Of a stretch of DNA of 32,899 bases, positions 1-32,899 are shown piece by piece. This stretch comes from Anaeromyxobacter terrae (GTDB lineage: Bacteria; Myxococcota; Myxococcia; Myxococcales; Anaeromyxobacteraceae): the NCBI RefSeq assembly GCF_022690685.1, contig NZ_JALCYY010000054.1, forward strand, positions 1 to 32,899. The letters run 5' to 3'. A program made the position numbers and the translations under genes. Positions within the stretch are counted from its first letter, which is position 1; each line of letters opens with the position of its first letter. The notes beneath the pieces are model-generated. The model did no database searches. It worked only from the letters and a program-made list of their open reading frames with translations, and was not told the DNA's origin.

Positions 1-167
1 CGGGGCCCCACCCCCGCTCGCCGGGTCCCGTGCGCCCCGCGCGCGGCTTCGCCGCGAGCGCGGTGGCGCCCCGGCGGACTCGCTTCGCTCGTCTCGGCGG
101 GCTGCGCCCCCCGCCCCGTCGACGGCTGGCCGCCTGCGGGCCTCGAGGCGCACGAAACCGGAGCCGA

Positions 168-244
168 GACGGGGAAGCGCAGCGACGCCCGGCGAGGCGT
201 ACTGTCTCCGTACGCCGCAGCCGGAAGGAGCGAGCACCCCCGTC
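168..244. repeat. Imperfect 77-nt palindrome upstream of the window's first gene
   Basis: The outer arms GACGGGG (168-174) and CCCCGTC (238-244) and the inner arms GGCGTAC (196-202) and GTACGCC (210-216) share one centre at base 206. The arms between them pair only partly. This looks like a REP-like palindromic element or a degenerate terminator beyond the end of htpX. The rest of 1-269 is low-complexity GC-rich sequence with smaller hairpins, such as GCGGC-TTC-GCCGC near 45-57. I see no gene in it. Confidence 0.45.
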
Positions 245-269
245 GCAGGCCCGGGATCGTGCGCCGAGG

Positions 270-1199
270 TCAGGCGTACCTGACGCCGCGCCGCATCTGC
301 CTGAGCCGCTCCACGCGCGCCTCGATGGGCGGGTGCGTGGAGAAGAGCTGGAGCATCTTGCTGCCCGCGCCGCGGAACGGGTTCACGATGAACAGGTGCG
401 CGGTGGCCGGGCCGGCGAAGGCGTAGGGCCGGACCTCGTTCCCGCGCTCGAGCGCGAGGAGCGCGTCCGCGAGCGCGTCGGGATCGCCGGTCAGCTCGGC
501 GCCCGAGGCGTCCGCGCCGAACTCCCGCGAGCGCGACACCGCGAGCTGCACGATCATCGCGATGATCGGCGCGAGCAGCGCCCAGGCGAGCGCCGCGAAC
601 ACGTTGCCGCGATCTTCGTCGGAGCGACCGCCGAAGCCGCCCAGGATCGCGCCCCACTGGATCATGTGGCCGAGCGAGGCGATGAGGCCCGCCACCGCCG
701 CGGCGACGGTGGCGATGAGGATGTCGCGGTTCCGCACGTGCGCGAGCTCGTGCGCGAGGACGCCCTCGAGCTGCCGCCGGTCGAGGATGCGGAGGATGCC
801 CTCCGTCACCGCGACCGCGGCGTGCTTCGGGTTGCGCCCGGTCGCGAAGGCGTTCGGGGTCTCCGAGGGGATGACGAAGACGCGCGGCATCGGGAGGCCC
901 GCCTTGCGGGTGAGCCGCTCCACGATGTCGTAGACCTCGGGGAGCTGCTCGCGCGTGACGGGCTGCGCCCGGTGCGCCATGAGCGCGATCCGGTCGGAGA
1001 ACCAGTAGGAGAGGAAGTTGAACACGAGCCCGATCGCTCCGAAGAGGAGCATCCCGCCCGTGCCGCCCACCATCTGGCCGCCGATCGCGAGGATCGCGAT
1101 GAGGAAGGCCATCAGCATGGCGGTCTTCAGGTAATTGCGGCCGAAACCACCCGTCGGTCGGTTCATCCCCCGCGGCGTCGCCGCTTCGTTCCAGGCCAT
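270..1199 (-). CDS. htpX: HtpX-family membrane zinc metalloprotease
   Basis: This is a peptidase M48B integral-membrane protease that, by family, degrades misfolded membrane proteins under envelope stress. The sequence shows two N-terminal hydrophobic segments, the zinc motif HELAH followed by VRNRD, two further membrane segments, then SRSREFGADASG, which carries the third zinc ligand Glu, and the typical C-terminal FSTHPPIEARVERLR. Length is 309 residues from the ATG at 1199, or 298 from the ATG at 1166 (MNRPTGG), which is closer to the usual 285-295. Neither start has a clear Shine-Dalgarno sequence, so the start is uncertain. It is divergent from the topoisomerase VI operon, with about 140 bp between them. 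All catalytic motifs are present, so it should be active. Confidence 0.93.
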   Translation of the reverse strand: MAWNEAATPRGMNRPTGGFGRNYLKTAMLMAFLIAILAIGGQMVGGTGGMLLFGAIGLVFNFLSYWFSDRIALMAHRAQPVTREQLPEVYDIVERLTRKAGLPMPRVFVIPSETPNAFATGRNPKHAAVAVTEGILRILDRRQLEGVLAHELAHVRNRDILIATVAAAVAGLIASLGHMIQWGAILGGFGGRSDEDRGNVFAALAWALLAPIIAMIVQLAVSRSREFGADASGAELTGDPDALADALLALERGNEVRPYAFAGPATAHLFIVNPFRGAGSKMLQLFSTHPPIEARVERLRQMRRGVRYA

Positions 1200-1295
1200 A
1201 TGCAGAGTAGGTAACCACCCAGGCGGCCGCGTCAAACGCGGCGGGCGGGCGGAGGCCCGGCGAGTCGATGCTTTCTCGCGCCCGTGGGCCTCCCG

Positions 1296-1304
1296 TGCTA
1301 AAGC
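1296..1304 (+). promoter_or_regulatory. Possible extended -10 for the topoisomerase VI operon
   Basis: TG-C-TAAAGC lies 33 bp before the top6B ATG in the htpX/top6B divergent interval. It matches the extended -10 form TGnTAnnnT only loosely, and no good -35 is visible. A weak GAGG at about 1322-1325 could be the ribosome binding site, at a long spacing. Confidence 0.3.
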
Positions 1305-1337
1305 CGCCCCAGGCGATATCGCGAGGTTAGCCCGGTC

Positions 1338-3413
1338 ATGGCATCTCGGAAGGCGACGGCGGCGAAGGGGAAGGGGCGGCCCGCGGCAAGGGCCGAGAAG
1401 GCGCAGCTCGAGCTCGTCCAGGTCGAGCCGACGCCCGCCCGGCGTGGAGCGGCGAGGGCGGCGAAGGCCGCGCCCGCGGCCCCGCGCAGGGCGCGAAGCC
1501 GGGAGGAGCCCGAGCCGGAGCTCCTGCCGGCGGCCGAGCCGGTTGCCGAGCCGGAGGAGGAGGCGCCCGCGGCCCCGAAGCCGCGCCGGCGCGCCACCGC
1601 CGAGCAGATGGCGGCGAAGCAGCGCGAGATCTCGATCTCCGAGTTCTTCACGAAGAACCGCCACCTCCTCGGCTTCGACAACCCCTCGAAGGCGCTCCTC
1701 ACGACGATCAAGGAGGCGGTCGACAACTCCCTCGACGCCTGCGAGGAGGCCGGCATCCTCCCCGAGATCACCATCGAGGTGCGCGACCTCGGCCTCGGGC
1801 CGAAGGGCGAGGGCGACCTCACGAAGGGCGAAGGCCGCTTCGTCGTGGTCATCGAGGACAACGGCCCCGGCATCGTGAAGGCGCAGGCGCCGAAGATCTT
1901 CGGCAAGCTCCTCTACGGCTCGAAGTTCCATCGCCTGAAGCAGTCGCGCGGTCAGCAGGGCATCGGCATCAGCGCGGCGGCGATGTACGGCCAGCTCACC
2001 ACGGGCCAGCCGATCCGCGTCACGTCGCGCACCGGCAAGGGGAAGCCGGCGCACTTCTTCGAGATCCAGATCGACACGCGGAAGAACAACCCGGTCGTCA
2101 CCGAGGACCGCCAGCTCGACGAGTGGCACCTCGAGCACGGCACCCGCGTCGAGCTCGAGATCGTCGCGAACTGGCAGGCGGGCCAGCGGTTCGTGAACCG
2201 CTACGTCGAGCACACCGCGCTCTCGAACCCGCACGCGACCGTGCACTACCTCCGCCCCCGCCAGGCGCCGCTCTCCTTCCCGCGCGCCACCGAGGAGCTG
2301 CCCAAGGAGGCGGTGGAGATCAAGCCGCACCCGCACGGCGTCGAGCTCGGGGCGCTCATGCTGATGGCGGCGGAGTCGAAGGCGCGCGACGTGCGCGGGT
2401 TCCTCCAGACCGCCTTCTCGCGCGTGTCGGGCCAGGTCGCGGACGAGATCGTGAAGCGCGCCGCCTTCAAGGGGCGCGTGCGCCCGCGCGACGTCGGCGA
2501 GGACCGTGCGCTCGCGGAGAAGCTCCACCGGGCGATCGGCGCGACGAAGATCATGAACCCGCCGACGAACTGCCTGTCGCCCATCGGCGACGAGCTCATG
2601 AAGCGCGGGCTCATCTCGTTCCTGAACGTGGTCGAGACGGAGGGCCCGGAGGCCGACGAGCAGCTCGACCTCGACCAGGCGAAGAAGAAGAAGGCCTCGA
2701 AGAAGGAGAAGGCGGCGAAGGCCGCCGCGCCGGAGGTGCCCGACGCGCCGCCCGAGGAGGGCGTCGAGAAGATCAAGGGGCACAACTACTTCATCGCGAC
2801 GGTCACCCGGCCGCCCAAGGTCTACCGCGGCAACCCCTTCCAGGTGGAGGTCGGGCTCGCCTACGGCGGCTCCTGGCCGGCCGACAAGCCCATCGAGCTC
2901 TTCCGCTTCGCGAACCGCGTGCCGCTCCTCTTCCAGCGCGGCGCGTGCGGCACGACCGAGGCGATCGTCAAGACCGACTGGCGGAACTACCTGCTCTCGC
3001 AGCCGAAGGGCTCGCTCCCGGTCGGCCCGATGGCGCTCCTCGTCCACATCGCGTCGGTGTGGGTGCCGTTCACGAGCGAGGCGAAGGAGGCCGTCGCGCA
3101 CTACCCGGAGATCATGCGGGAGATCCAGCTCGCGGCCCAGGAGTGCGGCCGCAAGCTCGCCGCGCACATCCGCAAGAAGCAGCACCTGGACTACCAGGCG
3201 CAGCGCCGCGGCATCTTCGAGCTCTACATCCAGGAGGTCGCGCAGGCGATCGGCAAGATCACCGGCAAGAGCCCGGAGCCGATCAAGCGCGAGTTCCTGC
3301 GCCTCGCCGACCAGGTCACGGAGGCGGACCTGAAGGAGGCGGACGCGGCGCTCGAGGAGCAGTCGCGGAAGCTCACGAAGCGCCCGCGCCGGGCCGAGAA
3401 CGAGGACGAGTAA
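1338..3413 (+). CDS. top6B: DNA topoisomerase VI subunit B (GHKL ATPase)
   Basis: This is the ATP-binding subunit of type IIB topoisomerase, which with subunit A makes double-strand breaks and passes a second duplex. About 90 Ala/Pro/Lys/Arg-rich residues precede the conserved core. The Bergerat fold is intact: KEAVDNSLDAC (catalytic Glu126, Mg-binding Asn130), EDNGPGI (173-179) and GQQGIGIS (205-212). A helix-two-turn-helix and transducer domain follow, including the switch region with KTDWRNYLLSQPKG. A Lys-rich insert (roughly residues 447-475) interrupts the region before the transducer. At 691 residues it is longer than the usual ~530-residue archaeal subunit because of the N-terminal extension and the insert. 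It is followed after 62 bp by subunit A, so the two are probably one operon. The family is typical of archaea and plants and is rare in bacteria. Confidence 0.95.
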   Translation: MASRKATAAKGKGRPAARAEKAQLELVQVEPTPARRGAARAAKAAPAAPRRARSREEPEPELLPAAEPVAEPEEEAPAAPKPRRRATAEQMAAKQREISISEFFTKNRHLLGFDNPSKALLTTIKEAVDNSLDACEEAGILPEITIEVRDLGLGPKGEGDLTKGEGRFVVVIEDNGPGIVKAQAPKIFGKLLYGSKFHRLKQSRGQQGIGISAAAMYGQLTTGQPIRVTSRTGKGKPAHFFEIQIDTRKNNPVVTEDRQLDEWHLEHGTRVELEIVANWQAGQRFVNRYVEHTALSNPHATVHYLRPRQAPLSFPRATEELPKEAVEIKPHPHGVELGALMLMAAESKARDVRGFLQTAFSRVSGQVADEIVKRAAFKGRVRPRDVGEDRALAEKLHRAIGATKIMNPPTNCLSPIGDELMKRGLISFLNVVETEGPEADEQLDLDQAKKKKASKKEKAAKAAAPEVPDAPPEEGVEKIKGHNYFIATVTRPPKVYRGNPFQVEVGLAYGGSWPADKPIELFRFANRVPLLFQRGACGTTEAIVKTDWRNYLLSQPKGSLPVGPMALLVHIASVWVPFTSEAKEAVAHYPEIMREIQLAAQECGRKLAAHIRKKQHLDYQAQRRGIFELYIQEVAQAIGKITGKSPEPIKREFLRLADQVTEADLKEADAALEEQSRKLTKRPRRAENEDE

Positions 3414-3475
3414 GGACCCCTCGACTTCGCGCCCGCGCCGCGGGCGCGACGCTCGGGGCATTCGGAGAAACGTGA

Positions 3476-4579
3476 ATGGCCAGGCTCGACGCCGTCTCCA
3501 AGCAGACCGCCCACAAGATCGAGAAGCTCGCCGAGACCGTCGTCCGCTCGGTCAAGGGCGGCAAGAACCCCTTCGTCGAGATCCCCATCCGCTCGCTCGC
3601 GAACGTGAAGTTCAACGAGAAGCGGCGGCTCATCGAGCTCGGGTCGCAGCGCCAGAAGCGCTACTTCTTCAACGTCGCGATGGCGAAGAAGTTCATGCAG
3701 ACGTTCCTCGTGTCGGACGCCTGCAAGGAGCTCATCGAGGGCGGCAAGACGACGAGCATCCGCGACCTCTACTACATCACCAAGCACACCATCGGCGACA
3801 CGAAGCAGAACACGTTCGAGGAGCAGGACGAGTCGGACCCGATCATCGAGGACCTCGAGGTCGCGCTCGACGCGCTCCGCGAGGAGCTGCACCTGTTCGC
3901 CTCGCGCAAGGGCTCGATGGTGGGGCCCATCACCATCCGCGACACCGGGGACACCATCGACCTCCGCCGGATGGGCTCCGGGGGCTGGGCGGTCCCGTCG
4001 ATCGTGGAGGAGAACGTCATCGAGTTCGTCCGCCACGAGGCGAAGTACATCCTCCTCATCGAGAAGGACGCGGTCTGGACGCGCTTCAACGAGGACAAGT
4101 TCTGGAAGCGGGAGAAGTGCATCATCCTGCAGGGCGGAGGTCAGCCGCCGCGCGGCGTCCGCCGCCTCGTCCAGCGCCTCCACTCCGAGCTGAAGCTCCC
4201 CGTCTACGTGCTCGTCGACAACGATCCCTGGGGCTTCTACATCTACTCGGTCATGAAGCAGGGCTCGATCAACCTCGCCTACGAGTCGATGCGCATGGCG
4301 GTGCCGGACGCGCGCTTCGTCGGGCTCTCGTCCTTCGACAAGGACAAGTACAAGCTCCCGACGAACGTCGCGATCAAGATGGACGACGGGGACAACAACC
4401 GCGCGAAGCAGATGCTCGCGTATCCGTGGTTCCAGGCGAAGCAGTGGCAGCGCGAGATCCAGGAGATGGTGCGCTCCGGCCTCAAGTTCGAGCTCGAGGC
4501 CCTCTCCCGCCGCGGCATCAGCTTCATCACCGAGGAGTACCTGCCGAAGAAGCTGCGCGATCGCGACTGGCTCGAGTAG
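3476..4579 (+). CDS. top6A: DNA topoisomerase VI subunit A (Spo11 family)
   Basis: This is the DNA-cleaving subunit, homologous to Spo11. It makes a transient 5'-phosphotyrosyl break with 2-nt overhangs and works as an A2B2 complex with the upstream subunit. The CAP-like domain has SIRDLYYITKH, in which the second Tyr (Tyr100) aligns with the catalytic Tyr of Spo11. The Toprim domain supplies the acidic residues: LLIEKDAVW (Glu about 195) and VLVDNDPWG (DxD about 247-249). Length is 367 residues, normal for the family (about 360-390). The start ATG lies 62 bp after the top6B stop with only a weak upstream GGAG, which suggests co-transcription. Nothing is broken, and both subunits appear functional. 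Confidence 0.95.
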   Translation: MARLDAVSKQTAHKIEKLAETVVRSVKGGKNPFVEIPIRSLANVKFNEKRRLIELGSQRQKRYFFNVAMAKKFMQTFLVSDACKELIEGGKTTSIRDLYYITKHTIGDTKQNTFEEQDESDPIIEDLEVALDALREELHLFASRKGSMVGPITIRDTGDTIDLRRMGSGGWAVPSIVEENVIEFVRHEAKYILLIEKDAVWTRFNEDKFWKREKCIILQGGGQPPRGVRRLVQRLHSELKLPVYVLVDNDPWGFYIYSVMKQGSINLAYESMRMAVPDARFVGLSSFDKDKYKLPTNVAIKMDDGDNNRAKQMLAYPWFQAKQWQREIQEMVRSGLKFELEALSRRGISFITEEYLPKKLRDRDWLE

Positions 4580-4621
4580 CCGTCGCCTGGCCCCCGCGCC
4601 GCCGCGGGGCGCCCCCCGGAG

Positions 4622-4650
4622 TTGACGGCGCGCACGCTCGCGGCGACACT
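4622..4650 (+). promoter_or_regulatory. Sigma70-type promoter for the small basic protein
   Basis: TTGACG (4622-4627) and GACACT (4645-4650) are separated by 17 bp, 31 bp before the ATG of the 43-residue protein. The -35 is near consensus and the -10 weak. A strong AAAGGAGGG ribosome binding site follows at 4669-4677. The small gene can therefore be expressed separately from the topoisomerase operon. Confidence 0.5.
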
Positions 4651-4681
4651 CCCGCGCTCACACGCCTCAAAGGAGGGACGC

Positions 4682-4813
4682 ATGCCCGTACAGAAGGGGA
4701 ACCGCACCAAGCGCAAGGTCGCGAATCGCTCGAAGGTGAAGCGCGCCACCGCCACCCGCAAGCGCGCGCTGTCGGTCAAGCGCAAGCGCAAGGCGAAGCG
4801 CGGCCCCAAGTAG
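4682..4813 (+). CDS. 43-residue highly basic protein, possible nucleic-acid binder
   Basis: This short gene starts at the ATG at 4682, chosen because a near-perfect AAAGGAGGG lies 4 bases upstream. The longer in-frame start at 4622 falls inside the promoter. The product has 43 residues with 11 Lys and 9 Arg and no Asp or Glu, beginning MPVQKGNRTK and ending KRKAKRGPK. No domain is recognised. The composition is like small ribosomal proteins (for example the bTHX/bS22 type) or histone-tail-like DNA-binding peptides, but I cannot assign it to either. It lies 102 bp after top6A and has its own promoter-like sequence. Its strong translation signal suggests high expression. Binding to RNA or DNA is inference from charge alone. 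Confidence 0.75.
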   Translation: MPVQKGNRTKRKVANRSKVKRATATRKRALSVKRKRKAKRGPK

Positions 4814-4883
4814 CGCCGTCGCGCGATCGGAGGCGAGGGCAGGGCCGGGCGCACGAAGCGGTCGCGCCAGGGCCCGCCCGCCC

Positions 4884-4987
4884 GTCGAAGGGCGAGCGTG
4901 GACACCGTTTCCGCTCGCCCCGCGCCGGTGGAAGGCCGAGCTGGATCTCAGCCCGCTCGGGCCGAGCTCGTCGAAGCGCGAGCGGGC
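4884..4987. repeat. Two related inverted-repeat (REP-like) units
   Basis: Unit 1 contains GGGCGAGCG (4890-4898) facing CGCTCGCCC (4912-4920). Unit 2 contains GCCCGCTCG (4951-4959) facing CGAGCGGGC (4979-4987). Both carry a 15-nt core, GTCGAAGsGCGAGCG, at 4884-4898 and 4970-4984 that differs at one base. The pair lies between the small basic gene (+) and the exonuclease gene (-). It may act as a bidirectional terminator. Unit 2 runs into the exonuclease C-terminus. Confidence 0.6.
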
Positions 4988-5814
4988 TCGAGCGGGTCGC
5001 CGAAGTACCCCGCGCAGCGATCCAGGAACCCGTCGAGCGCCGACTGCTCTCCGAGCGGCAGCCGCCGCAGGAACAGCGGGGGGAGCGCGGCGCGCGCGAG
5101 CGCGGCGCTCTCCGCGTAGCCGTCGGGCGTGAGCGACCCCTCGACGAGCCGGTACCTCAGGAACAAGAGGAAGGTCTGCACGACGTCGGTCATGCAGTAG
5201 GCCGCGATGCGATCGAGCGCGCCGGCCGCGTAGAGCGCCTGCACGTCCTCGCCGGCCACGTCCTCCTTGCCCGGCAGGCCGACGAGCTTCGCGTACAGAT
5301 CGAGCGGCGCCGCGCCGCCCGAGCCCTGCGCCGCGAGCAGCTCCTTCAGGTCGAAGTGATCGGCCGCGCCGAACCGTCTCCCGCCGGTGAACCAGGCCGG
5401 CGTCGGCACGGAGTGCTTGAGCGAGCGGAGCTCGAGCACCGGGAGATCGAATCCCTTGCCATGGAACGTGACGATCGCGGCGCCCTCGAGCCGCTCCCAG
5501 GTGCGCGCGAGGAAGGCCGCCTCGTCGTCGCGGCGATCCGTCCAGGCGGAGACGTCCACGACCCGCAGGATCCCGCCGTCCTCGACGGCCTCGAGCAGGC
5601 AGCCGGCGACGGGCCGGTGGTAGGGCAGGGGGAGGAAGTCGCTCCTGCCGCCGGTGCGCGCGCGGCGATCGGCGAGCACGCGGCGGAGCTGCTCGGGGTA
5701 GGGGCGAGACGGCTCGCCGTCCACCGCGCCGACGAGAGCCTCGTCGGGGACCGTCTCGAGATCGAGCGTCACGAAGCGCCGCACGCAACCGAGTCTGGCA
5801 AGGCGGTCTGACAC
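4948..5814 (-). CDS. PolB-like 3'-5' exonuclease (ribonuclease H-like)
   Basis: This is a predicted DnaQ-superfamily 3'-5' exonuclease related to the proofreading domain of B-family polymerases. The acidic motifs are visible: Exo I in FVTLDLETVPDE (DxE), Exo II in IVTFHGKGFDLPVL (Asp) and Exo III in YCMTDVVQT (YxxxD). Length is 288 residues, start GTG at 5814, with an alternative GTG ten codons in at 5784. No strong ribosome binding site helps decide. The final residues (ASTSSARAG) are encoded by the REP-like repeat beyond the domain and are probably an accidental extension. It starts 30 bp after the di-haem peroxidase on the same strand. Its substrate (DNA or RNA) and role are not evident; a repair or RNA-processing role is inference. 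Confidence 0.85.
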   Translation of the reverse strand: MSDRLARLGCVRRFVTLDLETVPDEALVGAVDGEPSRPYPEQLRRVLADRRARTGGRSDFLPLPYHRPVAGCLLEAVEDGGILRVVDVSAWTDRRDDEAAFLARTWERLEGAAIVTFHGKGFDLPVLELRSLKHSVPTPAWFTGGRRFGAADHFDLKELLAAQGSGGAAPLDLYAKLVGLPGKEDVAGEDVQALYAAGALDRIAAYCMTDVVQTFLLFLRYRLVEGSLTPDGYAESAALARAALPPLFLRRLPLGEQSALDGFLDRCAGYFGDPLEPARASTSSARAG

Positions 5815-5844
5815 CGCCCCGGCCTGGCCGTGACGCCGCCGCTT

Positions 5845-6945
5845 CTACTGGGGGAACGCCCGGGGCGCGACGTCCGCGTACCCCTCGCCGTCGAGCGAGC
5901 GCAGGAACGCGACGAGCGCGGAGAGCTCGGCGCGCGTCATCGGGACGGGCACGATGCGCTCCGAGAGCCAGGGGTTCGCGAACCCGCCGCGCCAGTAGTG
6001 CAGCACCGCCTCCTCCAGCGTCGCCATGGACCCGTCGTGCATGTAGGGAGCGTGCTTCGAGCAGTCCCGCAGGGTGGGTGTCTTGAACGCACCCACGTCC
6101 TTCTCGTCGCGGGTGACCTCGTAGCGGCCCTTGTCGGCGAAGCCCTCGGCGAGCGGCTGCACGGCGCTCCGCGGCGGGCGCCACCCGACGCCGAGGTTGT
6201 GGAACTGCGAGTCCGAGAGGTTCGGGCCGAGGTGGCACTGCGCGCACTGGGCCCGGCCGAAGAAGAGCTCCATCCCGTGCCGCGCCTCGGGCGCGAGCGC
6301 GGCCTCGTCTCCCGCGGCGAAGCGGTCGTAGGCGGAGTTCCCCGAGAGCCGCGTCGCCTCGTAGGCGGCGATCGCCTCGCTCACCCGCGCGATGTCGAAC
6401 CGCGCATCCCCGAACGCCTCGCGGAAGTACGGCCCGTAGCCGGGGATGCGCGAGACCGTGAGCACCACGTGGTCGAGCGTGTTGCCCATCTCGAGCGGAT
6501 TCGCGAGCGGCCCCTGCGCCTGCTCCGCGAGGCTCGCCGCCCTGCCGTCCCAGAAGTACCGCGGGTACACCGGCCACGCGGCGTTCACGATGGGCGGCGA
6601 CTTGCGGCGGCCCTGCTGGCCCCGGATGCCGGTCGAGACCGCGGTCGGCTCGGAGAACGCGTGCTCCGGCCGGTGGCAGGTGGCGCACGAGATCGTGCCG
6701 TCCGCGCTGAGCCGCGGATCGTAGAAGAGCCAGCGGCCGAGCCGGACCTTCTCCGGCGTGACCCAGGGCACCGCAGAGAAGTCCGCCGGGCTCCCGAGCG
6801 GCGGCGCCGGCAGCGGCCGGAGCGGGTTCCCGGCCTCCCACGCGGGCGGCGACCCGGGCGCGGCCGCCGGCCGGACGTCGGCCGAGCGGCAGGCGGAGAG
6901 CGCCAGGACGAGGAGCGCGAGCGAGGCGGGGCGGGCGCGGTTCAT
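5845..6945 (-). CDS. Di-haem cytochrome c peroxidase / MauG-like lipoprotein
   Basis: This protein probably reduces hydrogen peroxide to water in the periplasm using electrons from small c-type cytochromes. The ATG at 6945 gives 366 residues with a lipoprotein signal (LVLALSAC, lipidated Cys19). Two CxxCH haem sites are present: Cys87-His91 (CATCH) and Cys234-His238 (CAQCH). Typical family context surrounds them, including GRWLFYDPRLSADGTISC, the conserved FFGRAQCAQCH region and KTPTLRDCSKHAPYMHDGS, whose Met/His may be distal ligands. Length fits the CcpA/MauG family (about 320-400). Whether it is a true peroxidase or a MauG-type modifier cannot be settled from sequence. CcsBA at 29.4 kb is a plausible haem ligase for it. 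Confidence 0.93.
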   Translation of the reverse strand: MNRARPASLALLVLALSACRSADVRPAAAPGSPPAWEAGNPLRPLPAPPLGSPADFSAVPWVTPEKVRLGRWLFYDPRLSADGTISCATCHRPEHAFSEPTAVSTGIRGQQGRRKSPPIVNAAWPVYPRYFWDGRAASLAEQAQGPLANPLEMGNTLDHVVLTVSRIPGYGPYFREAFGDARFDIARVSEAIAAYEATRLSGNSAYDRFAAGDEAALAPEARHGMELFFGRAQCAQCHLGPNLSDSQFHNLGVGWRPPRSAVQPLAEGFADKGRYEVTRDEKDVGAFKTPTLRDCSKHAPYMHDGSMATLEEAVLHYWRGGFANPWLSERIVPVPMTRAELSALVAFLRSLDGEGYADVAPRAFPQ

Positions 6946-7072
6946 GTGAGCCCCTACGAAAAGGCCCGCCTGCCCGGCGGTCAAGCGGAACGCCGTCGCA
7001 ACCCCCTGGAGAGCGGACGCTCGCCCACCCGGCGCCCGGAACCGCTCCCCCGCCGCGCGGCTCCAACCCGGG

Positions 7073-7327
7073 ATGAACGCCCGAGCCATCGCCCGCGCCC
7101 ACTGGCGCACCGCCGCGGGCGCGGCCGTGGGCGCCGCCGCCGGCGCCGCGTATGCCTTCTTCATCGGCTGCAAGACTGGGACGTGCCCGCTCACCTCCAG
7201 CGTCTGGACGGCCGCGCTGTTCTTCGGCTTCGCAGGCGGGGTGGTCGGGGTGCCCGGCCCGCGCGCCGAGCGCGCCCGGGGCGAGGCCTCGGCGCGTGAG
7301 GGCGGTCCGGGGCCGGGTCCGGGGTAG
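7073..7327 (+). CDS. Small membrane protein, DUF6132-like
   Basis: This is an 84-residue protein with an alanine/glycine-rich membrane helix (about 13-31), the motif FIGCKTGTCPLTSS, and a second hydrophobic helix (about 44-61). A charged, Gly/Pro-rich tail follows. The GCxxGxCPxTS signature resembles the DUF6132 family of small two-helix membrane proteins, and its two Cys could bind a metal or a thiol partner. The function is unknown. It is divergent from the cytochrome c peroxidase gene and convergent with the acyltransferase gene, with 11 bp between the stops. No clear ribosome binding site precedes the ATG. The signature and membrane pattern make it a likely real gene. Confidence 0.7.
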   Translation: MNARAIARAHWRTAAGAAVGAAAGAAYAFFIGCKTGTCPLTSSVWTAALFFGFAGGVVGVPGPRAERARGEASAREGGPGPGPG

Positions 7328-7338
7328 ACGCCGCGGGG

Positions 7339-8529
7339 CTATCGCCGCTCGGCCGGCGCGAGCCGCGACACCCCACCCGCCGTGGAGCGGACCGGGACCT
7401 CCCGCTCTCCGCCGAGCAGCGCCCTGAGGGCGCGCCGCGCAGGGCGCTCGAGCGAGCGCGACACGAGCATCGATACCGCGATCGCGAACACCGCGAACCC
7501 GGCCACGAACGCGGCGCTGGGCGCCGCGGTGGGATCGTCCGGCACGAGCCGGCGCGCCCACCGCCAGAGCGGCTCCTGCAGCGCGTAGAGCGCGAAGCTC
7601 GCGTCGCCGAGCGCGCGCGCGGCGGGCGACGCGAGGAGCCGCGCGGGGCCCCCGCCGCCGGGGGCGAGCCCGAGGAGCGCGATCGCGAAGAGCGGGAGGG
7701 CGAGCCCGTTGTGCAGGAGCAGGTACGGTGCGCCGCCCCACGCGAGGAGGGCGATCACGGCGCCGAGCGCGGCGACGGCCGCCGCGCTCCCGAGCCGGCC
7801 GAATCCGACGCCGCGGTGGTGGAGCAGCCCGAGCGCGACCCCCATGGCGAACTCACCGGCGCGCGCGACGGGGTGGAACTTCAGCGCCTCGAGCCAGAAC
7901 GGCTCCTCCCAGGTGAGCGCGGCCGGCGCGACCGGGCCGTCGGGCCGCAGCGCGAGGTAGAGGAGCGGGAAGGCGAGGCTCGCGGTCCAGGCGGCGAGCG
8001 CAGCGAGCGCGAGGCCGCGGCGCGACAGCCGCGACAGCCGCGCGGCCAGGAACGGGAACGCCGCGTAGAACGCGGCCACGACCGAGGTCGACCAGCCCGG
8101 CGGGTTCCAGAGCCGGGCGATGGGCGTCGCCCAGGCCTGCGCGAGCAGGAGGCACGCGGTCGCGACCGTCGCCGCCTTGGCGAGCGCGAGGGGTCCGCCG
8201 CCCTGCCAGCGCTCGAGCGCGAACGGCGCGATGAGCAGGAAGGCGAGCAGGTAGGCGGGGTAGAGCCGGGCGAAGCGCGCCACGTAGAAAGTCCGCCGCT
8301 CGGCGGGCGCCATCGGCAGCGGGTAGGCCCATGCGAGCACGAACCCGGAGAGCACGTAGAAGAGCCCGACCCAGACGTGTCCACCGACCCGGACGCGCTC
8401 CACCCACGCCGGGAGCCCCGCCACGAGCGGGGCACCGTAATGGTAGAGGAGGATGCCCAGCGCCGCCGCGAAGCGGAGCCCGGTCAGGGGAGCGAGCCGG
8501 TCGCGACGCGAGGCCTGCACGACCCGCAA
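7339..8529 (-). CDS. Acyltransferase 3 family integral-membrane protein
   Basis: Members of this family transfer acyl groups (often acetyl) onto cell-surface sugars, lipids or antibiotics. The sequence has about ten hydrophobic segments, starts with RLAPLTGLRFAAALGILLYHYG (the family's R..L.GLR..A...V...H pattern with the catalytic-type His) and contains FYVARFARLYPAYL, the RR/F-x-R-Y-P motif. Length is 396 residues from a TTG at 8529; a GTG at 8520 is an alternative. The substrate is not evident, and no polysaccharide genes are adjacent. It is preceded by a hairpin that probably ends the upstream cytochrome transcript, so it likely has its own promoter. Confidence 0.88.
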   Translation of the reverse strand: MRVVQASRRDRLAPLTGLRFAAALGILLYHYGAPLVAGLPAWVERVRVGGHVWVGLFYVLSGFVLAWAYPLPMAPAERRTFYVARFARLYPAYLLAFLLIAPFALERWQGGGPLALAKAATVATACLLLAQAWATPIARLWNPPGWSTSVVAAFYAAFPFLAARLSRLSRRGLALAALAAWTASLAFPLLYLALRPDGPVAPAALTWEEPFWLEALKFHPVARAGEFAMGVALGLLHHRGVGFGRLGSAAAVAALGAVIALLAWGGAPYLLLHNGLALPLFAIALLGLAPGGGGPARLLASPAARALGDASFALYALQEPLWRWARRLVPDDPTAAPSAAFVAGFAVFAIAVSMLVSRSLERPARRALRALLGGEREVPVRSTAGGVSRLAPAERR

Positions 8530-8606
8530 GATGGGACCGTCCAGCCGGGCGCGGCAGCGCCGCGCGCGGGGGGTCCCGAACGGTGCGCGCTGGCCCCGAA
8601 ATGCGA

Positions 8607-8632
8607 GAGGGCCGGGGTCGCCCCCGGCCCTC
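8607..8632 (-). terminator. Terminator-like hairpin after the 10-haem cytochrome gene
   Basis: GAGGGCCGGGG (8607-8617) and CCCCGGCCCTC (8622-8632) form an 11-bp perfect stem with a 4-nt loop. It lies about 100 bp after the stop of the cytochrome gene on the minus strand and is followed there by CGCATTTC, a weak T-run. Confidence 0.75.
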
Positions 8633-8734
8633 GTCAGGCGCGCGCGTGGAGGCGCGCTAAACGGCCGATTCGGAAACAGTCAACGACAGCGCGATGCGCG
8701 ACACCGAAGGTGATCGCGAATCGCGGACTGTCGT

Positions 8735-9766
8735 CTAGGTGTGGCAGGAGACGCAGTCCCAGCCCTGCACGCGAACGCCGGGCACCACCGTGTGCGTCTG
8801 GCCCGCTCCGATGATCACCTGGTTCACGTCGCGCACGCCGTTCACGTGCGTGTCCTTGGCGACGGACGCGTTCGTGTAGCCGACGTGACACTCCGCGCAG
8901 GTGACCTTCGCGAGGTGGGTCGTGTGGAAGCCGGACGCCGGCGGGATGCCGTGGCAGGAGTCGCAGGAGGTGAGCGCTTGCGTCCAGCGCGGCGACGTCG
9001 CCGTGCCGCCCACGAGCGTGGAGCCGTGGCAGTAGACGCTCGAGCAGGTCTGCGTCTGCTTCGTGAACGACGGCGTCGCGCCGCCGGTCGAGGCGAGCGG
9101 GAGGAACTCGAACGTCACCTGCACCGTGCCGTCGAGGTGGTCGAGGCTGCCTTCGAGCGGGTGGCAGGTCTGGCACTGGAAGCCGTTCGAGTAGACGCTG
9201 CCGTTCCCGAGGTGCTTCTGGTGCGCGCCGACCTGCGGGTCCGTCGGCGCGGAGCCGCCGCGCACGCCCTGGGGCGGCGCCGCCTCGGCGAGCTTGTCGA
9301 GCGTGAAGCCCGGGTCCCTCGTGCCGTGGCAGAAGGTGCAGTTCGACTGCCAGCGCGCGTAGCCGAAGAGGCCGTGGCAGCCGGTGCAGGAGACCTCGGC
9401 GAACCCGCCGTCGTAGCTCTCGCCGTGGCACGCGGTGCAGCGGCGGATGTCCGCGATCGCGTCGCCGCTGTGCTGGGAGAGGTAGTTCGCGGGGTGTCCG
9501 AAGCTCACGTCCGCCGGGTCGACCTTGCCGTTCTCGTGCGCGCCGCCGGGGATGATGTGGTTGTCCTGATCGACGGTCTGCGGGTGGCACACGAAGCAGC
9601 TCTGGGACTGCGGGTGCGGCGCCGGCGGCGGGAAGCCGTGGCATGCGGCGCAGGTCCCCGCGGTCGAGGCCTCCTCGCGCGCCTCGAGGGTCCGGGCATC
9701 GTCGCATGCGGCGAGCATGATGCCGCCCGCGGTGAGGGCGAGCAGGGCGAAGCGCTGGTTGACCAT
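8735..9766 (-). CDS. Multiheme c-type cytochrome lipoprotein (10 haem motifs)
   Basis: This is a predicted periplasmic or outer-membrane electron carrier. The ATG at 9766 is preceded by GAGGT and gives 343 residues with a lipoprotein signal (GGIMLAAC, lipidated Cys21). I count nine CxxCH motifs (CAACH, CFVCH, CTACH, CTGCH, CTFCH, CQTCH, CDSCH, CAECH, CVSCH) and one CxxxxCH (CSSVYCH). The mixed CxxCH/CxxxxCH pattern with CHG repeats matches the cytochrome family known from Geobacter and Anaeromyxobacter. The last CxxCH is one residue from the C-terminus. It follows the 13-haem cytochrome gene on the same strand, 209 bp away, but has its own promoter and operator-like repeat. A role in respiration of metals or other extracellular acceptors is inference. 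Confidence 0.94.
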   Translation of the reverse strand: MVNQRFALLALTAGGIMLAACDDARTLEAREEASTAGTCAACHGFPPPAPHPQSQSCFVCHPQTVDQDNHIIPGGAHENGKVDPADVSFGHPANYLSQHSGDAIADIRRCTACHGESYDGGFAEVSCTGCHGLFGYARWQSNCTFCHGTRDPGFTLDKLAEAAPPQGVRGGSAPTDPQVGAHQKHLGNGSVYSNGFQCQTCHPLEGSLDHLDGTVQVTFEFLPLASTGGATPSFTKQTQTCSSVYCHGSTLVGGTATSPRWTQALTSCDSCHGIPPASGFHTTHLAKVTCAECHVGYTNASVAKDTHVNGVRDVNQVIIGAGQTHTVVPGVRVQGWDCVSCHT

Positions 9767-9866
9767 GTGTGTCGGACCTCGGGAGAGCGTGTCGCGGGCG
9801 CGAGCGGCCCGGCGGATTGCCGGAGGATGCCGCGGGCGCGGCCGAACCTCGTTGATCTCGCGCAGG

Positions 9867-9894
9867 AGTATACGCCGAAGTGTTCTTTCGGCGT
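9867..9894 (-). promoter_or_regulatory. Promoter -10 with overlapping inverted repeat upstream of the 10-haem cytochrome
   Basis: On the minus strand TATACT (9872-9867) is a strong -10 about 100 bp before the cytochrome ATG. Adjoining it, ACGCCGAA (9872-9879) and TTCGGCGT (9887-9894) form a perfect 8-bp inverted repeat with a 7-nt spacer, filling the -10/-35 interval. The -35 itself is not recognisable. The position suits a repressor or activator operator. No regulator is identified. Confidence 0.5.
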
Positions 9895-9918
9895 CGTCTC
9901 TGCGTGTCGCGTACACGC

Positions 9919-9959
9919 GGGACCGCCGCGCCCAAGACCCTCCCGGGCGCGGCGGTCCC
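9919..9959 (-). terminator. Strong 15-bp hairpin after the 13-haem cytochrome gene
   Basis: GGGACCGCCGCGCCC (9919-9933) pairs perfectly with 9945-9959 across an 11-nt loop, 17 bp beyond the stop codon of the minus-strand cytochrome. There is no T-run. The stem and its position fit a terminator separating the two cytochrome transcripts. Confidence 0.8.
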
Positions 9960-9975
9960 TTCACCTACCGAGGAC

Positions 9976-11340
9976 CTACCAGGTCTGCGAGCCGTGGCAA
10001 GCGAGCCCGGAGCACGTCCGCGAGCTGGTCGACCAGCTGCCCGTCACGGTTCGCCCGTTCCAGGTGCCCCCGAACTGGACGTTCTTCGTGCCGTTCACGT
10101 GGAGCGCCGGACCCGTGACCGCGCTCGACGCGTCCACCACGCTGGCGTGGCAGTTCGCGCACTCGAGGCCCGCCCCGACGTGGCGGGTGTGCTCGCCCGT
10201 GGCCGGCGGGGCGCCGTGACAGGACGTGCAGGTCATCGCGGTCGTGCTCGTCCAGCTCGTCGTGGCGACCGTGCCGCCGCTGAAGTTGCCGTGGCAGTAG
10301 GTCGACGCGCAGCTCGCGCTCGTGGCGCCCGCGCGCGTGTACACCGGCGTCTTGCCGCCGGTCTTCGCGAGGGCGCCGAACTGCACCTCGGCGATGCCGT
10401 CGCCGTCCACGTGCGCCGCGTCCGTCCGGACGTCGCTCCCGGTCCGCGACGGGTGGCACGTCTCGCAGGCCATCGGGCTCGCGAGCGTCGCCCCCACGTG
10501 CGCGTCGTGGGCGCCGACCGAGACGTTCGAGACGAGGCTCAGCCCCTGCGTGTCGACCGGGGGCGACGCGCGTCCGCTCGCCCGATCGCCGTGGCAGAAG
10601 GTGCACTCCGTCGCCCAGCCGGCGTGGCCCACGGCCGTGTGGCACGCCGTGCACGACACGCCGCTCGTCCCGCCGGCGTAGTCCTGGCCGTGGCAGCTGG
10701 CGCAGCCCGCGAGGCCCGTCATGGCCGCCCGGCCGTGCTTGGCCGGATCGCTCCAGCCGGACGGATGCATCCCGCCCGCCTCGACCTCGCCGTCGAGGTG
10801 CAGCTTCGCCTCGCGGTTGAGCTCACCCGACGCGAGGACCGTGCCCGGGTGGCAGGCGGAGCAGTCCTGCTTCGAGGGATCGTGCGGCGCGGAGGCCGGC
10901 GGGTGGCCGTGGCAGCTCGTGCAGTCGAGCGTCACCTCCGCCGTCCAGGCCGGCGAGGGCGACGCGCCGTGGCACGCGTTCGTGCAGGTCTTGCTCGCCG
11001 GATCGTACGACGGAGTCACGCCCCGGGCGCTCGCGAGCGGTCCCCAGGCGAAGTCCACGGTCTTGTTCGAGTGCGCCACGCTGGTGGGCACGGGGTGGCA
11101 CTCGGAGCACGCGAGGGGATCACGGAACGTCGAGTTCTGGAGGTGGGCGAGGTGGACGCCGGTCGCCGGCGCGGCCTTCTCGAGCGGCGACGCCGTCACG
11201 CGCGTCGCGTCGCCGTGGCAGGTCGTGCAGCCCTCGCCGGAGCTGGACTGACCGTCGACGGTGCGGGCGACGCCGTCGCAGCCGGCGGCGGCGAGCGCGG
11301 TGAGGGCGACGCAGAGGAGCAGGCGCTTCGGGTGGGCCAT
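9976..11340 (-). CDS. Multiheme c-type cytochrome lipoprotein (13 haem motifs, one CxxxCH)
   Basis: This is a predicted extracytoplasmic electron carrier. The ATG at 11340 follows GGAG at good spacing and gives 454 residues with a lipoprotein signal (LAAAGC, lipidated Cys21). I count ten CxxCH motifs, two CxxxxCH (CASTYCH, CSGLACH) and one CxxxCH (CTNACH) in CTNACHGASPSPAW. The CxxxCH sits where related repeats have a CxxxxCH. The internal layout repeats the pattern of the neighbouring 10-haem protein (for example CTFCHGDRASG and CTFCHGTRDPG, each followed by a His-rich stretch), so the two are probably paralogues. CcsBA at 29.4 kb is the likely maturation factor. The electron partner and acceptor are not evident. 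Confidence 0.94.
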   Translation of the reverse strand: MAHPKRLLLCVALTALAAAGCDGVARTVDGQSSSGEGCTTCHGDATRVTASPLEKAAPATGVHLAHLQNSTFRDPLACSECHPVPTSVAHSNKTVDFAWGPLASARGVTPSYDPASKTCTNACHGASPSPAWTAEVTLDCTSCHGHPPASAPHDPSKQDCSACHPGTVLASGELNREAKLHLDGEVEAGGMHPSGWSDPAKHGRAAMTGLAGCASCHGQDYAGGTSGVSCTACHTAVGHAGWATECTFCHGDRASGRASPPVDTQGLSLVSNVSVGAHDAHVGATLASPMACETCHPSRTGSDVRTDAAHVDGDGIAEVQFGALAKTGGKTPVYTRAGATSASCASTYCHGNFSGGTVATTSWTSTTAMTCTSCHGAPPATGEHTRHVGAGLECANCHASVVDASSAVTGPALHVNGTKNVQFGGTWNGRTVTGSWSTSSRTCSGLACHGSQTW

Positions 11341-11687
11341 CGGCTCTCCGGGCAGCGAAGCGCGCGGGGCGAGGGGCCCACGCGCGCGCGGGGAGCTTCA
11401 CTGCTAGCAACGGGTATGCCCCGAGAGGGTGAGGCCGTGTGGGGGCGCGGGGGCCGTCGATGTCGAACCTCCCTCGTGACGGGCACGTACACTCGGTCGT
11501 GGTGCCGGACGCCCCGCCGCAGCGTGAAGAGCGAGCGGGCGCCTGAGCGCAGGCTACGCGCCGTGCGCCTCGATCGCGCAAGGGATGCGCGTGCGCGAGA
11601 AGTCCCGTGGAAAGGTCCATTTGGCCGCACTTGAGCGGCTGCGCCGCTGGCGTACACTCGACCCTCACACCTTATCGGAGGCACGCC
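11341..11687. promoter_or_regulatory. Divergent intergenic region with a promoter-like sequence at 11631-11658
   Basis: This interval separates the minus-strand cytochrome from the plus-strand small Cys/His gene. TTGAGC (11631-11636) and TACACT (11653-11658), 16 bp apart, lie 30 bp before that gene's GTG. The inverted repeat AGCGGC-TGC-GCCGCT (11634-11648) sits in and next to the spacer and may be an operator. GTACACTCG also occurs at 11487-11495 without a matching -35. I see no other gene or RNA here, and no clear promoter for the cytochrome. Confidence 0.4.
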
Positions 11688-11909
11688 GTGACTCAGACGG
11701 AACGGCTGGCCCGCCGCGACGAGCTGCGGGCCGAGATCGCCAAGCACGAGGGCATGCTCGCCGCGCTGCGCGCGGAGGAGGCCAAGCTGCTCGACGAGTG
11801 CGATCACAACTACGCGGATGGCCGGCACGCCACGACCGGCGCGCGCGTGAAGATCTGCGCCATCTGCGGGCGCGTGATGCCGACGCGCGACGACAAGCTC
11901 TGGGGCTAG
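11688..11909 (+). CDS. Small coiled-coil protein with Cys/His zinc-ribbon-like end
   Basis: This 73-residue protein is not assigned to a known family. The GTG at 11688 is chosen because GGAGG (11677-11681) lies 6 bases upstream; a longer in-frame ATG at 11607 precedes the promoter-like sequence. An N-terminal charged helix (about 5-37, TERLARRDELRAEIAKHEG onward) looks like a short coiled coil. It is followed by CDHNYADGRH and KICAICGRVM, whose Cys, His, Cys, Cys set could bind one zinc. The stop codon TAG lies in the loop of a GGGGC/GCCCC hairpin (11902-11915). It precedes the DUF1015 gene but is separated from it by that hairpin and a palindrome. No function is evident. Confidence 0.72.
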   Translation: MTQTERLARRDELRAEIAKHEGMLAALRAEEAKLLDECDHNYADGRHATTGARVKICAICGRVMPTRDDKLWG

Positions 11910-11940
11910 AGCCCCGCGGCCTCACGAGCGCGACGGACGG

Positions 11941-11955
11941 CGTTCTGCTAGAACG
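11941..11955 (+). promoter_or_regulatory. Palindrome containing an extended -10 before the DUF1015 gene
   Basis: CGTTCTGCTAGAACG is a palindrome with 6-bp arms and a 3-nt centre. It includes TGC-TAGAAC, a form of extended -10, 24 bp before the ATG. A repressor bound here would cover the promoter. The half-site GTTCT resembles the half-sites of the operators at 13237 and 13830, but the spacing differs. Confidence 0.4.
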
Positions 11956-11978
11956 ACCGGCCTCGCCGGAGGATCCGC

Positions 11979-13193
11979 ATGGCCACCCTGAAGCCTTTTC
12001 GGGCGCTGCGCCCGCCCGCCGATCTCGCCGCCCGCGTCGCGTCACCGCCCTACGACGTCGTCTCGACGCGCGAGGCGCGCGCGCTCGCGAAGGGCAACCC
12101 CGACAGCTACCTGCGCGTCTCGCGCCCCGAGATCGACCTGCCCGAGGGCACGGACGAGCACGCGGACGCGGTGTACGCGAAGGGCGCGGAGAACCTCGCC
12201 GAGCTCGTCGCGCGGGGCGTGCTGCGCGCGGATCCCGAGCCGCGCTTCTACGTGTACGCGCAGCGGATGGGCGCGCACCGGCAGACCGGCCTCGTCGCCT
12301 GCGCGTCGGTCGAGGAGTACGACCGCGACGTCATCAAGAAGCACGAGAAGACGCGCGCGGACAAGGAGGACGACCGCGTCCGTCACATCGACACGCTCTC
12401 GGCGCACGACGAGCCGGTGTTCCTCACCTACCGGGCCGCGCCGGAGATCGACCGCGCGATCGAGGAGGTGAAGCGCGCCGCTCCCGAGGTGGACCTCGTG
12501 ACGCCGGACGGCGTCGGCCACCAGCTCTGGGTGGTGCCCGCCGACATCGGCGCGCGCCTCGAGGCGCTCTTCGCGCGCGTGCCGGCGCTCTACGTCGCGG
12601 ACGGGCACCACCGCTCCGCCGCGGCCTCCCGCGTCCACGCGAGGCGCGCCGGCCAGCCCGGCGAGCACGGCGCCTTCCTCGCCGTCGTGTTCCCGCACGA
12701 CCAGATGCAGATCCTCGCCTACAACCGCCTGGTCCGCGATCCGCGCGGCCGGAGCGCGGGCGAGCTGCTCGGCGAGATCGGCAAGGTGATGGACGTCTCG
12801 CCGGCGACCGACCCGCGCCCGCCGGGCCCGCTCGCCTTCGGCGTCTACGCGGCGGGCCGCTGGTACCACGCCCGCGTGCGGGCGGGATCGTACCCGGCGC
12901 AGGACCCCGTCGCCTCGCTCGACTGCGCCATCGCGCAGGAGCAGATCCTCGCGCCCATCTTCGGCATCGCCGATCCGCGCACCTCGAAGGACGTCGACTT
13001 CGTCGGCGGGATCCGCGGCCACGAGGAGCTCGAGCGGCGCGTGAAGGAGGAGGGCTGGTCGCTCGCGCTGCACCTCTTCCCCACGCGCATCGAGCAGCTC
13101 ATCGCGGTCTCCGACGCGGGCAAGCTCATGCCGCCGAAGAGCACGTGGTTCGAGCCGAAGCTGCGCTCCGGGTTGTTCGTCCACCGGTTCTAG
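11979..13193 (+). CDS. DUF1015 family protein
   Basis: This is a conserved protein of the DUF1015 family (COG4198). The hallmarks are present: an N-terminal KPFRALRPP followed by SPPYDVV, the block KKHEKTRADKEDDR, and YVADGHHRSAA (about 206-216). Length is 404 residues, typical of the family (about 400-420). The ATG at 11979 has GGAGGA 6-7 bases upstream. The biochemical role is not established from sequence. Distant similarity of this family to ParB/Srx-fold small-molecule kinases has been discussed, but I treat that as unverified. It is followed by a compact terminator-like hairpin and then the regulator gene, so it is probably transcribed alone. Confidence 0.9.
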   Translation: MATLKPFRALRPPADLAARVASPPYDVVSTREARALAKGNPDSYLRVSRPEIDLPEGTDEHADAVYAKGAENLAELVARGVLRADPEPRFYVYAQRMGAHRQTGLVACASVEEYDRDVIKKHEKTRADKEDDRVRHIDTLSAHDEPVFLTYRAAPEIDRAIEEVKRAAPEVDLVTPDGVGHQLWVVPADIGARLEALFARVPALYVADGHHRSAAASRVHARRAGQPGEHGAFLAVVFPHDQMQILAYNRLVRDPRGRSAGELLGEIGKVMDVSPATDPRPPGPLAFGVYAAGRWYHARVRAGSYPAQDPVASLDCAIAQEQILAPIFGIADPRTSKDVDFVGGIRGHEELERRVKEEGWSLALHLFPTRIEQLIAVSDAGKLMPPKSTWFEPKLRSGLFVHRF

Positions 13194-13202
13194 CCGTCCT
13201 CT

Positions 13203-13221
13203 GCCCCGCCCCTCGCGGGGC
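13203..13221 (+). terminator. Terminator-like hairpin after the DUF1015 gene
   Basis: GCCCCGC (13203-13209) and GCGGGGC (13215-13221) form a 7-bp stem with a 5-nt loop, 9 bp past the stop. There is no T-run beyond GTTG. Confidence 0.55.
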
Positions 13222-13223
13222 CG

Positions 13224-13257
13224 TTGACGGCGTGCGAACGTTCTAAATATTCTGAAC
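13224..13257 (+). promoter_or_regulatory. Promoter of the GbsR-type regulator with overlapping operator
   Basis: TTGACG (13224-13229) is the -35 and AATATT (13246-13251) or the overlapping TATTCT is the -10. A 21-bp site at 13237-13257, running AACGTTC...ATTCTGAAC, covers the -10. Its core is an imperfect inverted repeat, GTTC(n10)GAAC. The same site recurs before the NmrA-like gene. Only 5 bases separate the operator from the ATG, so the transcript would be almost leaderless. The arrangement suggests autorepression. Confidence 0.7.
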
Positions 13258-13262
13258 GCACG

Positions 13263-13790
13263 ATGCCGGCGACCACTCCCGAAACCGTGCAGCGCTTCGT
13301 CGAGGCCTGGGGCGCGATGGGCTCGCTCTGGGGCATCAACCGGTCGGTGGCGCGGGTGCACGCGCTCCTCATGGCGACCGAGGAGGCCCTCGCGCTGGAG
13401 GAGATCGCGGAGCGGCTCCAGATCTCGAAGGGCAACGCCTCGATGTCGCTGCGCGAGCTGCGGACGTTCGGGGTCGTCCGGCAGGTCGAGGTCCCGGGCG
13501 ATCGCCGGGACTTCTACGTCACCGAGCCGGACGTCTGGCTCATGTTCTTCCGCATCCTCAAGGAGCGAAAGCGGCGCGAGTTCGACCCGGCCCTCGAGGC
13601 GATCCACGCGCTCGTCGACGCGCCGGGTGCGACCGGCGCCGTTCGCGGGCGGCTCGAGCAGATGGCGGACCTGCTCACGACGATCGAGGGGGTCGTGAAC
13701 CGGTTCCTGCAGGACCCGCAGTCGTCCCGCTCGGCGCTCGCGTTCATCGCCGGCATGCCGTTCGGCCGAAAGCAGAACGGGAAGGGGTAG
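13263..13790 (+). CDS. GbsR/MarR-type transcriptional regulator
   Basis: This is a DNA-binding repressor of the GbsR group (COG1510, MarR-like winged helix). The N-terminus (residues ~10-40) has the family pattern FVEAWGAMGSLWGINRSVARVHALL. The winged helix follows, with LEEIAERLQISKGNASMSLREL as the helix-turn-helix and VPGDRRDFYVTE as the wing. A C-terminal helical region is likely for dimerisation. Length is 175 residues, normal for the family. The ATG at 13263 is chosen; the longer TTG start at 13224 is the -35 element itself. No Shine-Dalgarno is visible. The shared operator in its own promoter and in that of the next gene points to autoregulation and control of the NmrA-like gene. No ligand is known, and no choline or betaine genes are nearby. 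Confidence 0.9.
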   Translation: MPATTPETVQRFVEAWGAMGSLWGINRSVARVHALLMATEEALALEEIAERLQISKGNASMSLRELRTFGVVRQVEVPGDRRDFYVTEPDVWLMFFRILKERKRREFDPALEAIHALVDAPGATGAVRGRLEQMADLLTTIEGVVNRFLQDPQSSRSALAFIAGMPFGRKQNGKG

Positions 13791-13815
13791 CTGCGAGCAC
13801 CCGTCCCGCGGAGAC

Positions 13816-13850
13816 TTCATCACGCTCGAAACGTTCACAAGATTCTGAAC
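13816..13850 (+). promoter_or_regulatory. Second copy of the regulator operator, upstream of the NmrA-like gene
   Basis: The 21-bp site at 13830-13850 matches the one at 13237-13257 in 18 of 21 positions, starting AACGTTC and ending ATTCTGAAC. The aligned -10 would be AAGATT (13839-13844), with TTCATC (13816-13821) as a weak -35, 17 bp apart. A strong GGAGGAGG ribosome binding site follows at about 13863-13870. Confidence 0.7.
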
Positions 13851-13876
13851 AAACGAGCAACGCGGAGGAGGAAACC

Positions 13877-14791
13877 ATGAGCCGCCCGAACGTCCACGCC
13901 ATCACCGGAGCCTTCGGCTACAGCGGAAGGGAGATCGCGCGCCTCCTCCTCGCCCGCGGCGAGCGCGTGAGGACGCTCACCGGACATCCGGATCGGTCCG
14001 ATCCGTTCGGCGGCCGCGTCGAGGTGGCGCCCTTCCACTTCGACGATCCGGCGAGGATGCGCGACGCGCTCGCGGGGGTCCGTGTCCTCTACAACACCTA
14101 CTGGGTCCGCTTCGACCACGGCGCCTCGACGTTCGCGCGGGCCGTCGAGAACAGCCGCGCCCTGTTCCGAGCGGCGGCCGACGCGGGCGTCGAGCGGGTC
14201 GTCCACGTGTCGATCACGAACCCGGCGCCCGACTCGCCCTTGCCGTACTTCCGCGGAAAGGCCGAGGTCGAGCGGGCGCTCCGCGAGTCGGGGCTCTCCC
14301 ACGCGATCCTCCGTCCGGCGGTGTTCTTCGGCGGCCGGGACGTCCTCATCAACAACATCGCGTGGCTGCTGCGGCGGCTGCCGCTCTTCGGCGTGGCGTC
14401 CGGCGCGTACGGCATCCAGCCCGTGCACGTCGAGGACCTGGCCTGGCTCGCCGTGGAGCACGCCGATCGCGGCGGTGACGTCGTCGTGGACGCGGTCGGG
14501 CCCGAGGTGTTCGCGTTCGACGAGCTCGTGCGGCTCGTCCGCGCCGCGGTCCGCTCGCGCGCCCTGATCGTGCCGGTCCCCGCCTGGCTGCTCCTCGGCG
14601 CCGCTCGCGTCCTCGGCGCGCCGCTCGGCGACGTGGTGCTCACGAGGGACGAAGTCGAGGGGCTCAGGGCGAACCTCCTCGTCTCCGCCGGACGGCCCAC
14701 CGCGCGGACGCACTTCACCGAGTGGCTCGCCACGCACGCACACGAGCTCGGGATCGAGTGGGCCTCGGAGCTGGGCAGGCACTATCGGTGA
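13877..14791 (+). CDS. NmrA-like NAD(P)-binding atypical short-chain dehydrogenase
   Basis: This is a Rossmann-fold protein of the NmrA/atypical SDR group (COG0702). The N-terminus has AITGAFGYSGREIARLLL, the TGxxGxxG dinucleotide-binding loop with Ala and Tyr in variable positions. VERVVHVSITNP and AILRPAVFFG follow at the positions usual for the family. Length is 304 residues. The ATG at 13877 follows GGAGGAGG at good spacing. A canonical catalytic YxxxK is not obvious, which suggests a sensor or ubiquinone-related accessory role as for other NmrA-like proteins, but this is inference. It appears controlled by the adjacent GbsR-type regulator through the shared operator. The substrate is unknown. 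Confidence 0.9.
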   Translation: MSRPNVHAITGAFGYSGREIARLLLARGERVRTLTGHPDRSDPFGGRVEVAPFHFDDPARMRDALAGVRVLYNTYWVRFDHGASTFARAVENSRALFRAAADAGVERVVHVSITNPAPDSPLPYFRGKAEVERALRESGLSHAILRPAVFFGGRDVLINNIAWLLRRLPLFGVASGAYGIQPVHVEDLAWLAVEHADRGGDVVVDAVGPEVFAFDELVRLVRAAVRSRALIVPVPAWLLLGAARVLGAPLGDVVLTRDEVEGLRANLLVSAGRPTARTHFTEWLATHAHELGIEWASELGRHYR

Positions 14792-14817
14792 GGCCGGGCG
14801 GCGCGAGCCTGCTGCGC

Positions 14818-14849
14818 GGCCCGCCGCCATCGAGTGCCGGCGGCGGGCC
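14818..14849 (+). terminator. Terminator-like hairpin after the NmrA-like gene
   Basis: GGCCCGCCGCC (14818-14828) and GGCGGCGGGCC (14839-14849) form an 11-bp perfect stem with a 10-nt loop, 27 bp past the stop. Confidence 0.7.
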
Positions 14850-14967
14850 ACGAGACCATCGCCTCGTCGCTCGCTCGTCCGCGCACGCGCCGCACGCGCT
14901 CGGGGCGACCCGCGCATCCCCTCCGCGGCGGAGCTGCGGGAGGGAGAATGCGGCCGGGAGGTGCGTC

Positions 14968-15348
14968 ATGCGCGCGGCTTCCGAGCGTGGAACGCTGGAG
15001 AAGAGGCTGGATGCGGGCGGGTGGGGCCTGTTCTTCATCTGGGTCGGGGTCGCCCTCGCCTTGGACGTGGGCTGGGGCGCCGGCCTTGTCGGCGTCGGGG
15101 TCATCACCCTCGGAGTGCAGGTCGTGCGGAAGCTGCTCGGGCTCGACCTGGACCGCTTCTCGCTCGCCGTCGGGGCCCTGTTCGTCGCCGGAGGGATCTG
15201 GAAGCTCGTCGACGTGACGGTCGCGCTCGTCCCGCTCCTCTGCATCGCCGCGGGCTTCGCGCTCCTCGCGTCGGCGCTCTCGGGGAGCCCCCGCGCGTCG
15301 CGGCGACGCGTCGGGCCCGGGGCACCCGCCGCGCACCGGCCGGCGTGA
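14968..15348 (+). CDS. Small membrane protein of unknown function
   Basis: This 126-residue protein has a charged N-terminus (GTLEKRLDAGGWG), then hydrophobic segments at roughly 19-45, 64-80 and 85-105, and an Arg/Pro-rich tail. The ATG at 14968 is chosen because GGGAGG lies 6 bases upstream; a longer frame from 14722 would overlap the previous gene and has no such signal. No family is recognised. Three or four membrane helices suggest an inner-membrane protein like other small accessory proteins of redox loci, but no function can be given. It is convergent with the thioredoxin gene, with 18 bp between stops and a perfect palindrome across the junction. Confidence 0.72.
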   Translation: MRAASERGTLEKRLDAGGWGLFFIWVGVALALDVGWGAGLVGVGVITLGVQVVRKLLGLDLDRFSLAVGALFVAGGIWKLVDVTVALVPLLCIAAGFALLASALSGSPRASRRRVGPGAPAAHRPA

Positions 15349-15352
15349 GCGA

Positions 15353-15370
15353 GTGACGCCGCGGCGTCAC
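15353..15370. terminator. Perfect 18-bp palindrome across a convergent junction
   Basis: GTGACGCCGCGGCGTCAC spans the gap between the small membrane protein (+) and the thioredoxin gene (-) and contains the stop codon of the latter (15367-15369). It could act as a bidirectional terminator or as a protein-binding site. Confidence 0.5.
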
Positions 15371-15915
15371 AGGAGCAGCCGCAGCAACAGCCCGAGCGTC
15401 GTCGTGTAGCCGGCGGCGGAGCGCTTCACGCGGCCGTCCGCGTCCAGGAAGTAGTAGGTCGGGAACGAGTCCACGTGGAAGGCGCGCACCACGGTGTCGT
15501 CTCCGAGGAGCACCGGGAGGTCGACGCCCTGCTCGCGCACGTAGGCCCTCACGTCGTCGAGGTCCTGATAGGCCGCGGCGACCGTGACGACGCGGGCGCG
15601 ATCGCCCGCGAGGCGGCTCACCCACGACAGGTTGCGCGAGGCGGCCTTGCAGACCGGACACCACGGGGCCCAGAAGCCCACGAGGACCGGCTTGCCGCGC
15701 AGGGAGTCGAGCGCGACGCGCTGCCCGGAGAGCGTCGGGAGCGCGACCGACGGCGCGGCGCCGCGCTCGAGGTGCGCGCGCGTCTGCCAGGTCCCGACGA
15801 GGAGCACCGCGGCGAGCAGGAAGGCCAGCTCGAGGCCCCACCGCGCGGCGCGGCTCCGGCGCAGCCGATGGTAGCCGTCCGCGAGGCGCGAGGCGGCGTG
15901 CTTCGGAGAGCTCAT
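15367..15915 (-). CDS. Membrane-anchored thioredoxin-like protein (TlpA/ResA/ScsD type)
   Basis: This is a periplasmic thiol:disulfide protein held by an N-terminal helix (about 26-42, LELAFLLAAVLLVGTW). The thioredoxin fold follows, with the active site FWAPWCPVCK (Cys86, Cys89) and the cis-Pro loop VDSFPTYYFLD. Length is 182 residues, as for TlpA-like proteins. By family it may keep apocytochrome c thiols reduced for haem attachment or reduce other periplasmic disulfides; the multiheme cytochromes and CcsBA nearby make this plausible. The ATG at 15915 lies 44 bp after the stop of the receiver protein on the same strand, so the two are likely one transcript. Confidence 0.9.
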   Translation of the reverse strand: MSSPKHAASRLADGYHRLRRSRAARWGLELAFLLAAVLLVGTWQTRAHLERGAAPSVALPTLSGQRVALDSLRGKPVLVGFWAPWCPVCKAASRNLSWVSRLAGDRARVVTVAAAYQDLDDVRAYVREQGVDLPVLLGDDTVVRAFHVDSFPTYYFLDADGRVKRSAAGYTTTLGLLLRLLL

Positions 15916-15959
15916 GCGCGAGGTGGGAGCCGCGGGCGGAGGGAGGGATGCGCCGCGCC

Positions 15960-16328
15960 TCACGCGGCCACGCCGCGCAGGGCCGAGAGCAGCTCGTCCA
16001 CGCCGAACGGCTTGGGCAGGAACGCGTCGATCGCGATCCCCTGGCGCATCCGCGACGAGGTGTGACCGCTCGACATGATGATGCGCACGCGGGCGAGGCG
16101 CGGGTTCGCACGGATCCGCGCCACGAGCTCTCGGCCGTCGATGCCTGGCATTACGAGGTCGAGGAGCACGATCTCGGGCGGCGGGTCCGCCGCCAGCACG
16201 TCGAGCGCGCGCGCGCCGTCTTCCGCGACGGAGACGAGGTAGCCCTCGAGCTCGAGGCACTCCTGCAGGTTCTCCCGCAGCGCCGCGCTGTCGTCGACCA
16301 CGAGGATCCTGGGGGGATGTGGGCTCAT
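15960..16328 (-). CDS. Single-domain response regulator (CheY-like receiver)
   Basis: This stand-alone receiver domain has 122 residues. The phosphorylation site set is complete: acidic pair Asp12-Asp13 (ILVVDDS), phosphoacceptor Asp57 (VLLDLVMPG), the Ser/Thr switch in IIMSSGH and the conserved Lys in FLPKPFG. There is no output domain, so it must act through protein contacts or a phosphorelay. The ATG at 16328 gives the normal receiver length; an upstream ATG would add 16 unconserved residues. No histidine kinase lies within the window, so the partner is encoded elsewhere. It precedes the thioredoxin gene, 44 bp away. Confidence 0.93.
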   Translation of the reverse strand: MSPHPPRILVVDDSAALRENLQECLELEGYLVSVAEDGARALDVLAADPPPEIVLLDLVMPGIDGRELVARIRANPRLARVRIIMSSGHTSSRMRQGIAIDAFLPKPFGVDELLSALRGVAA

Positions 16329-16421
16329 CCGCTTGGTCGGTTGGATAACCTCGGCCCCCTCGGGGGGCAAGCCCATCGAGGTCCCAGGAACGTGGGGCCC
16401 AGCCGTCCGAGCGGGCGCCGG

Positions 16422-16937
16422 TCACACGCGGTTTCGCCTGACGATGCTCGCGTTGAGCACGAGGGCGAAGCTCGACCAGCCGAGGTACGGCAGCATCAGC
16501 GCGGCGGCGGGCCGGTCGGCACGGCGCGCCGTCCAGGCGTACGCGCCGACGACCGGGAGTAGCGCGGCGAGGAGTCCCAGCGCAGCGCGCGGCCGGCGCG
16601 CGCCGAAGAAGACCGGCGACCAGGCCCCGTTCAGCGCGAGCTGCGCACTCCAGAGCGCGAGGGCGCGGCGGCGGACAGGCGACCTGCTCCGCCACACGCG
16701 GTACCCGGACGTCGCGATGAGCGCGTAGAGCGCGGTCCATACCGGCGGGAAGGCGGCAGAGGGTGGCTGGTACCGCGGCTTCTCGAGGCGCCTGTACCAG
16801 CGGCTCCGCACGGAGCGCCGCGTCGCTGCCGCGCCGAGCGCGGACACCCCCGCGGTCGCGCCGGCGAAGGTCGCGAAGGCGAGGAGCCGCGCGCCGCGGC
16901 CGGGCGGGGTGAGGTGGCGGATGTCGAGCTCGGTCAT
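16422..16937 (-). CDS. tspO: TspO/MBR family membrane protein
   Basis: This is a tryptophan-rich sensory protein that binds porphyrins or related ligands and affects tetrapyrrole and oxygen/stress responses. Five hydrophobic segments are visible. The motif WYRRLEKPRYQPPSAAFPPVWTALY matches the loop and helix pattern of the family, as do LNGAWSPVFFGARRP and LPYLGWSSFALVLNASI. Length is 171 residues, slightly longer than the common 150-160 because of an N-terminal extension of about 15 residues. The ATG at 16937 is the first usable start. It lies 93 bp upstream of the receiver gene on the same strand. A link to haem metabolism fits the cytochrome-rich window. Confidence 0.93.
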   Translation of the reverse strand: MTELDIRHLTPPGRGARLLAFATFAGATAGVSALGAAATRRSVRSRWYRRLEKPRYQPPSAAFPPVWTALYALIATSGYRVWRSRSPVRRRALALWSAQLALNGAWSPVFFGARRPRAALGLLAALLPVVGAYAWTARRADRPAAALMLPYLGWSSFALVLNASIVRRNRV

Positions 16938-17124
16938 GCCTCGAACGTGCGCACGCGGCCCGTGCGGCGGCGGGGCCCGCTTGCGCGCGCCCGTTCGCCG
17001 GGCTACGAATGGCGCGCGCCGCTCGCGCGGCGCGTCCATGCTCGACTAGCTCCGGAACCCGAGGCCTCTTCCGTTCCCCGCGCGCGGTTCGCCGCGCGCC
17101 TCCGGCCCGTCCAGGAGCACGATC

Positions 17125-18645
17125 ATGCCCTCCGTCCGCCTCGAGCGGCTCTCGTTCGCGTACGCGGACTCCGTCCCCATCCTCTCCGACGTCGACCTCC
17201 TCCTGCCGTCAGGGTTCACCGCCCTCGTGGGCGAGAACGGCGCCGGCAAGTCCACGCTGCTCGCGCTCCTCGCCGGCGCGCTCTCGCCCGGCGAGGGGCG
17301 CGTGCGCCTCGAGGGCGCCACCGTCGCGCTCTGCCCGCAGGAGGTGCACCGCCCCGGCGACGAGCTCTTCGCGCTCGCCGGCCGTGAGGACGGCGAGGCT
17401 CGCCGGCTGCGCGCCTCGCTCGCGCTCGATCCCGGGGACCTCGCGCGCTGGGAGACGCTCTCGCCCGGCGAGCGCAAGCGCTGGCAGCTCGCCGGCGCCC
17501 TCGCGGCCGAGCCGGAGGTGCTCCTGCTGGACGAGCCGACGAACCACGCCGACGCGGACGCGCGCGCGCTCCTCGTCGCGGCGCTCCGGCGCTTTCGCGG
17601 CGTGGGCGTGGTCGTCTCGCACGATCGCGCCCTCCTGGAGGCGATCGCGCCGCGCACGCTCCGGCTCCACCGGGGCGAGGCGCGCCTGTGGCCGCTCCCT
17701 TACGGCGCGGCGCGCGCGGCGTGGGAGGCGGAGCTCCGCGCGGCGTGGGACCGGCGCGGCGCGGCCCAGGACGCGGCGCGGCGGGCGGCGCGCAAGCTCG
17801 ACGAGGCGCGCCGCGAGCGCGAGGCGGCGGAGCGCGCGATGAGCGGGCGGCGCCGCGACCCGAAGGACAGCGACGCGCGGACGCTCGGCGCGAAGACGCT
17901 GCGCGCTTGGGCGGAGGACAGGCTCGGCCGCGACGTGAACCGGCTCCGCGCGGCCGCGGAGCGCGCGGACGATGCCGTCGCGAACGCGCTTCCCGCCGCG
18001 GCCCTCGGCGGCGCGATCTCCCTCGGCTTCGAGCGAGCGCCGCGCCCGGTGCTGCTCTCGCTCGACGCGGACGTCGTGCGCGCCGGTGCCATGCCGGTGC
18101 TGCGCGACGTGCACGTCCGGCTCGGGCGCGAGGCGCGCGTACGCGTCGAGGGGCCGAACGGGGCGGGGAAGACGACGCTCGTCGAGGCGCTGCTCGGCGG
18201 CTCGACGCTCCCGCCCGAGAAGCTCCTCCACCTGCCGCAGGAGCTCCCCGCCGGCGCCGGCGCCCGGCTGCTGGAGGAGGTGCGGGCGCTCGCGCCGGAA
18301 ACGAAGGGGAGGGTGCTCTCGCTCGTCGCGGCGCTCGGGAGCGACCCCGGGCGGCTGCTCGCCTCGCGCGATCCGTCCCCGGGCGAGGCGCGCAAGCTCC
18401 TCCTCGCGCTCGGGCTCGGGCGCCACGCCTGGGCGCTCGTGCTCGACGAGCCGACGAACCACCTCGACCTGCCCACCGTGGAGCGGCTGGAGGCGGCGCT
18501 CGAGGCGTACCCGGGCGCGATCCTGCTCGTCACCCACGACGACGCGTTCGCGGCGCGCGTGCTCGGCGAGCGCGCCGATGCGCCGGGCGGTGACCCCCGG
18601 GCGGAGCGGTGGCGCATCGCGGAGGGACGGGTCGCGCCTGCGTAG
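17125..18645 (+). CDS. ABC-F family ATPase
   Basis: This protein has two ATPase cassettes and no membrane segment, as in the ABC-F group that acts on ribosomes (translation factors or antibiotic-resistance proteins). The first Walker A is GENGAGKS (36-43), with a signature LSPGE and Walker B LLLDEPTNHAD. The second Walker A is GPNGAGKT (about 344-351), the signature SPGE and Walker B LVLDEPTNHLD, each followed by the His switch (SHDR, THDD). The linker is a charged helix rich in Arg and Ala (about 190-270). At 506 residues it is shorter than Uup or EttA (about 555-635). The ATG at 17125 follows AGGAG. Whether it confers resistance or regulates translation cannot be told from sequence. Confidence 0.93.
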   Translation: MPSVRLERLSFAYADSVPILSDVDLLLPSGFTALVGENGAGKSTLLALLAGALSPGEGRVRLEGATVALCPQEVHRPGDELFALAGREDGEARRLRASLALDPGDLARWETLSPGERKRWQLAGALAAEPEVLLLDEPTNHADADARALLVAALRRFRGVGVVVSHDRALLEAIAPRTLRLHRGEARLWPLPYGAARAAWEAELRAAWDRRGAAQDAARRAARKLDEARREREAAERAMSGRRRDPKDSDARTLGAKTLRAWAEDRLGRDVNRLRAAAERADDAVANALPAAALGGAISLGFERAPRPVLLSLDADVVRAGAMPVLRDVHVRLGREARVRVEGPNGAGKTTLVEALLGGSTLPPEKLLHLPQELPAGAGARLLEEVRALAPETKGRVLSLVAALGSDPGRLLASRDPSPGEARKLLLALGLGRHAWALVLDEPTNHLDLPTVERLEAALEAYPGAILLVTHDDAFAARVLGERADAPGGDPRAERWRIAEGRVAPA

Positions 18646-18663
18646 CGCCCGCGGTCGAGACGC

Positions 18664-19944
18664 TCAGGAGGCGAAGCGCCGGCAGAGCGCCTCGAGGTAG
18701 CGCGATCGGACCTGCTCGGTCGCGAGGAGTCGCTTCGCGGGGGGCAGCCGGAGGACGACCCCGAGGAGCGCCGCGAGGGCCCGGTGGCTGAAGAGCAGCT
18801 GGTCGTCGAAGATGAGCTCCTGGAGCTTGCCGCGCTCGATCGCCATGAGGACGGCGCGGTGCGCGCCGTTGAGCGGCGTGAGCCGCCGGCGCGGGCGCGG
18901 GCGCAGCGCGATCGCCCGGGGCGCGCAGGCGCGGACGCACACCCCGCAGCCGAGGCAGCGGTCCTCGTCGAGCCGCGCCACCGTCCGCTTCGGGTGCCGC
19001 GCGTCGTTCGCCGACACGGCGGAGAGAGCCTCCACCGGGCACACGCGGACGCACTTCTCGCAGCCGGTGCAGGCGCTCTCCTCGACTGCCGGGAGGAACG
19101 CGGTCGTGTGGATCGGGTGCATCACCGCGAACCTGCGGGCGGCGATCATCGCCTCGCAGCAGCAGCCGCAGCAGTTGCAGATGAAGTTCACCGACTCGCG
19201 CACGTTCTCGCCGAACTGCACGAGGTCGTGCTCGTGGGCCTCGTGGAGGAGCTCGAGCCCCTCCGCCACGTCCACCTCGCGCGCGTGGCCGTGCCGGATG
19301 AGCGCCGCCGCCGAGGTGTTGAAGGTCATGCAGATCTCCTGCGGCGCGTCGCAGGCGCGGTCGAGGTGCTGCATCTTGTGGCGGCAGTAGCAGAGGCCGA
19401 CCGCCCGGTGCGTCGCGGTCCTGATCACCTCGCTCGCGCGCTCGAACTCGAGCACGTGCAGGGCGTCGTCGTCCGCGAGCGCAGGCTCGCTCACGAACGT
19501 CCGCCCGAGCTGCGTCTCGCCGCCGGCGAACAGCGCCCGGACGAAGTCCTCCTCGACGTTGAGGTACTGATAGAAGAGCTGCGCGAGCGCCTTCTGGTCC
19601 AGGTCGCCCCGCACGCGCATCATCGAGAACTCGAAGAACCCCGCCATGGGCGGCGGCAGGACGTACCGGAAGCCGTCCTTGCCCTCGATGTCGACCAGCA
19701 GCGCGCGCGCCGCGAGCGCCTCGAGCGTCTTGCGCGCCTCGGCCTCGCTGGTCTTCCAGACCGCCGCTGCCTTCGCGACGGTGAACGGCTTCAGGGGGAG
19801 GACCGAGACGAGCTCGGCCTCCCGCTCGCTGAAGAGGAGCCGCAGGATCTCGAAGAGGCTCCGCGACGGCGGGGCGCCCTGGGGGGAGCGGTTCAGACGA
19901 TCCGTGAGGCGCTCGTAGACGGATCGCGAAGCGTGATGGGCCAT
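18664..19944 (-). CDS. Cys-rich 4Fe-4S protein with a possible winged-helix N-terminus
   Basis: This 426-residue protein carries two ferredoxin-type motifs: CTGCEKCVRVCP (Cys292, 295, 298, 302) and CLGCGVCVRAC (Cys330, 333, 336, 340), enough for two [4Fe-4S] clusters. Before them lie CYCRHKMQ with two more Cys (185, 187, 198, 205) and a dense CNCCGCCC block (256-263). The N-terminal 100 residues look like a winged helix (KPFTVAKAAAVWKTSEAEARKTLEALAARALL). No membrane segment or export signal is seen. The ATG at 19944 has GGAGAG 7 bases upstream. Homologues are known in anaerobic delta-type bacteria but the function is not established. It may be a redox-sensing regulator or electron carrier; that is inference. 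It ends 18 bp from the convergent ABC-F gene. Confidence 0.85.
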   Translation of the reverse strand: MAHHASRSVYERLTDRLNRSPQGAPPSRSLFEILRLLFSEREAELVSVLPLKPFTVAKAAAVWKTSEAEARKTLEALAARALLVDIEGKDGFRYVLPPPMAGFFEFSMMRVRGDLDQKALAQLFYQYLNVEEDFVRALFAGGETQLGRTFVSEPALADDDALHVLEFERASEVIRTATHRAVGLCYCRHKMQHLDRACDAPQEICMTFNTSAAALIRHGHAREVDVAEGLELLHEAHEHDLVQFGENVRESVNFICNCCGCCCEAMIAARRFAVMHPIHTTAFLPAVEESACTGCEKCVRVCPVEALSAVSANDARHPKRTVARLDEDRCLGCGVCVRACAPRAIALRPRPRRRLTPLNGAHRAVLMAIERGKLQELIFDDQLLFSHRALAALLGVVLRLPPAKRLLATEQVRSRYLEALCRRFAS

Positions 19945-20190
19945 CGGGTGCTCTCCGATCTCTCGCGCCGGGCCTGCAGGCGGAGCACAGCAGAAAGGCG
20001 GCGCGACCGGGGCGCTCGATCGGGGACCGCGACCCTTGGCGCAGCGCGTCGGGATGGGTCGCGCGGAGGTTGCGCGCGGGACCTGGCGCCCGGCGGTCCG
20101 CCCGTTAATCGAGAGGCGCCGCGGAAGGCCCGTGCGCGCCGCTTCCGGCGGGCGGGCTGCGGGCGCAACCTTTCCCCGGGAGCGAGGACC

Positions 20191-21768
20191 ATGACCCCCA
20201 GCGAGCGCGCCATCGCGAGCCTCCCGCCGCACCTGCGCCGGTTCGTCGTCTCGCAGGAGTACGACGCCTACACGCCGCGCGACCACGCCGTCTGGCGCCA
20301 CGTCCTGCGCAGGCTCACCGCCCACCTCCGCGAGCGCGCCCACCCGCGCTACCTCGCCGGCCTCGACGCCACCGGCATCGAGGTGGAGCGCATCCCCAGC
20401 CTCGACGAGATGAACGCGAAGCTCGAGCGGGTGGGCTGGTCGGCGGTGGCGGTGCGCGGGTTCATCCCGCCGGCGGTGTTCACGGAGCTCCAGAGCCGGC
20501 GCGTCCTCGCCATCGCCGCCGACGTCCGCACCCACGAGCACATCGAGTACACCCCCGCGCCGGACATCGTGCACGAGAGCGCCGGGCACGCGCCCTTCAT
20601 CGCCGACCCGACCTACGCCGAGTACCTGCAGCGCTGCGGCGAGGTGGGCTTCCGCGCGATCGCCTCGGTCGAGGACCAGGCGGTGTTCGAGGCGATCCGG
20701 AACCTCTCCGTCGTGAAGGAGGATCCCGCCGCGGGGCCGGAGGAGGTCGCGCTCGCCGACCAGCGCCTCGCGGCGGCCGCGGCGAGCGTCCGCTACGTCT
20801 CGGAGTCCACGCGGGCGAGCCGGCTCTACTGGTGGACCGCCGAGTACGGGCTCGTGGGGGCGCTCGACGCGCCGCGGCTCTACGGCGCCGGGCTCCTCTC
20901 CTCCATCGGCGAGGCCGTCCACTGCCTCACGCCCGCGGTGAAGAAGCTCCCGCTCACCGCCGCCTGCGCCGACGTCGCCTACGACATCACGCGCATGCAG
21001 CCGCAGCTCTTCGTGGCGCGGGACTTCGACCAGCTCTTCGAGGTGCTCGACGCGTTCTCGGGGACGCTCTCGTGGCGCCGCGGCGGCGATCACGGGCTGG
21101 AGGAGGCGCGGCGCGCCCGCTCCGTGAACCACCTCCTCCTGTCGGGAGGGCGCGAGCTGTCGGGGCGGGTGGCGGGACGCGTCGAGGCCCTGGCCAGGGT
21201 CGGGCCCGGCCTCCGCAGCGCGCTCGCGCGGCTCGACGGCCCGGTGCTCGTCTCGCGCGGCGGGGTCGCGCAGGGGAAGCCCTGGCCCGGAGACGTCGTG
21301 GTCGCCTTCGGGCGGGCGGAGCTCCCCGAGCGCGGCGCCTTCGACGTGACGCTCCCCTCCGGGCTCTCGCTCCAGGGGTTCGCGGTCGGCGGCGGGCAGG
21401 TGGTGAACCTGCGCGGCGCGATCGCGGGGCGCCCGCTCGAGCTGCCCTCGTGGGCGCTCCTCTTCGTCTCGGAGGACCTCCGCTCGGTCGCAGGCGGGCC
21501 TGCGGATCCGGGCGCCTGGGACCGCTGGTTCGGCGAGCTGTCCTCGTTCACGGAGGGAGAGGGCGAGGCCCAGGCACGCGCGCGGAAGGCCGAGGCGCTC
21601 CCGGCGCCGCTCGCGGCGCTCTACGCCGAGGTGCGGCGGCTGCGGGAGGCCGGCACGCCTCCGCGCGAGCGGCTCGCGGCGATCCGCGAGGCCGCCGAGG
21701 AGTTCACGGACGACTGGCTCCTGCGCGCGGAGGTGGACGAGCTCCTCGGCGCGCCTGCGCCGGCGTGA
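20191..21768 (+). CDS. Aromatic amino acid hydroxylase (phenylalanine 4-monooxygenase type)
   Basis: This is a pterin- and iron-dependent hydroxylase that, by family, converts Phe to Tyr with O2. The iron triad is intact: His128 and His133 in PDIVHESAGHAPF and Glu218 in YWWTAEYGLVG. Length is 525 residues from the ATG at 20191, against about 270-300 for the short bacterial enzyme. The extra ~200 C-terminal residues have no recognised domain. Long forms of this kind occur in several bacteria. The start has GAGCGAGGACC just upstream. The Fe-S protein gene is divergent, 246 bp away. An O2-using enzyme in a probable facultative anaerobe suggests it works under oxic conditions. No pterin-recycling gene is in the window. 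Confidence 0.92.
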   Translation: MTPSERAIASLPPHLRRFVVSQEYDAYTPRDHAVWRHVLRRLTAHLRERAHPRYLAGLDATGIEVERIPSLDEMNAKLERVGWSAVAVRGFIPPAVFTELQSRRVLAIAADVRTHEHIEYTPAPDIVHESAGHAPFIADPTYAEYLQRCGEVGFRAIASVEDQAVFEAIRNLSVVKEDPAAGPEEVALADQRLAAAAASVRYVSESTRASRLYWWTAEYGLVGALDAPRLYGAGLLSSIGEAVHCLTPAVKKLPLTAACADVAYDITRMQPQLFVARDFDQLFEVLDAFSGTLSWRRGGDHGLEEARRARSVNHLLLSGGRELSGRVAGRVEALARVGPGLRSALARLDGPVLVSRGGVAQGKPWPGDVVVAFGRAELPERGAFDVTLPSGLSLQGFAVGGGQVVNLRGAIAGRPLELPSWALLFVSEDLRSVAGGPADPGAWDRWFGELSSFTEGEGEAQARARKAEALPAPLAALYAEVRRLREAGTPPRERLAAIREAAEEFTDDWLLRAEVDELLGAPAPA

Positions 21769-21779
21769 CCGGGCAGGCG
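21752..21779. terminator. Hairpin between the hydroxylase and hemerythrin genes
   Basis: CGCCTGC (21752-21758) and GCAGGCG (21773-21779) form a 7-bp stem with a 14-nt loop that spans the hydroxylase stop. The convergent genes are 16 bp apart. Confidence 0.4.
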
Positions 21780-21784
21780 GCGCT

Positions 21785-22237
21785 TCAGGAGACGTGGTGC
21801 GTGCCCGTCCGGCGCCACCGCACGACCCCCGGCTCGCTCGGGCGCCGGCGCGCGAGGTGCGCGGCGAGCGGCGCGTCGTTCACGCGGATGTGGAAGCGCA
21901 GCCACTCGGGGAGCCGCACGCCGAGCCAGACGGCGACGAGCGGGGTAGGGCCCTTCTCACGCAGCTCGTCGCGCATGCTCGCGAAGTCCGCCATGAACAG
22001 CTCGTGCGCCGCGCGGTGACGCGAGCGATCCGGGTAGAGCGTCTCGTCCATGAGCCGCTCCTCGGACGCGAGGTTCTCCACGATCGCGTCGGCGAGCGTG
22101 CTCACGGCGCGCTCCGCTGCGTCGCGGGTGCCCTCGAGCGATCGCGCCGCGATCTCCAGCCGGCGGAAGATCTCGAGGTGCTCCTCGTCGAGCTGCGCGT
22201 GATTCACCGTGAGCTCCGGCGTCCAGTCCGCGGACAT
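21785..22237 (-). CDS. Bacteriohemerythrin-like protein missing one canonical His
   Basis: Hemerythrins bind O2 at a diiron site and act as O2 carriers, stores or sensors. The ATG at 22237 has GGAGG 5 bases upstream and gives 150 residues. Ligands that align with the family are His20 (LDEEH), Glu59, His74 and His78 (HRAAH), His116 (FHIRVND) and Asp121. The His of the HFxxEE motif is replaced by Asn55 (ENLASEE), so one of the five histidines is lacking. The site may therefore bind O2 weakly or hold iron differently. It has no fused domain. It is convergent with the hydroxylase, which also uses O2; a joint role is inference. Confidence 0.88.
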   Translation of the reverse strand: MSADWTPELTVNHAQLDEEHLEIFRRLEIAARSLEGTRDAAERAVSTLADAIVENLASEERLMDETLYPDRSRHRAAHELFMADFASMRDELREKGPTPLVAVWLGVRLPEWLRFHIRVNDAPLAAHLARRRPSEPGVVRWRRTGTHHVS

Positions 22238-22470
22238 GATCGCCTCCGGTAGGGCGACGATCTCGCGGCTCGGGCCGAGCGACAAGTACCGCGAGCGCCT
22301 CACCCGTGGGTGAGGGACCAGCGCCTCGCCGCTCCGCCGATGTCTCCGGGATTCCCCCGATGACCGCGAGGGGCAGTGCCCCACGCGGAGGGCGCCGCGT
22401 CGCACGCGATCGGGCGGTGCCGGCGGCGCCTCGCCGGGATCCTGCCTCGGGTCGCGTTAGGCTTCGCACC

Positions 22471-22908
22471 ATGAAGAGCCACACGAAATACCTCTGGTTC
22501 GAGCTGCCGCGCCGGCGGGGCCTCGTGCGCATCACCGGCGAGGTCGAGCGGTTCCTCCAGGAGAGCGGTATCGCGGAGGGCATGGTCCTCGTCTCCGCCA
22601 TGCACATCACCGCCGCGGTGTTCGTGAACGACGACGAGCCCGGGCTGCACGCCGACATCGAGGAGTGGGTGCAGCGGCTCGCTCCGGGGCCGGCCGCGGA
22701 CGACTCGAGGCCAGGCCCCGACTACCGCCACCACCGGAGCGGCGAGGACAACGGCGACGCCCACCTCAAGAACCTGCTCGTCGGGCACCAGGTGATCCTC
22801 CCCGTGACGCAGGGAAAGCTCGATCTCGGCCCGTGGCAGCAGGTCTTCTACTACGAGTTCGACGGGCGCCGCCGGAAGCGGGTGGTGCTGAAGGCCATCG
22901 GGGAGTGA
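22471..22908 (+). CDS. YjbQ / UPF0047 family protein
   Basis: This is a member of the UPF0047 (YjbQ) family, whose E. coli member has secondary thiamine-phosphate synthase activity; the physiological role is unclear. Motifs include [13 protein letters not shown] with His45, the long block [17 protein letters not shown] (His87, His88, His98) and [21 protein letters not shown] (His106, then GxW). Length is 145 residues, normal for the family (about 135-145). The ATG at 22471 is chosen; the longer frame from 22306 overlaps the hemerythrin promoter region. It ends 7 bp from the convergent rhomboid gene, with the stops inside a small palindrome. Confidence 0.93.
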
Positions 22909-22919
22909 GCGCCGCTCAC
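22905..22919. terminator. Palindrome holding both stop codons of convergent genes
   Basis: GTGAGC (22905-22910) and GCTCAC (22914-22919) form a 6-bp stem with a 3-nt loop. Each arm contains the stop codon of one gene. It is too short to be sure it terminates transcription. Confidence 0.4.
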
Positions 22920-24016
22920 CGGCCGGCGGACCGCGCCGCGGCCGCATCCCGGCAGCTCTGCGCCTCGCCGAGCGCGCAGGACTCCTCGAGATAGGCGACC
23001 GCGCGGGCGGGATCGAGCGGGCGGCCGTCGCCGGAGCCGTGCCGGTAGGCGAGCATCCGCGCGACCCGGGCGCCGGAGCGGCGCACGTCGTCGCGGAGCG
23101 GGACGCCGGCGGAGGTCGCGAGCGCGCGCAGCGCCAGCAGGGCGCCCTCGAGGTCGCCGCCCTGCGCCTGCACGAGCGCGCGGAAGTAGTCGAGCGCGGG
23201 CGAGCGCTGGCCGCGCGCGTCCGCGACCGAGAGGAGCCGGCGCGACTCGGCGACGTCCTCGCGCCGGAGCGCAGCGTAGATCTGGCGCTCCAGCTCCTCG
23301 GCCTGGAACCGCGTCGTCCCGGCGCGCGGCCAGACCGCCGCGGTGAGGGCCACGGCGAGGGCGAGCCCGAAGGCCGCCCACGGCCAGGTGGTGCGCGGGG
23401 CGGGGCGCGTGAGGAGCCACGCGGCCGCGGCGCCGGTCAGGAGCCCGCCCCCGTGGGCGAAGTCGTCCACCGGGAGGCCCGCCGGGAAGAGCCGCGAGCC
23501 GACGAAGCCGATCGCGAGCGCGCCCACGACGAGCGCGACATGCGGCGCGGCGAGGAAGCGCCGCACGCTCCCCGCCCGGCGCAGCTCCAGCACGAGCAGC
23601 GCGCCGACCACCCCGAACACCCCGCCCGACGCGCCCGCCACGACCGCGTCGTGTCCGAGGAGCGAGGCGGCCGAGGCGGCGACGACGCTCCCGAGGTAGA
23701 GGCCGAGGAACCGCGCTCGCCCGAGCCCCCGCTCGACGATGGGACCGGCGAGGAGGAGCGCGCCCAGGTTCATCGTGAGGTGCTGCCAGCCGCCGTGCAG
23801 GAACCCGGCGGTCACGAGCCGCCACGCCTCGCCCGCCCACACGCGGCTCCGCTCCAGCGCGCCGAGGCGGACGAGCAGCGCGGGGTCGCTCGGGTCGCCG
23901 CGCGACAGGACGAGCGCGAAGGCCGCGGCATTGGCGACGGCGAGCGCCCAGGTGGCCGGCACGACGCCAGGACTGCGCCGGGGCAGGGGGCGGCGGCTGG
24001 CAAGCACGGCGTCCAT
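22916..24016 (-). CDS. Rhomboid-family intramembrane serine protease with C-terminal repeat region
   Basis: This protease cleaves membrane-protein substrates within the bilayer. The catalytic pair is present: Ser130 in GASGG and His188 in DFAHGGG. The first-helix motif HGGWQHLTMN (His74, His79, Asn83) supports the oxyanion site. About six to seven hydrophobic segments occupy residues 20-235. The C-terminal ~130 residues are soluble and helical, with ALDYFRALVQAQGGDLEGALLALRAL and a Sel1-like AVAYLEESCALGEAQSC, so it may bind partners. Length is 366 residues from the ATG at 24016. On the minus strand TATCCT lies just upstream of the ATG, which could mean a short leader. It is divergent from the Nfn-rubrerythrin fusion gene. 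Confidence 0.92.
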   Translation of the reverse strand: MDAVLASRRPLPRRSPGVVPATWALAVANAAAFALVLSRGDPSDPALLVRLGALERSRVWAGEAWRLVTAGFLHGGWQHLTMNLGALLLAGPIVERGLGRARFLGLYLGSVVAASAASLLGHDAVVAGASGGVFGVVGALLVLELRRAGSVRRFLAAPHVALVVGALAIGFVGSRLFPAGLPVDDFAHGGGLLTGAAAAWLLTRPAPRTTWPWAAFGLALAVALTAAVWPRAGTTRFQAEELERQIYAALRREDVAESRRLLSVADARGQRSPALDYFRALVQAQGGDLEGALLALRALATSAGVPLRDDVRRSGARVARMLAYRHGSGDGRPLDPARAVAYLEESCALGEAQSCRDAAAARSAGR

Positions 24017-24145
24017 CGCGGCGGAGGATACTGGCCAGGTCTCGCCGCGGGGGGGCGTCTCGGATCCCAGACCCGGGAAGCGCGGCCCAGGCGAATGTGG
24101 ACCCGTTCCGTCAGGAAATATCCAAGGAATTCCGCGGACCTCCCC

Positions 24146-24175
24146 TTGACGCCCCGAGCCGGTCGCTGCTACGAC
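24146..24175 (+). promoter_or_regulatory. Sigma70-type promoter of the Nfn-rubrerythrin fusion gene
   Basis: TTGACG (24146-24151) and TGC-TACGAC (TACGAC 24170-24175) are 18 bp apart, 51 bp before the ATG. A strong AGGGAGG (24206-24212) follows, but its 13-base spacing to the ATG is long. Confidence 0.6.
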
Positions 24176-24225
24176 CGCGCTGCCGCGCGCCTTTTCGTAA
24201 CCCTCAGGGAGGCATCGAAATCCCG

Positions 24226-27200
24226 ATGTACAAGATCGTCCGCCGCGAAGCCTTTTCCGACACGACCTTCCTCTGGGAGGTCGAGGCCCCCGACGTCGCT
24301 GCCTCCGCCCAGCCCGGCCACTTCGTGATGCTCCGCCTCCGCGAGGGCGGCGAGCGCATCCCGCTCACGGTCGCCGACTACGACCGCAAGGCCGGGACCA
24401 TCACCATGGTCGTTCAGACGCTCGGCAAGACGACCCGGGAGATGATGACGGACTTCGAGCAGGGCGACAGCTTCGTCGACTTCGTCGGCCCGCTCGGCCT
24501 GCCGCAGCACATCCAGAAGTACGGGCACGTCGTGCTCGTGGGCGGCGGCCTCGGCGTCGCGCCGGTCTACCCGCAGCTCCGCTCCTTCAAGGAGGCGGGG
24601 AACCGCACCACCGGCGTCATCGGCTTCCGGAACAAGGACCTCGTGTTCTGGGAGGACAAGTTCAAGAAGTACTGCGACGACCTCGTCGTCTGCACCGACG
24701 ACGGCTCCTACGGCAAGCCCGGCTTCGTCACCGCCGCGCTGAAGGAGATCCTCGAGAAGGACAAGCCGGATCTCGTCGTCGCCATCGGGCCGCTCCCGAT
24801 GATGAACGCCTGCGTCGAGACCACGCGGCCGTTCGGCGTGAAGACGATGGTGTCGCTCAACGCCATCATGGTGGACGGCACCGGCATGTGCGGCTCCTGC
24901 CGCGTGACGGTGGGCGGCAAGGTCGCCTTCGCCTGCGTCGAGGGGCCGGACTTCGACGGCCACAAGGTCGACTTCAAGGAGCTCCTCTCCCGGCAGAAGC
25001 GCTTCAAGAGCCAGGAGCAGCGCGCGAGCGAGGACTACGCGCACGTCTGCAACCTCGAGAAGCAGCTCTTCGAGGAGAACAAGAAGAACTACCGCAAGAT
25101 CAAGGACCTCCTCCCGAAGCAGACGCACATGCCCGAGCGCGACGCGCTCGAGCGGGCGCGCAACTTCAAGGAGGTGAACCTCGGCTACGGCCTCGAGGAC
25201 GCCCTCCAGGAGGCCGAGCGCTGCATCCAGTGCGCGAAGCCGACCTGCGTCTCGGGGTGCCCGGTCCAGATCGACATCCCGGGCTTCATCAAGCACGTCG
25301 TGGTCCGCGACTTCGACGGCGCCCTCGAGGTCATCAAGCAGGCGAACGCCTTCCCGTCGGTCTGCGGCCGCGTCTGCCCGCAGGAGTCGCAGTGCGAGGC
25401 GCAGTGCGTGATCGGCAAGAAGGTCGAGTCGGTCGGCATCGGCCGGCTCGAGCGCTTCGTCGGTGACAACGCGACGCCGAAGCCCGTCGCGCCCCCGCGC
25501 TTCGCGAAGAAGCTCGGCAAGGTCGCCATCTGCGGCTCCGGCCCCGCCGGCCTCTCCGCCGCCGCGGACCTCGTGAAGTACGGCGCGGACGTGACCATCT
25601 ACGAGGCGCTCCACGTCGTCGGCGGCGTGCTGCAGTACGGCATCCCGCCGTTCCGCCTCCCGCGCGACATCATCGCCCGCGAGGTGAAGCAGCTCGTCGA
25701 TCAGGGCGTGAAGATCGAGACCAACAAGGTCATCGGCAAGACCTTCACCGTCCCGCAGCTCATCAGCGAGAAGGGCTACGACGCGGTGTTCCTCGGGGTC
25801 GGCGCGGGCGCGCCGGCGTTCATGAACATCCCGGGCGAGTCCGCGAGCCAGGTCTACTCGGCGAACGAGTTCCTCACCCGCGTGAACCTGATGGGTGGCA
25901 ACGTCTTCCCGTTCAAGGACACGCCCATCACGCTCGGCAAGAGCGTCGCCGTCGTCGGCGCCGGCAACACCGCCATGGACTGCCTGCGCGTCGCGAAGCG
26001 CCTCGGCGCGCCGACCGTCCGCTGCGTCTACCGCCGCACCGAGGCGGAGGCGCCGGCCCGCATCGAGGAGCTCCGCCACGCGAAGGAGGAGGGCATCGAG
26101 TTCTTCTTCCTCCACGCGCCGGTCGAGATCTACGCCGACGCCGACGGCAACGTGAAGGGCATGAAGGTCGAGGAGATGGTCCTCGGCGAGCCGGACGAGA
26201 AGGGGCGCCGCAAGCCGGTGCCGACGGGGAAGTTCAAGGACCTCGACTGCGACACCGTCATCGTCGCGCTCGGGACCAAGGCGAACCCCATCGTCACGCA
26301 GTCCACCCCGGGCATCGCGCTCAACAAGTGGGGCAACATCGCCGCGGACGACGGCCAGCTCGACTCGACGCAGTCGACGAACCTCCCCGGCGTGTTCGCG
26401 GGCGGTGACATCGTCACCGGCGGCGCGACGGTGATCCTCGCCATGGGCGCCGGCCGCCGCGCCGCGAAGTCCATCGCGACGTACCTCTCCAGCGGCAAGA
26501 AGTGGCCTCTCACCAAGGAGGACGTCGCCGCGTTCAAGCCGATGGCGCCGCTCCCGGAGACCGCGCGCTTCGCCGGCGCCTCCGCCGCGGCAGGTGCGCT
26601 CGAGACCCCCGGCGCGACCTGCCCGAAGTGCCACCGGCCGGTCGAGGGCGACGAGGCGTACGTCTGCTGCGCCGGCTCGACGCTCCAGTGGCGCTGCGAC
26701 GACTGCGGCAAGGTGAGCGAGGGCTTCGCCTTCCCGTACGGCATGTGCCCCGCGTGCGGCGGCAAGCTCGCCGCCCTGGAGCGCGGCAAGGTCGAGGACG
26801 CCGCGGCCCAGGACGCCATCCGCGTCGCCTTCGAGATCGAGCTCGGCGGCATGGCGTTCTACAGCCGGGCTGCCAAGGAGACGCCGGACGCCGGGCTGAA
26901 GGTGCTGTTCGGGAAGTTCGCCGCCATGGAGCAGGAGCACATGGCGACGCTCTCGCGCCGCTACCACGCGGACATGCCCGCGCCGTCGGCCGACTTCAAG
27001 GTGGAGCGCGCCGCGATCTACGCGGGCATCGCGAACCGCCCGGAGGATCCGGCGAACCTGTTCCGGATCGCGATCGCCTTCGAGGAGCGCGCGGTGAAGT
27101 TCTTCACCGAGCGCGCCGAGAAGACCGCGCCGGGCTCGGCGGAGCGCCAGCTCTACAAGGAGCTCGCGGCGGAGGAGCGGGAGCACGTCGACCTGCTCAC

Positions 27201-27246
27201 CACCGAGTTCGAGCGCTGGAAGCAGGGCAAGCCGGGGCTCCTCTAG
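24226..27246 (+). CDS. Fusion of NfnA-like and NfnB-like flavoproteins with rubredoxin and rubrerythrin domains
   Basis: This single 1006-residue polypeptide has four modules. Residues 1-285: an NfnA/PyrK-type FAD/NAD(P) reductase ending in a [2Fe-2S] site with Asp217, Cys222, Cys225 and Cys237. Residues ~300-770: an NfnB/glutamate-synthase-beta type flavoprotein with 4Fe-4S cysteines (333, 336, 341, 345 and 380, 384, 390, 394), the FAD loop GSGPAGLSAA and the NADPH loop VVGAGNTAMD. Residues ~795-850: a zinc-ribbon pair (Cys799, 802) and a rubredoxin-like set (Cys824, 827, 841, 844). Residues ~860-1000: a ferritin-like domain with Glu872, EQEH (902-905), Glu953 and EREH (984-987). NfnAB enzymes bifurcate electrons between NADH, ferredoxin and NADPH; rubrerythrins reduce peroxide. 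Coupling within one protein is inference. The ATG at 24226 fits the conserved N-terminus. Confidence 0.93.
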   Translation: MYKIVRREAFSDTTFLWEVEAPDVAASAQPGHFVMLRLREGGERIPLTVADYDRKAGTITMVVQTLGKTTREMMTDFEQGDSFVDFVGPLGLPQHIQKYGHVVLVGGGLGVAPVYPQLRSFKEAGNRTTGVIGFRNKDLVFWEDKFKKYCDDLVVCTDDGSYGKPGFVTAALKEILEKDKPDLVVAIGPLPMMNACVETTRPFGVKTMVSLNAIMVDGTGMCGSCRVTVGGKVAFACVEGPDFDGHKVDFKELLSRQKRFKSQEQRASEDYAHVCNLEKQLFEENKKNYRKIKDLLPKQTHMPERDALERARNFKEVNLGYGLEDALQEAERCIQCAKPTCVSGCPVQIDIPGFIKHVVVRDFDGALEVIKQANAFPSVCGRVCPQESQCEAQCVIGKKVESVGIGRLERFVGDNATPKPVAPPRFAKKLGKVAICGSGPAGLSAAADLVKYGADVTIYEALHVVGGVLQYGIPPFRLPRDIIAREVKQLVDQGVKIETNKVIGKTFTVPQLISEKGYDAVFLGVGAGAPAFMNIPGESASQVYSANEFLTRVNLMGGNVFPFKDTPITLGKSVAVVGAGNTAMDCLRVAKRLGAPTVRCVYRRTEAEAPARIEELRHAKEEGIEFFFLHAPVEIYADADGNVKGMKVEEMVLGEPDEKGRRKPVPTGKFKDLDCDTVIVALGTKANPIVTQSTPGIALNKWGNIAADDGQLDSTQSTNLPGVFAGGDIVTGGATVILAMGAGRRAAKSIATYLSSGKKWPLTKEDVAAFKPMAPLPETARFAGASAAAGALETPGATCPKCHRPVEGDEAYVCCAGSTLQWRCDDCGKVSEGFAFPYGMCPACGGKLAALERGKVEDAAAQDAIRVAFEIELGGMAFYSRAAKETPDAGLKVLFGKFAAMEQEHMATLSRRYHADMPAPSADFKVERAAIYAGIANRPEDPANLFRIAIAFEERAVKFFTERAEKTAPGSAERQLYKELAAEEREHVDLLTTEFERWKQGKPGLL

Positions 27247-27263
27247 CCTCCTCATGACGGGCG

Positions 27264-27295
27264 GCGCTGCGCGGGAGCTCGCTCTCGCGCAGCGC
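27264..27295 (+). terminator. Strong terminator after the fusion gene
   Basis: Arms 27264-27278 and 27281-27295 pair over 15 positions with one G-T wobble, beginning GCGCTGCGCG and ending CGCGCAGCGC. The hairpin starts 17 bp after the stop. Confidence 0.8.
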
Positions 27296-27791
27296 GCCGT
27301 TCCTCTCTCCGACGCGGCGCGTCGGGATCGCCCTCGCGAGAGGCGCGGTCCCGCGCCGGCGCCTGAGCGCGGTCGGGACGCGGACGCGACCTGCCCGGGT
27401 GGCCGAAGGCGCCCGGGATTCCCAAGGTAGATGGGATCCCGCAGGTGGAGGACTCCCGCGGCGGCGTCGCCGCGCTGGAGAGTCCAGCCTCCAGGGCGAG
27501 CGGTCGACGTCGCCTCCGAGCGGCGCGGCCCGTGTGCAGGCCCCCTGTCCTCCTCCGCCACCGGAGCGTCCCCTCCCTTTGCTCCCGCCGCGCGGGAGGG
27601 CAGGGGGACCGCACCGCAGGCCAGCCCCGCACCGCCGCGCGCCCGGCGCGAGGAGCCGCCTGGCTCCCCGCGAGCAGGGGCGGCCCCTTCTTCGCGCTCT
27701 GCCGGCGTGAATCCTCCCTTCGAGAAGGGAGCGCCGCGCCATCGGCGGTTAGATCCGCCGCGCGGGTGCGCCGCCCGCGAGGAGGTGCCCC
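27296..27791. other. Gene-free region with several hairpins
   Basis: This interval between the fusion gene and the Cys-rich gene has no convincing ORF. A compound hairpin lies at 27446-27493: outer arms TGGAGG/CCTCCA, middle GGACTC/GAGTCC (27450-27455, 27480-27485) and inner CGCGGCG/CGCCGCG (27457-27463, 27468-27474). A second hairpin, CTCCCTTC/GAAGGGAG, is at 27714-27731, and CGGCGG-TTAGAT-CCGCCG is near 27744-27761. They may be repeats, attenuators or a structured RNA; I recognise no known RNA family. Confidence 0.4.
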
Positions 27792-28895
27792 GTGCCCGAG
27801 CTCCGCGACGCCCTGCCCGCGCTCTACCGCGTGCTGCTCGGGCCACCGCTCGACGCGGAGGTGCCCGCGGAGACCAAGGCGACCTGCGCGCGCTGCGCCA
27901 TGCTCGAGGAGCACTGCGAGCGGCCGGTGCGCCCGGTGGACGGCGTCCCTCGCTTCTTCCGGCCGGACACGAAGTGCTGCACGTTCCACCCCCGCCTGCC
28001 GAACTACCTCGTGGGCGCGATCCTGGCCGACGATCGCCCGGAGGCGGCCGAGGGGCGACGCCGTATCGAGGCGCGCGTCGCCTCGCGCGTCGGCGTCACG
28101 CCGGAGTGGCTCCACCCGCCGCGCACGTTCCACCTCCTGTACGACGCGTCGCACCGCGCGTTCGGGCGGTCCCGCGCGCTCCGCTGCCCGTACTACGCGG
28201 AGGAGAGCGGCGGCTGCTCGATCTGGGCGCACCGCGATGCGGTCTGCTCGACCTGGTTCTGCCAGCACGCGTCAGGCGCGGACGGCCGGCGCATGTGGAT
28301 GGCGGTGAAGGAGCTCCTGTCGCTCGTGGAGGTGCAGCTCGCCCGGCGCGCGCTGCTCGAGGTGTTCCCCGCCGCGCTCGACGAGCCGCCGGGGCGGCGG
28401 GCCCCGTCGCCGGTCGGCCCCGAGGAGCTCGACGGCGCTCCGCCGCCCGAGGCGGAGCACCGGGCGGTGTGGGGTCCGTGGGCGGGGCGCGAGGCGGAGC
28501 TGTACCGGCGCTGCCACGCGGTGGTCAGCGGGATCGGGGCCCGCGAGCTCGAGGCGATCCTCGGGCTCGACGGCACGATCGCGCGCCGGCAGCTCGCGCG
28601 CGCCGTCGAGGCGGCTCGCTCGACCGCGCTCCCGCCGGTGCTGAAGCTCGACCCCGGCGCGACGGTGCAGTGGCTCCCGGACGGCTCGGTGGCCCTCGGC
28701 GGCTACAGCGAGCACGAGGCGGTGGCGCTGCCGGGCGAGGCCCACGCGCTCCTCGTGCGCTTCACCGGGGATGCGACGGTCGCTGCGGTCCGCGCGCGCC
28801 TCCGCGCGGAGCTGCACGCCGACCTGGACGACGCGGTGCTGCTCGAGCTCTACCGCCAGCGGGTGCTCGTCGAGCCGGGGTCCCCGGCTCGCTGA
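27792..28895 (+). CDS. Uncharacterised cysteine-rich protein
   Basis: I do not recognise this 367-residue protein. The start is GTG at 27792, with GGAGG (27781-27785) 6 bases upstream. The N-terminal ~165 residues hold at least ten Cys: CARCAM, LEEHC, KCCTFHPRLPN, LRCPYYAEESGGCSIW and VCSTWFCQH, together with conserved-looking His and aromatic residues. This pattern resembles metal-chelating Cys clusters of the YkgJ/FliB kind, without a firm match. The second half has few Cys, is helical, and contains a PGATVQWLPDGSVALGGYSE segment. There are no membrane segments and no export signal, so it is probably cytoplasmic. Metal or Fe-S binding is inference. It stands alone between two gene-free regions. 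Confidence 0.8.
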   Translation: MPELRDALPALYRVLLGPPLDAEVPAETKATCARCAMLEEHCERPVRPVDGVPRFFRPDTKCCTFHPRLPNYLVGAILADDRPEAAEGRRRIEARVASRVGVTPEWLHPPRTFHLLYDASHRAFGRSRALRCPYYAEESGGCSIWAHRDAVCSTWFCQHASGADGRRMWMAVKELLSLVEVQLARRALLEVFPAALDEPPGRRAPSPVGPEELDGAPPPEAEHRAVWGPWAGREAELYRRCHAVVSGIGARELEAILGLDGTIARRQLARAVEAARSTALPPVLKLDPGATVQWLPDGSVALGGYSEHEAVALPGEAHALLVRFTGDATVAAVRARLRAELHADLDDAVLLELYRQRVLVEPGSPAR

Positions 28896-29372
28896 TGCGG
28901 GTGCTCGCCTCGCCGGACAGCGGCCAGGGAGGTCCCGGCGGCGGAATCCGCGCACCCGGGGCGCGCACGCGCAGAACGTGCGCCGACGCCTCGGAATCCC
29001 GACGGCCAGGCCATCGAGGCCCTCGCCGGCCCGGGCCTCCGCCGCGCTCGGCGCTCGCCGCCAGGCCCCCGCTGCAAGGCGCGGCTGATCTCACGCAAGA
29101 CCGCGAGATCCCGGGCGAGGCCAGGTGTTCCGGACGGTGGGTGCGCGGCGCGGGGCCGCAGCGACCGAGCGCTCCAGAGCCCTCTCCTGCGCGGATTAAT
29201 CCCTGCGATCCCGGCGTTGTGCCGGTGGCCCGAAGATGGCAGGGAGGCCACGCGGCCCGCCGCGGCCACGACGGCCTGGGTTCCTCGGTGGGGCCCACAC
29301 CCGGTCTGCGGGTCGCTCGCCACCGGCGGGAGATCCGGCGCTTCGCCGGATCGTTTCGGAGGGTTCGCGTCG
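28896..29372. other. Gene-free region upstream of the cytochrome c synthase
   Basis: No convincing ORF is present. GATCTC (29087-29092) and GAGATC (29105-29110) form an inverted repeat, and GGATTAATCC (29193-29202) is a perfect palindrome in the only AT-rich patch, where a promoter could lie. No clear -35/-10 pair is visible. GGAGGG at about 29358-29363 is the ribosome binding site of the next gene. Confidence 0.4.
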
Positions 29373-31736
29373 ATGAAGAGGCTCCTCAACCAGCTCGCAT
29401 CCCTGAAGCTCGCCGTGATCCTGCTCGTGCTGCTGCTCATCGGGCTCGCGGCGGGGACGATCATCGAGTCGTCGAGGGGCGCGCCCGTGGCGGCGCGGAC
29501 CGTCTACTACGCCTGGTGGTTCCTCGGGCTGCAGGGCCTGTTCGCGGTGAACGTCATCGCGTCCCTCCTGTCGCTCGCGCCCTGGGGCAAGCAGCGCATC
29601 GGCTACCTCATCACCCACACGTCGATCATCGTCATCTTCATCGGCGCGGGGCTCACCTACTTCTTCAAGACCGAGGGTCAGCTCGGGCTGTGGGAGGGGC
29701 AGAGCGCCGGCGAGATCGCCGCGCTCGACTCGAGCGGGCAGCCGTCGCTGTCGCACAAGCTCCCCTTCACCGTGAAGCTCGACGACTTCGAGGTCGAGAA
29801 CTACCCGGGGACGATGCGGCCCTCGCAGTTCCGCAGCCGCGTCCACATCACGGACGGTGACACGAACGAGACGTTCGCGGCCGAGATCTGGATGAACCAC
29901 CCGCTCCACTACCGCGGGTACAGCCTCTTCCAGTCGAGCTACCAGCAGGACCGGGACCCGCAGACGAACGAGATCCGCCGCGAGGCGACCGTCCTCTCCG
30001 TCTCCAGGGACCCCGGCCAGAACCTCGTCTTCGTGGGGTACACGTTCCTCGTGCTCGGCATGATCGTCGTGCTCGGCACCCGCATGGTGGAGACGAAGAA
30101 GCGCGGGCAGCTCGAGCGCATGCTCGCGGGCGACGACACGGGTAGCGCGCGCGCGTCGGGCCGCGTCGGGAAGACCGCCGCCGCGCTCGTGCTGGCGCTG
30201 TTCGCCTCGGCCGGCTCGGCGCAGGCGCCCGCTCCCGCCGCGATGGACGGGTGGGCCAAGGTCGACGCGATGCGCCGGCTGCCGGTGCAGCACGACGGCC
30301 GCAGCATGCCGTTCGACACGCTCGCCCGCGAGGCGGTCTGGAACGTCACGGGCTCGTACTCCTGGAACGGCGAGGACCCGGTCGTCACCGTCGCGCAGTG
30401 GCTGTTCGACCCGATGCGCGCGGCGAACACCCCCCTCGTCCAGCTCGGCAGCCCCGAGCTCGCCGTCGCCGTCGGGCTCCCGGGCGGCACGAAGTACGCC
30501 TCCTTCTCGCAGCTCGTCTCGAGCCAGCGCGTCCTCGGCATCATGCAGCAGGCTCGGCAGGCGGCGATGACCGACCAGCCGCGCACCGGCGTGCTCGCGC
30601 AGGCGGAGAAGCTCGAGGAGCGGCTCGTCTGGATGCAGGGCTTCCTCGAGAAGGACAAGCTCCGCGCCATCCCCGTGGCGGGCAAGCCGCGCGCGCGCTG
30701 GAGCGTGCCGCAGCCGATGAGCTCGGTCGACGACCTCGTCGCGCTCTCCACCGGGCCGCGCCTCGACGGCTGGCCGTCGCCCCAGGCGATCGACCGCGAG
30801 ATCCTCTACAAGAAGGTCCGCTCGACGCGCGTCGCCTGGATCGTCCTCCTCGGCGCGCTGGTCGTCTCGCTCGCCGCCTGGAACCGCAAGTCGAAGCTCC
30901 TCGACGGCCTCGCGTTCGCCGGCCTCCTCGGCGGGTTCGCGGTGATGAGCTGGGGCATCGCGATGCGCTGGGGGGTCGCGGGGCGCATCCCGGCGTCCAA
31001 CATGTACGAGTCGCTGCTGTTCCTCGCGTGGGGCGTCGGGCTGTTCGCGGTGGTGGCGCTCCCGGTGCTGCGGAACCGCCTCGTCGTGCTGAACGCCAAC
31101 GCGATGGCGGCGCTCACGATGGCGCTCACGGACCTGTTGCCCATCGACCGGTTCATCCACCCGATGCCGCCGGTGCTCTCCGGGACGCCGTGGCTCGCCA
31201 TCCACGTGCCGATCATCATGATCGGCTACTCGGTGCTCGCGCTCGGCGTCGTCATCGCGCACATGCAGATCGGCTTCACGATCTTCGCGCCGCGCCGGAC
31301 GGACCTCACCGTCCGCATGTCCGACCTGAACTACTGGTACATGATGGTCGGCTCCATCCTGCTCATCGCCGGCATCCTCACCGGCTCGGTCTGGGCGGCG
31401 TCGTCGTGGGGCCGCTACTGGGGCTGGGATCCGAAGGAGGTCTGGTCGCTCGTCGCGTTCCTCGCGTACATGGCGATCATCCACGGACGGTTCGACAAGC
31501 TCATCGGTCAGTTCGGCGTGGCGGCGCTCTCCATCATCGCGTTCCAGACGATCCTCATGACCTACCTGGGCGTGAACTTCGTGCTCGGCTCGGGCCTGCA
31601 CTCGTACGGCCAGGGCGACTCCCCGGTGGTGAACTGGATGATCATCGTCGCGCTCGCCGAGGCGGGGTTCGTGACCTGGGGCTTCCTCGCGCACCGCAAG
31701 CAGGAGCAGGCGCTCGGCGCGTCCACCGCGGCCTGA
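29373..31736 (+). CDS. ccsBA: Fused ResB-CcsA (CcsBA) cytochrome c synthase, system II
   Basis: This integral-membrane enzyme exports haem and attaches it to CxxCH motifs of apocytochromes. The N-terminal third is ResB-like: membrane helices near residues 8-30 and 70-95, a periplasmic domain with KLPFTVKLDDFEVEN and MNHPLHYRGYSLFQSS, and a closing helix. A linker with RRLPVQHDGRSMPFDTLARE leads to the CcsA-like half. This contains the tryptophan-rich haem-binding (WWD) motif WGRYWGWDPKEVWSL (about 677-691) and the His residues of the family (AIHVPIIMIGYS, AIIHGR). Length is 787 residues, as expected for a fused synthase. The ATG at 29373 has GGAGGG upstream. It supplies the maturation step for the multiheme cytochromes and peroxidase in this window, some of which use unusual haem motifs. 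Confidence 0.95.
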   Translation: MKRLLNQLASLKLAVILLVLLLIGLAAGTIIESSRGAPVAARTVYYAWWFLGLQGLFAVNVIASLLSLAPWGKQRIGYLITHTSIIVIFIGAGLTYFFKTEGQLGLWEGQSAGEIAALDSSGQPSLSHKLPFTVKLDDFEVENYPGTMRPSQFRSRVHITDGDTNETFAAEIWMNHPLHYRGYSLFQSSYQQDRDPQTNEIRREATVLSVSRDPGQNLVFVGYTFLVLGMIVVLGTRMVETKKRGQLERMLAGDDTGSARASGRVGKTAAALVLALFASAGSAQAPAPAAMDGWAKVDAMRRLPVQHDGRSMPFDTLAREAVWNVTGSYSWNGEDPVVTVAQWLFDPMRAANTPLVQLGSPELAVAVGLPGGTKYASFSQLVSSQRVLGIMQQARQAAMTDQPRTGVLAQAEKLEERLVWMQGFLEKDKLRAIPVAGKPRARWSVPQPMSSVDDLVALSTGPRLDGWPSPQAIDREILYKKVRSTRVAWIVLLGALVVSLAAWNRKSKLLDGLAFAGLLGGFAVMSWGIAMRWGVAGRIPASNMYESLLFLAWGVGLFAVVALPVLRNRLVVLNANAMAALTMALTDLLPIDRFIHPMPPVLSGTPWLAIHVPIIMIGYSVLALGVVIAHMQIGFTIFAPRRTDLTVRMSDLNYWYMMVGSILLIAGILTGSVWAASSWGRYWGWDPKEVWSLVAFLAYMAIIHGRFDKLIGQFGVAALSIIAFQTILMTYLGVNFVLGSGLHSYGQGDSPVVNWMIIVALAEAGFVTWGFLAHRKQEQALGASTAA

Positions 31737-31760
31737 GCCGATCGGGTTGGTGAAGTGAAG

Positions 31761-31794
31761 GAAGGGCCGGTCCGGTGCTCCGGGCCGGCCCTTC
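31761..31794 (+). terminator. Terminator after ccsBA
   Basis: GAAGGGCCGG (31761-31770) and CCGGCCCTTC (31785-31794), extended inward by CCGG/CCGG and a G-T wobble, give a stem of about 15 bp with a 4-nt loop. GGCGTTTC follows. It lies 24 bp past the stop. Confidence 0.85.
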
Positions 31795-32025
31795 GGCGTT
31801 TCACCGGGTTGCTCCGGAGGATGGAACCCCCGAGAAGTCGGCGACCGCTGGAGATGTCACCTTCGGTGCTACCGGACGGAGCGTGTCTACGCGACGACCC
31901 CATGAAGGGAGCGGCGAGCGTGGGACAGCGCACACACGGTGTCGCGGCAGGCGACCTGGCAGGCCATCGCTCGAAGCTCCGATGAGCGAGGCGCAGAACG
32001 GGCGCTCGCCATTCGGGGTGCTGTC

Positions 32026-32899
32026 ATGCGCTTTTCCTGTGATCGCTGCGGCAAGCGTTACGCGACGGCGAGCGAGCCGGTGGCGGGGCGCGTCTACCGC
32101 CTCCCGTGCAGCTGCGGGCACACGGTCGTGCTCCGGTTCGACGCGCCCGTCGCCCGGCCGACGCCCGCGAGGCCGCCACCGTTGCCGCTCGCCGCGGAGC
32201 GGCTGACGCGAATCGCGCCCAGACCCCCGCCGCTGCGCGGTGCGTCGATGGCCGCGCGAGGGGCGCCCGCGCCCGCGCTCCCGCCCCCGCTTCCGCTTCC
32301 GGCCGACGTCGACCCGCAGGCCCGCCTGCGCGAGCTGCTCGCGTCGATCGCGCGCGTCGAAGCTCTCCTCGGGGATCCATTCGCGCCCCCGGCCGGGCAG
32401 CCGCCGGACCTCGGTCTCGCCGCGCCGGCCGTCGCGAACGCCGCCGTCGCCGAGACGGTCGCGGTGGGTTCCGCGCCGGCGCGCCTCGCGCAGCGCGACC
32501 CCGACGCGGCGCCGGAGGCGACGGACCCCTCGCTTCGTTCGGCGCCGGTGCCGTTTGGCGCGGCCGCGTGGCGTGCGCTCACCGACGGTTCCTTGCGCGG
32601 GGCGCTCGTCGCCGTGGGCTTGCGCGCCTGGCTCGCTGCCCGCACGTACCCGCGTGCGGCCATCGCCCCGAACGTCGCGGCCGCCATCGTGGCCGCGGTG
32701 GTCGCAGGGGGCGCCGTGGCGGCGCTCTCTGCCGGGCCTGCGCCGGCGAGGGTCGCGGCGCGGCGCCCGGAGCGCGTGGCGGTGGTTCCCGCCGCGAGCA
32801 GCGAGGCGCCGGCGCCGCTCGAGGTCCGCGCGCCCCGCGCGGTCCCGGTCGCCCGGAAGTCGAGCGGCGCAAGGGCGTCGCGCGGGTCGCCCGCCGAGG
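32026..32899 (+). CDS. Zinc-ribbon membrane protein, partial (runs off the window)
   Basis: The reading frame opens at the ATG at 32026 and has no stop before the window ends (291 residues seen). The N-terminus MRFSCDRCGKRY followed by YRLPCSCGHTVVLR resembles the MJ0042-type zinc ribbon of myxobacterial proteins such as GltJ/AgmX, but the second half-site is CxC, not CxxC. A Pro/Ala-rich linker (about 45-90), a short helix (RLRELLASIARVEALL), and one hydrophobic segment (about 216-241, NVAAAIVAAVVAGGAVAAL) follow. The residues after it are Ala/Pro/Arg-rich. A TonB-like C-terminus may lie beyond the window, but that is inference from related architectures. The gap 31795-32025 holds no gene that I can support. 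Confidence 0.75.
   Translation, partial: MRFSCDRCGKRYATASEPVAGRVYRLPCSCGHTVVLRFDAPVARPTPARPPPLPLAAERLTRIAPRPPPLRGASMAARGAPAPALPPPLPLPADVDPQARLRELLASIARVEALLGDPFAPPAGQPPDLGLAAPAVANAAVAETVAVGSAPARLAQRDPDAAPEATDPSLRSAPVPFGAAAWRALTDGSLRGALVAVGLRAWLAARTYPRAAIAPNVAAAIVAAVVAGGAVAALSAGPAPARVAARRPERVAVVPAASSEAPAPLEVRAPRAVPVARKSSGARASRGSPAE

Follow-up and report, generated by a model that had tools for sequence, protein, structure and literature searches.

Several regulators of the GbsR type have been described in bacteria. Mj223 is the template used for GbsR in the GbsR literature (PMC6207618), and GbsR senses choline via an aromatic cage (PMC7396694). GbsR-like regulators adjoining cyd genes carry the name CydE, and CydE of Alishewanella sp. 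WH16-1, a GbsR-type repressor of cydAB, gave a DNase I footprint on TATTTCAGAAATTTCTGAAAGTTCA (PMC6096048). With these systems we compare a regulator gene and the nmrA-like gene behind it (referred to as nmrA) in the window, the whole stretch of 32,899 nucleotides analysed, which is part of a 5.65-Mb genome (G000, contig C93) whose closest named relatives belong to Anaeromyxobacter. The locus carries the following features.

13224..13229, + strand: -35 hexamer TTGACG of the regulator promoter (TTGAC, TTGAT or TTGCC at 17-18 spacing in all 8 loci)
13240..13257, + strand: operator 1, GTTCTAAATATTCTGAAC, overlapping the -10 of the regulator promoter, kept in all 8 orthologous loci
13248..13253, + strand: -10 hexamer TATTCT inside operator 1 (promoter scan and ortholog alignment)
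13263..13790, + strand: GbsR/CydE-like MarR-family regulator, 175 aa (profile, structure, fold and tree evidence)
13833..13850, + strand: operator 2, GTTCACAAGATTCTGAAC, before nmrA, kept in all 8 orthologous loci and in L037 and L039 as well
13866..13871, + strand: ribosome-binding site AGGAGG of nmrA (read from the sequence)
13877..14791, + strand: NmrA/NDUFA9-like atypical SDR, NAD(P)-binding, 304 aa (profile, alignment and fold matches)

A sequence-only reading of this DNA had pointed out two 21-bp sites, AACGTTCTAAATATTCTGAAC at 13237-13257 and AACGTTCACAAGATTCTGAAC at 13830-13850, and direct sequence comparison confirmed that they are identical at 18 of 21 positions. The conserved element is an 18-bp palindrome (13240-13257 and 13833-13850) with the consensus GTTCAGAATATTCTGAAC and the half-sites GTTCAGAA/TTCTGAAC; the leading AAC of the 21-bp sites is not kept in orthologs, and the window's own copies are slightly degenerate, with the changes in the left half. 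The GTTC(n10)GAAC symmetry noted in the same reading is indeed present in its exact form at both sites and nowhere else in the window. When one mismatch is allowed, 5 such sequences are found in the window against 8.7 expected from shuffled sequence, and since this looser form is no commoner than chance, symmetry alone proves nothing and was dropped as evidence. The sites stand above chance because they are kept in all orthologous loci and are nearly absent elsewhere in the genomes.

The orthologous regulator-nmrA loci compared were 8 including the window, 7 being from other genomes, and several are close relatives, so that they do not represent 8 independent events. Conservation of both sites, a point on which the earlier reading could have failed, was observed throughout this set: every locus carries one site before the regulator and one before the nmrA-like gene, within diverged flanks. 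Anchored on the site, the mean pairwise identity among the 8 loci is 0.89 for operator 1 and 0.79 for operator 2, against 0.41 and 0.39 for the 45 bp upstream of the respective operators, and no other upstream 18-mer exceeds 0.48 on the regulator side or 0.45 on the nmrA side. The perfect palindrome GTTCAGAATATTCTGAAC is found before the regulator in 2 orthologs (L033 and L036). The spacing between the operators ranges from 589 to 612 bp among orthologs, a variation that led us to drop the idea of a DNA loop with fixed phase.

The sequence-only reading had also placed the sites on the -10 of each of two promoters, which holds for the regulator and is not supported for nmrA, the one point of that reading to fall short. 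The regulator promoter, TTGACG-18-TATTCT, is a good sigma-70 match with its -10 overlapped by operator 1, and the region contains a single promoter-like match, TTGACG followed by a -10 at spacing 16 or 18 (the one at 18 being TATTCT). The regulator ATG lies 7-10 nt after the -10 and 3-6 nt after the operator in the 8 orthologs (5 nt in the window), leaving no room for a ribosome-binding site, and none is found before it in any of them. From this close placement we infer that the regulator mRNA is probably leaderless, with transcription starting on the ATG itself or only a few bases from it. TTG at 13224 was rejected as a start codon, since the -35 hexamer begins with these three bases, and the conserved start of the orthologs is ATG 13263. 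The ribosome-binding site of nmrA is a good one. On the nmrA side, neither a promoter-like match in the scan, whose reach ends short of myxobacterial promoters of poor consensus, nor a conserved -35 or -10 in orthologs was found, leaving a separate nmrA promoter unproven. By comparison of the loci, both site conservation and the promoter geometry at the regulator are established.

Exclusivity of the site was examined by genome scans at a threshold of up to 3 mismatches to the core TTCAGAATATTCTGAA. In the window's genome, the two sites and one other place were detected, and seven further regulator-bearing genomes carry one or two core matches each, all at the locus except one in G003. Taken together, the 8 regulator-bearing genomes hold 1-3 core matches each, with 14 operator sites in total and 2 off-locus, and four related genomes without the regulator gave 0 core matches at the same threshold. 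The third match in the window's genome, C64:18655 (TTTAGAATCGTCTGAA), was set aside as chance after a matching third site was found in no related genome; the wider pattern GTTCN6TTCTGAAC with 2 mismatches gave 190 matches, mostly chance. The genome scan that had been proposed for finding more regulon members thus turned up no other conserved site, in agreement with the two-gene circuit first suggested. In close relatives the distribution of nmrA is the same as that of the regulator and the sites, except in G016, and none of four more distant nmrA homologs that have no regulator beside them (L116-L119) carries a similar site upstream. At the level of sequence, these scans establish the near-exclusivity of the sites and their linkage to the regulator. 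G016 has lost the regulator naturally: a short remnant of it (L112 1336-1440) stands beside an intact nmrA, and one half-site base of the remaining operator is changed. For L038, a regulator that belongs to the same clade, neither a clear site nor an adjoining nmrA is present; at L038 3435-6403 the regulator is followed by a radical SAM gene, with a UbiU-like U32 peptidase-family gene on the other strand.

The motif extends beyond the close relatives. A perfect TTCAG-N6-CTGAA was found within 170 bp upstream in 30 of 41 more distant relatives, many of them closely related to one another, as compared with about 0 in shuffled upstream sequence. More distant regulators (L025, L026, L072, L074 and L077) have TTCAGTNNNNACTGAA-type palindromes upstream, and in L074 (Ktedonobacterales) the gene next to the regulator encodes a DrrA-like ABC transporter ATPase. 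One contig labelled Bacillus subtilis SK6B4 (L059) carries a regulator nearly identical to those of Pseudochrobactrum, and its assembly is probably contaminated or mislabelled. A literature search for forms of the core palindrome gave the CydE paper (PMC6096048) as the sole match.

The assignment of the regulator to the GbsR type was upheld by three lines of evidence. In profile searches the protein matches MarR_2 (E 1.3e-7) and the CudC model at 54.9 bits; since the latter stays below the equivalog cut-off of 218 bits, identity with the choline regulator CudC was ruled out. It matches structure 1ku9 (Mj223) at E 2e-14, and 1ku9, 5jbr and 4nb5, its fold matches, are the closest solved structures of this MarR-fold protein; it shows the GbsR-type architecture of an N-terminal winged helix, related to Mj223, and C-terminal dimerisation helices. 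In a tree of 73 relatives, the regulator falls in an nmrA-linked group (support 82/69) that lies outside but is sister to the cyd-linked clade (100/100), the two being joined at 94/85. CydD adjoins the regulator in L045 and L063 of the cyd-linked clade and CydC is encoded near a third member, the other members being assigned from tree position, with neighbours not checked one by one. An operator of the form TTCAGAA-N2-TTCTGAA before its own gene, a mark of the CydE subfamily, is present here; no cyd genes stand next to the regulator, its neighbours being DUF1015 and NmrA-like genes.

The nmrA product matches PF13460 (1.8e-13) and PF05368 (3.2e-10) in profile searches, and has the Rossmann fold and glycine-rich nucleotide motif of an atypical SDR. 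The motif reads TGAFGYSG, with T10, G11, A12, F13 and G17 invariant in orthologs, and a YxxxK pair, Y124 and K128, the putative catalytic residues, is invariant in 10 orthologs. Both in sequence and in fold the best matches are complex I NDUFA9-like subunits (28% identity to 9g83 chain P); next come enzymes such as SwaQ2 and triphenylmethane reductase with NADP(H). Given its resemblance to complex I NDUFA9 subunits and to NADPH-dependent quinone or dye reductases, a role in reducing quinone-like compounds is a fair guess, but only a guess.

Altogether, we consider it likely that the regulator represses itself and, through the second operator, controls nmrA. The autorepression and neighbour control proposed earlier gain weight from operator conservation, co-occurrence with the regulator and a half-site identical to that of the CydE footprint. 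A dimeric GbsR/CydE-type winged-helix repressor would bind the palindrome TTCAGAA-N2-TTCTGAA, and since operator 1 covers the -10, the bound regulator would block RNA polymerase, leading to self-repression. Operator 2, located between the genes, would put nmrA under the same control, and an inducer would release both genes together; the nmrA product would be an atypical SDR that probably acts with NADP(H) on a quinone-like compound or another xenobiotic. What operator 2 does is uncertain, as nmrA has no recognisable promoter; it may act on an unrecognised internal promoter or stop read-through from the regulator promoter. The second route, in which the leaderless promoter drives both genes as one operon and site 2, when occupied by the regulator, is a roadblock, is a possibility we hold tentatively: no promoter-like match precedes nmrA, -10-like positions there are not conserved, and the genes lie on the same strand across an 86-nt gap with no terminator-like site between them, but a roadblock would be largely redundant if the first promoter is already repressed, site 2 lies just ahead of the ribosome-binding site as expected for an operator of nmrA's own promoter, and poor-consensus myxobacterial promoters would escape the scan. 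That the regulator represses itself yet activates nmrA might be read from the differences between the two sites in left-half conservation and promoter context, but it appears improbable, because the characterised GbsR, OpcR, OpuAR, CydE and CioR act as repressors (PMC6207618, PMC7396694, PMC6096048, PMC11837568). That the palindromes belong to another transcription factor, for which the GbsR-like paralog at G000:C1:100956 would be a candidate, is highly improbable, as genomes with the paralog only have no TTCAGAATATTCTGAA site, CydE, from the sister family, recognises identical half-sites, and the sites track the regulator gene across phyla.

This paralog (G000:C1:100956-101396, L089; also L092) is found in most of the family. 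Near it stands a menaquinone gene in which MqnA and MqnC are fused; in G010, the counterpart of the paralog is next to a gene for a UbiA/MqnP-like prenyltransferase. These neighbours and the cyd link suggest, as a lead only, a respiratory-quinone theme for the CydE-like GbsR branch. That the signal for the branch is the respiratory quinone pool, or else a poison resembling a quinone, is a speculation to which we give little credence; if true, the cytochrome bd assembly genes, the menaquinone (futalosine pathway) cluster by the Anaeromyxobacter paralog and the SDR would form one respiratory-quinone response, within which the SDR would reduce quinones with NADPH or serve complex I as an accessory factor. 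More directly, a branch of GbsR regulators that is largely uncharacterised now has an 18-bp operator open to testing, and the motif of the CydE footprint in the literature is seen to recur in other phyla. The regulator gene is a further, well-conserved candidate for a gene that is both leaderless and self-repressed, and an orphan NDUFA9-like enzyme gains an assigned regulator. Elsewhere in the window, 17125-18645 encodes an ABC-F protein that resembles the ribosomal protection-like ABC-F family (match to NF000355 below cut-off).

Set beside the known systems, the regulator and nmrA are most likely a genuine self-regulated pair of genes, though one of an ordinary and established kind. In Bacillus subtilis, GbsR and OpcR are dimeric repressors of the same family, and OpcR blocks polymerase access as proposed for the window regulator, whereas their operator is A/T-rich with half-sites 4 bp apart and serves compatible-solute genes (PMC7396694). 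CioR of Chromobacterium violaceum (PMC11837568) is likewise of the GbsR subfamily and a direct autorepressor of its own operon, but controls cytochrome bd. CydE, for which a second, unrelated footprint is described (PMC6096048), differs in that its genes stand beside cytochrome bd genes, the target here being an NmrA/NDUFA9-like SDR, and in the central bases of the site, mostly TA instead of AT. CydE nevertheless belongs to the same family as a sister clade, has a site before its own gene and represses the adjoining operon, as is proposed here for the neighbouring gene, and its footprint TATTTCAGAAATTTCTGAAAGTTCA contains both 7-bp half-sites of the window motif, TTCAGAA and TTCTGAA (PMC6096048).
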